Origin: Thiomonas delicata
GTDB taxonomy: Bacteria > Pseudomonadota > Gammaproteobacteria > Burkholderiales > Burkholderiaceae_C
Reading direction: 5' to 3'
Assembly: GCF_900088825.1 (NCBI RefSeq)
Contig: NZ_LT592170.1
Location: forward strand, 1,744,109 to 1,808,108
DNA length: 64,000 bases
Below the pieces are notes generated by a model. That model had not been told where the DNA came from, did no database searches, and worked only from the letters and a program-made list of their open reading frames with translations. Made by a program: the position numbers and the translations under genes. Shown piece by piece: positions 1-64,000 of the stretch; the first letter of the stretch is position 1; every line of letters begins with the position of its first letter.

Positions 1-85
1 CGCCGGGCACGATGGGACGCCCCGGAAAGTGCCCGGCATAAACGGGGTGGTCCGCGCAAGGCGCGGTCAGCGTTTCAGTCGGCAT
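1..85 (-). CDS. 3-hydroxyacyl-ACP dehydratase-like hot-dog protein, N-terminal part only
   Basis: Only the first 28 codons are present; the gene runs off the left edge. The ATG (83-85) overlaps the last 11 bases of the preceding ligase gene. The visible protein contains VYAGHFPGRPIVPG, the hallmark of FabZ/ApeI-type hot-dog dehydratases, in which the His of GHFPG is catalytic. Such enzymes dehydrate 3-hydroxyacyl-ACP intermediates. In aryl-polyene clusters an equivalent gene (apeI) directly follows the AMP ligase, as here. The function is inferred from this motif and from context. Confidence 0.7.
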   Translation of the reverse strand, partial: MPTETLTAPCADHPVYAGHFPGRPIVPG

Positions 86-1442
86 GGGGGCTGGAATCGT
101 GGATTTGCGGCGGCGGCGCGCGCATGGCCAATGCGTGCAAGGCGGACCGCGGCAGCTTGCCCGTGGCGTTGCGCGGCAGCGCGTCGACAAGCACCAGCGG
201 GCGCGGCATGAACACCGGGTCGATGCGTTCGCGCAGCGCGGCGCGCACGAGATCGTGATCCAGCCCCGGAGCGACGACGAAGGCCATGAGCCGCGTCACG
301 GAATCATCCGTTTCGGCGTCCGGCATGAAGAAGGCGCCGTCGCGCACGCCAGGGATGCTGGCGAGCTGGTGATTGAGGTGGGCCAGCGAACTGCGTTTGC
401 CGGCGATGTTGACCATGTCGGCGCTGCGTCCGTGCAGGCGGAAGCGGCGCTGGTCGACGATCTCGATCACGTCGTGCAGGACCTGCGCCTGCGCCAGATG
501 GGCGCCGCAGACGCGGACGTGGCCTTGGGCTTCGGGTTCCAGGCGCAGGTCGGGGAGTAGTTCCCAGAGGTCGGTCTGCGCGGTGCGGCGCGTGGCGATC
601 TGGCCTGTCTCGGTGGAGCCGTAGATTTCCAGCAGCGGAGCCTGCAGCCGGGCCTCGGCCAGTTGCGCCAGATCGGCTGGCAGCGCCGCCGTGGCCGACA
701 GCAGCAGGTCCAAGGGGGGGATGCGCACGTGCGCATCGAGCAGCGCGCGCAAGTGCACGGGCGAGGTGACGAGCATGCGCGGCGCGGGGATGCGCGCCAG
801 CGCGGCGGCAATGTCGGCCGGATAGAAAGGCTGTTCGGCGCTCATGGCCACTCCGCCATGCAGCGCGATGAGGGCCGTCGATTCGAAGCCGTACATGTGC
901 TGGGCCGGAACCGTGCCGACCAGAGCATGGCGGCGCCCGTCCAGCAGACCCAGGCGCGAGGCGCCGGATTGCACGCAGCCGACGAGCGCGCCCCAGGCCT
1001 TGGCGTGCGGTACCGGAGTTCCGGTGGAGCCCGAGGTGAAGACCTGCGCAACGATGCGTTCGGCGTCGATGCGCGGCATGTCGATCTCGGCAGGCGCGGC
1101 GCAGCCGGCATCCCGCTCGGCGTAGGCGACGTGCGGCAGGTCGATGCCGTCATCGTGATCGCTCAAGCAGAAGGCGTCCGGGGCCAGGTCGCGCAATTGG
1201 CGTATCGCCTCGGGCGTGCGGGTCGAAGGCAGCAGGCTGGTCTTGCCGGCCATGACCGAGGCGGCGAACCCGGCCAGGAAGCGGTAGCGATCCTGGCAGA
1301 CATTGAGCACGTGGCGGCCGGGCGGCAGGCGAGCCGCGAGGGCCTGCACGTCGAGCAGGAATTCGCGCAGGTTCACCGCATGGCCGTTCCGCCAAGCCAG
1401 TACGTCATGCGCGGCAAGCCTGGAGACGAGGGGTAGCTGCAT
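75..1442 (-). CDS. AMP-dependent acyl/aryl-ACP ligase (ApeH-like)
   Basis: A 455-aa member of the acyl-adenylate (ANL) superfamily. It has the ATP-binding loop TSGSTGTP at about 136-143, YGSTETG at 274-280, and a C-terminal NATGK motif whose Lys (about 429) matches the adenylation lysine. It would activate a carboxylic acid, as aryl-polyene ligases do with 4-hydroxybenzoate, and load it onto an ACP. I chose the ATG at 1442 because the upstream extension of this frame is Arg-rich and non-homologous. It follows the membrane-protein gene after 40 bases and overlaps the next dehydratase gene. The substrate is unknown. It could instead be a general acyl-CoA ligase, but the ACP neighbour favours ACP loading. 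Confidence 0.8.
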   Translation of the reverse strand: MQLPLVSRLAAHDVLAWRNGHAVNLREFLLDVQALAARLPPGRHVLNVCQDRYRFLAGFAASVMAGKTSLLPSTRTPEAIRQLRDLAPDAFCLSDHDDGIDLPHVAYAERDAGCAAPAEIDMPRIDAERIVAQVFTSGSTGTPVPHAKAWGALVGCVQSGASRLGLLDGRRHALVGTVPAQHMYGFESTALIALHGGVAMSAEQPFYPADIAAALARIPAPRMLVTSPVHLRALLDAHVRIPPLDLLLSATAALPADLAQLAEARLQAPLLEIYGSTETGQIATRRTAQTDLWELLPDLRLEPEAQGHVRVCGAHLAQAQVLHDVIEIVDQRRFRLHGRSADMVNIAGKRSSLAHLNHQLASIPGVRDGAFFMPDAETDDSVTRLMAFVVAPGLDHDLVRAALRERIDPVFMPRPLVLVDALPRNATGKLPRSALHALAMRAPPPQIHDSSPHAD

Positions 1443-1482
1443 CGGCTTCGTGCTTGAGGGCGCGCGGGGGTCTCGCAAGGTT

Positions 1483-2217
1483 TCAGCGCGCCGAGATCGA
1501 GCCGGGGGCCATCGTCCCCGCCTGGTGGCTCGCCACGGGCGCGTCGCCGGCCTCGGTGCCATGCACCGCATGCTCCGTGGCATGTTTGCGATAGCGCATG
1601 AAAGCCGCCACCGCCTGCAAGGGGCCGGTGCGCTCGTGCGCGGGAAGCGCAAGCACCCGCACCCCGTATTCAGCGATGAACATGGCCAGGGTCAGGGGTG
1701 CGGTCAGCGCGTTGGCGAACAAGGCCCATATCGCCGGCGGCGCGGTGAGGAACAGCGTCGTCGACGTCAGCGCCATGAGCGTGAAAAACAGGGTCCAGGC
1801 CCAGGTGACGCCGCGCGTGTAGCGCGAGGTGCGCGGGGTGATGCGGCCTTCGTGTGCCACCAGCGCCAGGCGCGTGATCAGGGCCGTCTGGCCGCGCCGC
1901 AGGCTGTTGCCGAAAACCACGGCGAGCAGCACCATCGGGCCGGCGCTTTGGGCCAGATAGCCCCAGCGGTAGTGTTGCAGCAGCACATCGCGACCAAGCC
2001 ATAGGATCAGCGTCAAGAGCAGGACCGAGGACAGCGCAAGGGCACGACGCGGTGATTTCCAGGACATCCATGCGCCTGCCAGCAGCAACGGCACATAGGC
2101 GAACGCTGCGCCAGCGAGCGTGGGGCGCGGCGATGTTGCGGCGAGATAGCTCGCCGCGGCGTAGGCAACGCAGGCGGCGGCGATCGATGCGCCTCGCATG
2201 GCAGCGCGCCAGCGCAT
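1483..2217 (-). CDS. COG4648-type integral membrane protein (ApeG-like)
   Basis: A 244-aa protein with several hydrophobic stretches, for example AYVPLLLAGAWMSW, a VLLLTLILWLG segment, and the C-terminal half around LTAPLTLAMFIAEYGVR. Length and context match the COG4648 membrane proteins found beside ACP and AMP-ligase genes in aryl-polyene and xanthomonadin loci. The ATG (2215-2217) comes one base after the stop codon of the upstream ACP gene, so translation is probably coupled. Its biochemical role is not established; a part in assembly or membrane handling of the polyene-lipid is inferred from co-occurrence only. Confidence 0.7.
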   Translation of the reverse strand: MRWRAAMRGASIAAACVAYAAASYLAATSPRPTLAGAAFAYVPLLLAGAWMSWKSPRRALALSSVLLLTLILWLGRDVLLQHYRWGYLAQSAGPMVLLAVVFGNSLRRGQTALITRLALVAHEGRITPRTSRYTRGVTWAWTLFFTLMALTSTTLFLTAPPAIWALFANALTAPLTLAMFIAEYGVRVLALPAHERTGPLQAVAAFMRYRKHATEHAVHGTEAGDAPVASHQAGTMAPGSISAR

Positions 2218-2218
2218 G

Positions 2219-2509
2219 TCAATGCGTCCGGTGGGCGGCCACGTAATCGGCCAGGTTGCGCAGGGAACTGAAAATCTTGTGGTTGTTCGCGTCATCGGCG
2301 CGCAGCTGCACGCCGAAGCTTTTGGAGACCACCAGGGCAAGCTCGAGGATGTCGATGGAGTCAAGTCCCAGTCCATCGCCGTAGAGCGGGGCGTCGGGAT
2401 CGATGTCGGCCGGGTGAACGTCCAGATTGAGGGACTCGGCAATCAAGCCGGCCAGCTCGCGTAGAAACGCGGCATCGGCGGGTAGCGTGGAAGTTGAAGG
2501 CACGGACAT
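2219..2509 (-). CDS. Acyl carrier protein
   Basis: A 96-aa acyl carrier protein. The phosphopantetheine site is GLGLDSIDILEL with the modified Ser at 51, in the usual acidic ACP helical arrangement (DAPLYGDG just before it). It would carry acyl or aryl-polyene intermediates as thioesters in the cytoplasm. The start at 2509 (MSVPSTSTLP) is preferred over an upstream in-frame ATG because the extra 23 residues do not resemble an ACP. It is the first recognisable gene of the leftward operon that continues into the membrane protein, the ligase and the dehydratase. Confidence 0.85.
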   Translation of the reverse strand: MSVPSTSTLPADAAFLRELAGLIAESLNLDVHPADIDPDAPLYGDGLGLDSIDILELALVVSKSFGVQLRADDANNHKIFSSLRNLADYVAAHRTH

Positions 2510-2652
2510 GGCGCCGGAAAGTCGCGGAGCGTGGAAGGAGCAAGGAGGTCCGATGATAAATGAACGGTTCGGCGCCAAGACTCAAGGCGCATGGACGCTG
2601 CGGCTGCCGGTGGATGTGCATGTGGGCGCGACAGCCGGCCCGGGGTACTCAA

Positions 2653-2680
2653 GGAAACATCGGGGCGTCCCCATGTTTCC
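2653..2680. terminator. Putative hairpin terminator between secreted-protein gene and ACP operon
   Basis: The arms GGAAACAT and ATGTTTCC, extended by GGGG/CCCC with one bulged C, form a hairpin with a two-base loop. It lies downstream of the leftward secreted-protein gene (stop at 2723) and before the ACP operon. On the minus strand only a short, interrupted T-rich tail follows, so termination is plausible but not certain. Confidence 0.4.
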
Positions 2681-2722
2681 CCTTATCCCCCGCGGGGGCG
2701 GCGCTCCCCGCCCCTGGGACGC

Positions 2723-3034
2723 TCAATTGTCGTCGTCGTCGTCTTCGTGGTGGCGGCGCCAGCCACGGCGATCACCCCAGTACGGATGCCAGTCGCGGCC
2801 GTACGCGCCGTAAGTGACATAGCCGGGGCTGTAGACCACGGGGGGTTGCGCATAGACCACCGGGGGGGGCGCCACGTAGACAGGCGGAGGAGCCACCGGG
2901 TAGACATTGCCAAAATTGGCGGCGACTCCGGGGCTGCCGATGCCAAGAGACCAATACACGCCGTCTGCTTGGGCGGAAGGGGCCAGTGCGGCGGATGCCG
3001 AGAAGGCCAGGGCCAACAAGGATGCACGGATCAT
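2723..3034 (-). CDS. Secreted Pro/Val/Tyr-rich protein (PXPV-repeat type), copy 1
   Basis: A 103-aa protein. Residues 1-23 form a clear Sec signal peptide (MIRASLLALAFSASAALAPS, then AQA|DG). The mature part starts with a VYWSLGIGSPGV segment, followed by PPPVYVAPPPVVYAQPP-type repeats and a His/Arg/Asp-rich tail ending in a run of Asp. This matches the PXPV-repeat family of small secreted proteins, whose function is unknown. The ATG at 3034 gives the shortest n-region before the signal peptide. The next gene upstream is a paralog (3257-3631) with the same plan. Confidence 0.7.
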   Translation of the reverse strand: MIRASLLALAFSASAALAPSAQADGVYWSLGIGSPGVAANFGNVYPVAPPPVYVAPPPVVYAQPPVVYSPGYVTYGAYGRDWHPYWGDRRGWRRHHEDDDDDN

Positions 3035-3180
3035 GATGATTCTCCGAATAAGGCTGTGTACATGTTGCGATAACGGTGCGGCGATGGGCATAGCCGACAT
3101 GTCGGACGACGCAAAGACGACAAAACGTAACGCGAATCGGGGGCTGGAGAGGCCGAAAGGCGGCATGCGCTCCCGGAACA

Positions 3181-3215
3181 AAACCTCGGGGCAGGCCTTG
3201 CCTGCCCCGAGGTTT
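3181..3215. terminator. Perfect 16-bp hairpin, intrinsic terminator
   Basis: AAACCTCGGGGCAGGC and its exact reverse complement are separated by three bases. Read on the minus strand the hairpin ends in GGTTTTG, a short U-run, so it fits an intrinsic terminator for the leftward gene at 3257-3631. It separates that gene from its paralog at 2723-3034. Confidence 0.7.
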
Positions 3216-3256
3216 GGATGCGCCCGCTTTTCGCGCGCGAGAGGTGCTTGGCCAGC

Positions 3257-3631
3257 TCAATCGTCATCGTGATGCCCGTGGTGCCAGCCCCGGTTCCAGC
3301 CGTGCCGGTAGGGATGAGGCTTCCAGCCCGGACGCGCCACTGGGGTGTAATAGCCATATCCATAGGGATAGCCCGCGTACACGACGGCGGGCGGGGGCGG
3401 GGCGCGGTACACCACGGGCGGTGGCGCCACCACGACGGGCCGCGGCGCATAGACGATCGGTGGCGCATAGACCATGGGAGGTGGCGGTGCGTAAACGATG
3501 GGCGGGGCGACGTCGAACGCGACGCCGGGCACGCCGACCGATACCGACCACCAGACATCTCCCGCATGTGCCGCCGGGGCTGAGGCCAGAGCGATTGCAG
3601 AGCCCAGGCCGATCAAGGTTTGTCGCAACAT
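3257..3631 (-). CDS. Secreted Pro/Val/Tyr-rich protein (PXPV-repeat type), copy 2
   Basis: A 124-aa paralog of the protein at 2723-3034. The signal peptide covers residues 1-23 (cleavage near AHA|GDVWW). The mature protein opens with VWWSVSVGVPGVAFD and continues with many PPP(I/V)VYAPP-like repeats, a Tyr/Gly-rich stretch and a C-terminal Trp/His-rich tail ending in Asp residues. The His/Asp tail could bind metal, but that is speculation. The start at 3631 is placed directly before the signal peptide; a purine-rich GGAGAA motif precedes it. A strong hairpin at 3181-3215 ends the transcript. Confidence 0.7.
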   Translation of the reverse strand: MLRQTLIGLGSAIALASAPAAHAGDVWWSVSVGVPGVAFDVAPPIVYAPPPPMVYAPPIVYAPRPVVVAPPPVVYRAPPPPAVVYAGYPYGYGYYTPVARPGWKPHPYRHGWNRGWHHGHHDDD

Positions 3632-3855
3632 GGCGTTCTCCTGCGTATGTATCGCCATCAACGCACACAACGGCCGTCTTGCCGACAGGATCCGATCTTT
3701 TTGTTCCCGTCGCCCAAGGACTGGGTGCGCAGGGTTGCTGATATTCTCGCGTTGCCGTCTGCCTGGGCGTGAAGGATCCAGGGATTCACAGAATCAATCG
3801 GACGATTGATGGGGCAGCCTCGACTGTCTCAGGCGCAAGACCTCGCGGCGGCAAC

Positions 3856-4017
3856 ATGGTGTCCATCGAGGCACGACGTGTCATGGCGGTCCAGGTTTTG
3901 CGGACCGGTTGTGAGAAATATCAGGGTTTTGAAATGATCGAATTCCAAGAAGACCGCGTTTTGATTCTGGCTCCTGACTGGCGATTCCAGCCGCCCATCA
4001 AGAAAGAACGACGCTGA
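3856..4017 (+). CDS. Possible small hypothetical protein upstream of ACP
   Basis: A 53-codon frame that ends 7 bases before the ACP gene. The peptide (MVSIEARRVMAVQVLRTGC to PPIKKERR) has a balanced composition, but I recognise no family and see no convincing ribosome binding site. It may be a real small gene at the head of the ACP-ketosynthase operon or just transcribed leader. The rest of the gap 3632-4024 shows no gene; it must hold the divergent promoters for the leftward secreted-protein gene and the rightward operon. Confidence 0.25.
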   Translation: MVSIEARRVMAVQVLRTGCEKYQGFEMIEFQEDRVLILAPDWRFQPPIKKERR

Positions 4018-4024
4018 GGGATGC

Positions 4025-4318
4025 ATGCTAGAGCAGCTCATTAAAAAATACTTGATGACTGGCGCCAAGGTCGATCCGGTGAAATTCGATCAGCCTGATC
4101 TGCTGGTTTCCGATCTGGGTTTGGATTCCTTGGGGCTGGTTGAAATGCTTTTTGAAGTTGAGGAGCATTTTGGATTTCAGATTGCGGATCCCATGCAATT
4201 TCAGAACATGCGTTTCCAGGACATGGTCGCCGCGATCGAGGCGGAGGTTCGGGCGCACAACAACGGGGAATTGCCAGAAATTCAAATGCCCGATTCCTCG
4301 GCCAGTCCCAGTCAATGA
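4025..4318 (+). CDS. Acyl carrier protein (second)
   Basis: A 97-aa ACP with the attachment motif SDLGLDSLGLVEM, modified Ser at 35, and downstream helix FEVEEHFGFQIAD. A GAGGGA ribosome binding site lies about 5 bases upstream of the ATG. The stop codon overlaps the start of the ketosynthase gene (ATGA), so the two are probably co-translated and partners. Base composition is noticeably lower in GC than in the ketosynthase, which may reflect a different history. It is distinct from the ACP at 2219-2509. Confidence 0.85.
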   Translation: MLEQLIKKYLMTGAKVDPVKFDQPDLLVSDLGLDSLGLVEMLFEVEEHFGFQIADPMQFQNMRFQDMVAAIEAEVRAHNNGELPEIQMPDSSASPSQ

Positions 4319-5574
4319 ACCAAGTTTTCATGACCGGGATCGGGATGCTGTCCCCGTTGGGCAAGGACAGGCAGGCCAGTTTCGCGGCGGCGCTCTCGGC
4401 GCACAGTGCAATCAGACGCGCCCCCGAAGCGCTGAGCGCGGGTTTGCCCAATGTCCTGATGGCGCCTGCCGCTGTCGAGCCGGAATCCTTGCTCGACAGC
4501 CAAGATGCGGGACTGGACCGTGCCACGCAGTTTTCGCTGGTGGCCGCGCAGGAGGCCATGGCCGATGCCGGCATCGATGAAACGCCTTCCGACGCCGATC
4601 GATTCGGCGTTTTCGTCGGCATCGGCTTCGGCGGCGCCCACACGCTGGACGCGATGTTCGCGCGGTATTACACGGCGCTGTTCGGCGGCGAGCACAGCCG
4701 CAAGCGTGCCACCGTGGTGCATCCGCTGTCCGTGCCGCGCATGATGGCCAATGCCTCGATGGCGGCGGTTTCCATGCGCTATGGTTTGCGCGGCATGGGC
4801 AATACCTATTCGGTTGCCTGCGCCTCGTCGGCCATCGCGGCCGGGGAAGCATTGCGGGCGATCCGGCATGGTTACCTGGATGCGGCCTTGGTCATCGGCA
4901 CGGAAGCCATGCTGACGCCTGGATCCATGGTGGCCTGGAATGCGCTGCGGGTCATGGCGCGGCCGAATGCCGACGACCCGGCCGCGAGCTGCCGGCCGTT
5001 CGACCGCGACCGCAGCGGTTTCGTGCTGGGGGAGGGGGCGGCTGCGCTGGTGCTGGAGAGCCGGTCCCGCGCCGAGCGCCGTGGCGCCGTGGCGCATGCG
5101 GAACTGGCGGGCTACGGCTGTACCAGCGATGCGCACCACCTGACGGCGCCTTCGGTCGATGGACAGGTCGCGGCCATGCGCCAGGCCCTCGACGAAGCCC
5201 GGCTTGCGCCCGATCAGATCCAGTACCTCAACGCCCATGGCACGGCCACGGACGCGGGCGACGTGATCGAGACGCAGTCCATCGTCGGCGTGTTTGGCGC
5301 CGCGTCCAGGCAACTGGCCGTCAGTTCGACCAAGGCCGTGCACGGGCACCTGATCGGCGCGGGCGGTACGCTGGAACTCGCGTTGGCCGTCATGGCGATG
5401 GAAAGCGGATCGATCCCGCCCACGGCGCATCTGGAACATCCCGACCCGCGTTGCACGCTGGACTATGTACCCTTGCAGGCCAGGCACGGGTGCCGCATCG
5501 ATGCGGTCATGTCCAATTCGTTCGCCTTTGGCGGCAGCAACGCGAGCCTGATTGCGCGGCGTATGACGGGCTGA
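4315..5574 (+). CDS. Beta-ketoacyl-ACP synthase (FabF family)
   Basis: A 419-aa condensing enzyme. The active-site triad is visible: Cys169 in YSVACASSA, His308 in NAHGTATD and His345 in HGHLIGAGG; the C-terminal FAFGGSNASL loop is also present. It would catalyse decarboxylative condensation of malonyl-ACP with an acyl-ACP. It overlaps the ACP gene by 4 bases and is followed by a PAP2 protein and a hot-dog dehydratase. Lack of a ketoreductase and malonyl transferase nearby implies use of housekeeping enzymes or genes outside the window. A housekeeping FabF is less likely because fabD/fabG/acpP are absent here. Confidence 0.85.
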   Translation: MNQVFMTGIGMLSPLGKDRQASFAAALSAHSAIRRAPEALSAGLPNVLMAPAAVEPESLLDSQDAGLDRATQFSLVAAQEAMADAGIDETPSDADRFGVFVGIGFGGAHTLDAMFARYYTALFGGEHSRKRATVVHPLSVPRMMANASMAAVSMRYGLRGMGNTYSVACASSAIAAGEALRAIRHGYLDAALVIGTEAMLTPGSMVAWNALRVMARPNADDPAASCRPFDRDRSGFVLGEGAAALVLESRSRAERRGAVAHAELAGYGCTSDAHHLTAPSVDGQVAAMRQALDEARLAPDQIQYLNAHGTATDAGDVIETQSIVGVFGAASRQLAVSSTKAVHGHLIGAGGTLELALAVMAMESGSIPPTAHLEHPDPRCTLDYVPLQARHGCRIDAVMSNSFAFGGSNASLIARRMTG

Positions 5575-5597
5575 TTCGGAAGCAGGAGAAGGCGTTC

Positions 5598-6323
5598 ATG
5601 GCAGAGTCCAAGGCAGAGGCGGCAAGCATCAATCCGGGGGCGGCTGCACTGGCCTGGAGGACCCTGCGGATTCTCGGGCGCCATTTCTGGCTCAAGTCCA
5701 TCGGAACCACGGCGTTCATGCTGGTGTTCTTTGCCGCCTACTTCTATTTGCTCAGGCACCCGGACGGGCACGTCACCACGATGCCGCTCTTGGCGCTTGA
5801 TCGCTGGATCGGGTTTCAGCCTTGGGCGCTGCCGATCTATCTTTCCCTGTGGGTTTACGTGTCCTTGCCGCCGGCCTTGATGTCGTCGCGCAGCGAGATT
5901 GTCGGCTTCGGCCTGCGCATCGGCGCACTATGCTTGATCGGCCTGGCTGTGTTCTACCTTTGGCCTACCAAGGTGCCGCCCTGGAGCATCGATTTGGCGC
6001 GACACCCCGACTTCGCCGCCCTGAAAGGCCTGGACGCCGGCGGCAATGCCTGCCCCTCCCTGCACGTGGCCACGGCCGTGTTTTCTGCCTTCTGGTTGGA
6101 TTGGATGGCGCCGGGACTGGGCTTTGGCGCCCGCATGCGTCGCCTCAACATGCTGTGGTGCCTGGCGATTGCCTACTCCACCATGGCGGTCAAGCAACAT
6201 GTCGCGGTCGACGTATTCAGCGGCGCCGCGCTGGGGGCCGCCGTGGCCTGGATCACGAGGCCGCGCGGTTTTCGCCGATCCGCCGCGAATGCCGACGAGC
6301 GTGCCGAGGTCATCGCGCCATGA
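5598..6323 (+). CDS. PAP2-superfamily membrane protein (phosphatase/phosphotransferase)
   Basis: A 241-aa multi-pass membrane protein. It contains the PAP2-type catalytic elements CPSLH (Ser154-His156) and HVAVD (His201-Asp205), which in this family form the phosphohistidine relay. Hydrophobic segments lie near 36-53, 77-95, 105-121, 185-199 and 206-220. PAP2 enzymes dephosphorylate lipid phosphates or, in the inositol-phosphotransferase branch, move a headgroup. AGGAG lies upstream of the ATG, and the stop overlaps the next gene (ATGA). Its place between a ketosynthase and a dehydratase suggests an acyl-lipid substrate; the exact one is unknown. Confidence 0.75.
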   Translation: MAESKAEAASINPGAAALAWRTLRILGRHFWLKSIGTTAFMLVFFAAYFYLLRHPDGHVTTMPLLALDRWIGFQPWALPIYLSLWVYVSLPPALMSSRSEIVGFGLRIGALCLIGLAVFYLWPTKVPPWSIDLARHPDFAALKGLDAGGNACPSLHVATAVFSAFWLDWMAPGLGFGARMRRLNMLWCLAIAYSTMAVKQHVAVDVFSGAALGAAVAWITRPRGFRRSAANADERAEVIAP

Positions 6324-6820
6324 GTCGGGACATGGGCGCCTATCCCATCGAACTCGACGAGGCGGCCATCCAGCGGGTTCTGCCCCACCGCGGGGAAATC
6401 CTGTTCATCAAGCGTGTGACGGTGCTGGCGAGCAACCGCTATGTCGGGCTCGCGATGTGGACGCGCGATCTACCCATCCTGCAAGGTCATTTCCCCGGCA
6501 TGCCCTTGGTTCCGGGAGTCCTGTTGGTGGAGGCGGTGGCGCAGGTGGCGGGCGCGGGCATGCTGGTCGACGACGCGCATGCACGCAGCATGGGCGACGG
6601 CTATCTGGGGATGCTTGCGGGTATCCGCAAATGCAGTTTCAAGCGCCCTGTGCGCGCCGACGAGTGGGTGACGATCGAAGTCGGCTCGCGCCAGATGGCG
6701 GAAACGGCCGTGTCCTTGTCGGGCTTGCTGCGTGTCGGCGACGACGAGGCGGCCAGCGTCGAGATCCTCGTGATCAACACGCCGCGCCGCGCGCTTGGCA
6801 CGCCCGGTTTCTCCGCCTGA
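6320..6820 (+). CDS. FabZ-like 3-hydroxyacyl-ACP dehydratase
   Basis: A 166-aa single hot-dog protein. It shows LPHRGEILFI near residue 21 and QGHFPGMPLVPGVLLVEA, with the catalytic pair His57 and Glu71 at the 14-residue spacing usual for FabZ. It would remove water from 3-hydroxyacyl-ACP. The ATG overlaps the PAP2 stop codon by 4 bases, making ACP-KS-PAP2-dehydratase one operon. It differs from the truncated dehydratase at the left edge of the window (GHFPGRPIVPG), so the two lipid-type gene sets each carry one. Confidence 0.8.
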   Translation: MSRDMGAYPIELDEAAIQRVLPHRGEILFIKRVTVLASNRYVGLAMWTRDLPILQGHFPGMPLVPGVLLVEAVAQVAGAGMLVDDAHARSMGDGYLGMLAGIRKCSFKRPVRADEWVTIEVGSRQMAETAVSLSGLLRVGDDEAASVEILVINTPRRALGTPGFSA

Positions 6821-6915
6821 GCCGTGCGCGCGCGGCGCGCGACGGGGTTTGATGGAAAATAGGACGTTTCACGCCGGCCGGGCAGGTGCCCGGCCGGCGT
6901 TTCGCCCCATCTCCC

Positions 6916-8694
6916 ATGCAGCCCACGGATTCAAGCAGCCCCAAAGCCTCCAACTTCCTACGCCAGATCATCGAGGCCGACCTGGCCAGCGGTCGCGATG
7001 CCGGCCGGCGTTTCGCCGGCGTGCCGGGCGACGCGCGCCAGCTCGCCGCGGCTCCGCTGGACACGGCGCGCATCCGTACCCGTTTCCCGCCCGAGCCCAA
7101 CGGCTACCTCCATATCGGCCACGCCAAGAGCATCTGCCTGAATTTCGGGTTGGCGCAGGATTACGGCGGCGTGTGTCACCTGCGTCTGGACGACACCAAT
7201 CCCGAGAAGGAGGACGAGGCCTACGTGCAAGCCATCCGGGACGCGGTGCGCTGGCTGGGTTTCGACTGGGTGGTGGGCGGCGTCGGCCACGAGTATTTCG
7301 CCAGCGACTATTTCGATTTCATGTACCGCGCCGCCTGCGCGCTGATCGAAGCCGGCCTGGCCTATGTGGACGAGCAGTCGCCCGAGGACATGCGGCGCAA
7401 CCGCGGCACGCTGACCGAGCCCGGCGTGAACAGCCCCTGGCGCGAGCGCCCTGCCGCCGAGAGTCTGGCGCGCTTCGAGGCCATGCGCGCCGGCAAGCAC
7501 GCCGAGGGCAGCATGGTGCTGCGCGCGAAGATCGACATGGCCGCGCCCAACATCAATCTGCGCGATCCGGCCATCTACCGCATCAAGTTCGCGCACCATC
7601 ACCGCACCGGCGACCGCTGGTGCATCTATCCGATGTACACCTACGCGCATCCCATCGAGGATGCGCTCGAGCGCATCACCCACAGCATCTGCACCCTGGA
7701 GTTCGAGGACCAGCGGCCTTTCTACGACTGGGTGCTGGACAAGCTCGCCGACCTCGGCCTGCTGGCGCGCCCGCTGCCGCACCAGCACGAGTTCGCTCGC
7801 CTGAACCTGACCTATGTGGTCACCAGCAAGCGCAAGCTGGCGCAGCTGGTGAACGAAGGCCATGTGGCCGGCTGGGACGACCCGCGCCTGCCCACCATCG
7901 CCGGCCTGCGCCGCCGCGGCTATACGCCGGGCAGCATCCGCCTGTTCGCCGAGCGCATCGGCGTGAGCAAGTCCGACTCCTGGATCGACTACGCCACGCT
8001 GGAAGGTGCGCTGCGCGACGACCTCGATCCGCAGGCCCCGCGCGCGATGGCCGTGTTGGACCCGCTCAAGCTCGTCATCACGAATTGGGACGAGGTCATG
8101 GGTCCGGGCATGCTGGACGATTGCCAAGCCCCGGTGCATCCCCACCATCCCGAGTGGGGCCTGCGCCGCTTCAAGTGTGGACGCGAACTGTGGATCGAGC
8201 GCGGCGACTATGCCCAGGATCCGCCCAAGGGCTTCTTCCGCCTGTTCCCGGGCAACCGCGTGCGCCTGAAATACGGCCACGTGATCGCGTGCACCGGGGC
8301 CACGCTGGATGCCGACGGCCAGGTCACCGAAGTGCAGGCCATGCTCGTGCCCGACACCAAGAGCGGCACGCCAGGCGCCGACGCGGTGAAGGTCAAGGGC
8401 GTGATCACCTGGGTCGCCGCGGCCGATGCCGCGCCGGCCGAGATACGCTTGTACGACCGTCTGTTCACCGAGGCCCAGCCTGATGCGGGGGGGCGCGATT
8501 TCCTCGCGGCGCTGAACCCGAACAGCCTGCGTCGCGTGCAGACCTGGGTCGAGCCGGGACTGGCGGCCTTGCCGGCCGGCACCAGCGTGCAATTCGAGCG
8601 CCACGGTTATTTCGTCGCCGATGTCCGGGATCACGCGCCGGGCCGTCTGGTTTTCAACCGCACCACCACGCTGCGCGACGGGCGCGGCGCTTGA
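6916..8694 (+). CDS. glnS: Glutaminyl-tRNA synthetase
   Basis: A 592-aa class I aminoacyl-tRNA synthetase that charges tRNA-Gln. It has the nucleotide-binding signature PEPNGYLHIGHAKS (about 57-70), the VTSKRKL form of the KMSKS loop, and the GlnRS-type tail with two beta-barrels (for example KSGTPGADAVKVKGVITWV). I chose the ATG at 6916 because MQPTDSSSPKASNFLRQII matches the typical N-terminus. The length is slightly above E. coli GlnS. It stands between the lipid cluster and a dioxygenase gene and shows no operon link to either. Confidence 0.95.
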   Translation: MQPTDSSSPKASNFLRQIIEADLASGRDAGRRFAGVPGDARQLAAAPLDTARIRTRFPPEPNGYLHIGHAKSICLNFGLAQDYGGVCHLRLDDTNPEKEDEAYVQAIRDAVRWLGFDWVVGGVGHEYFASDYFDFMYRAACALIEAGLAYVDEQSPEDMRRNRGTLTEPGVNSPWRERPAAESLARFEAMRAGKHAEGSMVLRAKIDMAAPNINLRDPAIYRIKFAHHHRTGDRWCIYPMYTYAHPIEDALERITHSICTLEFEDQRPFYDWVLDKLADLGLLARPLPHQHEFARLNLTYVVTSKRKLAQLVNEGHVAGWDDPRLPTIAGLRRRGYTPGSIRLFAERIGVSKSDSWIDYATLEGALRDDLDPQAPRAMAVLDPLKLVITNWDEVMGPGMLDDCQAPVHPHHPEWGLRRFKCGRELWIERGDYAQDPPKGFFRLFPGNRVRLKYGHVIACTGATLDADGQVTEVQAMLVPDTKSGTPGADAVKVKGVITWVAAADAAPAEIRLYDRLFTEAQPDAGGRDFLAALNPNSLRRVQTWVEPGLAALPAGTSVQFERHGYFVADVRDHAPGRLVFNRTTTLRDGRGA

Positions 8695-8706
8695 GGCAGA
8701 CCCGCG

Positions 8707-9525
8707 ATGTGTGCAGAGCCATCTTTCGGCCCTTCGTTCGGCCCGGACATCGGGATGGACGACCGCGTGTCGCCCGTGCATGCCGCCACCGCTCGGCAGC
8801 GGCTTGGCGCGCATGGATTCTGTGTGCTGCCGGCGCCGTCGCTGGCCGCGTTGGGAGGGCTGGACGCCGCCGCTTGCGCCGATGCGGCTGGCTTGTGGAA
8901 CGATTTGCCGGCCGACCTCTACCTGAAGGACGGCGGACATTACCGCAGCCGCCGACACGGCAGCTTCATCCAGACCTTGCAGCCGGAACCGGGCCAAGCC
9001 CGGTTGACCCAGGCTGCGCAACGCGCCCACTACCAGCCGGCAACCTATAACGCGCTGCATGGCGGCTTGGTGCGCTGGTATGAGCCGCTGGCGCCCGAAC
9101 TCGTCGCGATGCCGGGGTGGGAAAGCCTGCTCACGGGCCTGGGGCGGCTGTTCGCCGGCTTGCGCACGGCGCCGCAATGGTTCATCGAGGCACACCAGTT
9201 CCGCATCGACACCGAGGGCGGCATGGGACGGCCGACGCCGGAGGGCGCCCACCGCGACGGGGTGGACTTCGTCGCCGTCGTCCTGGTCGGGCGCCACGCC
9301 ATTCGCGGTGGCGAGACGCGCGTGTTCGAACTCGACGGCCCACGCGGCGTGCGCTTCACGCTCGACGAGCCCTGGAGCGCGCTGCTGATGGACGACACGC
9401 GCGTGATCCACGAAAGCACGCCCATCGTCGCCGAAGCCCCGGCGCGGCGCGGTTGGCGCGACACCCTGGTGCTGACCTATCGCGCCGGCGGCTTCATGGA
9501 GCCGCCCCGGCGCGTCGCATCGTGA
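8707..9525 (+). CDS. 2-oxoglutarate/Fe(II)-dependent dioxygenase (2OG-Fe_Oxy_2 type)
   Basis: A 272-aa protein with the iron-binding facial triad HRD (His182, Asp184) in EGAHRDGVDF and a distal His235 in TRVIHEST, followed by an Arg-rich strand (ARRGWRDTLVLTYR) that would bind 2-oxoglutarate. The layout resembles the family that includes bacterial L-isoleucine hydroxylases acting on free amino acids. The substrate here cannot be read from sequence. An internal ATG at 8755 is an alternative start. The next gene makes 2-oxoglutarate, its likely cosubstrate. Confidence 0.7.
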   Translation: MCAEPSFGPSFGPDIGMDDRVSPVHAATARQRLGAHGFCVLPAPSLAALGGLDAAACADAAGLWNDLPADLYLKDGGHYRSRRHGSFIQTLQPEPGQARLTQAAQRAHYQPATYNALHGGLVRWYEPLAPELVAMPGWESLLTGLGRLFAGLRTAPQWFIEAHQFRIDTEGGMGRPTPEGAHRDGVDFVAVVLVGRHAIRGGETRVFELDGPRGVRFTLDEPWSALLMDDTRVIHESTPIVAEAPARRGWRDTLVLTYRAGGFMEPPRRVAS

Positions 9526-9673
9526 GGTCGGATCCGGCGTGCCCGGTGTCGCGGCGCCGATGCCAGGACCCGCGCGTTCGCTGAGACCAGCGCGCCGTCC
9601 CCGCTTCGGCGCGGCTTATGCTTCGGTGGTTGACCGATCCACGGCCACCCATCACGACATCTGGAGCCCCCGC

Positions 9674-10705
9674 ATGAGTACCCGCATTCCCGCCACCCTG
9701 ATCGCCGGCGACGGCATCGGCCCCGAAATCATGGACGCCACCCTGGCCGCGCTGGACGCGCTCGAAGCGCCGTTCGACTGGGATGCGCAGGTGGCCGGGC
9801 TGGGCGGGGTGAAGGCGGCGGGCGACCCGCTGCCCCAGGCCACGCTGGACAGCATCCGCCGCACCCGCCTGGCGCTCAAGGGGCCGCTGGAAACGCCATC
9901 GGGCGGAGGCTACCGCTCGTCGAACGTGCGTCTGCGCGAGGCGTTCAAGCTCTTCGCCAACATGCGCCCGGCGAAGACCATGATTCCGGGCGGGCGTTTC
10001 GACAACATCGACCTGCTGGTGTTTCGCGAGAATGTCGAGGGCCTGTACATGGGCTACGAACATTACATCCCGATCAATGACGACCCGCACGCCGTGGCCA
10101 TCGCCACCGGGGTCAACACCCGGCAGGGCGCGCGCAACATCCTCGACTACACCTTCCGCACGGCCATCGCCCTGGGGCGCAAGAAGGTGACGGTGGTGCA
10201 CAAGGCCAACATCATGAAGGCGCTGACCGGCATCTTCCTGGAAACCGCCTATCAGATGCACAAGGAGAAGTACGCGGGGCGCATCGAACTCGACGATGTC
10301 ATCGTCGACGCCTGCTGCATGAAACTGGTGATCAACCCCTGGCAGTTCGACACCCTGGTGACCACCAACCTCTTCGGCGACATCCTGTCCGACCTGGCGG
10401 CAGGACTGGTCGGCGGCCTGGGTATGGCGCCGGGCGCGAACATCGGCCAGGACGCGGCGATCTTCGAGGCGGTGCACGGCTCCGCGCCCGACATCGCGGG
10501 CAAGGGCGTCGCCAACCCCATTGCGCTGATGCTGGCGGCGGCCCTTATGCTCGATCACAGCGGCTTTCACGACAAGGCGCGGCGCCTGCGCCAGGCCGTC
10601 TCGGAGACGCTCAATGCCGACAACATACGCACCGGCGACCTGGGTGGCAGGGCCGACACGCGCGCATTCACCGCGGCGATCGTCGCGCGCATCCGCAACG
10701 GCTGA
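9674..10705 (+). CDS. NAD-type isocitrate dehydrogenase (isocitrate/isopropylmalate family)
   Basis: A 343-aa decarboxylating dehydrogenase: N-terminal [16 protein letters not shown], substrate loop RSSNVRLREAFKLFANMRP, VFRENVEGLYMG, the Lys-containing VVHKANIMK, and the metal/cofactor region TTNLFGDILSDLAAGL and [11 protein letters not shown]. Length and the ENVEGLY motif fit the NAD-linked homoisocitrate/isocitrate subgroup rather than LeuB, and a true leuB is present at 47359. It converts isocitrate to 2-oxoglutarate and CO2. The ATG at 9674 was chosen because the 45 upstream codons are unrelated to the family. Tartrate dehydrogenase-like activity cannot be excluded. Confidence 0.8.
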   Translation: MSTRIPATLIAGDGIGPEIMDATLAALDALEAPFDWDAQVAGLGGVKAAGDPLPQATLDSIRRTRLALKGPLETPSGGGYRSSNVRLREAFKLFANMRPAKTMIPGGRFDNIDLLVFRENVEGLYMGYEHYIPINDDPHAVAIATGVNTRQGARNILDYTFRTAIALGRKKVTVVHKANIMKALTGIFLETAYQMHKEKYAGRIELDDVIVDACCMKLVINPWQFDTLVTTNLFGDILSDLAAGLVGGLGMAPGANIGQDAAIFEAVHGSAPDIAGKGVANPIALMLAAALMLDHSGFHDKARRLRQAVSETLNADNIRTGDLGGRADTRAFTAAIVARIRNG

Positions 10706-10770
10706 CCCCGCCGCCGGGGCGGCCAGAGGGCCATGTCGCGCCCCGCAGCGGTTTTCCCGTCGCGACCGGC

Positions 10771-11175
10771 CTACCAGCGCAATTCACGCCCCATCTCGCC
10801 GCGGGATGCCCGGATGGTGCGCGTCGTGCCGTCATGGCTCCCGGTGATGGTGTAGGTTCCCGCAGGGACTTTCAAGTAGCACAGCGGGCCTGCGGCGGTG
10901 AACGAGGCCAGGGTCTTGCCGTGTTGCGCGATCTTGACCGGCACGTCGGCCAGGTATTCGCCGCGTGGCCCCTTGACCATCCAGAAACCCAGATCGAACT
11001 TGTCGGCCTGCGCCTGCAGGCGGTGCAAGGCGCCTTCGCCCACGCCCCCGCAGAGGTATTGCACGGGGCCTTGGGTGTGAACGGTTGCTGCGCCGGCCTG
11101 TGGTGCGGCCAGCGGCAGGAGGACTGCCGCGGCCAGGGCCGCGGCATTTTTCAGGACTGGATGCGGAAGATTCAT
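10771..11175 (-). CDS. Small secreted protein, carboxypeptidase-regulatory-like fold
   Basis: A 134-aa exported protein with a signal peptide at about 1-29 (AALAAAVLLPLAAPQAGAA). The mature part holds two Cys (YLCGG and PLCYL) and a pattern of short beta strands with turn motifs (VPAGTYTITGSHDG) typical of small Ig-like or CarboxypepD_reg-like domains. I cannot assign a function. It lies 189 bases downstream of the membrane-protein gene in the leftward redox operon and may be its last gene. The Cys pair could form a disulfide in the periplasm. Confidence 0.55.
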   Translation of the reverse strand: MNLPHPVLKNAAALAAAVLLPLAAPQAGAATVHTQGPVQYLCGGVGEGALHRLQAQADKFDLGFWMVKGPRGEYLADVPVKIAQHGKTLASFTAAGPLCYLKVPAGTYTITGSHDGTTRTIRASRGEMGRELRW

Positions 11176-11364
11176 GATGGCGACTCCATGCGAATGTGGT
11201 CTGACGAAGAGCCGCGCGGCCACGCCATGGTTGGGCGCATACGGTATGGCCGCAGCGGCAACTCGGCCCGTGTTGCCGGGCGCGAACATTGGATCCCACC
11301 CGAGGCGGCCGGTTTCCTTGCCCAGGCGCGGCGACGGGTCCGGCGCCGCGATTTAAGCCAGGTT

Positions 11365-11862
11365 TCATCCTCCAGGAGCGCGCCGCGGCCGCAGCCGCCT
11401 GCCAGCGTGCATCAGCAGGGCCGCGGGCCACAACAGCCCCAGCCACCAATGCAAGTTTGCCAACGGCATGCTCCAGTCCAGCGGTGCGTAGCCGAGGGCG
11501 ATGCCCGACGCTGCCAGCAGCCCGCCGGCGGCGAGGGTGGCGGTTCCTGCGGGACGCGCCCGCCACCGCCGCAGCACTTGTGCCAGATGGGGCCAAACCC
11601 AGCGGCCAGCCAGCAGCGTTGCGCTCCACGCGGCGACGCCGTGGACGACATGGGCCGCGAGCCGCGCCGCCGCCAGCCAGGGCGGGCCGGCGAACAGCAC
11701 GTCTTGCGGAATGCTCCGCACGGCCAGGCCGCTGATCCACAGCAGCAGCACGCAGACCAGGACCAGGGTCATGCCGCCGCGGTTCCAGGCCCACCGGTGG
11801 CGCGATCCCGGTGGGGCGTGGCGGGACGGTGCCGCATGGCGGGTCTTCATGGGCGCGAGCAT
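11365..11862 (-). CDS. Four-helix membrane protein with His pairs (possible cytochrome b-like)
   Basis: A 165-aa protein with hydrophobic segments near 32-50, 64-85, 107-124 and 129-143. Segment 2 carries HVVHG (His71, His74); segment 4 carries NLHWW (His128) and LMHAG (His142). Such paired His residues in facing helices are typical of b-haem-binding membrane proteins, so a small ferric-reductase or cytochrome b561-like electron carrier is plausible. No family was recognised with certainty. The ATG lies two bases after the apbE stop, which strongly suggests coupled translation and a shared task with the flavinylation genes. Confidence 0.5.
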   Translation of the reverse strand: MLAPMKTRHAAPSRHAPPGSRHRWAWNRGGMTLVLVCVLLLWISGLAVRSIPQDVLFAGPPWLAAARLAAHVVHGVAAWSATLLAGRWVWPHLAQVLRRWRARPAGTATLAAGGLLAASGIALGYAPLDWSMPLANLHWWLGLLWPAALLMHAGRRLRPRRAPGG

Positions 11863-11864
11863 GA

Positions 11865-12752
11865 TCAGCGCGCCTCGACGTCCATGCGCCAGCCGCGCGC
11901 GCCGGCCTGCTGCAGCAGCCCGGGAGGCAGCCGACGCGACACGAGCAAGGCCTTGGTCAGCGCGTCGGCATCGATGCAGCGCCGGGCCAGGACGCAAACC
12001 AGCCGGGGCGACTGCGCCTGGCCTGCACGCCCGGGCCGGCCATGGGACCAGGACAGGTCCTGGTTTGGGCGCGACGTCGCCAGGGCCGCGTCATGCAGGC
12101 CGCGCCGCAGCCAGCCAGGTAGGGCGCTGGGGCGGCAGGATGCGAGCGCCGAAGCGGGCAGACGCAGGGTCAGCGGCCAGCTGCATGGGCCGAAGGCGCG
12201 CATGTCGCCGCCGGCGTTGACCAGGCCGCTGGCGATGCCCGCTTCCTGCAAGGCCAGCACGGCGCAGTCCACGGCATGGCCCTTGGCGATGCCGCCGAAG
12301 TCCAGCGCCAGCGGCTGGTGGACGCGCAGATGGGTGTCGTCCTCGATGCAAACCGCGTCAAGATCGTGCGCCCAGGCCGCTTCGCCCCGCGCCAGGCCGG
12401 GACGCAGGCCGCGTGCCGCCAGCGCGGCGCCGACGCGCGGATCGAAGCGCCCGCCGCTTGCGCGATGCCAGTGCCTCGCGCGGCGCAGCACGGCGGTGGT
12501 GTGGCAGTCGACTCGCAGCAGCGAACCCGGCGTGGCGCGGGCGATGCGCGCCAGGTCGCTGTGGGGGCTGTGCGCGCTCATCGCGGCCTGGATGCGGTCG
12601 AGCACGGCGCAGGCGCTTCGCATGGCGCGGCTTGCCTGGATTTGGTCGTCGGCATGCAACTGCAGCTCGACCAGGGTGCCGAGCGCGAGGTGGGCGCGGC
12701 GGAACAATCCGGGCGGGCCGCCGGGAGCCGGCGCGGGGCGCATCGGCCTCAT
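11865..12752 (-). CDS. apbE: FAD:protein FMN transferase
   Basis: A 295-aa ApbE-family enzyme that covalently attaches FMN to a Thr/Ser of target proteins, usually outside the cytoplasm. The signature LDFGGIAKGHAVD and the downstream VNAGGD are present, as is the C-terminal DADALTKALLV helix. The true start is the ATG at 12752, which overlaps the stop of the FMN-binding protein gene (ATGA); the long upstream extension of the frame is antisense-like Arg-rich sequence. No classical signal peptide is evident. Its likely target is the adjacent FMN-binding protein. Confidence 0.85.
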   Translation of the reverse strand: MRPMRPAPAPGGPPGLFRRAHLALGTLVELQLHADDQIQASRAMRSACAVLDRIQAAMSAHSPHSDLARIARATPGSLLRVDCHTTAVLRRARHWHRASGGRFDPRVGAALAARGLRPGLARGEAAWAHDLDAVCIEDDTHLRVHQPLALDFGGIAKGHAVDCAVLALQEAGIASGLVNAGGDMRAFGPCSWPLTLRLPASALASCRPSALPGWLRRGLHDAALATSRPNQDLSWSHGRPGRAGQAQSPRLVCVLARRCIDADALTKALLVSRRLPPGLLQQAGARGWRMDVEAR

Positions 12753-13312
12753 CCCTGTGGCAGCAGCGCCACGAGTGCCGACAGCCGCTGCACCGCGTCG
12801 CTGACGTGTTGGCACGACAGCGTGGCCCCGGCGATGTTGCGGATGTCGTCGCCGAAACGCAGCTGCCCGGGATGTTTGCGGCCGACGAACTGCCGCCGCC
12901 ACGCGGGCAGGCGAATCTCGGCGCCGTGCGATTCGCGATAGGCCAAGATCTCGACGCCGACGATGGCGTGGTCGGGCGCGAACCCGACGGCGAAATCGAT
13001 CAGCTCGGTCTTGCCGACGGCGTGGTCCAGCGCGACATGGCCCAGCAACTGGCCTCGCGTATCGACGGCGGCCCACCAGCGCGGCGTATCGCCGGGTGGA
13101 AAGCCGCTGCCGGCTTCGCGTTCGACCTGTGCGCGTCTGGCCGGGGTCAGCGGATCGGGCATCGCGGCGAAGCGCGCGGCGGCAGGAAACAGCGCGCGCA
13201 TGGCCTCCTGCGGGCTCTGGTATTGGACGGCCCAGGCCAGCAGCGGCAGGCCACTGCCGGCAGCCAGGAGCACGCAGCGGGCCGAGTGGCGGAGAAGGTC
13301 GCGTTTATGCAT
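12749..13312 (-). CDS. Exported FMN-binding domain protein
   Basis: A 187-aa protein with a signal sequence at 1-28 (RCVLLAAGSGLPLLAWA). Its C-terminal third has the FMN-binding domain motif IAGATLSCQHVSDAVQRL, in which the Thr of GATLS is the usual site of covalent FMN attachment by ApbE. Similar domains occur in NqrC/RnfG subunits and in periplasmic flavoproteins. It would act as a periplasmic one- or two-electron carrier. It is 20 bases downstream of the porin gene and overlaps apbE by four bases. Confidence 0.8.
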   Translation of the reverse strand: MHKRDLLRHSARCVLLAAGSGLPLLAWAVQYQSPQEAMRALFPAAARFAAMPDPLTPARRAQVEREAGSGFPPGDTPRWWAAVDTRGQLLGHVALDHAVGKTELIDFAVGFAPDHAIVGVEILAYRESHGAEIRLPAWRRQFVGRKHPGQLRFGDDIRNIAGATLSCQHVSDAVQRLSALVALLPQG

Positions 13313-13332
13313 GGCACGGACTCCGGACGCAA

Positions 13333-14670
13333 TCAGAACTGGAAGCCGACGCCGAGGTTGAGCGCATTGCGCTCGCGCTGGCCGCGAAACACTTGATAGT
13401 CGGCCTTGAACACGACCTGAGGCGTGAGGAACAGGCTGGCTCCGCTGGTGAGCACCCGTGTCGTCGGCGCATCGGGCGGGGTCAGCCCCTGCGGGATGCC
13501 CGAATAGCCGCGGGCGGTATTGAGGATCTCATAGCGGGCGAAGGGCGAGAGCCGGTAGCCGCCGGTGTTCCAGCCGCGGTAGGCCGCCTGCAGGTAGGCG
13601 CCGCCGAAGCCGTCGGGAATCGGCGTCGGCTGGCCGGCGAACAGCGTCGCGTTGATCGCCGCCACGCCGGTGAAGCGGCCGTAGGCGGCCAGGGCCTGGA
13701 ACTGCCAGGGGCCGGGTTCCCAGCGCGCGTGCAACTCGCCGAGCTGATAACGCGCGCCGGCGAAGCCGGCCTGGCCCTGGCCGACGTCGCCGGTGTACAG
13801 GCTGCCGCCGACGTTCAGGCCGAGAACGCCGTCGTAGTTCAAAGCGCCGTAGACCGTGAGCCCTTTGGCCTTGGCCTGGGATCCCTCCTGATGCGTGCAT
13901 TGCAGCGGCGCCAGCGCGCATTCGCTGCCGGCGGCTGGGTCCCATTTGCCCAGGTCGGGGCTGGTCACGAGTCCGGCATTCCAGCGCCATCCCGACTCGG
14001 TGGTGCCCTCCAGGCCCGCGCCGAGTTCGCGCCAGGTGGACGGAATGACCCGGGTTTCAACTTCATTGCGGAACACGCCGTAGTAGGCGGCAGGCTCGTG
14101 CGACTGGTTGAGGTAGCCGGCGGGCATCAGGAACAGGCCGGTCTTGAGCGTGAGGCCGGGGTTGATGTCGTGAGCGACATAAAACTGTTCGAGTTCGATC
14201 TCGCCGGCGTCGCTGGACGACGCCACGCCGCTCTCGAGTTCCAGTTCGGCGGCCATGCGCGTGTCCGGGCTGAAGGCGTAGCCCCAGCCCAGTACGCCGC
14301 GCGTGAGGTTGGCCGTCGCGCCGGACGGGTCGCGGGTCGGGCGCGTGTAGCCCAGTTCGCCGTAGCCGAACAGGGTCAGTGGCGAGCGTTGCTGGCTCCC
14401 TCCAGGCATCGGCGCTGCATCGTTGGACGCGCCGCCTGCCGGAGCCTGGACGACGGCAGCCGCCTTGGCCGGCGGGGCAGCCGTGGCCTCGGCGACGGCC
14501 TGCTTGCGCAGTTCGCGCACCTCGTCGCGCAAGGCTTGCAACTCGGCGCGCAGCGTCTGAACTTCCAGACTCAGCGCGGCGCCGTCCTGGTTGGTTGCGT
14601 CGGCCCAGGCGAATGTGCCGTAGGCGGCGAGCGCCACGGCCAGCGCGCCGCGCCGGATCCTGCAGGTCAT
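13333..14670 (-). CDS. Outer-membrane porin with N-terminal coiled coil
   Basis: A 445-aa protein: signal peptide (MTCRIRRGALAVALAAYGTF, cleavage near AWA|DA), a heptad coiled coil (LEVQTLRAELQALRDEVREL, about 34-54), an Ala/Pro linker, then many alternating aromatic beta strands ending in the Phe-terminated LNLGVGFQF, as expected for a 16-18-stranded barrel of the phosphate-selective porin O/P or DcaP type. An in-frame ATG at 14712 would add 14 residues; neither start has a strong ribosome binding site. Its place in a Fur-box operon suggests iron-related uptake or an outer-membrane route, which is inference. Confidence 0.7.
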   Translation of the reverse strand: MTCRIRRGALAVALAAYGTFAWADATNQDGAALSLEVQTLRAELQALRDEVRELRKQAVAEATAAPPAKAAAVVQAPAGGASNDAAPMPGGSQQRSPLTLFGYGELGYTRPTRDPSGATANLTRGVLGWGYAFSPDTRMAAELELESGVASSSDAGEIELEQFYVAHDINPGLTLKTGLFLMPAGYLNQSHEPAAYYGVFRNEVETRVIPSTWRELGAGLEGTTESGWRWNAGLVTSPDLGKWDPAAGSECALAPLQCTHQEGSQAKAKGLTVYGALNYDGVLGLNVGGSLYTGDVGQGQAGFAGARYQLGELHARWEPGPWQFQALAAYGRFTGVAAINATLFAGQPTPIPDGFGGAYLQAAYRGWNTGGYRLSPFARYEILNTARGYSGIPQGLTPPDAPTTRVLTSGASLFLTPQVVFKADYQVFRGQRERNALNLGVGFQF

Positions 14671-14794
14671 CGAGGATGGGCGCAGATCGGTGTGGGTGTG
14701 TTGTGCGTACATGGTTGCGGTGGTTGCATGGGTGGGGAAACAGGCGAGGGCGGATGGTCGCGCAAAAGACCCTCCGAAGGGCGCGGTCGCGCCA

Positions 14795-16111
14795 CTAGCG
14801 TGCGGCGTCTTGCCAGCCGTCGCTCAGGGTGGAGAGAAACGCGACCAGGTCATCGATCTCGGCTTCGGTCAGGGCCGGGGCCTGTCCCGGGCGTCGGTCG
14901 TAGGGAGCTTCGGCGGTGTTGACGTACTGCCGGTATGCGGCGGGCAGATCGTTGTAGGCCACCACCTGGCCCTGGGCATCCGGCGGGTACCACGCCTGCG
15001 GCTGGGTGTCCCGGCTCACATAGAAGCGCACGGCCTGCGCGAGGTCGGTGAACGCGCAGTTGTGGAACAGGCAGCGTTTGCGTGCCACGTTGCGCAGGCT
15101 CGGCACCTTGAACGACCCGCACAGATCGGGCCGTTGCGCGCCCTGCAGTGCGGAGCTTTGACAAAGCCCCAGGTCGGTGTGCGCGGGGTCGGCATTGGCA
15201 GGGATCGCGGCGTTGCGCGGCAGGCCTAGGTTGTCGTAGCTGAAGTCGGTGAACAGGGGCGGGTGGCCATCCGTCGCAAGGCTGCTGTGGCAGGCGGCGC
15301 AATTGCCTTTGTTCGGCGCATTGAACAAGGCGAGGCCGCGCAACTCCTGCGCCGTGAGTTCCGCGCGCCCGTTCTGGAAGGCGTCGAATTTGCTGGAGAA
15401 CGGGGCGAAATCGGGATCTTCCTGCTGGTATTGCGCGATCGCGTAAGCCAGGCGCGCGTATGCAACCTCGGGGTCGTCGAACACGTCGGCGCCGAACACC
15501 ACGCGGAACTGTTCCGCGTAGCCGGCCCGGGCCAGCTTGGCCACCACGTCTGGCTTGCTCGCATTCGCCATTTCGGCTGGATTGAGCAAAGGCTGGCCGG
15601 CCTGGTCCGCCAGGCTTTGCGCGCGACCGTCCCAGAAAAAGCCGCCGGTCGGCGTGCCGTCCTTGGCGAAATGGAAGGCCTTGTTGAACCTCAGATAGTT
15701 GATCGACGGCACGGCCCTCGTGCCGGGTTGGTTGAGGTCGGCGCCGCCCAGGGCCACCGGACCCGCCGTGATCGTGTTGAAGGGGGATGGACCGTGCCCG
15801 AACGCTGGGTCGTGGCAGCTTTGACACGACATGCGGCCCGAGGCCGACAACGAGGGATCCTTGAACGCGAGTTCCCCGATCCGGGCGGCGGCGCTCAACT
15901 GGGGCGGGGACGAACTGCCGTCGCCTGTGGCGGGCCGTTCGCCGGAGTCCGCGCCGCCACAAGCGGCAAGCAACCCAGCAAGCACCAGGCTCGCGCCGAA
16001 CTCGGCCACGCGTTTGCTCCCGCATGCGCCGAACGTGCGCGGGACGATGGGAGCGACTGGTTCGGTCGTGGAGCGGATCGCGCCTGGGTGGGTTCGCATG
16101 GGCTGGGTCAT
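14795..16111 (-). CDS. Di-haem cytochrome c peroxidase/MauG-family lipoprotein
   Basis: A 438-aa protein with two haem c sites, CQSCH and CAACH, and the family segment FKVPSLRNVARK. A lipobox-like LLAAC at about residues 48-52 suggests a lipid-anchored periplasmic protein, although the n-region would be unusually long, so the real start may lie further downstream. Family members reduce hydrogen peroxide or, as MauG, carry out high-valent haem chemistry. It is the first gene of the leftward operon containing porin, FMN-binding protein and ApbE, and lies 28 bases from a Fur-box palindrome. Confidence 0.8.
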   Translation of the reverse strand: MTQPMRTHPGAIRSTTEPVAPIVPRTFGACGSKRVAEFGASLVLAGLLAACGGADSGERPATGDGSSSPPQLSAAARIGELAFKDPSLSASGRMSCQSCHDPAFGHGPSPFNTITAGPVALGGADLNQPGTRAVPSINYLRFNKAFHFAKDGTPTGGFFWDGRAQSLADQAGQPLLNPAEMANASKPDVVAKLARAGYAEQFRVVFGADVFDDPEVAYARLAYAIAQYQQEDPDFAPFSSKFDAFQNGRAELTAQELRGLALFNAPNKGNCAACHSSLATDGHPPLFTDFSYDNLGLPRNAAIPANADPAHTDLGLCQSSALQGAQRPDLCGSFKVPSLRNVARKRCLFHNCAFTDLAQAVRFYVSRDTQPQAWYPPDAQGQVVAYNDLPAAYRQYVNTAEAPYDRRPGQAPALTEAEIDDLVAFLSTLSDGWQDAAR

Positions 16112-16139
16112 GGCAAAGGGGCAAAGGGCTACAAAAAGA

Positions 16140-16158
16140 AATAGGAATCATTCTTATT
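16140..16158. promoter_or_regulatory. Putative Fur box
   Basis: AATAGGAATCATTCTTATT is a 9-1-9 palindrome with a single mismatched pair. It is AT-rich in an otherwise GC-rich region and resembles the GAATnATTC core of proteobacterial Fur sites. It lies 28 bases upstream of the di-haem peroxidase start, where it could block RNA polymerase when iron is plentiful. The divergent purU gene begins 159 bases away on the other side. Confidence 0.65.
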
Positions 16159-16281
16159 CAATGATGTGGGGTGTGTCAAGCCTCGCGAAGGGGCTATGGC
16201 GGGGCCAGTTCGGCGCCCGGCCGCAGGAACTGCTCGGCCCGGCAATTTGCAGCACGGCCTGCCTAGAATCGGTCGCTTGGG

Positions 16282-16302
16282 ATGCCGCCGCCTCGGCGGC
16301 AT
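16282..16302 (+). promoter_or_regulatory. Leader hairpin upstream of purU
   Basis: ATGCCGCCG and its exact reverse complement flank a three-base loop, forming a stable 9-bp stem that ends 14 bases before the purU ATG. No U-run follows, so it is more likely a leader structure affecting initiation or mRNA stability than a terminator. Confidence 0.35.
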
Positions 16303-16316
16303 GAACGGACCGCTGC

Positions 16317-17192
16317 ATGAACGCCAACAACAACGACTATGTCCTGACCTTGTCCTGTGCCGATGTCAAGGGCATCGTCTATGCGGTGTCGGGCCTGCTG
16401 TACCAGGCCGGCTGCAATATTCTGGATTCCCAGCAGTACGGGGATCCGGCCACGCGGCTGTTTTTCATGCGCGTGCATTTCGAGGCGCCCCCACATCTCG
16501 ACTCGGTGGAGAAGCTGGAGCCGATGTTTGCCGACATGCGCACGCGCTTTTCCATGCATGTCTCCATGCATGCCGTGGCGCGGCGCATGCGCGTGCTGAT
16601 CGCCGTGAGTCGGCAGGCGCACTGTCTCAACGATTTGCTGTTCCGCTGGCGCGCCGGCCAGTTGCCGATGGAGGTGGTCGGCGTGATCTCGAACCATGCG
16701 GACTGTGCGGCGCTGGCCGGGCATTACGACGTGCCATTCCACCATGCGCCGCTGCAACCGGGGGCGGACATGCAGAGCAGACGGGCCCAGGAACAGCGCA
16801 TGGCCACATTGATGCGGGAACAGCATGTCGAACTGCTGATCCTGGCGCGTTACATGCAGATCCTGAGCCCGGAGTTCTGCGCCGAGGTGCAGGGCAGGGC
16901 CATCAACATCCACCATTCCTTTCTGCCAAGCTTCAAGGGCGCCAGGCCCTATGCCCAGGCGCACGAACGGGGGGTCAAGCTCATCGGTGCCACCGCGCAC
17001 TACGTCACGCCGGATCTGGACGAAGGTCCCATCATCGAGCAGGATGTGGAGCGGGTGGACCATGGCCTGGATGCCGAAGCCCTCACGGCCGCAGGGCAGG
17101 ATGTTGAAAATCAGGTTCTTGCGCGCGCCGTGCGCTGGCATGTGGAGCACCGCATCCTGATGAACGGCCACAAGACGGTGGTGTTCAAATGA
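16317..17192 (+). CDS. purU: Formyltetrahydrofolate deformylase
   Basis: A 291-aa cytoplasmic enzyme that hydrolyses 10-formyl-THF to formate and THF, supplying formate for purine synthesis and balancing the one-carbon pool. An N-terminal ACT domain (about 8-85, starting YVLTLSCADVKGIVYAVSG) precedes the formyltransferase-type catalytic domain, with the triad Asn197, His199 (AINIHHSFLPSF) and Asp235 (TPDLDEGPII). Length is normal. It is followed after 72 bases by an unrelated SnoaL-like gene; no operon partner in one-carbon metabolism is adjacent. Confidence 0.93.
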   Translation: MNANNNDYVLTLSCADVKGIVYAVSGLLYQAGCNILDSQQYGDPATRLFFMRVHFEAPPHLDSVEKLEPMFADMRTRFSMHVSMHAVARRMRVLIAVSRQAHCLNDLLFRWRAGQLPMEVVGVISNHADCAALAGHYDVPFHHAPLQPGADMQSRRAQEQRMATLMREQHVELLILARYMQILSPEFCAEVQGRAINIHHSFLPSFKGARPYAQAHERGVKLIGATAHYVTPDLDEGPIIEQDVERVDHGLDAEALTAAGQDVENQVLARAVRWHVEHRILMNGHKTVVFK

Positions 17193-17264
17193 AGCCCGGC
17201 GTGCGGACTCCGGGCCGCATCCTGCCGCACCCAGCAAAACGTCACCCTTGACAGGAGCGTCTTC

Positions 17265-17717
17265 ATGCCACGATCGACATCCGCCCGCGCCGGCCTGCAA
17301 AGCTCGGCGGAGGCCGCCGAGACGGTTTTCTACGAGGCGCTGCAAGCCGCCGATGTCGACATGCTCATGCGTGTCTGGGCCGACGAGGACGATCTGGTCT
17401 GCGTCCATCCGGGCGGTCCGCGCATTGTCGGGGCGGCCGCCATTCGCGCCAGCTTCGAGCAGATCCTCTCTCGCGGGGTCTTGCGCATCACGCCCGAGCG
17501 CGTCCTGAGGACCAACACCCTCAGTTGCGCCGTGCACAGCGTCGTCGAAAGGGTGCAGATGCAGGCAGACCCCGGGGACACGAAATTTGCCTTCGTGTTG
17601 GCCACCAACATCTATATCAAGACCCCCGACGGTTGGCGCATGGTGTTGCACCACGCCAGTCCGGGCACGGCACACGAGGTGGCCGAGGTCATCGCCACCG
17701 CGGAGCGGCTGCATTGA
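17265..17717 (+). CDS. SnoaL-like / NTF2-fold protein
   Basis: A 150-aa protein with the NTF2-like pattern: helix AAETVFYEALQAADVDMLMR, then WADEDDLVCVHPGG, the GAAAIRASF segment, and C-terminal strands ending NIYIKTPDGWRMVLHHASP. This matches small DUF4440/SnoaL-like proteins widespread in Burkholderiales, whose substrates are generally unknown. A CAGGAG ribosome binding site precedes the ATG at 17265. It lies 20 bases before the YheT-type hydrolase gene and may be co-transcribed with it. Confidence 0.7.
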   Translation: MPRSTSARAGLQSSAEAAETVFYEALQAADVDMLMRVWADEDDLVCVHPGGPRIVGAAAIRASFEQILSRGVLRITPERVLRTNTLSCAVHSVVERVQMQADPGDTKFAFVLATNIYIKTPDGWRMVLHHASPGTAHEVAEVIATAERLH

Positions 17718-17737
17718 CGCCCCACTCCGGCGCTGAG

Positions 17738-18751
17738 ATGCCGGGCGAAGGCCGCGGCGATACGCTCGATCACGTCTTGACGCCTTACGCGGCGCCGCGC
17801 TGGCTGCCAGGAGGCCAGGCGCAGACCATCTGGCCGGCCCTGTTTTCCCGCCCTGCGCCCCACACGGATCGATGCGTCTGGGTACGCCAGCGCTGGGATA
17901 CGCCGGACGGCGACTTCATCGACGTGGATCGGATCGACGCGGCACGGGCTGGAGCGGGGCCGCTGCTGATCATGTTTCACGGCCTCGAAGGTTCGAGCCG
18001 GAGCCACTATGCGCGGGCCATGGCTCATGCCTGCCTGCGGGCAGGATGGAATCTTGCCGTACCCCATTTCAGAGGTTGCTCGGGGGAGCCGAACCGCGCG
18101 CCGCGCGCCTATCACTCGGGCGACTGGCAGGAGATCGACTGGATCTTGCGCCGGTTTGGAGTCTCGCATCCGGGCCCGCGCTACGCGGCCGGAGTCTCAT
18201 TGGGCGGTAACGCCTTGCTGCGCTGGGCCGAAGAGTCGGGCCACAGCGCAGCAACCGAGGTGCAGGCGGTGGCCAGCATCAGCGCGCCCATCGATCTCGC
18301 CGCCGGCGGAGATGCCATTTCGCGCGGCTTCAACCGGATGGTGTACACGCGCATGTTCCTGCGCACGCTCAAGCCCAAGGCCATCGCCATGGTGCGCCGC
18401 CATCCGGGCTTGGCGGATGTGCATGCCATCGCGGCGGCGAGCGACCTGTACGCCTTCGACAGTGCCTTCACAGCTCCCGTGCACGGTTTTCGTGACGCCG
18501 ACGACTACTGGCGCCGGGCGTCCAGCAAGCCACAGCTGGCTTCGATCCGTGTGCCCGCCCTGGTCCTCAATGCGCGCAACGACCCTTTCTTGCCGCCGTC
18601 TGCCTTGCCGGCGCCCGGCGAAATCGCGCCGCGCGTGTGGCTGGAACAGCCCGAGCAGGGCGGCCATGCCGGCTTCGCGCAGGGTGGCTTCCCGGGACTG
18701 CTGGGTTGGATGCCACAACGCGTGCTGCATTTTTTTCGCCACGGCCGGTGA
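17738..18751 (+). CDS. YheT-family alpha/beta hydrolase
   Basis: A 337-aa serine hydrolase: oxyanion motif FHGLEGSS at 80-87, nucleophile elbow GVSLGGN with Ser154, acidic residue in NARNDPF and catalytic His in GGHAGF. This is the YheT/ABHD1-3 group of predicted esterases or lipases acting on medium-chain esters or phospholipids. The ATG at 17738 was chosen; a TTG overlapping the previous stop is possible. A DUF-type gene follows after one base. Confidence 0.8.
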   Translation: MPGEGRGDTLDHVLTPYAAPRWLPGGQAQTIWPALFSRPAPHTDRCVWVRQRWDTPDGDFIDVDRIDAARAGAGPLLIMFHGLEGSSRSHYARAMAHACLRAGWNLAVPHFRGCSGEPNRAPRAYHSGDWQEIDWILRRFGVSHPGPRYAAGVSLGGNALLRWAEESGHSAATEVQAVASISAPIDLAAGGDAISRGFNRMVYTRMFLRTLKPKAIAMVRRHPGLADVHAIAAASDLYAFDSAFTAPVHGFRDADDYWRRASSKPQLASIRVPALVLNARNDPFLPPSALPAPGEIAPRVWLEQPEQGGHAGFAQGGFPGLLGWMPQRVLHFFRHGR

Positions 18752-18752
18752 G

Positions 18753-19370
18753 ATGGATCCACTCGTGCAGAAAGCCCTGCAGCGTTGGCCGGACGTACCC
18801 GCCTGCACCGGCTGGCTGGCGTTGGACGCAAGGGGGCAATGGTGGATTCGCGACGCCGAGGTCCATCCCTGGCCGCGCCAGGGCGATGGCCGCCTGGACA
18901 AGGTCGGAGCCAGCCGAATTCAGCACGAGAAGCTGGTGGAATTCATCCAACGCAACTACGCCGCAGATCCACAGGGCTACTGGTTTTTCCAGAACGGGCC
19001 GCAGCGGGTGTACGTGGATCTGGAGGCCGCGCCCCTGATCCTGCGGCTGCACGGCATGGAGGACGGAGGCTTGCAACCTTCTTGGTCGGCGCAAACCGGC
19101 CAGGCTTGTGTGACGACGGCCGGCTATGTCGACGAGAACGGGCGCTTGTTCTTTGCGACGACGGCGGGTCCCGCCATCATGCACAGCCTCGACACGGGTT
19201 TGCTCGCACCCTGGCTTGACGATGCGCTTCAAACCCTGGCCTTGCCGGGATGCGAGGCGCTGCGGCTGGAGCGCGTTCATTTCGGCGATTTGCAGCGCGT
19301 GCTTGGATTTCGCACGCGTCCATCCATCGACTTGTACGCCGGGCGCGAGCCGCCTGTGGGTACCGCATAA
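18753..19370 (+). CDS. Conserved DUF2946-like protein of unknown function
   Basis: A 205-aa soluble protein starting one base after the hydrolase stop, so the pair is almost certainly co-transcribed. It shows strands and turns such as GWLALDARGQWWIRD, QGYWFFQNGPQRVYVDLEAA and a Tyr/Gly-rich middle, with no signal peptide or membrane segment. Similar proteins follow YheT-type hydrolase genes in Burkholderiales, where they carry a DUF name (DUF2944/2946 from memory, not checked). The role is unknown. A strong terminator follows directly. Confidence 0.6.
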   Translation: MDPLVQKALQRWPDVPACTGWLALDARGQWWIRDAEVHPWPRQGDGRLDKVGASRIQHEKLVEFIQRNYAADPQGYWFFQNGPQRVYVDLEAAPLILRLHGMEDGGLQPSWSAQTGQACVTTAGYVDENGRLFFATTAGPAIMHSLDTGLLAPWLDDALQTLALPGCEALRLERVHFGDLQRVLGFRTRPSIDLYAGREPPVGTA

Positions 19371-19371
19371 G

Positions 19372-19398
19372 AGAAAACCCGCACGAAGCGGGTTTTCT
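19372..19398 (+). terminator. Intrinsic terminator after hydrolase/DUF operon
   Basis: AGAAAACCCGC and its exact reverse complement flank the loop ACGAA. The plus strand ends in TTTTCT, a U-rich tail. The site immediately follows the stop at 19370; it could also act on leftward transcripts from the cytochrome c gene. Confidence 0.85.
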
Positions 19399-19481
19399 GG
19401 GTTTCCTGTGCCTTGCCTGGGCGTTGCGCGCACCGGGGCGGCCTGTGCGCAAATCGCGCAGGCTGGCTGGAAAGCGCAGCC

Positions 19482-20117
19482 CTACTTGGATTGGGCCACC
19501 ATATAGTCCACGGCGGCCTTGACGTCCGCATCGCTCGCGGTGCTGCCGCCCTTGGGGGGCATCATGCCGAGTTTGCCGGTGAAGCCGTGGATCGCGCGGT
19601 CATACAGCACGGGCACCCCTTGCGCGATGATGGGCCCCCAAGCCGCCTTGTCACCCACCTTGGGGGCACCCGCGACACCGGTGCCGTGGCAGGCGATGCA
19701 GGTCGACTCGTACAACTTCTTTCCAGCATCGGCGCTGGCGACCATCGCCGCGCCGCCCGTCGCAGCGGCAGCCGACGCGCCACCGGCGGCCGGCCCGGAT
19801 GCGGATGCCGTCGCGGTGGCGGAAGCCGTCGGCGCTGCGCTCGACATCGACGCTGCATTGGCCTGCGATGCGGCTTGCGCGCTCGACGCCACGGCGACCT
19901 GGCCGACCGGTGCGATACGTTCGTTCACCGCTGCCGTCGACAGCGAGGCCGAGCCGGCCGGAGGCACGGTTTCATCCGAAATGAAATGCACGATCAGCAA
20001 CAGGATGATGATCGGCGTTGCAAAGCCGATCAGCAGAATGAGGATGGTCTTGCGCAGCGTGGGGGCAAAAGGCAGATCGCCGCTTTCGTTGGAAGGCTTG
20101 GGTTGATGTGCGCTCAT
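19482..20117 (-). CDS. Membrane-anchored cytochrome c (c5-like)
   Basis: A 211-aa protein. One N-terminal transmembrane helix (about 24-46, TILILLIGFATPIIILLLIV) anchors it, then an Ala/Ser/Thr-rich linker (about 75-128) extends into the periplasm, and a single-haem domain follows with CIACH (140-144) and the Met ligand in GMMPPKGG. This is a diffusible-type class I cytochrome held at the inner membrane, likely shuttling electrons between the bc1 complex and oxidases. The ATG at 20117 is chosen; the 59 codons upstream do not fit. It is monocistronic and converges on the hydrolase operon. Confidence 0.85.
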   Translation of the reverse strand: MSAHQPKPSNESGDLPFAPTLRKTILILLIGFATPIIILLLIVHFISDETVPPAGSASLSTAAVNERIAPVGQVAVASSAQAASQANAASMSSAAPTASATATASASGPAAGGASAAAATGGAAMVASADAGKKLYESTCIACHGTGVAGAPKVGDKAAWGPIIAQGVPVLYDRAIHGFTGKLGMMPPKGGSTASDADVKAAVDYMVAQSK

Positions 20118-20341
20118 GATTGTCGATGCAAAGAAGGGGACAAGGTCAAGTTGGTGCAACCGGCAGCATGATATGGCCTGCGCGCATCGTTTTGGGTGCC
20201 GTCTCCGGCCGCAGAGCAACTGATACACTTGCACGTTGATTTCCGTCACCAAAGGCGGAACACGACGCGGTTGCCACGCATCGGCAGTCGCCAATCACGG
20301 AGTCCGCTATAGCAGGGGCTCGCAGAATTGTGTCAAGCATT

Positions 20342-20417
20342 GCGCCCGTAGCTCAGTGGATAGAGTATTGGCCTCCGAAGCCAAGGGCCGCTGGTTCGAT
20401 TCCAGCCGGGCGCGCCA
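20342..20417 (+). tRNA. tRNA-Arg (anticodon CCG)
   Basis: A 76-base cloverleaf with acceptor GCGCCCG/CGGGCGC, D-arm AGCTCAGTGGATAGAGT, anticodon loop CTCCGAA (CCG, reading CGG Arg codons), T-arm with GGTTCGATTCC, discriminator G and encoded CCA. It is followed by a bidirectional terminator shared with the cold-shock gene. Confidence 0.95.
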
Positions 20418-20448
20418 GAAAATCGTTGCCATGAGGCGCATGTAGGCG

Positions 20449-20478
20449 AAAAAAAACGCAGCCGAGGCTGCGTTTTTT
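20449..20478. terminator. Bidirectional terminator between tRNA-Arg and cold-shock gene
   Basis: CGCAGC and GCTGCG flank CGAG, with an A-run of 6 or more bases on the left and a T-run of 6 on the right. It terminates tRNA-Arg on the plus strand and the cold-shock gene on the minus strand. Confidence 0.9.
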
Positions 20479-20505
20479 CATCGCGCATGGCGCGCGACAT
20501 GCATG

Positions 20506-20715
20506 TCAGAGCGGGCGGATGTTCGCAGCCTGCAAGCCTTTTTGGCCTTGTTTGACTTCGAATTGAACGCGCTGATTCTCGGTCAGGGTCTTGAAGCCAC
20601 TGCCTTGAATTTCGCTGAAATGGGCGAAGAGGTCGGCTTCGCCGCCATCCTGGGCGATGAAACCAAAGCCCTTGCCTTCGTTAAACCATTTCACGGTGCC
20701 TGTTTGAGTCGTCAT
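20506..20715 (-). CDS. Cold-shock domain protein
   Basis: A 69-aa CspA-family protein. It has RNP1-like KGFGFIAQ and RNP2-like DLFAHFSEI, which bind single-stranded RNA or DNA, and starts [15 protein letters not shown]. Such proteins melt RNA structure and help translation, often after cold shift or in stationary phase. The ATG at 20715 is the standard start. The approximately 300-base gap to the next gene (20716-21016) holds its promoter and a probable long 5' leader, as is usual for csp genes; I see no further gene there. Confidence 0.93.
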
Positions 20716-21016
20716 ATCAGTTCCATATACAAGTGATGCGCAGCACATGCCAGCGCAATGCAGAAACACGCAAGAAAATCACTTGGGGAAATCGACTGGG
20801 CCTGTCACAGGACACAGCAGAGGCCTACAAAACGACGGTCTATTGCATATCTACAAGGCGAAGGATACTGCTTTTTCGGTTTTCGTGCTTGCCTATCTAT
20901 TTTTGTCCCGCATACGAGACGGTTCGGCCTTACCGCGGCAGGGCGCAAGCAGTCCCTGCGGGAGGTCAAGCGAAGTTCGGCGCGGTCCTCCCGGGCTCCC
21001 GCGCACAATGGCGTGC

Positions 21017-21865
21017 ATGAAACCACCCCAGAGACTGCAATCCCTGATTGAGGAAGGCCTGATCGACACGGTCGTCCGTCAGCTAATGAGCGGCAAGGAG
21101 GCCATGGTCTATGTCGTGCGCTGCGGCGACGAGACCCGTTGCGCCAAGATTTACAAGGAGGCCACGCAGCGCAGTTTCCGGCAGGCCGTGGACTACACCG
21201 AGAACCGCAAGGTCAAGAACACCCGCCAAGCACGCGCGATGGCCAAAGGCACGCATTTCGGCCGCCAGGCGCAGGAAGACGCCTGGCAGAGAGCCGAGGT
21301 CGACGCGCTGTACCGCCTCGCCGCAGTTGGCGTGCGCGTGCCCAAGCCCCACAACTTCTGTGACGGCGTGCTGTTGATGGAACTCGTGGCCGACGAAAAT
21401 GGCGACGCCGCGCCGCGCCTGAACGATGTCGTGTTCGCTCCCGAGCAGGCACGCGCCCATCATGCCACCCTGCTCAAGGAGGTCGTGCGCATGCTGTGTG
21501 CCGGGATCGTGCATGGTGACCTCTCCGAGTTCAACATCCTGCTGGGGGCGGATGGGCCCGTGATCATCGATCTACCCCAGGCGGTGGATGCCGCCGGCAA
21601 CAATCACGCCAATCGCCTGCTGTTGCGCGACGTTGCCAACCTGCGCAACTTCTTCGGGCGTTTTGCGCCGGAACTGCTGCAGACGGAGTATGGGCACGAG
21701 ATCTGGGATCTGTATCAACGCGGCGTTCTTCACACCGAGGTCGCGCTCACCGGCCGCTTCGAGCATCAACACGGCGCGGTCGACGTCAGCGGTGTTCTGC
21801 GCGAGATCGACGACACACGGGTCGAGCAGGCGGCACGCCTGCTGCGGCTGCGGAGCGGGGCATGA
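21017..21865 (+). CDS. RIO-type serine/threonine protein kinase
   Basis: A 282-aa kinase of the atypical RIO family. The ATP-binding Lys is K44 in CAKIYKEA, the catalytic loop is IVHGDLSEFNILL (Asp168, Asn173), and the metal-binding loop IIDLPQAV has Asp185. The N-terminal GKEAMVYVV forms the flexible nucleotide loop. RIO kinases are known for ribosome maturation in eukaryotes and archaea; the role of bacterial members is largely undefined. The ATG at 21017 was chosen; ATG 21008 would add three residues. It is monocistronic. Confidence 0.8.
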   Translation: MKPPQRLQSLIEEGLIDTVVRQLMSGKEAMVYVVRCGDETRCAKIYKEATQRSFRQAVDYTENRKVKNTRQARAMAKGTHFGRQAQEDAWQRAEVDALYRLAAVGVRVPKPHNFCDGVLLMELVADENGDAAPRLNDVVFAPEQARAHHATLLKEVVRMLCAGIVHGDLSEFNILLGADGPVIIDLPQAVDAAGNNHANRLLLRDVANLRNFFGRFAPELLQTEYGHEIWDLYQRGVLHTEVALTGRFEHQHGAVDVSGVLREIDDTRVEQAARLLRLRSGA

Positions 21866-21939
21866 CCCGGAGGGGTTTGTATCGCCTCGAGCCGGCTCCA
21901 GTTGTGCCTACGAGCGCTGAAAAACCTCCAAGCACATCC

Positions 21940-22059
21940 CTATTTTTTGCGCCTGCGTTGACGGGCACGCCACAGCGTGAACAGCACCAGCATGAGGGCC
22001 ATGCCGCCGTAGATGTAGAGCATCAGATCGATGTGTGCGGAAAACCAGTTGGTGTTCAT
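21940..22059 (-). CDS. 39-aa single-pass membrane miniprotein
   Basis: The frame encodes MNTNWFSAHIDLMLYIYGG, continues with a hydrophobic stretch to TLW, and ends in a basic tail RARQRRRKK. One transmembrane helix (about 11-30) with an Arg/Lys-rich cytoplasmic end is a common design for regulatory or complex-stabilising miniproteins. The ribosome binding site is weak. It lies downstream of, and on the same strand as, the O-methyltransferase gene, 108 bases away. Function unknown. The clean topology and codon choice argue for a real gene. Confidence 0.5.
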   Translation of the reverse strand: MNTNWFSAHIDLMLYIYGGMALMLVLFTLWRARQRRRKK

Positions 22060-22167
22060 GAATGACGCGGTCGTGAAGTTTGGGTTGATCGAGGGGGCGG
22101 GGCCTGGAGGCGTCGCGGGGATCGTTGCATGGGCGCGTCACCGAGGCGCGTGTGGTGACTTGCAGGC

Positions 22168-22830
22168 TCAGCGCTTGCGCGCGAGCGTCAGGCCGTCGCC
22201 GACCGTCAGCAGCGCGAGGTCGACGCGCACGTCGTGGTGGAGTTTGGCATTCAGCGCCTGCAGTGCGGCCGTATCGGCGTCCTTCGCCGGGTGCGCCACG
22301 GCACCGCCCCAGAGCATGTTGTCGAAGGCAATCAGGCCGCCCGCGCGCACCAGATCGAGGCACCGCTCGTAATAGTGGGGGTAGTTCACTTTGTCGGCGT
22401 CGATGAAGGCGAAGTCGTAACTTCCGGCCTCGCCTGCAGACAAGCGCGCCTCAAGCGTCTGCAGCGCCGGTGCCAGGACGAGCTCGATCTTGTGGTCGAC
22501 CCCGGCTTGGCTCCAGAAGGGCCGTCCGATGCCGGTGTACGCGTCGTTGATGTCGCAAGCCAGCACATGGCCATCGGCGGGCAGCGCCAAGGCTACAGTC
22601 AGAGCACTGTAGCCGGTGAACGTCCCGATCTCGATCGTGCGGCGCGCGCCCAGCATCTTGACCAGCAGACCCATGAACTGGCCCTGGTCGGGCGCAATCT
22701 GCATCCCGGCTTGCGGATGGTCGCGGGTGGCCTCGCGCAGCGCCTTTTGCGCCGGGTGCTCGCGCAGCGAGTGGTCGAGAACGTACTGGAAAAGCCGATC
22801 GTCAATCGGCAGGGTTCGAAGCGACATCAT
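22168..22830 (-). CDS. Class I SAM-dependent O-methyltransferase
   Basis: A 220-aa protein of the caffeoyl-CoA O-methyltransferase-like family. It has the SAM-binding loop TIEIGTFTGYSALTVALALP, the acidic VLACDIND strand, and the metal/catalytic FIDADKVNY motif followed by FDNMLWGG. Family members use a divalent cation and methylate catechol-like hydroxyls; the bacterial substrate is usually unknown. It starts MMSLRTLPIDD at 22830 (the second Met is equally possible). It may be co-transcribed with the small membrane protein at 21940-22059. Confidence 0.85.
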   Translation of the reverse strand: MMSLRTLPIDDRLFQYVLDHSLREHPAQKALREATRDHPQAGMQIAPDQGQFMGLLVKMLGARRTIEIGTFTGYSALTVALALPADGHVLACDINDAYTGIGRPFWSQAGVDHKIELVLAPALQTLEARLSAGEAGSYDFAFIDADKVNYPHYYERCLDLVRAGGLIAFDNMLWGGAVAHPAKDADTAALQALNAKLHHDVRVDLALLTVGDGLTLARKR

Positions 22831-22908
22831 TCAGCCCTCGGTCGTGTTCCGGACCCATCGGATCAGGCCATGTTTGGCGCGGCATGTCCCCGGAATCGGA
22901 ACTTGAGC

Positions 22909-24171
22909 CTACAGCTCATAGGTCACCGCACCCTTGCCGTCGATGCGCACCTTGCCACCATCCTGTAGCTGGCGCAAGACGGCCCGGACCACGGCATCGT
23001 CCGCCGCAGCGCCCAGCAGGGACTTGATGCTGGCCACCAGTCTGGCTTGGCGCGCCGGCTTGTTGGCTGACTTCCTGATACTGGCCTCGACATGGTTGAA
23101 TGCTTTGCGCAAATCTTCCGGCTTTGGAGTTGTCGTGTTCTCTGGTGCGCGTACCGTGTTTGACGCTGCCGACATCACGGCGGTTTTTTTCGCTCGGGCC
23201 GTGCGTTTGGCGGGTGATGCGGGTTTGGCTGGCGCGACTTTCGCCGTTGGGCTTTTTGCCGGCGGCGTTGTGATCTCTGGCGGCGAATTGTCCGTCTCGG
23301 CTTTCGCCGGTTTGGCCGTGGCTGCTTTTCTGGGTCTTGCGGTTTTGGCGGCTGGGGCCGTGGACGGTGGCTCGGCAGCGGGTTGTTTCGCTGCGGTTTG
23401 GCTGCCTGAGCCTTTGGAGTTGGCGGCCGTCTTGGCCGCCGGTGTCTTGCTCGGAGCGCGCTTGACCGCCACCTTGCCCTGGGTAAACCCAACCTGGCGG
23501 GCGGAAAACCCCAAGCCCGTGGCGTGCTCGATCATGGGCGCATAACCCTTGTCGTTGGAAATCACCACGAAACGGGCATGCGGATGCCGGGACGCGATAT
23601 AGCCCATGTAGAACGAAAGATGGAAGTCCAGCGCGTTTTTACCGGCGCGCGCGATGGGCACCAGGGTGATGCGATCACCGAACGAACCTTGGTGCGCATC
23701 CACCTTCTTCTGGCGAGGACCATGGAACAGCCAGACGTCGGTCACATCAGGTGCCAAGTTGCGAATGTCGGTATCCCTGGGTTGAACATTCTCCCAATCC
23801 ACCAGCACATGCGTTTGCGCGTCCGCCGCGCTCGTCGGACCGGCTGGAAGCCCCGGACGCCGCGGCGGATACTTCTTGGCGTTCTTGACCAGTTTGCGGC
23901 CCACGGCACGCTTGAGATCGACGGCGGTGTGGTCGGCCAGTTGCAGCAGATAGAGCAGCACGTCGGCGGCTTCGTCGCCAATGCGCTCCTGCAGCACGAC
24001 GTCCGCATGCGCGGCCCGCGATTGTTCCGGCGTCATCCACTGGAAGATTTCCGCCAGTTCCGCGGCTTCCACCATCAAGGCCATCGCCAGGTTTTTGGGC
24101 GTGTGAAACGCTGGCCAGTCGCGCTCGGCGGCGAATTCGCGCAGGGTCGTTTGCAGGGCTTTGATGTCCAA
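22909..24171 (-). CDS. MazG-like pyrophosphohydrolase fused to PIN-type nuclease domain
   Basis: A 420-aa three-part protein. Residues 1-100 are a MazG/dCTPase-like NTP pyrophosphohydrolase with the metal motif E35xxE38...E67xxD70 (EAAELAEIFQW and GDEAADVLLYLL). Residues 119-225 form a PIN-like domain: Asp125 and Asn128 in VLVDWENV, Asp182 in ALDFHLSFYMG, Asp207 in ISNDKGY. An Ala/Lys/Pro-rich histone H1-like linker (about 230-340) leads to a C-terminal helical domain (about 345-420). This suggests one protein that hydrolyses nucleotides and cleaves nucleic acid, with the basic tail binding it. The two enzyme domains are usually separate proteins. The biological role is unknown. Confidence 0.75.
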   Translation of the reverse strand: MDIKALQTTLREFAAERDWPAFHTPKNLAMALMVEAAELAEIFQWMTPEQSRAAHADVVLQERIGDEAADVLLYLLQLADHTAVDLKRAVGRKLVKNAKKYPPRRPGLPAGPTSAADAQTHVLVDWENVQPRDTDIRNLAPDVTDVWLFHGPRQKKVDAHQGSFGDRITLVPIARAGKNALDFHLSFYMGYIASRHPHARFVVISNDKGYAPMIEHATGLGFSARQVGFTQGKVAVKRAPSKTPAAKTAANSKGSGSQTAAKQPAAEPPSTAPAAKTARPRKAATAKPAKAETDNSPPEITTPPAKSPTAKVAPAKPASPAKRTARAKKTAVMSAASNTVRAPENTTTPKPEDLRKAFNHVEASIRKSANKPARQARLVASIKSLLGAAADDAVVRAVLRQLQDGGKVRIDGKGAVTYEL

Positions 24172-24437
24172 CGGTCGGCTCCCTTTTCGGTATTACTCAC
24201 CAGCCCGTGCATTGCAACAGAAGACGGGCGACGGATTCGCCGGATAGCGGTCGTTTGTCCATGCCGCCGTTCTCGGCTGGCCCTTGAGCTGCGGGAAGCC
24301 AAGGGTGGCGAAGCCAATTCTCGAACGCAAGCCTCACTCCAGTGTACCCACGCCCTTTTCGCACGCCAACGGTGTTCCAGATCGAGCCTGCCGAACACCG
24401 TGGTAGACAATGGCGGCCAATCCACCGGGAACGACCC

Positions 24438-24758
24438 ATGAGCATGAAGAAGACGGATCTCGAGAAACACCTGGCGAAAAAACTCGACGGGAAAATGAAG
24501 TCGGGCATCGTTCCGCAGCGTTTTGGACAAAGCCCTGCCGGGGCGAGGCCCGAACGCAAGTCGCGGAACTCCGCAGTCAAGCTGGTGCCGGTTGCCTGCA
24601 GGCTTCCCGCCGAGTTGGTCAGCCGCCTACGCGAGCGCGCTGTCGGCCATGAGGGCGGCATGCAGGCGATCATGGCCCAAGCGGTGGCGCTATGGCTTGA
24701 ATCATCTGCTGGCGCAACGCCGGCCAGTGATGCTTCTCAGGCCACCCCGTCCCGATAG
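24438..24758 (+). CDS. Hypothetical protein with RHH-like C-terminal region
   Basis: A 106-aa protein with a Lys-rich N-terminus (MSMKKTDLEKHLAKKLDGKM) and a segment at about 49-90 (VPVACRLPAELVSRLRERAV, then IMAQAVALWL) that reads like a strand plus two helices of a ribbon-helix-helix DNA-binding domain. That would suggest a small regulator, but the match is visual only. GGGAACG lies upstream of the ATG. It is divergent from the MazG-PIN gene with 266 bases between; that gap holds the promoters and no gene I can see. Confidence 0.45.
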   Translation: MSMKKTDLEKHLAKKLDGKMKSGIVPQRFGQSPAGARPERKSRNSAVKLVPVACRLPAELVSRLRERAVGHEGGMQAIMAQAVALWLESSAGATPASDASQATPSR

Positions 24759-24999
24759 TCGGCTTACAAGGATTTCGCAGATTTCCGGCGCCACGCGATA
24801 CGGCGACAAAACCGGAGCGGTTACGAACTCCAGAAGGCCATGGCAGGGAATGATGTGCCGGAGGCCATCTCTCCTGCGGATGGCTTACTGGACGTGTGCG
24901 TCAGCGAACAGACCTGGCCTAGACCATGAACTACTGTGCGATTGTGTGGTGTTTGCCACGCGTCGACATTGGGTCGGCTCATTTTCTCAGGAGCAAATC

Positions 25000-25209
25000 A
25001 TGAGCATCAACAAGAATCAGGTCAAAGGCCGCGCCGAAGAAGCGCAAGGCAAGGTGAAGGAGGTCGTTGGCAAAGTTGCGGGCGATAAGAGCCTTGAAGT
25101 GAAAGGCAATATCCAGAAAAACGTCGGCGCGGTCCAGGCCTCGGTCGGTGACGCCGAAGCGGATATCAAGAAGTCGGTAAAGACACCTTACCGCCAACAG
25201 CAAAGATGA
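25000..25209 (+). CDS. CsbD-family stress protein
   Basis: A 69-aa hydrophilic protein beginning MSINKNQVKGRAEEAQGKVK and containing the CsbD core GKVAGDKSLEVKGNIQKNVG. CsbD proteins are small, abundant and induced by general stress; their molecular action is unknown. A CAGGAG ribosome binding site is well placed before the ATG at 25000. The 241-base gap before it (24759-24999) shows no gene. Confidence 0.8.
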   Translation: MSINKNQVKGRAEEAQGKVKEVVGKVAGDKSLEVKGNIQKNVGAVQASVGDAEADIKKSVKTPYRQQQR

Positions 25210-25382
25210 GTCGGATCGCGCCACAGAACTAGCGGCGAAGTCAAATCGGTTGGAGCAGTTCACAACAACCTGAAGATCACCCCGCGCTAGTGACCAACCT
25301 GCGTCTGTCGGCATTCGGTGATTGGGTATCAGCCTACTCCAACGTGGACTGATAGCGTTTCAGAACGATTAGGAGCGAAACC

Positions 25383-25550
25383 GTGGATTTGATACTTCTT
25401 GCGATTGTGCTTTTGTTGCTGTTTGGCGGCGGCGGTGGCTTGTATTGGGGCATGGGCATGGGCTGGGGAATGGGCCCTATCGGATTGATCGTTGTCGTCC
25501 TGATCATCGCTTTCTTGCTGTTTGGCTATCGCGGGAAACGTGGCGGCTGA
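25383..25550 (+). CDS. Small DUF3309-like hydrophobic protein
   Basis: A GTG-started frame of 55 residues: LILLAIVLLLLFGG, then a Gly/Trp/Met-rich middle (YWGMGMGWGMGP), then LIVVVLIIAFLLFGY and a short basic end. Two hydrophobic helices separated by a glycine-rich turn match the DUF3309 type found beside CsbD and other stress genes. AGGAG lies 8 bases upstream, supporting the GTG. Function unknown. The following 262 bases up to the tRNA (25551-25812) hold no gene that I can support. Confidence 0.6.
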   Translation: MDLILLAIVLLLLFGGGGGLYWGMGMGWGMGPIGLIVVVLIIAFLLFGYRGKRGG

Positions 25551-25748
25551 AAGTGCGGGCCGTCTTGGGGACCCCGAAGCCAACGATCACGCAATGCACA
25601 GCGGGCTTGGCCTTGCCCGCTGTCTGTCAGTGGCATGGCGGCCCTCCTGAGTGGTTTGTATCCCCTCGTTTTGGGATATACCACCGTTTTATAGCCCCAT
25701 GTATCCCCGGCTATCAACGCACCCCTGCGAACGCCTACGGCATGAAAA

Positions 25749-25789
25749 AGGCCGCAAAGCCTTGATTTCTCTTAGCGTTGCGGCCTTGT
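25749..25789. repeat. Inverted repeat next to tRNA-Ala
   Basis: AAGGCCGCAA and its exact reverse complement TTGCGGCCTT lie about 21 bases apart, 24 bases from the 3' end of tRNA-Ala. It could be a terminator-like structure or part of an old integration site. No T-run follows on either strand. Confidence 0.35.
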
Positions 25790-25812
25790 ACGGATGCCGG
25801 TGAACTGGTTTT

Positions 25813-25888
<76 letters not shown>

Positions 25889-25900
25889 GAAAAAACGAAA

Positions 25901-26689
25901 TCATACCCGAGCCGGCACGGGTTTGGTGCGGCGGAACACCCAGCGGCTCGGGTTCGAGGCGTACGAAGCGTAAGCGTAGCCTTCGAGGTCGAAGGCCTTG
26001 AGGTGTTCCGGGTCGGTGATGCGGTGGACGATGGCATAGCGCGCCATGAGGCCGCGCGCGCGCTTGGCGTAGAAGCTGATGATCTTGAACTTGCCGTTTT
26101 CGCCATCCTGAAACACCGGCTGGATTACCGGCAAGCCGAAAACCTTGGTGTCGACCACACCGAAATATTCGTCGGATGCAAGGTTGACCAGCACGCGGTG
26201 CTCATGGTCTTTGAGTTGCTCGCGCAGGGTTTGGGCGATGCCGCTGCCCCAGTAGGCGTAGAGATCCTTGCCCTTGGGGTTGGCCAATCTGGTCCCCATT
26301 TCCAGGCGGTAGGGCTGCATCAGATCCAGCGGGCGCAGCACGCCGTACAGGCCGCTGAGCATGGCGATGTGGTTCTGCGCCCATTCCAGATCCTTGGGCT
26401 GGAGATGGCTGGCGTCCAGGCCTTCGTAGACGTCGCCGTTGAAGGCGAGGATGGCCGGCCTGCTGTTGTCCGGCGTGAATTCCAGCGACCATGCGGCGTA
26501 GCGGTTCGCATTGAGCACCGCGAGCTTGTCGGAGATGTCCATGAGCTTCGACAACTCGACAGGGCTCTTGCGGCGCAGGATATCGATGAGTTCGGCCGAT
26601 TGCTGAATGAACCGCGGTCGGGTGACCGGCAGGGCGGGGATGGGACTGGTGTAGTCGAGGCTTTTGGCGGGAGACAGGACGATGAGCAT
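25901..26689 (-). CDS. yaaA: Peroxide-stress protein YaaA (DUF328)
   Basis: A 262-aa protein with the family N-terminus [18 protein letters not shown], the segment [13 protein letters not shown], the [22 protein letters not shown] core and the C-terminal [14 protein letters not shown]. In E. coli YaaA lowers intracellular free iron under hydrogen-peroxide stress, protecting DNA and proteins from Fenton damage. It binds DNA in structural studies. Here it ends a leftward series with DUF3501, an Fe-S protein and rubrerythrin, all consistent with peroxide defence. Confidence 0.9.
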
Positions 26690-26753
26690 GGTGCGAGGTC
26701 TGGAGGATCGGGGCGCGTCTGCTCTGCAGGACAGGCCAGTCCGCTGGCGTGGA

Positions 26754-27338
26754 TCAGTCGGCCTTGAAGTCCTGGATCAGGGCGGCGGCTGTGGCTGGAG
26801 AGATGACGGTTTGCATGGCGTAGTGCGGATGCTCGCAGCCCATGGTGATCGGCACTCCGGTGCGCATGGCCTGGATGTGCGCCGGGGTGAACTCGAAGCG
26901 CAGGAAGTGCACCGAGGAAGTTTTTTCCGCGTTCTCGCGCTCCAGGTCCTCGTCCGCGATGGGGTAGACGCGCGGCTGGCCAGGAACCTCCACATACACC
27001 GTGTCCTCGACGCCGATGAGCAGGGCCAGCTCGCGGCGGCGCTGTTCGACGTCTGGGTACTCCAATAGCATGGTCGCCTTCCAGTTCTGGCCGTCGGGGA
27101 TCAGCGGCGCATAGGCCGCGATCTCGTCCTGGATGCCTTCCTCTTCGAAGATTTTTTCGATGCGCAGCATCTCCTGGATCTGGTAGCGGATGGTTTTCTC
27201 GTCCTCGAACTGCAGGTTCATGTGTTCGCCCAGGCGCACCGAGCGCAGCAGGCGGTGGGGGATGATTTCGGCTTTCATCTGCTTGCGGGCCTTGGCATAG
27301 GCCTCGAGCGTCAGCAGGCTGTCGCGGGTCAGGGTCAT
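26754..27338 (-). CDS. DUF3501 family protein
   Basis: A 194-aa soluble protein: [35 protein letters not shown], a Glu-rich middle ([19 protein letters not shown]), and [14 protein letters not shown] near the end. This is the DUF3501 type that is repeatedly found with a GlpC-like Fe-S protein and rubrerythrin. Its function is not known. It lies 36 bases downstream of the Fe-S gene with AGAAC before the ATG, so it is probably in the same transcript. Confidence 0.8.
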
Positions 27339-27374
27339 GGTGTTCTCCGGTTCGTGTCGGAAAGATGCCGCGCG

Positions 27375-28721
27375 TCAGAGCCCATAGGCCATGCGCAGCA
27401 GGGTCAGGGGATGCTCGAGCCTGGGCTGCGGGCCGCCCAGCTCGGCGATACCCTGGGCAATGTGGTGGCCGCCAAGCGGGCAGTCGGAACTGATGAAGTC
27501 GGGCTGCGGGGCGGCCATGGCCTTGAACACCGGCTTGCCGATTTTCATGGCGTCGGCATGGTGGGCTTTCTTCACCCCATAGGTGCCTGCATGGCCCGAG
27601 CAGCGCTCGATGGTGGTGAGTTGCACGTCCACGCTCTGGCCGATGAGCTTGAACAACTCCTCGGTCTTGCGCCCGACGTTCTGGACGCGACCGTGGCAGG
27701 GGATCTGATAGGACACCTTGCCGAGGTTTTGCTGGAAATCGGTCTTGAGCAGACCGTCCTTGTGGCGCGACACGAGGTAGTCGAACGGGTCCCACATCGC
27801 CGCCTGCACGGCCTTTACATCGGCGTCGTCGGGAAACATCAGCGGGATTTCCTGCTTGAACATCAGCGTGCAGGATGGCACCCCGGTGAGGATGGCGTAG
27901 CCGGCCTTGGCGTACTTCGCCAGCACGGGAATGTTCGCCGCCTTGGCTTGCGCCACGCCGTCGAGGTCGCCGAGTTCGAGCTTGGGCATGCCGCAGCATT
28001 GCTCCTTGTTCACCAGTTCGTAGGGAATGCCGTTGTGGTCGAGAACCTTGAGCAGATCCAGGCCGATGCCGGGTTCGTTGTAGTTGATGTAGCAGGTCGA
28101 GAACACCGCCACCTTGCCGGGCGTGCGCTCGCCGTCGAGGGCATGGGTCGTGGCGGCCTTGGGCGCGGCGGCGCGGAATTTCTTGCTGGCCAGTTCGGGC
28201 ACCCAGGCGTTGCGGTCGATGCCCAGGGTGTTTTCCAGCACGGCACGCACCGGGGGCATTTTGTTCGCGGCATTGGCCACCTGCACGACGATGGGAATGC
28301 CGGCCAGCTTGCCGTGGGTGTCGGTCGAGGCCAGGAACTGGTTGGCCTTGGAAACCTTGCCCTGTTTGAACTGGATGGACTTGGCGCGCAGCATGGTGTG
28401 CGGGAAGTCCAGGTTCCAGGGGTGCGGGGGTACGTAAGGGCACTTGGTCATGTAGCACAGGTCGCACATATAACACTGGTCGACGACCTTCCAGTAATCC
28501 TGCTTGTCCACGCCGTCGACTTCGCCCGTGCCGCTCTCATCCACCAGGTCGAACAGGGTGGGAAAGGCCTGGCACAGCGAGACGCAGCGCCTGCAGCCAT
28601 GGCAGATGTCGAAGATGCGTTCGAGCTCGTGCAGGCAGTCCTGTTCGTCGTGGAATTTGGGGTTGAGCCAGTCCAGCGGGTGCCGGGTGGGTGCGTCGAG
28701 ATTGCCTTCGCGCGTGGACAT
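27375..28721 (-). CDS. GlpC/HdrD-like Fe-S oxidoreductase
   Basis: A 448-aa cytoplasmic protein. The N-terminal third has two cluster-binding motifs, CHGCRRCVSLCQAFP and CYMCDLCYMTKCP, expected to hold [4Fe-4S] clusters. The rest contains two Cys-rich CCG-type domains (CCGMPKLELGD and ERCSGHAGTYG), as in heterodisulfide-reductase and glycerol-3-phosphate-dehydrogenase C subunits. It probably passes electrons to or from rubrerythrin. It follows rubrerythrin after 135 bases containing a 10-bp hairpin, and precedes DUF3501. Confidence 0.8.
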   Translation of the reverse strand: MSTREGNLDAPTRHPLDWLNPKFHDEQDCLHELERIFDICHGCRRCVSLCQAFPTLFDLVDESGTGEVDGVDKQDYWKVVDQCYMCDLCYMTKCPYVPPHPWNLDFPHTMLRAKSIQFKQGKVSKANQFLASTDTHGKLAGIPIVVQVANAANKMPPVRAVLENTLGIDRNAWVPELASKKFRAAAPKAATTHALDGERTPGKVAVFSTCYINYNEPGIGLDLLKVLDHNGIPYELVNKEQCCGMPKLELGDLDGVAQAKAANIPVLAKYAKAGYAILTGVPSCTLMFKQEIPLMFPDDADVKAVQAAMWDPFDYLVSRHKDGLLKTDFQQNLGKVSYQIPCHGRVQNVGRKTEELFKLIGQSVDVQLTTIERCSGHAGTYGVKKAHHADAMKIGKPVFKAMAAPQPDFISSDCPLGGHHIAQGIAELGGPQPRLEHPLTLLRMAYGL

Positions 28722-28805
28722 GTGGGTTGCCTCGGATCGTGGGTTGCATCGGCCGCAACAGCAGGAGCGTCAATTTTCGCCCGCAAATGCACGGGCCTTA
28801 ATGCA

Positions 28806-28830
28806 CCACGGCAGCGCGAGGCTGCCGTGG
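28806..28830. terminator. Hairpin between rubrerythrin and Fe-S gene
   Basis: CCACGGCAGC and GCTGCCGTGG flank a five-base loop. There is no U-run on the minus strand, so it may be a partial terminator or an RNA-stabilising element that raises rubrerythrin over downstream genes. Confidence 0.5.
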
Positions 28831-28856
28831 GCTTGTGCGTCTGCGCTTGATCGTGC

Positions 28857-29279
28857 TTAGTCGGCCAGCACGTCCAGCGCCTTCTGGTAGCGGTTGGCGT
28901 GGGAACGCTCGGCCTTGGCCAGGGTGGAGAACCAGTCGGCGATTTCTTCGAAGCCCTCGTCACGCGCGGTCTTGGCCATGCCGGGGTACATGTCGGTGTA
29001 CTCGTGGGTCTCGCCGGCCACGGCGGCCTTCAGATTGTCGCGAGTCGGGCCGATGGGCAGGCCGGTGGCGGGATCGCCGACGGCTTCGAGGAATTCCAGG
29101 TGACCGTGCGCATGGCCGGTCTCGCCTTCGGCGGTGGAGCGGAACAGGGCCGCCACGTCGTTCTGCCCTTCCACGTCAGCCTTGGCTGCGAAGTACAGAT
29201 AGCGGCGGTTGGCCATGGATTCGCCGGCGAAGGCGTCTTTCAAATTCTGCTCGGTTTTCGAGCCTTTGAGTGCTGTCAT
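28857..29279 (-). CDS. Rubrerythrin (short form without rubredoxin domain)
   Basis: A 140-aa four-helix-bundle diiron protein. The metal ligands sit in [38 protein letters not shown] and [11 protein letters not shown]. Unlike classical rubrerythrin it ends after the bundle (KALDVLAD) and has no CxxC rubredoxin tail, so it needs an external electron donor, probably the downstream Fe-S protein. It reduces hydrogen peroxide. TTCTCCT upstream of the ATG on the plus strand corresponds to a good AGGAGAA ribosome binding site. Confidence 0.9.
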
Positions 29280-29314
29280 CGTTTTCTCCTAGGGTGCAGA
29301 AGCTGGACACGATT

Positions 29315-29335
29315 GTTGCCGCTGCACGCGGCAAC
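29315..29335. promoter_or_regulatory. Inverted repeat in rubrerythrin leader
   Basis: GTTGCCGC and GCGGCAAC flank TGCAC, a perfect 8-bp dyad 36 bases upstream of the rubrerythrin ATG. It could be an operator or a leader hairpin. The remaining sequence to 29512 has no gene and should hold promoters for rubrerythrin and the divergent VOC gene. Confidence 0.4.
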
Positions 29336-29512
29336 TGGCTAATTTATCCCCCCTCTGTGACGATGTCTAATGCAGCTTCTCAATGTGAACCATAGGCGGG
29401 TTCTATTCGCATCCGGCGGACCCTGTGCTTCGCCCGCGTCTTGCACCACGCCAGGCTCGGCCCATAATGAAACCATGGGGCGACAAAGTTCGCCTCGACA
29501 CCATGGAGACGC

Positions 29513-30148
29513 ATGATGGATCTGTCCGATTCGCCACCACCGCTGCCAAGCGCGGGCACGGCCCCGTGCCATATTCTCGGTCTTCACCATTTCGCGTGGC
29601 GCTGTCGCGATGCCGAGGAAACCCGGCATTTCTACGAGGACCTGCTCGGCCTGCCGCTCTATCACATCATTCAGAGCGATCATGTCCCGAGCACGGGCGA
29701 GTTTTGTCCCTACACGCATATTTTCTTCCGCATGGCAGACGGCTCTTTCATCGCCTTTTTCGACCTGGGCGACGATGCCATCAGCCAGCCGTCGCCCAAC
29801 ACGCCGGCCTGGGTCAACCATCTCGCGCTCCAGGTCGGCAGCGTGGCCGAGCTGGAGGCGGCGAAGGCCAGACTGCAGGCCGAGGGTGTGGAGGTGCTGG
29901 GCGTGACCGACCATCACATCTTCAAGTCGATCTATTTCTTCGACCCCAACGGCATCCGGGTCGAGCTGGCCGCGCAGCAGGCCTCGCCGGAGCAGATGCA
30001 GGCCGCGTCGCTGGATGCTCACGCACGCCTTGCCGAGTGGACGCAGCGCAAGCAGCAATGGCGCCAGCAGCGCGCCGAGGGCCGGACGCAAGGCGTGCTC
30101 AGGCCGGCGCGCAATGACAGGCCGGAGTATGGCGGCAGGTCGGGCTGA
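29513..30148 (+). CDS. VOC-family (glyoxalase-like) metalloprotein
   Basis: A 211-aa protein with two beta-alpha-beta-beta-beta modules: ILGLHHFAWRCRDAEETRHF with the first His ligand (LHHF), then DGSFIAFFDLGDD, WVNHLALQVGSV with the second His, and DPNGIRVELAAQ with the terminal Glu. This metal-binding H/H/E arrangement fits type I extradiol-dioxygenase/glyoxalase relatives. An Arg/Gln-rich tail (about 170-211) is unusual. ATGs at 29513 and 29516 are both possible. Substrate unknown. Confidence 0.7.
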   Translation: MMDLSDSPPPLPSAGTAPCHILGLHHFAWRCRDAEETRHFYEDLLGLPLYHIIQSDHVPSTGEFCPYTHIFFRMADGSFIAFFDLGDDAISQPSPNTPAWVNHLALQVGSVAELEAAKARLQAEGVEVLGVTDHHIFKSIYFFDPNGIRVELAAQQASPEQMQAASLDAHARLAEWTQRKQQWRQQRAEGRTQGVLRPARNDRPEYGGRSG

Positions 30149-30205
30149 TCCATCGGTGTGGCGGCCCCTACGATCGGGGGCCATGTTTCATGCAAGGACT
30201 CGACC

Positions 30206-31135
30206 ATGACCACTCTGCAGCCGCCCGACGCGGCGCAACATCCCGGAGCCACTGCCACAGCCCACCATCTCCGCACCCTGGCCTTCATCGGTCTCGGCGC
30301 CATGGGCTGGGCCATGTGCGGGCATTTGCATCGCGCCGGGTACGCGTTGCGCGTCTACGCGCGCGATCCGCTCAAGCGGGAGCGCGCGCGAGGCTGCGGC
30401 ATGCATGTGTGCGACAGCCCGGCGCAGGCCGCGCGCGGAGCCGCGTTTGTTTTCAGCAATGTCACGTCGACTCCCGATGTGGGGCAGGTTCTGCTCGGCG
30501 CCGATGGGGTCATCCACGGTGCCGAAGCGGGCACGATCTGCATCGACCACAGCACCATCGCGCCTGCGGGCGCCAGGGACTTCGCCGGGCAACTGGCCGC
30601 ACGCGGCCTGTCTTTCCTCGATGCGCCGGTTTCGGGTGGCGAGAAGGGGGCGCGTGAGGCGAGCCTGTCGATCATGGTGGGCGGCGAAGCCGAGGTCTTT
30701 GCTCAGGCGCTGCCCCTGCTGCGGCTGCTGGGCAGCACGATCACCCACGTCGGTCCGGCCGGCTGCGGTCAGGTGGCCAAGCTGTGCAACCAGATCGTGC
30801 AGGTGATCAATATCGAGGGCCTCGCCGAGGCCATGCGTTTTGCCGCCGCAGAGGGCGCCGACCTGCCGCGCGTGCTGCAGGCGATCGCGGCCGGCATGGC
30901 CGGCAGCCGCATGCTCGATCTCATGGGGCCGAAAATGGCCGCGCGCGATTTCTCGGCGGGCATTCAGGCGCGTCTGCACGCCAAGGACTTCGGGCTGGCC
31001 GCGGAAGCCGCCAGCCAGGCTGGACTCCAACTGCCGGCGCTGCGCGTGGTGCGGGCCCAGCTCGACCGGCTCATGGCATTGGGCATGGGGTCTGACGACA
31101 CCAGCTCGCTTTTGCGCGTGCTGGAGGCGCCATGA
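30206..31135 (+). CDS. NAD(P)-dependent 3-hydroxyisobutyrate dehydrogenase-family enzyme
   Basis: A 309-aa beta-hydroxyacid dehydrogenase. It has the nucleotide-binding loop FIGLGAMGWAMCGHLHRAGY, the substrate-site FLDAPVSGG, the catalytic Lys in GQVAKLCNQIVQVINIEG, and KDFGLAAEAA near the end. It may oxidise 3-hydroxyisobutyrate or reduce tartronate semialdehyde; the sequence does not decide. The ATG at 30206 follows AAGGA; an upstream ATG (30158) is less likely. It is 57 bases after the VOC gene and ends in a bidirectional terminator. Confidence 0.85.
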   Translation: MTTLQPPDAAQHPGATATAHHLRTLAFIGLGAMGWAMCGHLHRAGYALRVYARDPLKRERARGCGMHVCDSPAQAARGAAFVFSNVTSTPDVGQVLLGADGVIHGAEAGTICIDHSTIAPAGARDFAGQLAARGLSFLDAPVSGGEKGAREASLSIMVGGEAEVFAQALPLLRLLGSTITHVGPAGCGQVAKLCNQIVQVINIEGLAEAMRFAAAEGADLPRVLQAIAAGMAGSRMLDLMGPKMAARDFSAGIQARLHAKDFGLAAEAASQAGLQLPALRVVRAQLDRLMALGMGSDDTSSLLRVLEAP

Positions 31136-31137
31136 AA

Positions 31138-31158
31138 AACCCGGGACGTGCCCGGGTT
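31138..31158. terminator. Bidirectional terminator between dehydrogenase and aconitase
   Basis: AACCCGGG and CCCGGGTT flank a 5-base loop. On the minus strand it is followed by a TTTTT run, giving a good terminator for acnA; on the plus strand it ends the dehydrogenase gene at 31135. Confidence 0.8.
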
Positions 31159-31195
31159 GAGTCCTGATGGCGTCGAGGACGCGGGGCTCTTTGGC

Positions 31196-33943
31196 TCAAG
31201 CCGCCAGCAACTGACGCAGCACGTAGGGCAGGATTCCGCCGTGGTGGTAGTAGTCGACCTCGATCGGCGTGTCGATGCGCAGCTTCACCCGCACCCGCTG
31301 GTCCGGCTGGCCTGCGCGGTGGATGACCAGCGTTGCGTCCTGCTGGGGCTTGACGGTGTCGCCCAGCAGCACGTCGAAGGTCTCGCTGCCGGTGACGCCC
31401 AGGCTTTGCCAGGAGTCGTCGCCGAGGAACTGCAGCGGCAGCACGCCCATGCCGATGAGGTTGGAGCGGTGGATGCGCTCGAAGCTGCGCGCCACCACGG
31501 CCTTCACGCCCAGCAGCTGGGTGCCCTTGGCCGCCCAGTCGCGGCTGGAGCCGGTGCCGTATTCCTCGCCGGCGAGAATGACGGTGGGCGTGCCTTCGGC
31601 GATGTAGCGCATCGCGGCGTCGTAGATGAACATCTTCTCACCCGAGGGCTGGAACAAGGTGACGCCGCCTTCCTCGCGCGAGCCGTCGGCCTGCGGCGGA
31701 ATCATCAGGTTCTTGATGCGCACGTTGGCGAAGGTGCCCCGCATCATCACCTCGTGGTTGCCGCGGCGCGAGCCGTAGGAGTTGAAGTCGGCCTTGATCA
31801 CGCCATGCTCAAGCAGCCATTTGCCGGCGGGCGAACTGTCCTTGATCGAACCGGCGGGGGAGATGTGGTCGGTGGTGATCGAGTCACCGAACAGCGCCAG
31901 CGCCCGCGCGCCCTGCACGCTGGACGCGGCGGCGGCCGGCGTCATGTCGAAGCCGGCGAAAAACGGCGGTTCGGCGATATAGGTGCTGTCCGGCCAGTTG
32001 TAGACCTGGCCGGATGACTTCGCGATCTGGTTCCACAGCTTGCCAGGCTTGTCCTGAACCTGGGTGTAGTTGGCCTTGTAGGCCTTGGGGTCGAGCGCGA
32101 CCTTCAGCAGCTTGTCGACCTCGGCCGCGGACGGCCAGATGTCGCCGAGGTAGACCGGCCTGCCGCCCTTGCCGGTGCCGAGCGGCTCGGTCATCAGATC
32201 GCGCGTGACCGTGCCGGCGATGGCATAGGCCACCACCAGCGGCGGCGAGGCCAGGAAATTGGCCTTGATGTTGGGGTGGATGCGCGCTTCGAAGTTGCGG
32301 TTGCCCGACAGTACCGCGGCGCACACCAGATTGTTGGCGGTGATGGCGGCATCGATGTCGGCCGCCAGCGGCCCCGCGTTGCCGATGCAGGTGGTGCAGC
32401 CATAACCGGCCACGTAGAAGCCCAGCTTCTCCAGATAGGGCAGCAGCCCGGCGCGTTCCAGGTATTCCGTGACCACCCGTGAGCCTGGAGCCAGCGAGGT
32501 CTTGATGTGCTTCTTCACCTTGAGCCCGGCCTCGACGGCCCTTTTCGCCAGCAGGCCGGCGGCCAGCAGCACACTGGGATTGGATGTGTTGGTGCAGGAG
32601 GTGATGGCGGCGATCAGCACATCGCCGTCGTGGAGGTCGATACCTTCGGAAGTTTTGATCACTTGGCCCAGGCGTTCGGCCGGCTGGCTGAAGCCACCCT
32701 GGTCCATGGGCGCGGCGAACAGTTCGGTGTACTTCGATTTCACCGCGCCGAGTTCGATGCGGTCCTGCGGGCGCTTCGGCCCGGCGAGCGAAGGCGCCAC
32801 GGTGGACAGGTCGAGGGTGAGCGTGGTGGAGTAGTCGATCTGGCCCGCGCGCGGCACGCCGAACAGCTTCTGCGCCTTGAAGTAGGCGGCCAGGGCCTCG
32901 ATCTCGTGTTTGCTGCGGCCCGTGCCCTTGAAGTAGTCCAGGGTCTTGTCGTCCACCGGGAAGAAACCCATGGTGGCGCCGTACTCGGGCGCCATATTGG
33001 CGATGGTGGCGCGGTCCGGCACGCTCAGGGATTCGGTGCCCTCGCCGAAAAACTCGACGAACTTGCCCACGACCTTGGCCTTGCGCAGCATTTCCGTGAT
33101 GGTGAGAACGAGGTCGGTGGCGGTGACGCCGCCGCGCAGTGCGCCCTTGAGCTCCACACCCACCACGTCCGGGGTGAGGAAGTAGACCGGCTGACCCAGC
33201 ATGCCGGCCTCGGCCTCGATGCCGCCCACGCCCCAGCCGACCACGCCGACACCGTTGATCATCGTGGTGTGGCTGTCGGTACCGACCAGGGTGTCGGGGT
33301 AGTACACGTCGCCCGCGCCCTTGTGCACGCCGCGGGCCAGGTATTCCAGATTGATCTGGTGCACGATGCCGAACCCGGGGGGCACGACGCCAAACGTGTC
33401 GAACGCCTGCATGCCCCATTTCATGAACTGGTAACGCTCGCGGTTGCGCTGAAATTCCAGCTTCATGTTCAGGTCCAGCGCCTTTTTGTCGCCGTAGTGG
33501 TCGATCATGACCGAGTGATCCACGACGAGGTCCACCGGCACCAGCGGTTCGATGGCTTTCGGGCTCTTGCCCATCTCGGCCGCGACGCTGCGCATCGCGG
33601 CGAGGTCGGCCAGCAGGGGCACCCCCGTGAAGTCCTGCAGGACGACGCGTGCGACGACGAAGGGAATCTCGTCGGTGCGTCGGGCGTTCGGTTTCCAGTT
33701 GGCGAGTTGTTGCACATGCTCGGCCGTTACGCGCTTGCCGTCGCAGTTGCGCAGCACCGATTCCAGGACGATGCGGATGGACACCGGCAGGCGCGAGGCG
33801 TCAACGCCCAATGCCTTGCCCAGGGCGGGAATGGAATAGAACTTGCCAGCCTTGCCGCTGGCGGTCTCGAAGGATTTGAGGGTGCCGGCAAAGGCGTGCT
33901 TGGGGGCTCTGGCGGTTTTTGTGATCTTGGTCGCGGTGGCCAT
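31196..33943 (-). CDS. acnA: Aconitate hydratase A
   Basis: A 915-aa [4Fe-4S] enzyme interconverting citrate and isocitrate in the citric acid cycle. Visible features are the cluster cysteines in [14 protein letters not shown] and [12 protein letters not shown], the [12 protein letters not shown] and [19 protein letters not shown] motifs of the substrate site, and the swivel domain ending with [19 protein letters not shown]. Length and the KITKTA N-terminus match AcnA rather than AcnB. In the methylcitrate cycle it may also rehydrate 2-methyl-cis-aconitate. It is the last gene of the leftward mdh-prp-acnA series. Confidence 0.95.
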
Positions 33944-33991
33944 GGCGAACTCCGGGGATGGATTGTTGCTGCGGGAAAGACGGTCGGGATT

Positions 33992-35446
33992 TCAAGCCTG
34001 GCAATACAGGTCGACATACTCGTGCACAGGCATCGCCGCGAGCGTGGCGGCGTTGAGCGAGGCGCGCACGATGCGTTCCTGTTGCCGCGGTGCGAAACGG
34101 CGTGCCAGGTTGGTGCGGAACTTGGCTTCGAGCAGGGGGATGCCGTCCTCGCGGCGGCGTCGGTGGCCGATGGGATACTCGACGACGATTTCGGGCAGCC
34201 GGCTGCCATCCTTGAACGTGACGGTGAGCGCGTTGGCGATGGAGCGCTTGTCCGGGTCGTGATAGTCCTTGGTGAACTGGGGATCTTCGACGCAGGTGAT
34301 GATGCCGCGCAGCGCGTCGATACGCGGATCGGCGGCCACGGCGTCTTCGTAGTCGGCGGCCGTGAGTCGCCCGAACAGCAGCGGAACCGCCACCATGTAC
34401 TGGATGCAGTGGTCCCGGTCGGCCGGGTTGCTCAGCGGACCCTTCTTGTCGATGATGCGGATGCAGGCCTCGTGGGTGCGGATGCTGATGGAGGCGATGT
34501 CCGCCGCGGTCCTGCCCATGGCCTCGAGCTGGGCGTGGACCTGCATCGCCGCTTCCACGGCGGTCTGCGCATGGAACTCGGCCGGGTAGCTGATCTTGAA
34601 CAGCACGTTCTCCATCACATAGGAGCTGAACGGCCGCTGGAGCTTGAACGGTTGGCCCTTGAACAGGACGTCATAGAACCCCCAGGTCTTGGCCGAGAGC
34701 ACCGAGGGGTAGCCCATTTCACCCGTGCGGGCGATGAGCGCCAGACGCACGCCGCGGCTGGTGGCGTCGCCCGCGGCCCAGCTCTTGCGGCTGCCGGTGT
34801 TGGGGGCGTGACGGTAGGTGCGCAGGCTTTGCCCGTCCACCCAGGCGAGCGAGACGGCGTTGATGATCTCGTCGCGCGACAGGCCGAGCAAACGCCCAAC
34901 GACCGCCGTGGTGGCCACCTTGACCAGCACCACATGGTCGAGTCCGACCTTGTTGAACGAGTTTTCCAACGCGATGATTCCCTGGATCTCGTGCGCCTGG
35001 ATCATGGCGTTGAGCACGTCGCGCATCACCAGGGGTGGTTTGCCGGTCGCCACGGCGGTGCGGCTGATCCAGTCGGCCACGGCCAGAATGCCGCCGAGGT
35101 TGTCGCTCGGATGGCCCCATTCGGCCGCAAGCCATGTATCGTTGAAGTCCAGCCAGCGGATCATCGCGCCGATGTTGAACGCCGCCTGCACGGGGTCGAG
35201 CTGGTAAGGCGTGCCGGGAACCTTGGCGCCGTTCGGCACCACCGTTCCCGGCACGACCGGGCCAAGCAGCTTGGTGCAGGCCGGATACTCCAACGCCTCC
35301 AACCCGCAGCCTAGGGTGTCGATCAGGCACAGCCTGGCAGTTTCAAACGCAAGTCCTTGGAATTGACGCTGGCCGAGCACGTAGTCGGCGATGTCGGCAA
35401 GGATCTGGTCGGGAGCGGGGCGAACGTTGGAGATGGCTGCGGTCAT
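33992..35446 (-). CDS. prpD: 2-Methylcitrate dehydratase
   Basis: A 484-aa MmgE/PrpD-family enzyme that dehydrates 2-methylcitrate to 2-methyl-cis-aconitate in propionate degradation. Recognisable segments are [47 protein letters not shown] and the [20 protein letters not shown] stretch. Length is normal for PrpD. It is separated from prpC by a small secreted-protein gene and lies directly before acnA. No cysteine-ligated cluster is involved; the family is cofactor-free. Confidence 0.93.
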
Positions 35447-35467
35447 GGAGCGGTTGGGGGAGGTGAA

Positions 35468-35920
35468 CTACTTGCTGGCGACGATGGGGTTGCAGTCGTC
35501 GGCCAGGCGGGTCATGTCCCGCTTGTCGAACAACATGCTCTTGGCGGGAATCTGGATCATCACCAGGCCGGCCTTGACATCGTCGAAGTGGTAGGCGCCG
35601 GTCGTGGTGGGTTTGCGGGTGAGCAAATAACGCTTGCCTTTCCAGGTGATGAGGATGGTGTGATCGTTCGCGCCTTCGCGCTTCACGTCCATCGTTTGAT
35701 GCGAACCACAGCGCATGTGGCCCCATTTCATCTGGTAGCTGGGATTGACGGCTTGCTCCGCGGCAGCGGTCGCAGCGGCGCGTTGCTCGGCGGATGGTTG
35801 GGCGTTGTTTCCTGGCAACGGTTGCGCGGCATGGACCGCCGGCAAAAGCAGGGCGGCGGCGATGAAGGCACCGAAAAACGTCGGAATGGGGCGGGCTGCA
35901 GACAAAGCTTGGCGCATCAT
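35468..35920 (-). CDS. Secreted protein, possibly lysozyme-inhibitor (MliC)-like
   Basis: A 150-aa exported protein with a signal peptide at about 1-32 (FGAFIAAALLLPAVHAA). The mature part has two Cys (HMRCGSHQ and ADDCNP) and a beta-rich pattern: ILITWKGKRYLLTRKPTT, SG-like TTGAYHFDD, then MIQIPAKSMLF. This resembles the small MliC/PliC lysozyme-inhibitor barrel, but the match is visual and not certain. It sits between prpD and prpC, an odd place for a periplasmic protein; no metabolic link is apparent. A second Met (35917) is an equal start. Confidence 0.5.
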   Translation of the reverse strand: MMRQALSAARPIPTFFGAFIAAALLLPAVHAAQPLPGNNAQPSAEQRAAATAAAEQAVNPSYQMKWGHMRCGSHQTMDVKREGANDHTILITWKGKRYLLTRKPTTTGAYHFDDVKAGLVMIQIPAKSMLFDKRDMTRLADDCNPIVASK

Positions 35921-35961
35921 GGTCAGGTCTCCTCAGCGCAGAATTCGCCGCATTCGCAGGC

Positions 35962-37119
35962 TCAGGGGCGCTGCTCCAGCGGCGTGAATGACAGGTCGTC
36001 GGGACCAGTGTAATTCGCGCTTGGGCGGATGATTTTGTTATCCACACGCTGCTCGATGACGTGTGCACTCCAGCCACTGGTGCGTGAAATCACGAATAGC
36101 GGGGTGAACATCGCAGTGGGCACGCCCATCAGGGAATAGCTCACGGCGCTGAACCAATCCAGGTTCGGAAACATGTTCTTTTCGCGCCGCATCACCGCCT
36201 CGAGGCGTTCGGCGATGTTGAATCGCCTCATGTCGTGCGCCTTCTCGCTCAGCCGCCTGGCCACGCCTTTGATCACTTCGTTGCGCGGGTCGGCGATGGT
36301 GTAGACCGGATGGCCGAAGCCGATGATGACTTCCTTGTTTGCCACGCGCCGCACGATGTCGGCCTCGGCCTCGTCGGGATTGTCATAGCGGTTCTGGGTG
36401 TCGAAGGCCGCTTCGTTGGCGCCGCCATGCTTGGGGCCGCGCAGGGCGCCGATGGCGCCGGCGATGCAGGAATAGAAATCGCTTCCGGTTCCCGCAATCA
36501 CGCGCGCGGCGAATGTCGAAGCGTTGAACTCGTGTTCGGCATAGAGATTCAGCGAGGTGTGCATCGCGCGCACCCAATGCATCGGCGCCGGTTTGCCGTG
36601 CAGCAGATGCAGGAAATGGCCGGCAATGTATTCGTCGTCCGTTTCGACTTCGATGCGCCGCCCGTTGTGGCTGTAGTGATACCAATAGAGCAGCATGGAA
36701 CCCAGGCAGGACATGAGGCGGTCGGCGATGTCGCGTGCGCCGGGAATGCTGTGGTCGTCCTTCTCCGGCAGCACGCAGCCCAGCGCCGAAACGCCGGTGC
36801 GCATGACGTCCATCGGGTGGCTGGAGGCGGGCAGGTTTTCCAGGACGGCGCGTACCTGGACCGGAACACCGCGCAGCGCCCTGAGCTTGGCCTTGTACGC
36901 CGCCAGCTCGGCCTTGTTGGGCAGCTTGCCATGCACCAGCAGGTGGGCGATCTCCTCGAACTCGCACACATCGGCCATGTCGAGAATGTCATAACCGCGG
37001 TAGTGCAGGTCGTTGCCGGTGCGGCCGACCGTGCATAGCGCGGTGTTGCCGGCGACGACGCCGGAGAGCGCGACGGACTTCTTCTGTTTGGGCGGTGTGG
37101 TGGTTTGGGCTTCGCTCAT
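35962..37119 (-). CDS. prpC: 2-Methylcitrate synthase
   Basis: A 385-aa citrate-synthase-family enzyme condensing propionyl-CoA with oxaloacetate. It has [36 protein letters not shown], the catalytic region [11 protein letters not shown] and [17 protein letters not shown]. Its length, 50 residues shorter than the citrate synthase at 43804, and its neighbourhood with prpB and prpD assign it to PrpC. It converts potentially toxic propionyl-CoA. It is separated from prpB by about 30 bases, consistent with one transcript. Confidence 0.93.
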
Positions 37120-37149
37120 GCTTGTCTCCTCGGTTTGGTGCGGCCGGGT

Positions 37150-38040
37150 TTACTTGGCCCTTTCCTGCGCGAACAGGGCGTCCAGACGGCGTTCGTAATC
37201 GTGATAACCGATGACGTCATACAGTTCGGCACGCGTCTGCATGATGTCGATGACACCTTTCTGCGTGCCCTCCTTGCGGATGGCGTCGTAGACCGTCTCG
37301 GCCGCCTTGTTCATGGCGCGGAAGGCCGATAGAGGGTACAGCGCCAGGCCCACGCCGGCGGATTGCAATTCATGCGTCGTGAACAAGGGCGTGGCGCCGA
37401 ACTCGGTGATATTGGCCAGCACGGGAACCTTGACCGCGTCGGCGAAACGCCGGTACATCGTCAACTCGGTCATGGCTTCCGGGAAGATCATGTCGGCGCC
37501 GGCTTCGACGCAGGCCACGGCGCGCTCGATGGCGGCTTCCAGCCCCTCGACGGCCAGCGCATCGGTGCGGGCCATGACGACGAAGCCGGCATCGGTGCGT
37601 GCATCCACCGCCGCCTTGATGCGGTCCACCATTTCGGCGGTGCTCACGATTTCCTTGCCGGGCCGGTGGCCGCAGCGCTTGGCGCCGACCTGGTCCTCGA
37701 TGTGCATGGCCGCCGCGCCGAACTTGATCAGGCTTTTGACGGTGCGGGCGATGTTGAAGGCGCTCGGACCCAGACCCGTGTCGGCGTCCACCAGCAGCGG
37801 CAGATCGCACACGTCGGTGATGCGCCGCACGTCGGTGAGCACGTCGTCCAGGGTGTTGATGCCCAAGTCAGGCATGCCCAGCGATCCGGCGGCCACGCCG
37901 CCGCCTGACAGGTAGATGGCGCGAAACCCGGCTCGTTTGGCGAGCAGGGCGTGCTGGGCATTGATGGCCCCGGCAACCTGCAGCGGCCGCTCCTGTTGCT
38001 GCGCTTCGCGGAAGCGCTGCCCGGCTGTGAGTGGGGTCAC
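37150..38040 (-). CDS. prpB: 2-Methylisocitrate lyase
   Basis: A 296-aa isocitrate-lyase-superfamily enzyme that splits 2-methylisocitrate into pyruvate and succinate. Diagnostic parts are [28 protein letters not shown] with the Mg-binding acids, and [17 protein letters not shown] with the active-site Cys in the KRCGH motif. It lies 42 bases downstream of mdh and before prpC. Its product succinate feeds the sdh operon encoded divergently. Confidence 0.95.
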
Positions 38041-38082
38041 GGTGTCATCCTCCGATGGGTGCTGGCTAGGTGCGAGCCGGGC

Positions 38083-39069
38083 TTACAGCAGATGCTTCAC
38101 GCCGTCTTGCTCTTCCATGAGCTCGGCAAGCGTCTTGTCGATGCAACGCTGCGAGAACGCATCGATGGGCAGGCCTTCCACGCGTTTGTAGGCGCCGGCG
38201 TCGCAGGTGACCGGGACGCCGAACATGATGTCCTCGGGGATGCCGTAGGAGCCATCGGACGGAATGCCCATCGTCACCCAGCGGCCGTTGGTGCCGAGGA
38301 ACCAGTCGTGCATGTGGTCGATGGCGGCGTTGGCGGCGGAGGCCGCAGAGCTCAGGCCGCGCGCCTCGATGATGGCCGCGCCTCGCTTGCCCACGGTGGG
38401 CAGGAAGATGTTGCGATTCCAGTCGTCGTCGTTGATCAGATCCTTCACCGACTTGCCTTCGATGGTGGCGAAGCGGTAGTCGGCATACATGGTCGGCGAA
38501 TGGTTGCCCCAGACGCAGAATTTCTCGATGGAGGCGACCGGCTTGCCGAGCTTGGCGGCGATCTGGGACAGGCCGCGATTGTGGTCGAGCCGCAGCATGG
38601 CGGTGAAATTCTTCTTCGGCAGATCGGGGGCCGATTTCATCGCGATATAGGCATTGGTGTTGGCCGGATTGCCGACGACGAGCACGCGCACGTCGCGCTT
38701 GGCCACGGCGTTCAGCGCCTTGCCCTGCGCGGTGAAGATCTGCGCATTGGCCGAAAGCAGGTCGCGCCGTTCCATGCCGGGGCCGCGCGGACGCGCGCCG
38801 ACGAGCAGGGCGGCGTCGATGTCCTTGAACGCCGTGTTCGGGTCGCCGTGCGCGCTCATGCCGGCCAGCAGCGGGAAGGCGCAGTCCTCCAGTTCCATCA
38901 TCACGCCCTTGAGCGCTTTCTGGGCTTTCTCGTCGGGGATTTCCAGCAGTTGCAGGATGACGGGCTGGTCCTTGCCCAGCATTTCGCCGGAGGCGATGCG
39001 AAACAGCAAGGCATAGCCGATCTGGCCGGCTGCGCCGGTCACGGCAACACGCATGGGGGCTTTGGTCAT
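38083..39069 (-). CDS. mdh: Malate dehydrogenase
   Basis: A 328-aa NAD-dependent malate dehydrogenase of the LDH/MDH superfamily. The NAD loop is [20 protein letters not shown], substrate-binding Arg lies in [18 protein letters not shown], and the catalytic His is in [12 protein letters not shown]. This two-domain type is the one usual in Burkholderiales. It oxidises malate to oxaloacetate in the citric acid cycle. It is the first gene of the leftward series and shares its 213-base promoter region with the divergent gntR-sdh unit. Confidence 0.96.
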
Positions 39070-39223
39070 GATGGACTCCGTTGGATGGGCGGATGGAAGG
39101 TCGGGGGCTCGTTTTTCGTGATGAAGCGTGGATGGCGCTCCATGGCGGCCGGCACATTAGACCGTGTCATGATGCGGCGCATCAAGCAGTTTAGGCGCGT
39201 GGCGCCCCGGCGTCAACGAACCT

Positions 39224-39241
39224 ATGTCATATATAAGACAT
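39224..39241. promoter_or_regulatory. Near-palindromic operator candidate, mdh/gntR intergenic
   Basis: ATGTCATATATAAGACAT is palindromic at 16 of 18 positions. A second TAAGACA follows at 39246-39252, so the half-site is repeated. The AT-rich dyad lies 42 bases before the GntR start and 155 bases from mdh, and fits the short dyads bound by HutC-type GntR regulators. The adjacent regulator is the natural candidate ligand. Confidence 0.55.
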
Positions 39242-39282
39242 CTATTAAGACAGGCTAGACAAGCTGCCGAGCCTGTGCTGCA

Positions 39283-40071
39283 ATGCAGCGCATGGCCAGT
39301 CCGCTCCCACCTTCCCATCAGCCTGCCGGATCGGCGGCGGGCAACGCGGCGCCTGTATTCAGCCCGTTGTATCAGCAGATCAAGGCGCTGATCACGCGCG
39401 GCTTGCAAAGCGGGGAGTGGAAGCCCGGAGAAATCATCCCGAGCGAGGCTGAGCTCGCCGTGCGCTTTGGCGTCAGCCAGGGCACCGTGCGCAAGGCCAT
39501 CGACGAGTTGGCGGCCGAGAATCTGCTGATCCGGCGCCAGGGGCGCGGGACCTTCGTTTCCACGCATCACGAAGAACAGGTCAAGTTCCGTTTCCTGCGT
39601 CTGGTGCCCGATGGCGAACCCGGCCAGACCCTGCGCATGGAGCGGCAATTCCTCGCCTGCCACCGTATCCGCGCGACGGCCGACGTGGCGCGGACTTTGG
39701 GCATCAAGCCCGGTGACATGGTGCTCGAAATCCGGCGCATCCTGCGCATGGGCGGCGAGCCGGTGGTGTACGAGGACATTTACCTGCAAAGCGCATCGTT
39801 TCGCGGCCTCACCGCAGAGCGCCTGGAGCGGTACCAGGGGCCCCTGTACGCCCTGTTCGAGTCGGAATTCGGCACGCGCATGGTCAGGGCCGAGGAGAAG
39901 ATTCGCGCCGTCAACGCCGGCGAGCAGGAGGCCGAACTGCTGAAGGTGCCCGCGGGACAAGCGCTGCTGTCGGTCGAGCGCCTGTCGTTCAGCTATGGCG
40001 ACCAGCCCGTGGAATTGCGGCGCGGCCTGTATTCCACGGCGCATCACTACTACCGCAACGCGCTGAGTTGA
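39283..40071 (+). CDS. GntR-family regulator, HutC subfamily (UTRA domain)
   Basis: A 262-aa transcription factor. The winged helix-turn-helix (about 28-95) reads SGEWKPGEIIPSEAEL then AVRFGVSQGTVRKAIDEL and RRQGRGTFV. The C-terminal UTRA ligand-binding domain (about 115-258) includes EPVVYEDIYLQ and the AEEKIRAV strand. Its own promoter region contains the dyad at 39224-39241. Position at the head of sdhCDAB-gltA and opposite mdh-prp-acnA suggests it controls citric-acid-cycle flow. The ligand is unknown, possibly an organic acid. Confidence 0.85.
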   Translation: MQRMASPLPPSHQPAGSAAGNAAPVFSPLYQQIKALITRGLQSGEWKPGEIIPSEAELAVRFGVSQGTVRKAIDELAAENLLIRRQGRGTFVSTHHEEQVKFRFLRLVPDGEPGQTLRMERQFLACHRIRATADVARTLGIKPGDMVLEIRRILRMGGEPVVYEDIYLQSASFRGLTAERLERYQGPLYALFESEFGTRMVRAEEKIRAVNAGEQEAELLKVPAGQALLSVERLSFSYGDQPVELRRGLYSTAHHYYRNALS

Positions 40072-40150
40072 ACCCGGCGGCAAACAGCGGACATGAAGGC
40101 CATGACGACGCAATAAACTCGCTTCACAGTCAGGTGGAGGTCCAACAACG

Positions 40151-40561
40151 ATGCAAACCGTTCACACACGAAAACGACCCGAATACCGCAATATCCACGT
40201 CGCCCAGATCGTGCGCTACCGCATGCCTCTGGCGGCCATCGCCTCGATCTTGCACCGAATCAGCGGGGCCGTGATGTTCCTGCTTCTGCCCTTTGCTCTA
40301 TGGGCCTTCGACGCCAGCCTGCGCTCGCCGCAGAGCTATGCCCAGCTTGGGCAGGTTCTGGGGTGGTGGCCCGTCAAGCTGGTGCTGCTCGGCCTGTTCT
40401 GGGCGCTGGCCCATCATTGGACGGCTGGGGTGCGGCACCTCATGATGGATATTTTCCAGGTCGTCAGCAAGGAGCAGGGCCGCGTCTTGGCGGCGGCCAC
40501 GTTCGTGGTCTCGCTGTTGGCCACGGCCGCTTTTGCCGCCCACATTTTTTGGGGAGCCTGA
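40151..40561 (+). CDS. sdhC: Succinate dehydrogenase cytochrome b556 subunit
   Basis: A 136-aa membrane anchor of complex II with three transmembrane segments. Early features are RPEYRNIHVAQIVRYRMPLA and ILHRISGAVMFLLLPFALW (quinone-site Ser/Arg and family signature), and the haem-ligand region is LAHHWTAGVRHLMMD. It anchors SdhAB and takes part in ubiquinone reduction. AGGTGGAGG upstream of the ATG gives a strong ribosome binding site. It is followed by sdhD after one base. Confidence 0.92.
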   Translation: MQTVHTRKRPEYRNIHVAQIVRYRMPLAAIASILHRISGAVMFLLLPFALWAFDASLRSPQSYAQLGQVLGWWPVKLVLLGLFWALAHHWTAGVRHLMMDIFQVVSKEQGRVLAAATFVVSLLATAAFAAHIFWGA

Positions 40562-40562
40562 A

Positions 40563-40928
40563 ATGGGCGCACCGAATTTTGGCGCACACCGCCTCGTGGT
40601 GGGCGCGCATTACGGTTTTCGCGACTGGCTGGCCCAGCGCGTCACCGCCGTCGTGCTGGCCGTCTACGTTCTCGTGTTGCTGGGCTATTTCGTCTGGCCC
40701 GAGCCGTTGAGTTATGCGCGCTGGCAGGCTTTGTACGCCGCGCAGTGGATGAAGCTGCTGAGCTTTGTCGCCGTTGTCGCCTTGCTCTACCACGTGTGGG
40801 TGGGCATGCGCGACATCTGGATGGATTACATCAAGCCCGTGTGGCTGCGCCTGTCGCTGCAGGTGCTGACCATCGTCTGGCTCGTGGCTTGCGCCGGCTG
40901 GGCCGTGCAAGTCCTGTGGAGGGCGTAA
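40563..40928 (+). CDS. sdhD: Succinate dehydrogenase membrane anchor subunit
   Basis: A 121-aa protein with three transmembrane helices. HYGFRDWLAQRVTAVVLAVY holds the conserved Arg near the quinone site, and LLYHVWVGMRDIWMDY contains the probable haem His and quinone-site Asp/Tyr. The ATG at 40563 lies one base after the sdhC stop; a longer frame from 40533 would overlap sdhC and is not needed. It pairs with SdhC to hold one b haem. Confidence 0.92.
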   Translation: MGAPNFGAHRLVVGAHYGFRDWLAQRVTAVVLAVYVLVLLGYFVWPEPLSYARWQALYAAQWMKLLSFVAVVALLYHVWVGMRDIWMDYIKPVWLRLSLQVLTIVWLVACAGWAVQVLWRA

Positions 40929-40931
40929 GCC

Positions 40932-42695
40932 GTGCAAGTCAATCAACGCAAATTCGACGTGGTCATCGTGGGCGCCGGTGGTTCCGGCATGCGCTGCGCG
41001 CTGCAGCTCGCCCGCGATGGGCTGGACGTCGCGGTGCTGTCTAAGGTTTTTCCCACGCGCTCGCACACGGTCGCAGCGCAGGGGGGCATCAGCGCCTCGC
41101 TCGGCAATATGAGCGAGGACAGCTGGTACTGGCATATGTTCGACACGGTCAAGGGGTCCGACTACCTCGGCGACCAGGACGCCATCGAGTTCATGTGCCG
41201 CGAGGCGCCGAGCGCCGTGTACGAGCTCGAGCACATGGGCATGCCGTTCGATCGAAACCCCGACGGCACGATCTACCAGCGCCCCTTCGGGGGGCACACC
41301 GCGAACCTTGGCGAGAAGCCGGTGCAGCGCGCATGCGCCGCCGCCGACCGCACCGGCCACGCCCTGCTGCACACCCTGTACCAGCAGAACGTGGCCGCGC
41401 GCACCCACTTTTTCGTCGAGTGGATGGCGCTCGACCTGATCCGCGACGCCGAAGGCGACGTTCTCGGCGTCGTGGCGATGGAGATGGAGACCGGCGAGGT
41501 CACCATCCTGGAAGCCAAGGCCACCGTGCTGGCGACCGGCGGAGCAGGGCGCATTTTCGCCGCGTCGACGAATGCCTACATCAATACCGGCGACGGCCTG
41601 GGCATGGCCGCACGCGCCGGCATTCCGCTGCAGGACATGGAATTCTGGCAATTCCACCCCACCGGCGTGGCGGGCGCGGGCGTGCTCATCACCGAGGGTG
41701 TGCGCGGCGAAGGCGGCATCTTGCTCAACGCCAACGGCGAGCGCTTCATGGAGCGCTACGCGCCCACGCTGAAGGATCTGGCCCCGCGCGATTTCGTCTC
41801 GCGTTCAATGGACCAGGAAATCAAGGAAGGGCGCGGCTGCGGTCCGCACAAGGACCATGTGTTGCTCAAGCTCGACCACCTCGGCGCCGAGACCATCCAC
41901 AAGCGCCTGCCGTCGATTGCCGAAATCGCCCAGAAGTTCGCCAACGTCGATTGCACCAAGGAGCCCATCCCCGTGGTGCCCACCATCCACTACCAGATGG
42001 GCGGCATCCCGGCCAACATCCACAGCCAGGTTCTGACGGTGGGGGCGGACGGCGGCGACCAGGTGGTTGGCGGTTTGTACGCGATCGGCGAATGCTCCTG
42101 CGTCAGCGTGCACGGCGCGAACCGCCTGGGGACCAACTCTCTGCTCGATCTGGTGGTGTTCGGCCGTGCCGCGGGCAGGCACATCGCCTCGAGCGATCTG
42201 CTCAAGCGCAGCCACAAACCCCTGCCGGCCGATGCGGCGGATCTCGCCCTGGCCCGCCTGGCGCGACTGGATGCATCCAAGTCGGGCGAATCGATCCAGG
42301 ACGTGGCGAACGCCATACGCACGACCATGCAGACGCATTGCGGCGTGTTCCGCACTTCGGAGCTGTTGCGCGCCGGGGTGGACGCCATCGCGCAAATCGA
42401 GCAGCGCGTTCAGCACATCCACCTCAAGGACAAATCCACGGTGTTCAACACCGCACGGGTCGAGGCCCTGGAAGTGGAAAACCTGATCGAAACGGCGCGC
42501 GCCACCATCATTTCGGCCGAGGCCAGGCAGGAAAGCCGGGGCGCCCATTCGCATCGCGACCATCCCGATCGGGACGACGTGAACTGGCTCAAGCACAGCC
42601 TGTGGTTCAGCGAAGACAACCGCCTCGCCTATCGCCCGGTGCAGATGAAGCCGCTGTCCGTGGACACCTTCAAACCCAAGGCGCGCACCTTCTAA
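40932..42695 (+). CDS. sdhA: Succinate dehydrogenase flavoprotein subunit
   Basis: A 587-aa FAD enzyme that oxidises succinate to fumarate. The GTG start lies three bases after the sdhD stop. It shows the dinucleotide fold VVIVGAGGSGMRCALQLA, the covalent FAD His in RSHTVAAQGGISASLGN, substrate residues in QFHPTGVAGAGVLI, and HGANRLGTNSLLDLVVFG. Full length, normal for proteobacteria. Flavinylation depends on SdhE, encoded two genes downstream. Confidence 0.96.
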   Translation: MQVNQRKFDVVIVGAGGSGMRCALQLARDGLDVAVLSKVFPTRSHTVAAQGGISASLGNMSEDSWYWHMFDTVKGSDYLGDQDAIEFMCREAPSAVYELEHMGMPFDRNPDGTIYQRPFGGHTANLGEKPVQRACAAADRTGHALLHTLYQQNVAARTHFFVEWMALDLIRDAEGDVLGVVAMEMETGEVTILEAKATVLATGGAGRIFAASTNAYINTGDGLGMAARAGIPLQDMEFWQFHPTGVAGAGVLITEGVRGEGGILLNANGERFMERYAPTLKDLAPRDFVSRSMDQEIKEGRGCGPHKDHVLLKLDHLGAETIHKRLPSIAEIAQKFANVDCTKEPIPVVPTIHYQMGGIPANIHSQVLTVGADGGDQVVGGLYAIGECSCVSVHGANRLGTNSLLDLVVFGRAAGRHIASSDLLKRSHKPLPADAADLALARLARLDASKSGESIQDVANAIRTTMQTHCGVFRTSELLRAGVDAIAQIEQRVQHIHLKDKSTVFNTARVEALEVENLIETARATIISAEARQESRGAHSHRDHPDRDDVNWLKHSLWFSEDNRLAYRPVQMKPLSVDTFKPKARTF

Positions 42696-42716
42696 TCGCC
42701 GCCGCCGGAGACTCCC

Positions 42717-43427
42717 ATGACCCGCAAGATGAAGTTTTCCATCTACCGCTACGACCCGGACAAGGACGCCAAGCCCTACATGCAGGACTACGAGGTCGAG
42801 CTGCAGCACAACGACAAGATGCTGCTCGACGCGCTCATGCGCATCAAGGCCGACGTGGACGAGACCGTCGCCTTTCGCCGATCGTGCCGCGAGGGTGTGT
42901 GCGGTTCCGACGGCATGAACATCAACGGCAAGAACGGTCTGAGTTGCACCACCAACCTGCTCAGCTTGAAAGAGCCGGTGGTCCTCAAACCACTGCCGGG
43001 GCTGCCGGTGATCCGCGATCTGATCGTGGACATGACGCAGTTCTTCAACCAATATCACTCGATCAAGCCCTACTTGATCAACGACACGCCGCCACCCGAG
43101 AAGGAGCGCCTGCAAAGTCCCGAGCAGCGTGAAGTGCTCGATGGGTTGTACGAGTGCATTCTTTGCGCCAGTTGCTCGACGTCCTGCCCGAGCTTCTGGT
43201 GGAACCCGGACAAATTCGTCGGCCCGGCGGGCCTTTTGCAGGCCTACCGCTTCATTGCCGACAGTCGCGACGAGGCCACCAATGCCCGCCTCGACGATCT
43301 GGAAGACCCCTATCGCTTGTTCCGCTGCCACACCATCATGAACTGCGTCGATGTCTGCCCCAAGGGCCTCAACCCGACCAAGGCCATCGGCAATATCAAG
43401 GATCTGATGTTGCGCAGAGCGATCTGA
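42717..43427 (+). CDS. sdhB: Succinate dehydrogenase iron-sulfur subunit
   Basis: A 236-aa electron-transfer subunit. The 2Fe-2S ferredoxin domain has SCREGVCGSDGMNINGKNGL with a further Cys in LSCTTN. The C-terminal domain has CILCASCSTSCPSF for the 4Fe-4S cluster and a later CHTIMNCVDVCPKGLNP for the 3Fe-4S cluster. It passes electrons from FAD to ubiquinone. It is 21 bases after sdhA and 3 before sdhE. Confidence 0.96.
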   Translation: MTRKMKFSIYRYDPDKDAKPYMQDYEVELQHNDKMLLDALMRIKADVDETVAFRRSCREGVCGSDGMNINGKNGLSCTTNLLSLKEPVVLKPLPGLPVIRDLIVDMTQFFNQYHSIKPYLINDTPPPEKERLQSPEQREVLDGLYECILCASCSTSCPSFWWNPDKFVGPAGLLQAYRFIADSRDEATNARLDDLEDPYRLFRCHTIMNCVDVCPKGLNPTKAIGNIKDLMLRRAI

Positions 43428-43430
43428 GTC

Positions 43431-43715
43431 ATGCTGCAGGACGCCAGCCCCGAAGCCCGCGTTCCCGACGCCGCCGAGCTGCGCCGGATGCGCTGGCGCG
43501 CGCGCCGTGGCCTGCTGGAGAACGATCTGATCCTCGGCCGTTTTTTCGAACGCCATGCGCAATCGTTGAGCGCGCGGGACTGGCATGCCTTGCAGTCCCT
43601 GCTCGAGCTCGACGACAACACGTTGCTCGAGCTCGTTCTCGGCCAGGCCGCGTTGCCGCCCGATCCCTGCAACGCCGATCGGATTCGTGTGCTGCGCCTG
43701 CTCAGGACGGCTTAA
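43431..43715 (+). CDS. sdhE: FAD assembly factor SdhE
   Basis: A 94-aa protein of the SdhE/Sdh5 (YgfY, DUF339) family that promotes covalent attachment of FAD to SdhA. The signature [15 protein letters not shown] (the RGxxE motif) sits at about residues 25-39, followed by [20 protein letters not shown]. Its location right after sdhB is the usual one. About 90 bases with a small hairpin lead to gltA. Confidence 0.9.
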
Positions 43716-43803
43716 GACTCGCTTGTTTTGCTCACGCCATGCACTGCCAAGGGGCTATTGCAGCCCCGAGACGATGTCCCTTCCAACCATCCGGAGCTGC
43801 ACC

Positions 43804-45117
<1,314 letters not shown>

Positions 45118-45140
45118 TCAGTCTGGCGTTGCGGTACGGT

Positions 45141-45164
45141 AACCCGGCCGAGGCCGGGTTTTTT
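45141..45164 (+). terminator. Intrinsic terminator after gltA
   Basis: AACCCGGC and GCCGGGTT flank CGAG and are followed by TTTTTT on the plus strand. It lies 24 bases after the gltA stop and separates the citric-acid-cycle operon from leuC. Confidence 0.92.
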
Positions 45165-45239
45165 CTCGCCGCTCGCCTTAAAATTGCAGGTTCTGCACAA
45201 GAAGCGGGCACCAAACGGCCCCATGCACCTGGAACATTG

Positions 45240-46640
45240 ATGGCACGCACCCTTTACGACAAACTCTGGGACGAGCATATGGTGGACGTCGATTCCGACG
45301 GCACCGCGCTGCTCTATATCGACCGCCACCTGGTGCATGAAGTCACCAGTCCGCAGGCTTTCGAGGGCCTCGAGCTGGCGCATCGCAAGATCTGGCGCAT
45401 CAGCGCCAATCTTGCCGTTTCCGACCACAACGTGCCGACCACCGACCGCTCCGCGGGCATCGCCGATCCGGTGTCGCGCCTGCAGGTCGACACGCTGGAC
45501 CGGAACTGCGACGCCAACGGCATCACCCAGTTCAAGATGAACGACCGACGCCAGGGCATCGTCCATGTCATCGGGCCCGAGCAAGGCGCCACCCTGCCCG
45601 GCATGACCGTGGTGTGCGGCGATTCCCACACCAGCACCCACGGCGCCTTCGGTGCCCTGGCCTTCGGCATCGGCACCAGTGAGGTCGAGCATGTGCTGGC
45701 CACGCAAACGCTGCTGGCGCGCAAGATGAAGAACATGCTCGTGCGCGTCGGCGGCCAACTCCCCGTGGGCTGCACGGCCAAGGACCTCGCGCTGGCCGTG
45801 ATCGGCGCCATCGGGACCGCGGGCGGGACGGGCTACACCATCGAGTTCGGCGGCCCCGTGGTGCGCGGGCTGAGCATGGAAGGGCGCATGACCCTTTGCA
45901 ATATGGCCATCGAAGCCGGCGCGCGCGCCGGTTTGGTGGCGGTCGACGAAACCACGCTGCGCTATATCAAGGGCCGTCCGTTTGCGCCGACCGATGTGGA
46001 GTGGGAGCAGGCGTCCGCCTACTGGCGCACGCTGCACTCGGATCCCGGCGCCGTGTTCGACGCCGTGGTCGATCTCGACGCCAGCCGGATCCGTCCGCAG
46101 GTCACCTGGGGGACCTCGCCCGAAATGGTGGCGGCCATCGACGAACGCGTGCCTGACCCCGACAAGGAAAAGGATCCGGTGCGCCGCTCCGCGATGGAGC
46201 GCGCGTTGCAATACATGGGGCTGGAGCCGAACAAGCCGCTGGCCGACATCTTTGTCGACAAGGTGTTCATCGGCTCGTGCACCAACTCCCGCATCGAAGA
46301 TCTGCGCGACGCTGCCCGTGTGCTCGCCGGCAAGCGCATCGCGCCCAACATCAGGCTGGCGCTCGCGGTTCCGGGCTCCGGCCTGGTCAAGGCCCAGGCC
46401 GAACGCGAAGGGCTTGACAAGATTTTCAGGGCCGCCGGCTTCGAGTGGCGCGAGCCGGGCTGTTCCATGTGCCTGGCGATGAACGCCGACCGCCTGGAGC
46501 CGGGTGAGCGCTGCGCGTCGACGTCCAACCGCAATTTCGAGGGACGGCAAGGACAGGGTGGGCGAACGCACCTGGTGAGCCCGGCCATGGCTGCCGCTGC
46601 CGCGGTCGCGGGGCATTTCGTCGATGTCCGCAGTCTTTGA
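45240..46640 (+). CDS. leuC: 3-Isopropylmalate dehydratase large subunit
   Basis: A 466-aa aconitase-family subunit that, with LeuD, isomerises 2-isopropylmalate to 3-isopropylmalate in leucine synthesis. Cluster cysteines are visible in [13 protein letters not shown] and [10 protein letters not shown]; substrate motifs include [20 protein letters not shown]. The ATG at 45240 ([13 protein letters not shown]) is the family start; no strong ribosome binding site is evident. It opens a rightward leu-asd-fimV-trp run. The 75 bases between the terminator and the ATG should hold its promoter. Confidence 0.96.
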
Positions 46641-46643
46641 GGC

Positions 46644-46663
46644 CTAGCGTCGCGCGACGCTAG
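46644..46663. repeat. Perfect 20-base palindrome between leuC and leuD
   Basis: CTAGCGTCGCGCGACGCTAG reads identically on both strands. It begins 3 bases after the leuC stop and ends 26 before leuD. In RNA it could fold into a 9-bp hairpin with a minimal loop; as DNA it could be a binding site. It contains the CTAG tetramer twice, which is usually rare in proteobacteria. Confidence 0.5.
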
Positions 46664-46689
46664 TTCCCGTTCACACTTTCGAGCTCCTC

Positions 46690-47337
46690 ATGCAAGCTTT
46701 CACCATTCACCAGGGCCTGGTGGTTCCCATCGATCGCGAAAACGTCGATACGGACGCCATCATTCCCAAGCAGTTTCTCAAGTCCATCCGGCGCTCGGGC
46801 TTCGGGCCGAACTTGTTTGACGAGTGGCGTTATCTCGACCACGGCGAGCCGGGCCAGGATCCGGCCACGCGCAAGCCCAATCCGGATTTCGTGCTCAACC
46901 AGCCGCGTTATCAAGGCGCCAGCATCATGCTGGCGCGCAAGAACTTCGGTTGCGGTTCCTCGCGCGAGCACGCGCCTTGGGCCATCGAGCAATATGGCGT
47001 CCGCGCCGTCATCGCACCGAGCTTCGCCGATATTTTTTTCAATAACAGTTTCAAAACCGGGTTGCTCCCGATCGTGCTGCCCGAGTCCGAAGTCTCCAAG
47101 TTGTTCGACGAGGTCTATGCCTTCGTCGGCTATCAGCTCACGGTCGATCTGCCGCGGCAGCGCGTAATCAAGCCCGACGGCACCGAACTGCCGTTCGAGA
47201 TCACCGCTTTCCGCAAGGATTGCCTGGTGGGCGGCCTGGACGAAATCGGCCTGACCCTGCAGAAATCGGACAAGATTCGCGCCTTCGAAGCCGAGCGACT
47301 AGCGCGCATGCCATGGCTGGCGCACCGCATCCTCTGA
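46690..47337 (+). CDS. leuD: 3-Isopropylmalate dehydratase small subunit
   Basis: A 215-aa swivel-domain partner of LeuC. It begins [22 protein letters not shown], then [16 protein letters not shown], and holds the conserved [13 protein letters not shown] motif and the [15 protein letters not shown] strand. Length is standard. It lies 49 bases after leuC across a palindrome, and 21 bases before leuB. Confidence 0.96.
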
Positions 47338-47358
47338 ACCTCCAACATCCCATCATTC

Positions 47359-48453
47359 ATGAAAATCGCTGTTCTGCCGGGTGACGGCATCGGTCCCGAG
47401 ATCATGGCCGAGGCCGTGAAGGTGCTGCGCCGGCTGGAGTCGCACCAGGTGCGGTTCGAGCTCGAATTCGCCGATGTCGGGGGAATCGCATACGCCAAGC
47501 ACGGCCACCCCTTGCCCGAGGCCACGCTGGCCCTGGCCAAGCAGGCCGATGCGGTGTTGTTCGGCGCGGTGGGCGATCCGCGCTACGACGCCTTGGAGCG
47601 CGCCCTGCGTCCCGAACAGGCCATCCTGGGCTTGCGCAAGAGCCTGGGCTTGTTCGCCAATCTGCGCCCCGCCGCGCTGTACGCCGAACTGGCCAGCGCC
47701 TCCAGCCTCAAGCCCGAGGTCGTGGCCGGGTTGGACATCCTGATCGTGCGCGAACTCACCGGCGACATCTATTTCGGCCAGCCGCGCGGGCGCCGCAGCG
47801 CGCCCGACGGCGCCTTCGCCGGCCAGCCCGAGGCTTTCGACACCATGCGCTACAGCCGCCCGGAAATCGAACGCATCGCCCATGTCGCCTTTCAAGCCGC
47901 GCGCACCCGCAAGGCTGCAGGGCATGCGGGCAAGGTCACGAGCGTCGACAAGGCCAACGTGCTGGAAACCTTCCAGTTCTGGAGGGACGTGGTGACGGAG
48001 GTGCATGCGCAGTACCAGGATATCGAGCTCGAACATATGTACGTGGACAACGCCGCCATGCAGTTGGTGCGCGCGCCCAAGAAGTTCGACGTCATCGTCA
48101 CCGGGAATATGTTCGGCGATATCCTGAGCGACGAGGCCGCCATGCTCACGGGCAGCATCGGGATGCTGCCGTCGGCCTCCCTGAACGCGGACAAACGGGG
48201 CTTGTACGAGCCTTCGCACGGCTCGGCCCCCGACATCGCCGGCAAGGGCATGGCCAATCCGCTGGCCACCATTCTCAGCGCGGCGATGATGCTGCGCTAT
48301 TCGCTGGCGCAGCCCGAGATGGCTGTGCGCATCGAGCAGGCGGTGCAGGCGGTGTTGCGCCAGGGACTGCGCACGGCCGACATCGCCGAGCCGGGGTCGC
48401 GCCGGGTCGGCTGCGTGCAGATGGGCGATGCCGTGGTTGCCGCGCTGGGCTGA
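47359..48453 (+). CDS. leuB: 3-Isopropylmalate dehydrogenase
   Basis: A 364-aa NAD-dependent decarboxylating dehydrogenase, third step of leucine synthesis after condensation. It shows [19 protein letters not shown], the substrate loop [14 protein letters not shown] with LeuB-specific Leu residues, [15 protein letters not shown], the catalytic Lys in [11 protein letters not shown], and [16 protein letters not shown]. It is clearly distinct from the isocitrate dehydrogenase at 9674, which has the ENVEGLY loop. Confidence 0.96.
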
Positions 48454-48493
48454 GGCCGCGCGGACGAAAGCAATTCAAGACGAGACGGATCAG

Positions 48494-49624
48494 ATGGCAA
48501 ACAGACGAGTGGGGCTTGTGGGGTGGCGCGGCATGGTGGGTTCCGTGCTGATGCAGCGCATGCGCGAAGAGGGCGATTTCGATTGCATCGACCCGGTGTT
48601 CTTCTCGACAAGCAACGCGGGCGGTCAGGCTCCCGCATGGGCGAAGTCAAGCAACCCGCTGCTCGACGCGCACGACATCGACGCGCTGCGTTCGTGCGAC
48701 ATCATCGTCACCGCCCAGGGTGGCGACTACACCACCGCTGTGTTCGACACCCTGCGCGCCACCGGTTGGACAGGTCACTGGATCGACGCCGCATCCACCC
48801 TGCGCATGCGCGACGACTGCGTCATCATCCTCGATCCGATCAACCGGCCGGTCATCGACGCGGCGATCGACAAGGGCGGACGAAACTGGATCGGCGGCAA
48901 CTGCACCGTCAGCTGCATGCTGATGGGCGTGGGCGCCCTGTTCAAGGCCGGCCTGGTGGAGTGGATGACCAGCATGACCTACCAGGCGGCATCCGGCGGC
49001 GGCGCCCAGCACATGCGCGAGTTGCTCACGCAGTTCGGCACCCTTCATGCCGAGGTCGGCGCGCTTCTCGCCGATCCCGCCTCGGCCATCCTGGACATCG
49101 ACCGCGGCGTGATCGGCAAGCAGCGGAGCCTGAGCGCCGACGAAACGCGCAATTTCGAAGTGCCGCTGGGGGGCAGCCTGATCCCCTGGATCGACAAGGA
49201 CCTTGGAGGCGGCGTGTCGCGCGAGGAATGGAAGGCCGGCGCCGAAACCAACAAGATTCTGGGGCGCGGCGGTCCGTCCGCCCCGGCCATTCCGGTCGAC
49301 GGCCTGTGCGTGCGCATCGGGGCGATGCGCTGTCACAGCCAGGCGCTCAGCCTCAAACTCACGCGGGACGTCCCGCTGGCCGAGATCGAGGCCATGATCG
49401 CCGCCGACAACGCCTGGGTGAAGGTTGTGCCCAACACGCGCGAGGCCAGCATCCGCGACTTGACACCGGTCGCCGTCACGGGGACCCTCACCATCCCCGT
49501 CGGCCGCCTGCGCAAACTGGCGATGGGTCCCCAATATCTGGGCGCATTCACGGTGGGTGACCAGCTGTTGTGGGGCGCGGCGGAGCCGCTGCGTCGCATG
49601 CTGCGGATTTTGCTGAACGCCTGA
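48494..49624 (+). CDS. asd: Aspartate-semialdehyde dehydrogenase
   Basis: A 376-aa NADPH enzyme that makes aspartate semialdehyde for lysine, threonine, methionine and diaminopimelate. The N-terminus [20 protein letters not shown] is the cofactor loop, the nucleophile is Cys137 in [10 protein letters not shown], and [14 protein letters not shown] follows. The ATG at 48494 matches other Asd proteins. It lies 40 bases after leuB. The 200 bases downstream (49625-49824) hold no gene and probably the fimV promoter. Confidence 0.95.
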
Positions 49625-49824
49625 CGCCATTCCACGTCGCGCAGGGGCCTGGCACAAACCCTGCATGAGCCCCCTTGTATGGCCTGGACGCGACAGTTCA
49701 CGGCATTGCTTAACTTCAGTATTTGGCCGAGCTTGTCAGCCTAACTAGCGGATGTTATGTTGTTTCGACCATCAATCTGCAGCGTGCCGTGAACAAAACC
49801 AAAGCTCAATACAGGGGGTTCAAA

Positions 49825-52341
49825 GTGGCCAATTGGCGTCATGCCGTCGGCTTGGTGTGTCTGGCAGCACTGCCTGGAGCGATTTCCCAGGCCTATGCGT
49901 TCGGTCTGGGCCACGCCACCGTCAAGTCCGCGCTGGGTCAGCCCCTTCACGCTGACATCGACATCACCCAGATCACGCCCAACGAAGCCTCGTCGCTCAA
50001 GGTTGGTATCGCCCCTGCTTCAGCTTTCCAGTCGCGCAAGCTCAACTACAGCAGCATTCTGCCCGACCTTACGGTCACACTGGAACATCGTCCCGACGGC
50101 ACGCCTTATCTGCGCCTGACCAGCTCACGCCCCGTGCAGGAACCTTTCGTCGACGTGTTGTTGCGCGCATACTGGGCCAATGGCGAGTTGACGCGGGACT
50201 ACACCCTCCTGTTCGATCCGCCGTCCTTCCAGGAACCGCAAGCAGCAACCCAGATCGCCCCGCAGGCTCCGGCGCAACAGGCGCCGCTGGCCCAGCAAAC
50301 GCCTTCCGCGGGACAAGAAAGCAAGCGCCAGACGGCACCTCCCACGCCCGCACCTCCCAGGCCTGCAGCTCGGCCGAGTCAGCCGTCCGCCGCGAGCACC
50401 TATACCGTGCATCAAGGGGACACGCTCTCCAGCATTGCCCAGAGGTTCGGCGTCGAAGGCGCGTCGCTGGACCAAATGCTCACGGCCCTGTACCGCGCCA
50501 ACAGCGGAGCCTTCATCGACAGCAATATGAACTTGCTGCGCTCGGGCGCCATCCTGCGCATTCCAGGTGCACAGGAGGTGCAGGCCATTCCGCAAAGCCA
50601 GGCGCACCAGGTCGTCGTCGTGCAGAGCCATGATTTCGAGGCCTATCGACGCAGGTTGGCCGAAATGACCAGCCAGGCCGCGCCGCAGGAACAAACCAAT
50701 GCACGCAAGGCGACTGGCAAGGTTCAGGCCGAAGTGCAGGAGCCGGCTGCCGGCGCATCCGGTGCCCAATCACAACTGAAGCTGAGCAAGGCGACGGTGG
50801 GCGCCGCGGCGCAAAAGCAGGCTGAACAGGCCAGCGAGATCGCCAAGCAAAAGCAGGCCGAATCGACGGCGCATCAGTTGGCTGAAACCAAAGCCAACGT
50901 CGCCGCGTTGTCCAAGCTCGCGGCAAGCGCCAGCGCCGCCGTCCGTGCCGCAACGAGCGGCCCGGCCATGACAGGGTCAGCAGCTGCGCCAGCTCCGGTT
51001 GGCGCGTCGTCGTCTTCGGCTCAAGCTGCCGTGGCCAAACCGGCGGCATCCGCGACGCCATCTGCGATTGCCTTGCCCGCTGCGGCGCCTGCTTCGAAAC
51101 CGAAGCCGGCCGTCAAACCCACGCTGGTCACCAACAAGCCGGCGGTGTCGGCGTTGCCCGGAATGGGTTGGCTGTCAGGCTTGCTGGCCAATCCTCTGTT
51201 CGCACCTGCCGCCGGCGCCATCGTGCTCTTGCTGGCGGCCTTGGCATTCATGCGCCGTCGCCAGCATTCCAAGCCGGCGCGCGATACATCGGTCTTCGAC
51301 AGCCGCCTGAGTGCGGCCGACAGCTTCTTCGGTGGTACCGGCGGGGAACGGGTGGACACGCGCAACAGCACCCTGGGTTCCTCCGTGGCCTATTCGCCGA
51401 GCCAACTCGATACGGGCGATGTCGATCCCGTTGCCGAGGCCGATGTCTATCTGGCCTATGGACGAGATTTGCAGGCCGAGGAAATTCTCAAGGAGTCCCT
51501 CAAGAATCATCCCGATCGCAACGCCGCCCGCCTGAAGCTGCTGGAAATCTATGCCAAGCGCAAGGACGTGCGTTCTTTCGAAATGACGGCGGCCGAATTG
51601 TTCGCGCTGACCGAAGGTGTCGGCGATGACTGGAAAAAAGCCCAGGATCTCGGTCGAAATCTCGATCCGGTGAACCCGCTTTATCACAACACGGTCCCCC
51701 CCAGCACCATCAACGCGCCGACGACCATACCCGCAACCGATTTTGCGCCCACGGGGTCGTCGCTGATGGCTGTGCCCGCAACCGTTCCGGCGACCGAACT
51801 GCTGACCAGCCTACCCTCGCTGATGACGGTCTCGGCTGCTGCCAAGGCCGAAGAGCCTGGCTCCCGGCTCGATTTGAATCTCAATCTTTCCGCGCCCGAA
51901 GCTGCCGCGGCTAAGGGTTCCCAACCCTCCGCCCCATCGGGTGGCGCCGGGTCGGATCAGCCCGATTCGGCCCTGAACTTCGACATGTCCGGCTTTCCTC
52001 CTCCGTCGCCGACCCCGCCGGCCGCTTCTCCTTCGAAGCCTGGGGAGCCGCCCAGCGCGCAGCCGCTGGAGTTCGATCTGGGCGCTCTGTCGCTGGATCT
52101 CCCTGGCGAACCGTCTGCGTTCCGGGCGCCTGCGGTTGAGGTTTCCGCACCGCAGGCGGCGTCGCAGCCTCAGGCGAAGCCAGGGGCTTCTCAAGGGTTG
52201 GATACACGCTTGGCCCTGGTCGAGGAATGCCGAGCCATGGGCGATTTGGACATGGCGCGCAATCTCTTGGGGGAAATCATCGCCGAAAGCGACGGCGCCA
52301 CCAAGGAACGCGCTGAAAAAATGCTGTCCGAGTTGGCCTGA
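49825..52341 (+). CDS. fimV: FimV-like pilus assembly / polarity protein
   Basis: An 838-aa inner-membrane protein of the FimV/HubP family that recruits polar machinery and supports type IV pili. A GTG start follows AGGGGG; the signal peptide runs to about residue 25 (GAISQAYA|FG). The FimV N-terminal domain (FGLGHATVKSALGQPLHADI) is followed by a LysM domain at about 192-245 (TYTVHQGDTLSSIAQRFG), an Ala/Gln-rich coiled stretch, one transmembrane helix at about 453-478, and an acidic cytoplasmic part ending in the FimV C-terminal motif (ALVEECRAMGDLDMARNLL). An upstream GTG (49789) is possible. Confidence 0.85.
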   Translation: MANWRHAVGLVCLAALPGAISQAYAFGLGHATVKSALGQPLHADIDITQITPNEASSLKVGIAPASAFQSRKLNYSSILPDLTVTLEHRPDGTPYLRLTSSRPVQEPFVDVLLRAYWANGELTRDYTLLFDPPSFQEPQAATQIAPQAPAQQAPLAQQTPSAGQESKRQTAPPTPAPPRPAARPSQPSAASTYTVHQGDTLSSIAQRFGVEGASLDQMLTALYRANSGAFIDSNMNLLRSGAILRIPGAQEVQAIPQSQAHQVVVVQSHDFEAYRRRLAEMTSQAAPQEQTNARKATGKVQAEVQEPAAGASGAQSQLKLSKATVGAAAQKQAEQASEIAKQKQAESTAHQLAETKANVAALSKLAASASAAVRAATSGPAMTGSAAAPAPVGASSSSAQAAVAKPAASATPSAIALPAAAPASKPKPAVKPTLVTNKPAVSALPGMGWLSGLLANPLFAPAAGAIVLLLAALAFMRRRQHSKPARDTSVFDSRLSAADSFFGGTGGERVDTRNSTLGSSVAYSPSQLDTGDVDPVAEADVYLAYGRDLQAEEILKESLKNHPDRNAARLKLLEIYAKRKDVRSFEMTAAELFALTEGVGDDWKKAQDLGRNLDPVNPLYHNTVPPSTINAPTTIPATDFAPTGSSLMAVPATVPATELLTSLPSLMTVSAAAKAEEPGSRLDLNLNLSAPEAAAAKGSQPSAPSGGAGSDQPDSALNFDMSGFPPPSPTPPAASPSKPGEPPSAQPLEFDLGALSLDLPGEPSAFRAPAVEVSAPQAASQPQAKPGASQGLDTRLALVEECRAMGDLDMARNLLGEIIAESDGATKERAEKMLSELA

Positions 52342-52353
52342 CAACACGGGTTC

Positions 52354-53139
52354 ATGCGTATCGCCCTTGGGCTGAGTTACAGAGGGGCGGCTTATCTGGG
52401 GTGGCAGAGTCAGCCCAGTGGGAAGGCCGTGCAAGACCATCTCGAGGCGGCCCTGCGCAGATTCGTCGGCGAGGGCGTGCGCACGGTCTGCGCCGGGCGG
52501 ACCGATGCCGCGGTCCATGCCTTGCAGCAGGTGGTGCATTTCGATTCGCCGGTCGAGCGCGCGCCGTTTTCCTGGGTGCGCGGCGTCAACTCCTTCCTGC
52601 CTCCCGATATTGCCGTGCTCTGGGCGCAAGCCGTGGCGGAAGATTTCCACGCCCAGAAGAGCGCCATATCGCGGCGCTATCGCTACGTTCTGCTGGCGTC
52701 GGCGGTGCGGCCCGCGGTGCTCGAATCGCTAGTGGGCTGGACGCATGCCAGGCTCGACCTGGAACGCATGCGCGCCGCTGCGCGGATCTTGATCGGCCGC
52801 CATGACTTCTCGGCCTTTCGCGCAAGCCAGTGCCAGGCGCGCTCTCCGGTCAAGACACTGCACGAAATCGAGATCAGTTGCCAGGGAAACACCTGGAACT
52901 TCGATTTCCACGCGAACGCCTTCCTGCATCACATGGTTCGCAACATCATGGGATGCCTGATCGCCGTCGGAAGCGGCGCGCAAGACACCGAATGGCTGCA
53001 GAATGTCTTGATGGCGCGCTTACGCAGTTTGGCGGCGCCGACTTTCATGCCCGACGGTTTATATTTTCTCGGCCCCCATTACCCGGTTGAATTCGGCCTG
53101 CCCGAACCGGCGCGGGCGCTGCCGGTGCTTCTCGCCTGA
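52354..53139 (+). CDS. truA: tRNA pseudouridine(38-40) synthase
   Basis: A 261-aa enzyme that converts U38-U40 in the anticodon arm to pseudouridine. It begins MRIALGLSYRGAAYLGWQSQ and has the catalytic Asp51 in CAGRTDAAVHALQQV; FHANAFLHHMVRNIMG is near the end. It starts 12 bases after fimV. In many proteobacteria truA sits between fimV and trpF, as here, despite no shared pathway. Confidence 0.95.
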   Translation: MRIALGLSYRGAAYLGWQSQPSGKAVQDHLEAALRRFVGEGVRTVCAGRTDAAVHALQQVVHFDSPVERAPFSWVRGVNSFLPPDIAVLWAQAVAEDFHAQKSAISRRYRYVLLASAVRPAVLESLVGWTHARLDLERMRAAARILIGRHDFSAFRASQCQARSPVKTLHEIEISCQGNTWNFDFHANAFLHHMVRNIMGCLIAVGSGAQDTEWLQNVLMARLRSLAAPTFMPDGLYFLGPHYPVEFGLPEPARALPVLLA

Positions 53140-53144
53140 CATCC

Positions 53145-53801
53145 GTGACGTTTCCTGCCGATTCCCTTCACCGCACACGCATCAAGATCTGCGGCATCAC
53201 CCGCGTCGAGGATGCTCTGGCCGCCGCGGAGGCCGGAGCCGACGCCATCGGCCTGGTGTTCTATCCGAAGAGCCCGCGTTGCGTGACCTTGTCCCAGGCG
53301 GCCAGCATCGCCCGAGCGCTGCCGCCCTTTGTCAGCACAGTCGCCTTGTTCGTCAATGCCGCGCAGGATACGGTGCGCGACGTGATCGATGCCGTTCGCC
53401 CTGCGATGCTGCAATTTCATGGCGACGAGACGCCCGCGGCGTGTGCGCTAGCCGGGCATCCCTACTTGCGCGCCGCCCGCATGAGGCCGGGGCTGGATTT
53501 GCTAGACTTCAAAGCCCGATACGCGGATGCCAAAGCCTTGTTGCTCGACGCCTACGTCGAGGCCTACGGCGGCGGCGGTGAGGTCTTCGATTGGTCACTG
53601 ATTCCAAAAAGCGCCAACTTTCCCATCGTTTTGTCTGGTGGGTTGCATGCGTCAAATGTGGGGCGGGCCATTGCGCAGGTCAGGCCCTGGGCTGTTGACG
53701 TCTCATCGGGCGTCGAATTGGCCAAGGGCGTGAAGGACGCATCGGCCATTCGCAGCTTCGTTGCTGCCGTGCGCGATGCGGATGCCGCCGCACAAGGCTG
53801 A
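53145..53801 (+). CDS. trpF: Phosphoribosylanthranilate isomerase
   Basis: A 218-aa TIM-barrel enzyme of tryptophan synthesis. The general base is Cys16 in [14 protein letters not shown], followed by [15 protein letters not shown]; the phosphate site is ILSGGL-like ([11 protein letters not shown]) and [18 protein letters not shown] start lies 5 bases after truA. It is uncoupled from trpD/trpC, which must be elsewhere, but is close to trpBA. Confidence 0.95.
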
Positions 53802-53856
53802 CTGCCTTTACGGTTTCCCGGCGCGAATCGCGCGAATCTGCACCCCGAATTCCATC

Positions 53857-55092
53857 ATGCTCAACTATGCCTATCCCGACGCCAGCGGCCATTTCGGCCC
53901 CTACGGCGGAAGTTTTGTCGCCGAAACCTTGTTCAAGGCGCTGGATGAACTCAAGGCCGCTTACGAACATTACCGTAACGATCCCGAGTTCATGGCCGAA
54001 TTCCGCAGCGAACTCAAGCATTTCGTGGGGCGCCCAAGCCCCGTCTACCACGCCGCGCGTTTGAGCGGCGAACTGGGCGGCGCGCAGATTTTTCTCAAAC
54101 GCGAAGACCTCAACCACACCGGCGCGCACAAGATCAACAACACCATCGGACAGGCCATGCTGGCCCGGCGCATGGGCAAGCCGCGCGTGATCGCCGAAAC
54201 AGGCGCCGGTCAGCACGGCGTGGCCTCGGCCACGGTGGCCGCACGCTACGGCATGGAGTGCGTCGTCTATATGGGGTCGGAGGACGTGAAGCGCCAGTCG
54301 CCCAATGTGTATCGCATGCATCTGCTCGGCGCCAAGGTGGTGCCGGTGGAATCCGGCAGCAAGACCTTGAAGGACGCGCTCAACGAAGCCCTGCGCGACT
54401 GGGTGACGAACGTCGAGAACACGTTCTACATCATCGGCACCGTCGCCGGACCGCATCCCTATCCCATGATGGTGCGCGATTTCCAGCGCGTGATCGGCGA
54501 CGAGTGTCTTGTGCAGATGCCCGAGATGATCGGTCGCCAGCCCGACGCCGTGCTGGCCTGCGTCGGCGGGGGCAGCAATGCGATGGGTATTTTCTATCCC
54601 TACATCCCGCACGAGAATGTGCGCCTGATCGGCGTGGAAGCGGGCGGCGAGGGCCTCGCCAGCGGGCGGCATGCCGCGTCCCTGTCCGCGGGTTCTCCGG
54701 GGGTGTTGCACGGCAACCGGACCTATCTGCTTCAGGACGCGGGCGGGCAGATCATCGAAACCCATTCAGTGTCGGCCGGACTCGACTACCCCGGCGTCGG
54801 CCCCGAGCATGCCTGGCTCAAGGACATCGGCCGCGCCGAGTACGTCTCGGTGACCGACGACGAGGCCCTGGCGGCTTTCCACAGGTTGTGCCGCACCGAG
54901 GGCATCATCCCGGCGCTTGAGTCCAGCCACGCGTTGGCGCAGGCCATGAAAATGGCGCCCGAGATGGGACGCGACAAGGTGTTGCTGGTGAATCTTTCCG
55001 GGCGTGGCGATAAGGACATCGGCAATATCGCCGACCTCACCGGCGCGCAGTTCTTCTGCCGTCCGTCCTGCCGTCAGGGAGCCGCACGATGA
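53857..55092 (+). CDS. trpB: Tryptophan synthase beta subunit
   Basis: A 411-aa PLP enzyme that joins indole and serine. It has [20 protein letters not shown] at the start, the PLP Lys92 in [23 protein letters not shown], and the phosphate-binding [10 protein letters not shown]. The ATG at 53857 is taken because upstream codons overlap trpF with no homology. Its stop overlaps the trpA start (ATGA), as expected for stoichiometric complex partners. Confidence 0.97.
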
Positions 55093-55919
55093 GTCGTATC
55101 GCGACCACCTTCGAGCGCCTCGCGCGCGGCGGGCGCAAAGCCCTGATCCCCTATATCACCGCGGGCGATCCCGATCTCGCTGCGACCGTGCCGCTGATGC
55201 ATGCCCTGGTTCAGGCCGGCGCCGATGTGCTCGAACTCGGTGTGCCCTTCTCCGATCCGATGGCCGACGGCCCCGTGATTCAGCGCGCCAGCGAGCGTTC
55301 ACTCGCGCGCGGGGTGGATCTGGCCCAGGTGCTGGCCTGGGCGCGCGAGTTTCGCCAACAGGACGCCGGCACGCCGCTGGTGTTGATGGGCTATGCCAAT
55401 CCGGTCGAGCGTTTTGGCGTCGAGAACTTCGTTCCCGCGGCGCAGGCTGCCGGGGTCGACGGCGTGCTGGTGGTCGACTACCCGCCCGAGGAGGCCGGCG
55501 ACTTCGCCAACCGGCTTCGCGCCGCCGGCATGGATCCCATTTTCCTGCTCGCCCCCACCTCCACCGAGGCGAGGATGCGGCAAGTCGACGCACTCGCCAG
55601 CGGCTACGTCTACTATGTCTCGCTCAAGGGCGTGACCGGGGCTGGAAACCTCGACGCCCAGGCGGTCTGTCGCAAGCTGCAGGAGTTGCGCAAACATGTG
55701 CGGGTGCCGCTCGGCGTGGGGTTCGGCATCCGTGACGCGGCGGGAGCCGCCGCCGTCGCGGCCTGCGCCGATGCGGTGGTGATCGGCTCGCGCATCATCG
55801 AATTGATGGAAAACAAGCCTGTAGAGGTCGCCATCGAGGACGCCGTCGGGTTCGTCCACGAAATCCGTCGGGCCATCGACGCCCATGCCAACGCGCCAGC
55901 CGTGCTGGCCAGCACTTGA
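55089..55919 (+). CDS. trpA: Tryptophan synthase alpha subunit
   Basis: A 276-aa TIM-barrel subunit that cleaves indole-3-glycerol phosphate. Catalytic Glu49 is in [15 protein letters not shown] with Asp60 close by; the phosphate site is [11 protein letters not shown]. It overlaps trpB by four bases and is 10 bases before accD, so transcription probably continues into accD and folC. Confidence 0.97.
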
Positions 55920-55929
55920 GGAGAACACC

Positions 55930-56805
55930 ATGAGTTGGCTTGAAAAGTTGCTTCCACCCAAGATTCAACAATCGGAATCCGGCTCCCGGCGCCAGATCCC
56001 CGAGGGCTTGTGGGTCAAATGCCCGTCTTGCGAGACCGTGCTCTACAAGACGGACCTCGAACAAAATCAATACGTCTGCCCCAAGTGCGCGCACCATATG
56101 CGCATCGGTTCGCGCATGCGTCTGGACACCTTGCTGGATGGCGAGGGGCGGTACGAAATCGGCCAGGAGGTGCTTCCGGTCGACCCGCTCAAGTTCAAGG
56201 ACAGCCGCAAGTATGCCGAGCGCCTGAAGGAGGCCCTGGAGAACACCCAGGAGACCGACGCGCTCGTCGTCATGGGCGGCGCCATTCAGAGCATCCCGGT
56301 GGTCGTGGCTTGCTTCGAGTTCGAATTCATGGGGGGTTCGATGGGCTCGGTGGTGGGCGAGCGTTTCGTGCGCGGGGTCGAAACCGCACTGGAGCAGAAG
56401 GTGCCTTTTCTGTGCTTCACCGCCACCGGCGGCGCGCGCATGCAGGAAGGGCTGCTCAGCCTGATGCAAATGGCCAAGACCAACGCCGCCCTGGCGCGTC
56501 TGGCTGCGGCGCGCATTCCCTACATCAGCGTCCTCACCGATCCGACCATGGGCGGCGTGTCGGCCAGTTTTGCCTTCATCGGCGACGTCGTGCTGGCCGA
56601 GCCGAAGGCGCTCATCGGTTTCGCCGGGCCGCGTGTGATCGAGAACACCGTGCGCGAGAAGCTGCCGGAGGGCTTCCAGCGCGCCGAGTTCCTGCTGCAA
56701 AAGGGTGGGGTCGACCGCATCGTCGACCGCCGCGAGTTGCGCACCGAACTTGCCCACATGCTGGCTTTGCTGCAGCGGCAGCCCGCCGATGCCGTCTCCG
56801 GCTGA
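55930..56805 (+). CDS. accD: Acetyl-CoA carboxylase carboxyltransferase subunit beta
   Basis: A 291-aa subunit of acetyl-CoA carboxylase, making malonyl-CoA for fatty acid synthesis. A zinc ribbon with Cys31, Cys34, Cys50 and Cys53 (CPSC...CPKC) precedes the crotonase-fold carboxyltransferase domain ([37 protein letters not shown]). A TTGAGGAGAACACC segment before the ATG gives a strong ribosome binding site. Location between trpA and folC is typical of beta- and gammaproteobacteria. Confidence 0.96.
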
Positions 56806-56842
56806 TCGGGCCGAGCGGCCGCCGCCCCCGCTAGCGCCGGCG

Positions 56843-58162
56843 ATGCAGGATTGGGGCCTGCAGGATTGGCTTGCGCATGCCGAGCGTCTGCACGCGCAAG
56901 CCATCCACCTGGGGCTGGACCGCGTCGAGAAGGTCAGGGCCTCGCTCCAACTGCGGTTTGACTGCCCGGTGTTCACCGTGGCCGGCACCAACGGCAAGGG
57001 ATCGACCTGCGCGTTCATCGAACACATCCTGCTCGCCGCAGGCTACCGCGTCGGGGTGTACGGCTCGCCGCACCTGGTGCGTTTCGAAGAGCGTTGCCGC
57101 ATTCAGGGAACGATGGTCGAAGCGGCGGCTCTGCTGGAGCACTTCCGCGCGGTGGAACTGGCGCGCCACGGCACGCAGCCGGCGGTCGAACTGACATACT
57201 TCGAGTTCACCACACTGGCCATCATGCGCCTGCTGAGCCAGTCCAAGCTCGACGCCGTGGTGCTGGAAGTGGGGATGGGGGGGCGGTTGGATGCGGTGAA
57301 TGTGATCGATGCCGATTGCGCCATCATCACCAGCATCGCGCTGGATCACACCCAGTTCCTCGGGGCCGACCGAGAGGCGATCGGCCATGAAAAGGCAGGC
57401 ATCATGCGCGCCGGACGCCCGGCCATTGTTGCGGATCCGGCGCCGCCCGAAAGCGTGCTGCGCCATGCGCGCAAGCTTGGCGCCAAACTGTGGCGTATCG
57501 GGGCGGAGTTCAATTTCAGCGCCTCAGGGCAGCAGCAATGGAACTATCTGGGCCCCCACCACAAGCGCCGAGGACTCGCCTATCCCATGATGCGGGGCGC
57601 CAACCAGCTGCTCAATGCCAGCGCCGCCTTGGCCGCGCTGGAAGCGCTTCGAGACCGGCTCCCGACGAGTGCGCAAGATGTGCGGCAGGGCTTGGCGCGT
57701 GCGGAATTGCCCGGTCGATTCCAGGTCCTGCCCGGCCAACCCGTGGTGGTGCTGGACGTGGCGCACAACCCGCATGCGGTGGCGGTTCTCGCCGAAAATC
57801 TGGACGCCATGGGTTTTGCGCCTTGCACGCATGCCGTGTTCGGCGCCATGGCGGATAAGGACGTGACGCAGATGCTGGCGCGCATCGGTCCGCTCGTCGA
57901 CCGCTGGTATCTCTGCGATCTCCCCACGCCGCGTGCCGCCCGCGCCAGCGACATCGAGGCCGCATTGCAGCCCTTGCTGTCGAAGACCAGCCGGGTGCAA
58001 GGTGTTTACGCCGATCCGCAAAACGCTTTTGCCGCGGCAGCGGCTGCGGCCGAGCCGGCCGATAGAATCGTGGTTTTCGGCTCGTTCTACACGGTCGGCG
58101 GCGTGATGGCGGAAGGTGTGCCGCGCATGCGCGGCCTCCACTCGACGCATCCAATCCCATGA
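56843..58162 (+). CDS. folC: Dihydrofolate synthase / folylpolyglutamate synthase
   Basis: A 439-aa Mur-ligase-family enzyme that adds glutamate to dihydropteroate and folates. The ATP loop is VAGTNGKGSTCAFIEHIL; other marks are YGSPHLVRFEERCRI, EVGMGGRLDAVNVID and DVAHNPHAV. Start MQDWGLQDWLAHAERLH fits the family; an ATG at 56789 overlapping accD is the alternative. Its stop overlaps the SPOR-protein start. Confidence 0.94.
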   Translation: MQDWGLQDWLAHAERLHAQAIHLGLDRVEKVRASLQLRFDCPVFTVAGTNGKGSTCAFIEHILLAAGYRVGVYGSPHLVRFEERCRIQGTMVEAAALLEHFRAVELARHGTQPAVELTYFEFTTLAIMRLLSQSKLDAVVLEVGMGGRLDAVNVIDADCAIITSIALDHTQFLGADREAIGHEKAGIMRAGRPAIVADPAPPESVLRHARKLGAKLWRIGAEFNFSASGQQQWNYLGPHHKRRGLAYPMMRGANQLLNASAALAALEALRDRLPTSAQDVRQGLARAELPGRFQVLPGQPVVVLDVAHNPHAVAVLAENLDAMGFAPCTHAVFGAMADKDVTQMLARIGPLVDRWYLCDLPTPRAARASDIEAALQPLLSKTSRVQGVYADPQNAFAAAAAAAEPADRIVVFGSFYTVGGVMAEGVPRMRGLHSTHPIP

Positions 58163-59043
58163 AACTTCCTGGAAAGCGCGGCAAGGACGCCTCAAGCACA
58201 GCCACGCGCGGATTGGCCGACACGCAGGCGCAAAGCGAAGAAGCGTTACGCGTGCGCGCTCGGCGCCGCCTGATCGGGGCGGTGGCCCTGGTCTTGACCG
58301 GGGTCGTGGTGTTCCCGCTGATTTTCGAGACCCAGCCGAAGCCAGTGGCATCGAACATGACCCTGGTCATTCCTTCGCAGAATCAGCCCGGCATCCTGCC
58401 TGCGCCTGCTGCGAGCATCCCCGCCGCGCAGGCGAAGGCCGCGGCGGCCGTGGCCGAGTCGAGCCCGAAAGCAGCCAGCACGCCCCAAGGCGCAACCCCC
58501 AGGTCGTACCCCGCGTCTGCTGCGACCGGCCAACAGGCTCCCGTTGCCGCGCAGCCGCGGCCCGCGGCCACTCCGGCAGAGCAGGTGCCGGCGCAGGCCC
58601 AAGCAGTTGCACCCCAGCCGCAGCAACCGGCAGAAGCCATGCAAGGTGCCGCGAAGGGCGCGGCGCCCGCTGCGCACGGCAAGCCGCAGCCGTCGCAACA
58701 TCAAATTGCCAGCGCCCGCCAGGCCCTGGCCGCCCTGGAAGGCAAGCATCCCGACCAGATCAGCACGTCCCAGGCCGAGGCGGCGCTGGCGAAGTCCGGT
58801 TCATCGTCCAGTTCGGCGCGTTATGTCATCCAAGCGGGAGCCTTCGCCGATACCAAGTCCGCGCATGAGGTGCGCCAGAAAATCGAGCATGCGGGATTCA
58901 AGACCTATACCCAGGTTGTGGATACCGACGCGGGCAAGCGCATCCGCGTGCGGGTGGGGCCATTTTCCAGCAGAGAACAGGCCGACAAGGCGTTGGCGCG
59001 CATCCGGGCGCTGGGTTTGAAGGCCGTCGTGCTGACGCTGTGA
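58159..59043 (+). CDS. SPOR-domain membrane protein (DedD-like)
   Basis: A 294-aa protein with a short cytoplasmic N-terminus, one transmembrane helix (about 35-53, LIGAVALVLTGVVVFPLIF), a long Ala/Pro/Gln-rich periplasmic linker, and a C-terminal SPOR domain (about 219-294, YVIQAGAFADTKSAHEVRQK). SPOR domains bind denuded peptidoglycan at the division septum. Gene position between folC and cvpA matches dedD. It overlaps folC and cvpA by four bases each. Confidence 0.88.
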   Translation: MKLPGKRGKDASSTATRGLADTQAQSEEALRVRARRRLIGAVALVLTGVVVFPLIFETQPKPVASNMTLVIPSQNQPGILPAPAASIPAAQAKAAAAVAESSPKAASTPQGATPRSYPASAATGQQAPVAAQPRPAATPAEQVPAQAQAVAPQPQQPAEAMQGAAKGAAPAAHGKPQPSQHQIASARQALAALEGKHPDQISTSQAEAALAKSGSSSSSARYVIQAGAFADTKSAHEVRQKIEHAGFKTYTQVVDTDAGKRIRVRVGPFSSREQADKALARIRALGLKAVVLTL

Positions 59044-59531
59044 ACGCCATCGACTGGTTCATTCTTGCCGGGCTTTGCCTATCGGCCCTGGTGGGCGTGC
59101 TGCGGGGCGCGGCTTATGAGTTGATCAGTCTCGGCGGTTGGTTGGCCGCGTTCATCCTGGCGCACCAGTTTTCGCCTTGGGTGGCCGAACATTATTTGCA
59201 GGCGATCGCCGCGGGCGCCTTGCGCAACGGGGTCGCCTGGGTGGCGTGTTTCATCCTGGTCCTTCTGGCGGCGGGCCTGCTCGCCACGGTGATGCGTTTG
59301 CTGCTGCGCTCGACCGGACTCGGCGTGATGGACCGCAGCCTTGGTGCGCTGTTCGGCTTGGCCCGAGGTCTGGTGTTGCTGGTGTTGACCGTACTGACAG
59401 CAGGCTATACCGGATTGCCGCATAGTGCGATTTGGCGGACTTCGCTGTTCATCCCGCCGGCTGCCGCGGCCGCGGCGACGATCGAACCCCTACTTCCCGC
59501 GGCAGCGGCACGCGTTTTGCCGCGACAGTAA
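59040..59531 (+). CDS. cvpA: CvpA-family membrane protein
   Basis: A 163-aa inner-membrane protein with four hydrophobic helices, starting (GTG) NAIDWFILAGLCLSALVGVL and including the conserved RGAAYELISLGGWLAAF segment and LGALFGLARGLVLL. CvpA is required for colicin V production and affects envelope resistance; its exact action is unclear. It overlaps the SPOR gene (GTGA) and precedes purF by 42 bases, the classical cvpA-purF pair. Confidence 0.9.
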   Translation: MNAIDWFILAGLCLSALVGVLRGAAYELISLGGWLAAFILAHQFSPWVAEHYLQAIAAGALRNGVAWVACFILVLLAAGLLATVMRLLLRSTGLGVMDRSLGALFGLARGLVLLVLTVLTAGYTGLPHSAIWRTSLFIPPAAAAAATIEPLLPAAAARVLPRQ

Positions 59532-59573
59532 GTCCCGAATCATTCAGCGTTTCAGTCCAGGAGCATTCGCATC

Positions 59574-61079
59574 ATGTGTGGAGTCGTCGGCATCGTCTCG
59601 AAGCAGCCCGTGAATCAATTGATTTACGACGCGCTGCTGCTGTTGCAGCATCGGGGACAGGATGCGGCCGGCATCATCACCGGTCAGGGCGGCAAGCTTT
59701 ACATGCAAAAAGCGCGCGGCATGGTGCGCGATGTATTCCGCACGCGGAACATGCGCGCGCTACCCGGCTGCTACGGCCTGGGCCAGGTGCGCTACCCCAC
59801 CGCTGGCAGCGCCGACAGCGAGGAGGAGGCCCAGCCGTTCTACGTCAATGCGCCGTTCGGCTTGGCACTGGCCCACAACGGCAATCTGACGAATGCGGAC
59901 GTCTTGCGCGAGGAACTCAAGAACAACGACCATCGCCACATCAACACGGGCTCCGATTCCGAGGTGCTGCTCAATGTCCTCGCGCACGAACTCGACCTGG
60001 CTTCACACGGCTTGCCTCTCAAGCCGGGCGATTTGTTCAAGGCGGTGCGCGCGGTGCATCGCCGCGTGCGCGGTTCCTACGCCGTGGTCGTGCTGATCGC
60101 CGGTCATGGCCTGCTGGCGTTCCGCGATCCCTACGGCATCCGCCCGCTGTGCTTCGGCACGCAGGATGAACAGGGCGACATCATGGTGGCGAGCGAATCG
60201 GTGGCGCTCGAGGGCAACGGCTACAAACTGGAGCGCGACATCGCGCCAGGAGAGGCCATCTTCGTCGACCTCGAAGGACGCATGCTCAGTGAACAGTGCG
60301 CCGAGAATCCAACGCTGAATCCTTGCATTTTCGAGTTCGTCTACCTCGCGCGTCCCGATTCGGTGCTCGATGGCATCTCGGTTTACCAGGCCCGTCTGAA
60401 CATGGGTGAAACGCTGGCGCAGCGGGTGATCTCGACCATGCCGCCGACCGAGATCGATGTGGTCATTCCGGTGCCGGAATCCAGTCGACCGTCGGCCATG
60501 CAACTGGCATGGAAACTGGGGCGTCCCTACCGCGAAGGTTTCGTGAAAAACCGTTATGTCGGGCGCACGTTCATCATGCCCGGACAGGCGGTGCGTAAAA
60601 AATCCGTGCGGCAAAAGCTCAACGCCATCAGCCAGGAATTCGCCGGCCGCAATGTCTTGCTGGTGGACGATTCCATCGTGCGCGGCACGACTTCACGCGA
60701 AATCGTGCAGATGGCGCGCGAGGCGGGTGCGCGCAAGGTCTACCTGGCCTCGGCGGCGCCTCCGGTGCGCTACCCCAATGTTTATGGCATCGACATGCCG
60801 ACGAGCGGCGAGTTGGTTGCGCATGGGCGTGACGTCGAGGAAATACGCCAGATCATCGGCGCCGACGCCCTGATCTACCAGGACCTGGAAGCCATGAAGC
60901 GCGCCGTGCGCCGCGAGCGGCCCGATATCGGCGCCTTCGAGGCCTCGTGTTTCGATGGGTGCTACATCACGGGCGATGTCGATGCGGCGCTCAAGTCCGG
61001 CCTCGGCGCGGCGCGGGACGACGTGGCGAGCAGTTGTCTGAATCTGCAAAGCCCCGTGCAGGAGGAGACCCAGCCATGA
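59574..61079 (+). CDS. purF: Amidophosphoribosyltransferase
   Basis: A 501-aa enzyme catalysing the first step of purine synthesis. Cys2 ([10 protein letters not shown]) is the N-terminal nucleophile of the glutaminase domain, released after Met removal without a propeptide. The phosphoribosyltransferase domain has the PRPP loop [24 protein letters not shown] lies near the ATG. Its stop overlaps metZ by four bases. Confidence 0.97.
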
Positions 61080-62302
61080 AGCAGGACGACTCTGCACCCG
61101 GCCGCAGCGCTTTGCATCTCGACACGCGCGCTGTGCGCGAGGCCCTGCCACGCTCGGCGTATGGCGAACACAGCGAAGCCCTGTTTCTGACCAGCAGCTT
61201 CGTGCAGCCCGACGCCGCCACGGCGATGGCGCGCTTCGCGGGCGAAGAAGACGGCTTCATCTATTCGCGCTTTTCCAATCCCACCGTTGCCAGCATGGAG
61301 CAACGCCTGGCCGCGCTGGAAGGCACCGAGGATGCCATCGGCACGGCTAGCGGCATGGGAGCCATCCTTCTCTTGATGCTGGGACTGCTCAAGGCGGGCG
61401 ACCACGTGGTGTGCTCGCAGTCGGTGTTCGGCGCCACGATCAAGCTCATCGCGAGCGAGTTTGGCAAATTCGGCGTCCAGAGCAGTTTCGTGTCGCAGAC
61501 CGATGTCTCGGCGTGGAAGGCGGCCATCCGCCCCGGCACCACCAAGCTGCTGTTCGCCGAGACGCCGACCAACCCGTTGACGGAGGTTTGCGACATCCGC
61601 GCACTGGCCGATCTGGCCCACGAAGCAGGCGCCTTGCTGGTGGTCGACAACTGCTTCTGCTCGCCTGCATTGCAGCGCCCGATCGAATTCGGCGCCGACA
61701 TCATCGTGCATTCGGGAACCAAATATCTCGACGGCCAGGGCCGTGTGATTGCTGGTGCCGTGTGCGCGAGCCGCGATATTGTCGAGGGCAAGCTGTTGCC
61801 CATGCAGCGCAGCGCCGGCATCAGTCTTTCGCCTTTCAACGCCTGGGTCGTCCTCAAGGGCATGGAAACATTGGGGCTGCGCATGCAGGCGCACAGTGCC
61901 CGCGCGATGGAACTCGCGCGGTGGCTGCAAGCCAGACCGGAAGTGAGTCGGGTGCACTACCCCGGGCTGGTTTCGCATCCCCAGCACGCGCTGGCCATGG
62001 CGCAGCAATCGGGCCAGGGCGGTGCCGTGCTCGCGTTCGAGGTGAAGGCCGCAAATCCTGAGCAGGCCAGGGCGCGCGCCTTCCACGTCATCGACCAGAC
62101 CCGGCTATGCTCCATCACCGCCAATCTGGGCGACACTAAGACCACCATCACCCACCCGGCCAGCACTACGCACGGCCGTCTGAGCGACCAGCAGCGCCAG
62201 GCAGCGGGCATTACGCAAGGGCTGATCCGCATCGCGGTCGGGCTCGAGCATCCGGCCGATATCCAGGCCGATCTGGCGCGGGGCCTCGAGAGCCTGGCCT
62301 GA
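61076..62302 (+). CDS. metZ: O-succinylhomoserine sulfhydrylase
   Basis: A 408-aa PLP enzyme of the Cys/Met-metabolism family that makes homocysteine from O-succinylhomoserine and sulfide. It shows [39 protein letters not shown], the PLP Lys in [13 protein letters not shown], and [15 protein letters not shown]. Location directly after purF and the length indicate MetZ rather than cystathionine synthase. The ATG overlaps the purF stop. Confidence 0.92.
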
Positions 62303-62333
62303 GCCCGATGGGCCATTCAATGTCTTCATACGC

Positions 62334-63740
62334 ATGAGCGCACCCAAGCTTCCCGTCCGTACCCGCTTCGCTCCCAGTCCCACAGGTTTCATCCACCTCG
62401 GCAACATCCGTTCGGCGCTGTATCCCTGGGCCTTCGCGCGCCATCACGGCGGCAGCTTGATCCTGCGCATCGAGGATACCGACACCGAGCGCTCGACCCA
62501 GGAGGCGGTCCAGGTCATCCTCGACAGCATGGCTTGGATGGGGCTGGATTACGACGAGGGCCCATTCTACCAGATGCGGCGCATGGATCGCTATCGCGAA
62601 GTGCTCGCTCGACTGCGCGACGCCGGGCTCGCCTATCCTTGCTACATGCGCACCGATGAACTCGACGCCCTGCGCGAGCGCCAGATGGCAGCCGGCCTGA
62701 AACCGCGCTACGACGGCACGTGGCGTCCGGAGCCTGGCAAGACGCTGCCCGCCGTTCCGGCCGGGGTACAACCCGTGATCCGTTTCCGCACGCCTGCGTC
62801 TGGCAGCGTGGGGTGGGACGATCAGGTCAAGGGACGGATCGATTTTTCCAACGACGAGCTCGACGACCTCGTCATTGCCAGGCCCGACGGCACGCCGACC
62901 TACAACTTCTGCGTGGTCGTCGATGACATCGACATGGGCATCACCCATGTGATTCGGGGTGACGACCACGTCAACAACACGCCGCGGCAGATTCACATCT
63001 TCCGCGCCCTGGGTCACGAGCCTCCGGTCTATGCGCACTTGCCTACGGTGCTCAACGAGCAGGGCGAGAAACTGTCGAAGCGCAACGGCGCGAAGAGCGT
63101 GCTGCAATACCGCGATGAAGGTTATTTGCCCGATGCGATGGTGAATTACCTGGCGCGTCTTGGCTGGTCGCACGGCGACGCCGAAATCTTTTCGCGCGAA
63201 CAATTCATCGAGTGGTTCGACCTGGAGCATCTGGGTCGTTCAGCCGCGCAATTCGACGGTGAGAAACTCAAATGGGTGAATGCGCACTACCTGCGCGCCC
63301 TGGACCCTGATGAACTGGCGCGGTTGGTGCGGCCTTTCCTGCATCGGCTTGGTTTGCAGGAACAGGGCGTCGATCTGCCAGCCGCGGTGACGCTGTTGCG
63401 CGAGCGTGCTCATACCCTGGCCGAGGTGGCCGAGTTATGCGGCATGTTCTACGCGCCGCCCGAACCGGCGGCCGACGTTCTGGCCCAGCATCTCACGGCG
63501 AGTGCTAAGGAAGCCCTGGAGGATTTGCGCCAGCGCCTGGCAGTCTTGCAGGGCTGGGAGGCATCGGCCATTGGCGCCGAGATCAAGCAGGTGGTGGCTG
63601 CGCATCAGCTCAAGATGCCGCAGTTGGCCATGCCTTTGCGCTTGCTCGTGACAGGTCGCTTGCACACGCCTTCGGTGGATGCCGTGCTGGCGCTGTTCAC
63701 GCGTGACGTCGTCGTGCAAAGGCTATCGCGCGGGGTTTGA
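62334..63740 (+). CDS. gltX: Glutamyl-tRNA synthetase
   Basis: A 468-aa class I synthetase charging tRNA-Glu. The HIGH-type loop is [20 protein letters not shown] (HLGN), and the KMSKS-type loop is [10 protein letters not shown]. The C-terminal anticodon-binding helical domain is complete. It starts 31 bases after metZ. The region 63741-63902 after it holds a promoter and leader for the next gene. Confidence 0.96.
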
Positions 63741-63788
63741 GGCGCAGCGCTGAAACCCCGGGTCGGAGGGGCTATGCAGAACGCTGTG

Positions 63789-63818
63789 TTGCGCCTTCGC
63801 GACGTTTTGGGTTACAAT
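63789..63818 (+). promoter_or_regulatory. Sigma-70-type promoter
   Basis: TTGCGC (63789-63794) and TACAAT (63813-63818) are spaced by 18 bases, close to the sigma-70 consensus. It would start transcription at about 63826, giving a leader of about 77 bases before the GTG at 63903. Confidence 0.6.
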
Positions 63819-63828
63819 TGCGTGTGTT

Positions 63829-63864
63829 GATGAAAGGCCATGGCTTGATCGATGGGCTTTCATC
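63829..63864 (+). promoter_or_regulatory. Leader hairpin upstream of last partial gene
   Basis: GATGAAAGGCCAT pairs with ATGGGCTTTCATC at 12 of 13 positions around a 10-base loop. The stem lies at the start of the predicted transcript and 38 bases before the start codon. It lacks a U-run, so a translational or RNA-stability role is more likely than termination. Confidence 0.45.
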
Positions 63865-63902
63865 ATTGTGTTGATGACCTAAGTTCCGTTAGAGGGCGAG
63901 CC

Positions 63903-64000
63903 GTGGCAAAAACGACTACTACGCGCAAATCCGTGGACTCCGATGCCGATGTTCTGGCCAGCAAGCCGCAGGCATCCAAGGAATCCAATCCCTGGGATCT
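63903..64000 (+). CDS. Partial gene of unclear identity (N-terminus only)
   Basis: A GTG start preceded by AGAGGGCGAG opens a frame that reads (M)AKTTTTRKSVDSDADVLAS and continues to the window end without a stop (32 codons). The hydrophilic, Lys/Ser/Thr-rich start is common among betaproteobacterial DksA-type or sigma-factor N-termini, but the fragment is too short to decide. It has its own promoter and a leader hairpin. Confidence 0.5.
   Translation, partial: MAKTTTTRKSVDSDADVLASKPQASKESNPWD

Follow-up and report, generated by a model that had tools for sequence, protein, structure and literature searches.

Flavinylation-associated systems of extracytosolic electron transfer combine ApbE with a secreted FMN-binding protein and a membrane electron carrier, and for those with MsrQ-like, PepSY-like and P19 clusters iron reduction has been proposed, the PepSY-like clusters being reported as Fur-repressed (Meheust et al., 2021, PMC8238504). 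DUF4405 cytochromes are also linked to apbE; they are membrane proteins of the haem b type, with four histidines in central positions and six transmembrane helices (PMC10979944). The locus reported here shares the three components of the published flavinylation systems and, compared with their description in PMC8238504, adds a porin and a di-haem lipoprotein; neither FeoB nor a peroxidase occurs in the main text of that paper. OprP/OprO and DcaP outer-membrane porins are among the closest known systems to the porin of this operon, and the best solved relative of its di-haem protein is BthA of Burkholderia (6nx0, 280 bits), a di-haem enzyme and a good peroxidase (PMC6405878). Subscription papers and supplements aside, we found no published description of the operon, although clusters of this kind may stand, without a name, in the supplements of PMC8238504, and found no literature joining FeoB, FMN-binding and ApbE.

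The window, by which we mean the whole 64-kb stretch of DNA that was analysed, has, from 10771 to 16111, six ORFs that read leftward, at coordinates that had been given correctly in the preliminary description of this DNA:

14795..16111, minus strand: di-haem MauG/BthA-like enzyme (P0001), predicted lipoprotein (Pfam, motifs, alignments)
13333..14712, minus strand: outer-membrane porin with 16 modelled strands (predicted structure)
12749..13312, minus strand: single-domain FMN-binding protein (P0003; Pfam, export judged by eye)
11865..12752, minus strand: ApbE, FAD:protein FMN transferase (P0004; Pfam)
11365..11862, minus strand: four-helix membrane protein (P0005), predicted di-haem b cytochrome (histidine conservation, model)
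10771..11175, minus strand: small sixth gene (ORF), not counted as a member of the operon

From the first to the sixth gene the intergenic distances are 82, 20, -4, 2 and 189 bases, so the ATGA overlap of the FMN-binding gene with apbE and the 2-base gap from apbE to the membrane protein gene, both noted before, are real. The divergent neighbour of the di-haem gene encodes a formyltransferase domain. The domain assignments also stand, as CCP_MauG (116 bits, together with Cytochrom_C), FMN_bind (31.9 bits) and ApbE (118.5 bits) all exceed their Pfam cut-offs. The operon was first described as having six genes, and five of these are retained. The sixth lies 189 bases downstream of the membrane protein gene, no relative of it was found in the 53 loci searched, and in the seven sampled genomes matching both it and the FMN-binding gene, several of them fragmented, the two are separated by 185 kb or fall on different contigs; it was therefore rejected as a component. 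The host genome carries a 59% paralog of it at another place.

As in other flavinylation clusters, the apbE gene stands beside the FMN-binding gene, here with a 4-base overlap. The predicted flavinylation site of the FMN-binding protein is Thr164 in NIAGATLS, which reads AGAT where the published motif is [S/T]GA[S/T]. GAT is invariant in 22 aligned rows while the preceding motif position varies, and in an alignment of 53 rows the threonine is present in 100% and the glycine and alanine in 98%. RnfG models match this protein far below cut-off. The membrane protein has a b561 match below the Pfam cut-off (19.4 vs 30.1) and a predicted structure of four helices (pLDDT 86) over about 160 residues. 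H74 and H92 lie on the helix 61-98 and H138 and H152 on the helix 128-157, and all four are invariant in 41 of 41 aligned members. A four-helix bundle in which two helices each carry a histidine pair is the mark of a di-haem b cytochrome, and by prediction the protein resembles this class; the invariant histidines and the fold bear out its earlier description as b-haem-like. Its likeness to the DUF4405 cytochromes extends to the apbE linkage, the four central histidines and the PF14358 matches of some relatives, and the difference is one of four helices against six (PMC10979944). A profile search of the protein itself with PF14358 gave no match. That model matches 14 of the 41 aligned members at E<=0.01, a scan in which Ni_hydr_CYTB matches 18 of 41 and the surely spurious Acyl_transf_3 12 of 41, and it exceeds the cut-off in one of ten relatives scanned singly, so that to judge by these profiles the protein is not a clear DUF4405 member. 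At E<=1 none of the six window proteins matched the NapH, MsrQ, PepSY, DsbD or NQR/RNF-like Pfam domains; as far as such profiles tell, the operon is outside the five published flavinylation membrane classes. What sets the operon apart from the known flavinylation systems is the four-helix membrane protein, the porin and di-haem partners, and the linkage to feoAB described below.

Conservation was followed in three sets: 300 evenly sampled genomes of the order, 57 of which (host included) have a relative of the FMN-binding protein; 200 evenly sampled genomes of the family, 31 of them with such a relative (host included); and named loci, the best 80 of at least 506 and not an even sample. Neighbourhoods were fetched for 44 of the 56 other genomes of the order sample (51 loci with an FMN-type match; 12 weak-match genomes were left out) and for all 30 other genomes of the family sample, with ORFs from a purpose-made caller in which overlapping frames conceal some genes. 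Of the 51 order-sample loci, 38 combine the FMN-binding, apbE and membrane protein genes, which we refer to as the core. All five genes were found together in five of these 51, in 20 of the 30 family-sample loci and in 50 of the best 80 of at least 506 named loci, which include Curvibacter, Ramlibacter, Massilia, Undibacterium, Noviherbaspirillum, Collimonas, Rugamonas, Duganella, Derxia, Limnohabitans and Ideonella. The five genes are a conserved unit. Co-occurrence across Burkholderiales, suggested in the preliminary description for six families, is thus seen for five, and the test for the opposite outcome, homologs scattered and not found together, was negative. There is also a second layout, in which a gene for a DUF6662 protein precedes the core, in many cases along with the porin and a ferritin-family gene.

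Upstream of the first gene we located two features:

16140..16158, no strand assigned: Fur-like operator AATAGGAATCATTCTTATT, predicted, arms complementary at 8 of 9 positions
16150..16179, minus strand: sigma-70-type promoter TTGACA-18-AAGAAT, its -10 element inside the Fur-like box

The box ends 28 bases before the start codon of the di-haem gene. The site and the spacing are those first reported for a 9-1-9 palindrome there; the arms are imperfect. The promoter is a single match in the region, against a mean of 0.3 (sd 0.5) in shuffles, and the -10 region is where Fur operators are classically placed. The box is the sole site in the window with at least 13 of 18 matches to either of two Fur consensuses. 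In the 3.84-Mb genome the degenerate pattern AATNRGAATNATTCYNATT has one exact match, the operon box, and three further sites with two mismatches (reversed control, 0): one lies 88 bases before the host feoA, which overlaps feoB, another precedes a gene pair for PepSY_2 and cytochrome b561, and the third precedes a gene whose 266-residue product has no Pfam family. Scanning 300 bases upstream of and 120 inside the first gene at a threshold of 14/18, we found a box in 44 of 57 operons headed by the di-haem gene (L037, L039 and L040 excluded as duplicates) vs 0 of 214 genes at internal positions of these operons, and the reversed consensus gave 0 of 57. Flanking genes had a box in 26 of 377 cases, 21 of these 26 being the operon's own site viewed from the neighbour. 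In the family sample, which overlaps partly with the 57 operons, the figures were 15 of 22 vs 1 of 85. Six of 62 operons (L098, L100, L102, L107, L118, L151) reached a best score of only 8-11. Operons without the di-haem gene mostly had no good box, and among those headed by DUF6662 one of 14 reached 14 at the first gene; where feoB lies upstream of the latter, the promoter may be further up, outside the scanned stretch. A Fur-like operator over the promoter and conserved in kin is what is expected of a Fur-regulated operon. Fur control, as put forward earlier, is well supported by this comparison, and the operon is probably iron-repressed, with Fur predicted to bind at the box.

A link to iron uptake, absent from the preliminary description, came from the neighbourhoods. 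FeoB_C was found in 26 of the 30 family-sample genomes, with one match per genome, and in seven of these 26 the distance from feoB to the FMN gene is at most 5 kb, where about 0.05 would be expected by chance (binomial P ~1e-13, kinship ignored). Strong FeoB matches occur in 37 of 45 genomes of the order sample (host included); feoB and the FMN gene are no more than 5 kb apart in two and no more than 15 kb, a limit set after the positions were known, in five. Among the best 80 of at least 506 named loci, feoB is in the fetched flank of 15, upstream, downstream or divergent, as it is from the di-haem gene in L195. These varied layouts between lineages favour function over a single inherited layout. 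In five loci (L197, L203, L204, L206, L218) feoA-feoB come directly after the core in the same orientation, FeoA exceeding its cut-off in all five, and in L218 one reading frame encodes a membrane domain with the histidine residues and then FeoA. This is the sole such frame among 144 ORF matches to the membrane protein and 17 FeoA matches, and, as a single sequence, it would be a link to Feo of the Rosetta-stone kind. Together with the linkage to feoAB, the fusion makes the iron role first suggested for the operon well supported by comparison.

We consider it likely that this is an iron-starvation operon for an assimilatory periplasmic ferric reductase, for which we infer the redox steps, their direction, the substrate and the binding of Fur; the reductase step would be the simplest reading of the operon. 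Fur with iron would cover the promoter, and low iron would turn the operon on. The OprP-like porin would admit ferric chelates, probably small anionic ones. The four-helix di-b-haem protein would draw electrons from inner-membrane quinol and pass them to the periplasmic protein with FMN attached by ApbE at the GAT threonine, whose flavin would reduce Fe(III) to Fe(II), and FeoB would import the resulting Fe(II). Extracellular respiration was also considered; no multihaem family exceeded its cut-off among the six window proteins and the Fur-like box fits assimilation better.

The di-haem lipoprotein would most likely tap the same chain, destroying H2O2 beside the fresh Fe(II); alternatively, it may be a terminal haem reductase. 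Its two CxxCH motifs, CQSCH and CAACH, place it in the bCCP/MauG superfamily, a lipobox LAAC is predicted by eye at residues 48-51, and the tyrosine ligand, the peroxidase glutamate and the disulfide cysteines are retained. When BthA residues were mapped by hand from the printed alignment and numbering, both disulfide cysteines were shared, as were the tyrosine and the lysine by the six-coordinate haem; BthA has a serine between the haems and adjoins a phosphatase (PMC6405878), whereas the protein here has Trp160, a lipobox and a porin neighbour within the operon. The function of BthA itself was set aside, as neither the serine nor the phosphatase neighbour is present. Conservation was scored in 62 rows, which omit the shortened copy L058 and three outgroup rows and include the duplicate genomes L037/L108 and L039/L168, the near-identical L040 and the contig-cut copy L157. 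The tyrosine is conserved in 62 of 62, the cysteine pair in 61 and the lipobox cysteine in 60, and the glutamate, which we take to be the peroxidase residue, in 61 of 61 with L157 also left out; the BthA-type lysine is arginine in 57 of 62. The operon copies form a group of their own (100/98). Outside it stand three BthA-like rows, among them the host's second copy; two of the three have long branches flagged by the tool. As far as these residues indicate, the enzyme is most likely a peroxidase fixed to the outer envelope, with a Fenton guard as the first choice and a terminal haem reductase as the second.

The same residues, the kinship with BthA and the place of the di-haem gene directly after the box would also suit peroxide defence as the purpose of the whole chain. 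Iron shortage would lower catalase, electrons would pass from quinol through b-haem and FMN to the di-haem peroxidase, which would remove H2O2 instead, and the linkage to Feo would reflect shared Fur control. We consider this unlikely, since in L197, L203 and L218 the core and feoAB occur where no di-haem gene was found (box scores 13, 10 and 10), which makes the di-haem enzyme look accessory; moreover, the core also occurs in DUF6662-type clusters, a membrane protein-FeoA fusion exists in one locus, and the porin would have no obvious use.

MauG makes TTQ and MbnH makes kynurenine. The di-haem enzyme could by analogy act by oxidising residues in the porin or in an iron ligand, with the flavin chain supporting the chemistry. 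It does retain the MauG-type tyrosine ligand and disulfide cysteine and a tryptophan between the haems in 28 of the 62 rows, and the MauG and MbnH models do match it, if far below cut-off. However, the inter-haem position is arginine in as many rows (28), histidine in four and leucine in one, the TTQ_mauG model reaches 89.8 bits vs a cut-off of 443.85, and Pfam identified no Mau substrate among the six window proteins. A true MauG and an MbnH function were considered and set aside, and modification of a partner seems to us improbable.

The entry route assigned to the ferric reductase rests on the porin. No Pfam family exceeded its cut-off in this protein, and its model has 16 strands with an N-terminal helix (43-76) in an OprP/OprO-like fold. 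A sequence search gave no solved relative of the porin or of the FMN-binding protein, the matches being to unrelated chains at E 0.4-1. Iron might instead be released reductively from ferric siderophores or haem imported by TonB receptors, matches to which flank L004, L110, L111, L114, L117, L121, L209 and L213 in a search seeded with few receptors, so that more may exist. We give this little credence: every full operon counted contains the porin and few have TonB receptor matches, and feoAB is the commoner neighbour. An SGAT in the porin (DPSGATANL, by eye) was discarded as a flavinylation site, as it is missing from the Ideonella porin, the one compared.

FeoB is widespread, and for most aerobes we know of no enzyme that would generate Fe(II) outside the inner membrane. 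Tentatively, and with less confidence than in a reductase as such, we propose that the operon would represent an unnamed periplasmic ferric reductase widespread in Burkholderiales, with a dedicated porin as a TonB-independent route for anionic ferric chelates, an FMN/di-b-haem chain whose flavin is covalently bound, and a built-in di-haem peroxidase that would quench Fenton reactions where Fe(II) arises. Such a reductase would explain the source of Fe(II) for Feo in oxic water; one operon would hold the candidate reductase, its outer-membrane entry pore and a peroxidase, under control apparently of Feo's type, and a four-helix histidine-rich cytochrome would join the known partner types of flavinylated proteins. 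A search for the porin across the host genus (28 genomes) gave the host and one other match, marginal and with an internal stop. The operon is accordingly patchy, a distribution that suits horizontal transfer or repeated loss.

The operon di-haem enzymes were variable at the residue between the two haems. Among the 62 copies compared, which include duplicate genomes and one contig-cut copy, Trp and Arg each occupied the column of window residue 160 in 28, and the Arg variant was found chiefly in Oxalobacteraceae. The inter-haem residue is said to be required in MauG (PMC6405878), and the Trp/Arg alternation is a natural swap at this position. At L058, where the cluster is otherwise similar, the di-haem gene (5906-6454) encodes only 182 residues, with the middle portion absent. 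The host also carries a second MauG-like gene, which shares a 4-base overlap with a gene of the Phosphoesterase family encoding 590 residues (locus L076, 6065-9291; host contig C4, about 351064-354290), and a run of masked bases lies close to its start. This pairing much resembles that of BthA in Burkholderia, for which a phosphatase neighbour is reported.

Among the best 80 of 506 named loci there was an alternative gene set, in which the FMN-ApbE-membrane core and the porin are accompanied by a DUF6662 protein and a ferritin-family gene (L131, L143, L153, L160, L161, L169, L171, L174 and L175). These loci, from Thiobacillus, Sulfuriferula, Sideroxydans and kin, are without the di-haem enzyme, and upstream consensus scoring found no good Fur-like box at their first genes. 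This arrangement is a sister of the di-haem-headed operon. At L218 (genome G514, about 10029-10751) the four-helix membrane protein and FeoA share a single reading frame, which, to judge by its sequence, would be a natural fusion joining the predicted cytochrome with a Feo component.

Elsewhere in its genome the host encodes a 59% paralog (C4:1407014-1407382) of the small secreted protein downstream of the operon (window 10771-11175), and distant relatives of this protein occur in 32 of 119 other genomes of the family. Two other host Fur-like sites, each with 2 mismatches, were observed. One lies 19 bases upstream of a 266-residue protein (L094, 4498-5336), for which no Pfam family was found and which is perhaps exported. 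The other lies 32 bases upstream of a PepSY_2 protein followed by cytochrome b561 (L093, 4529-5564), perhaps another iron-linked membrane redox pair.
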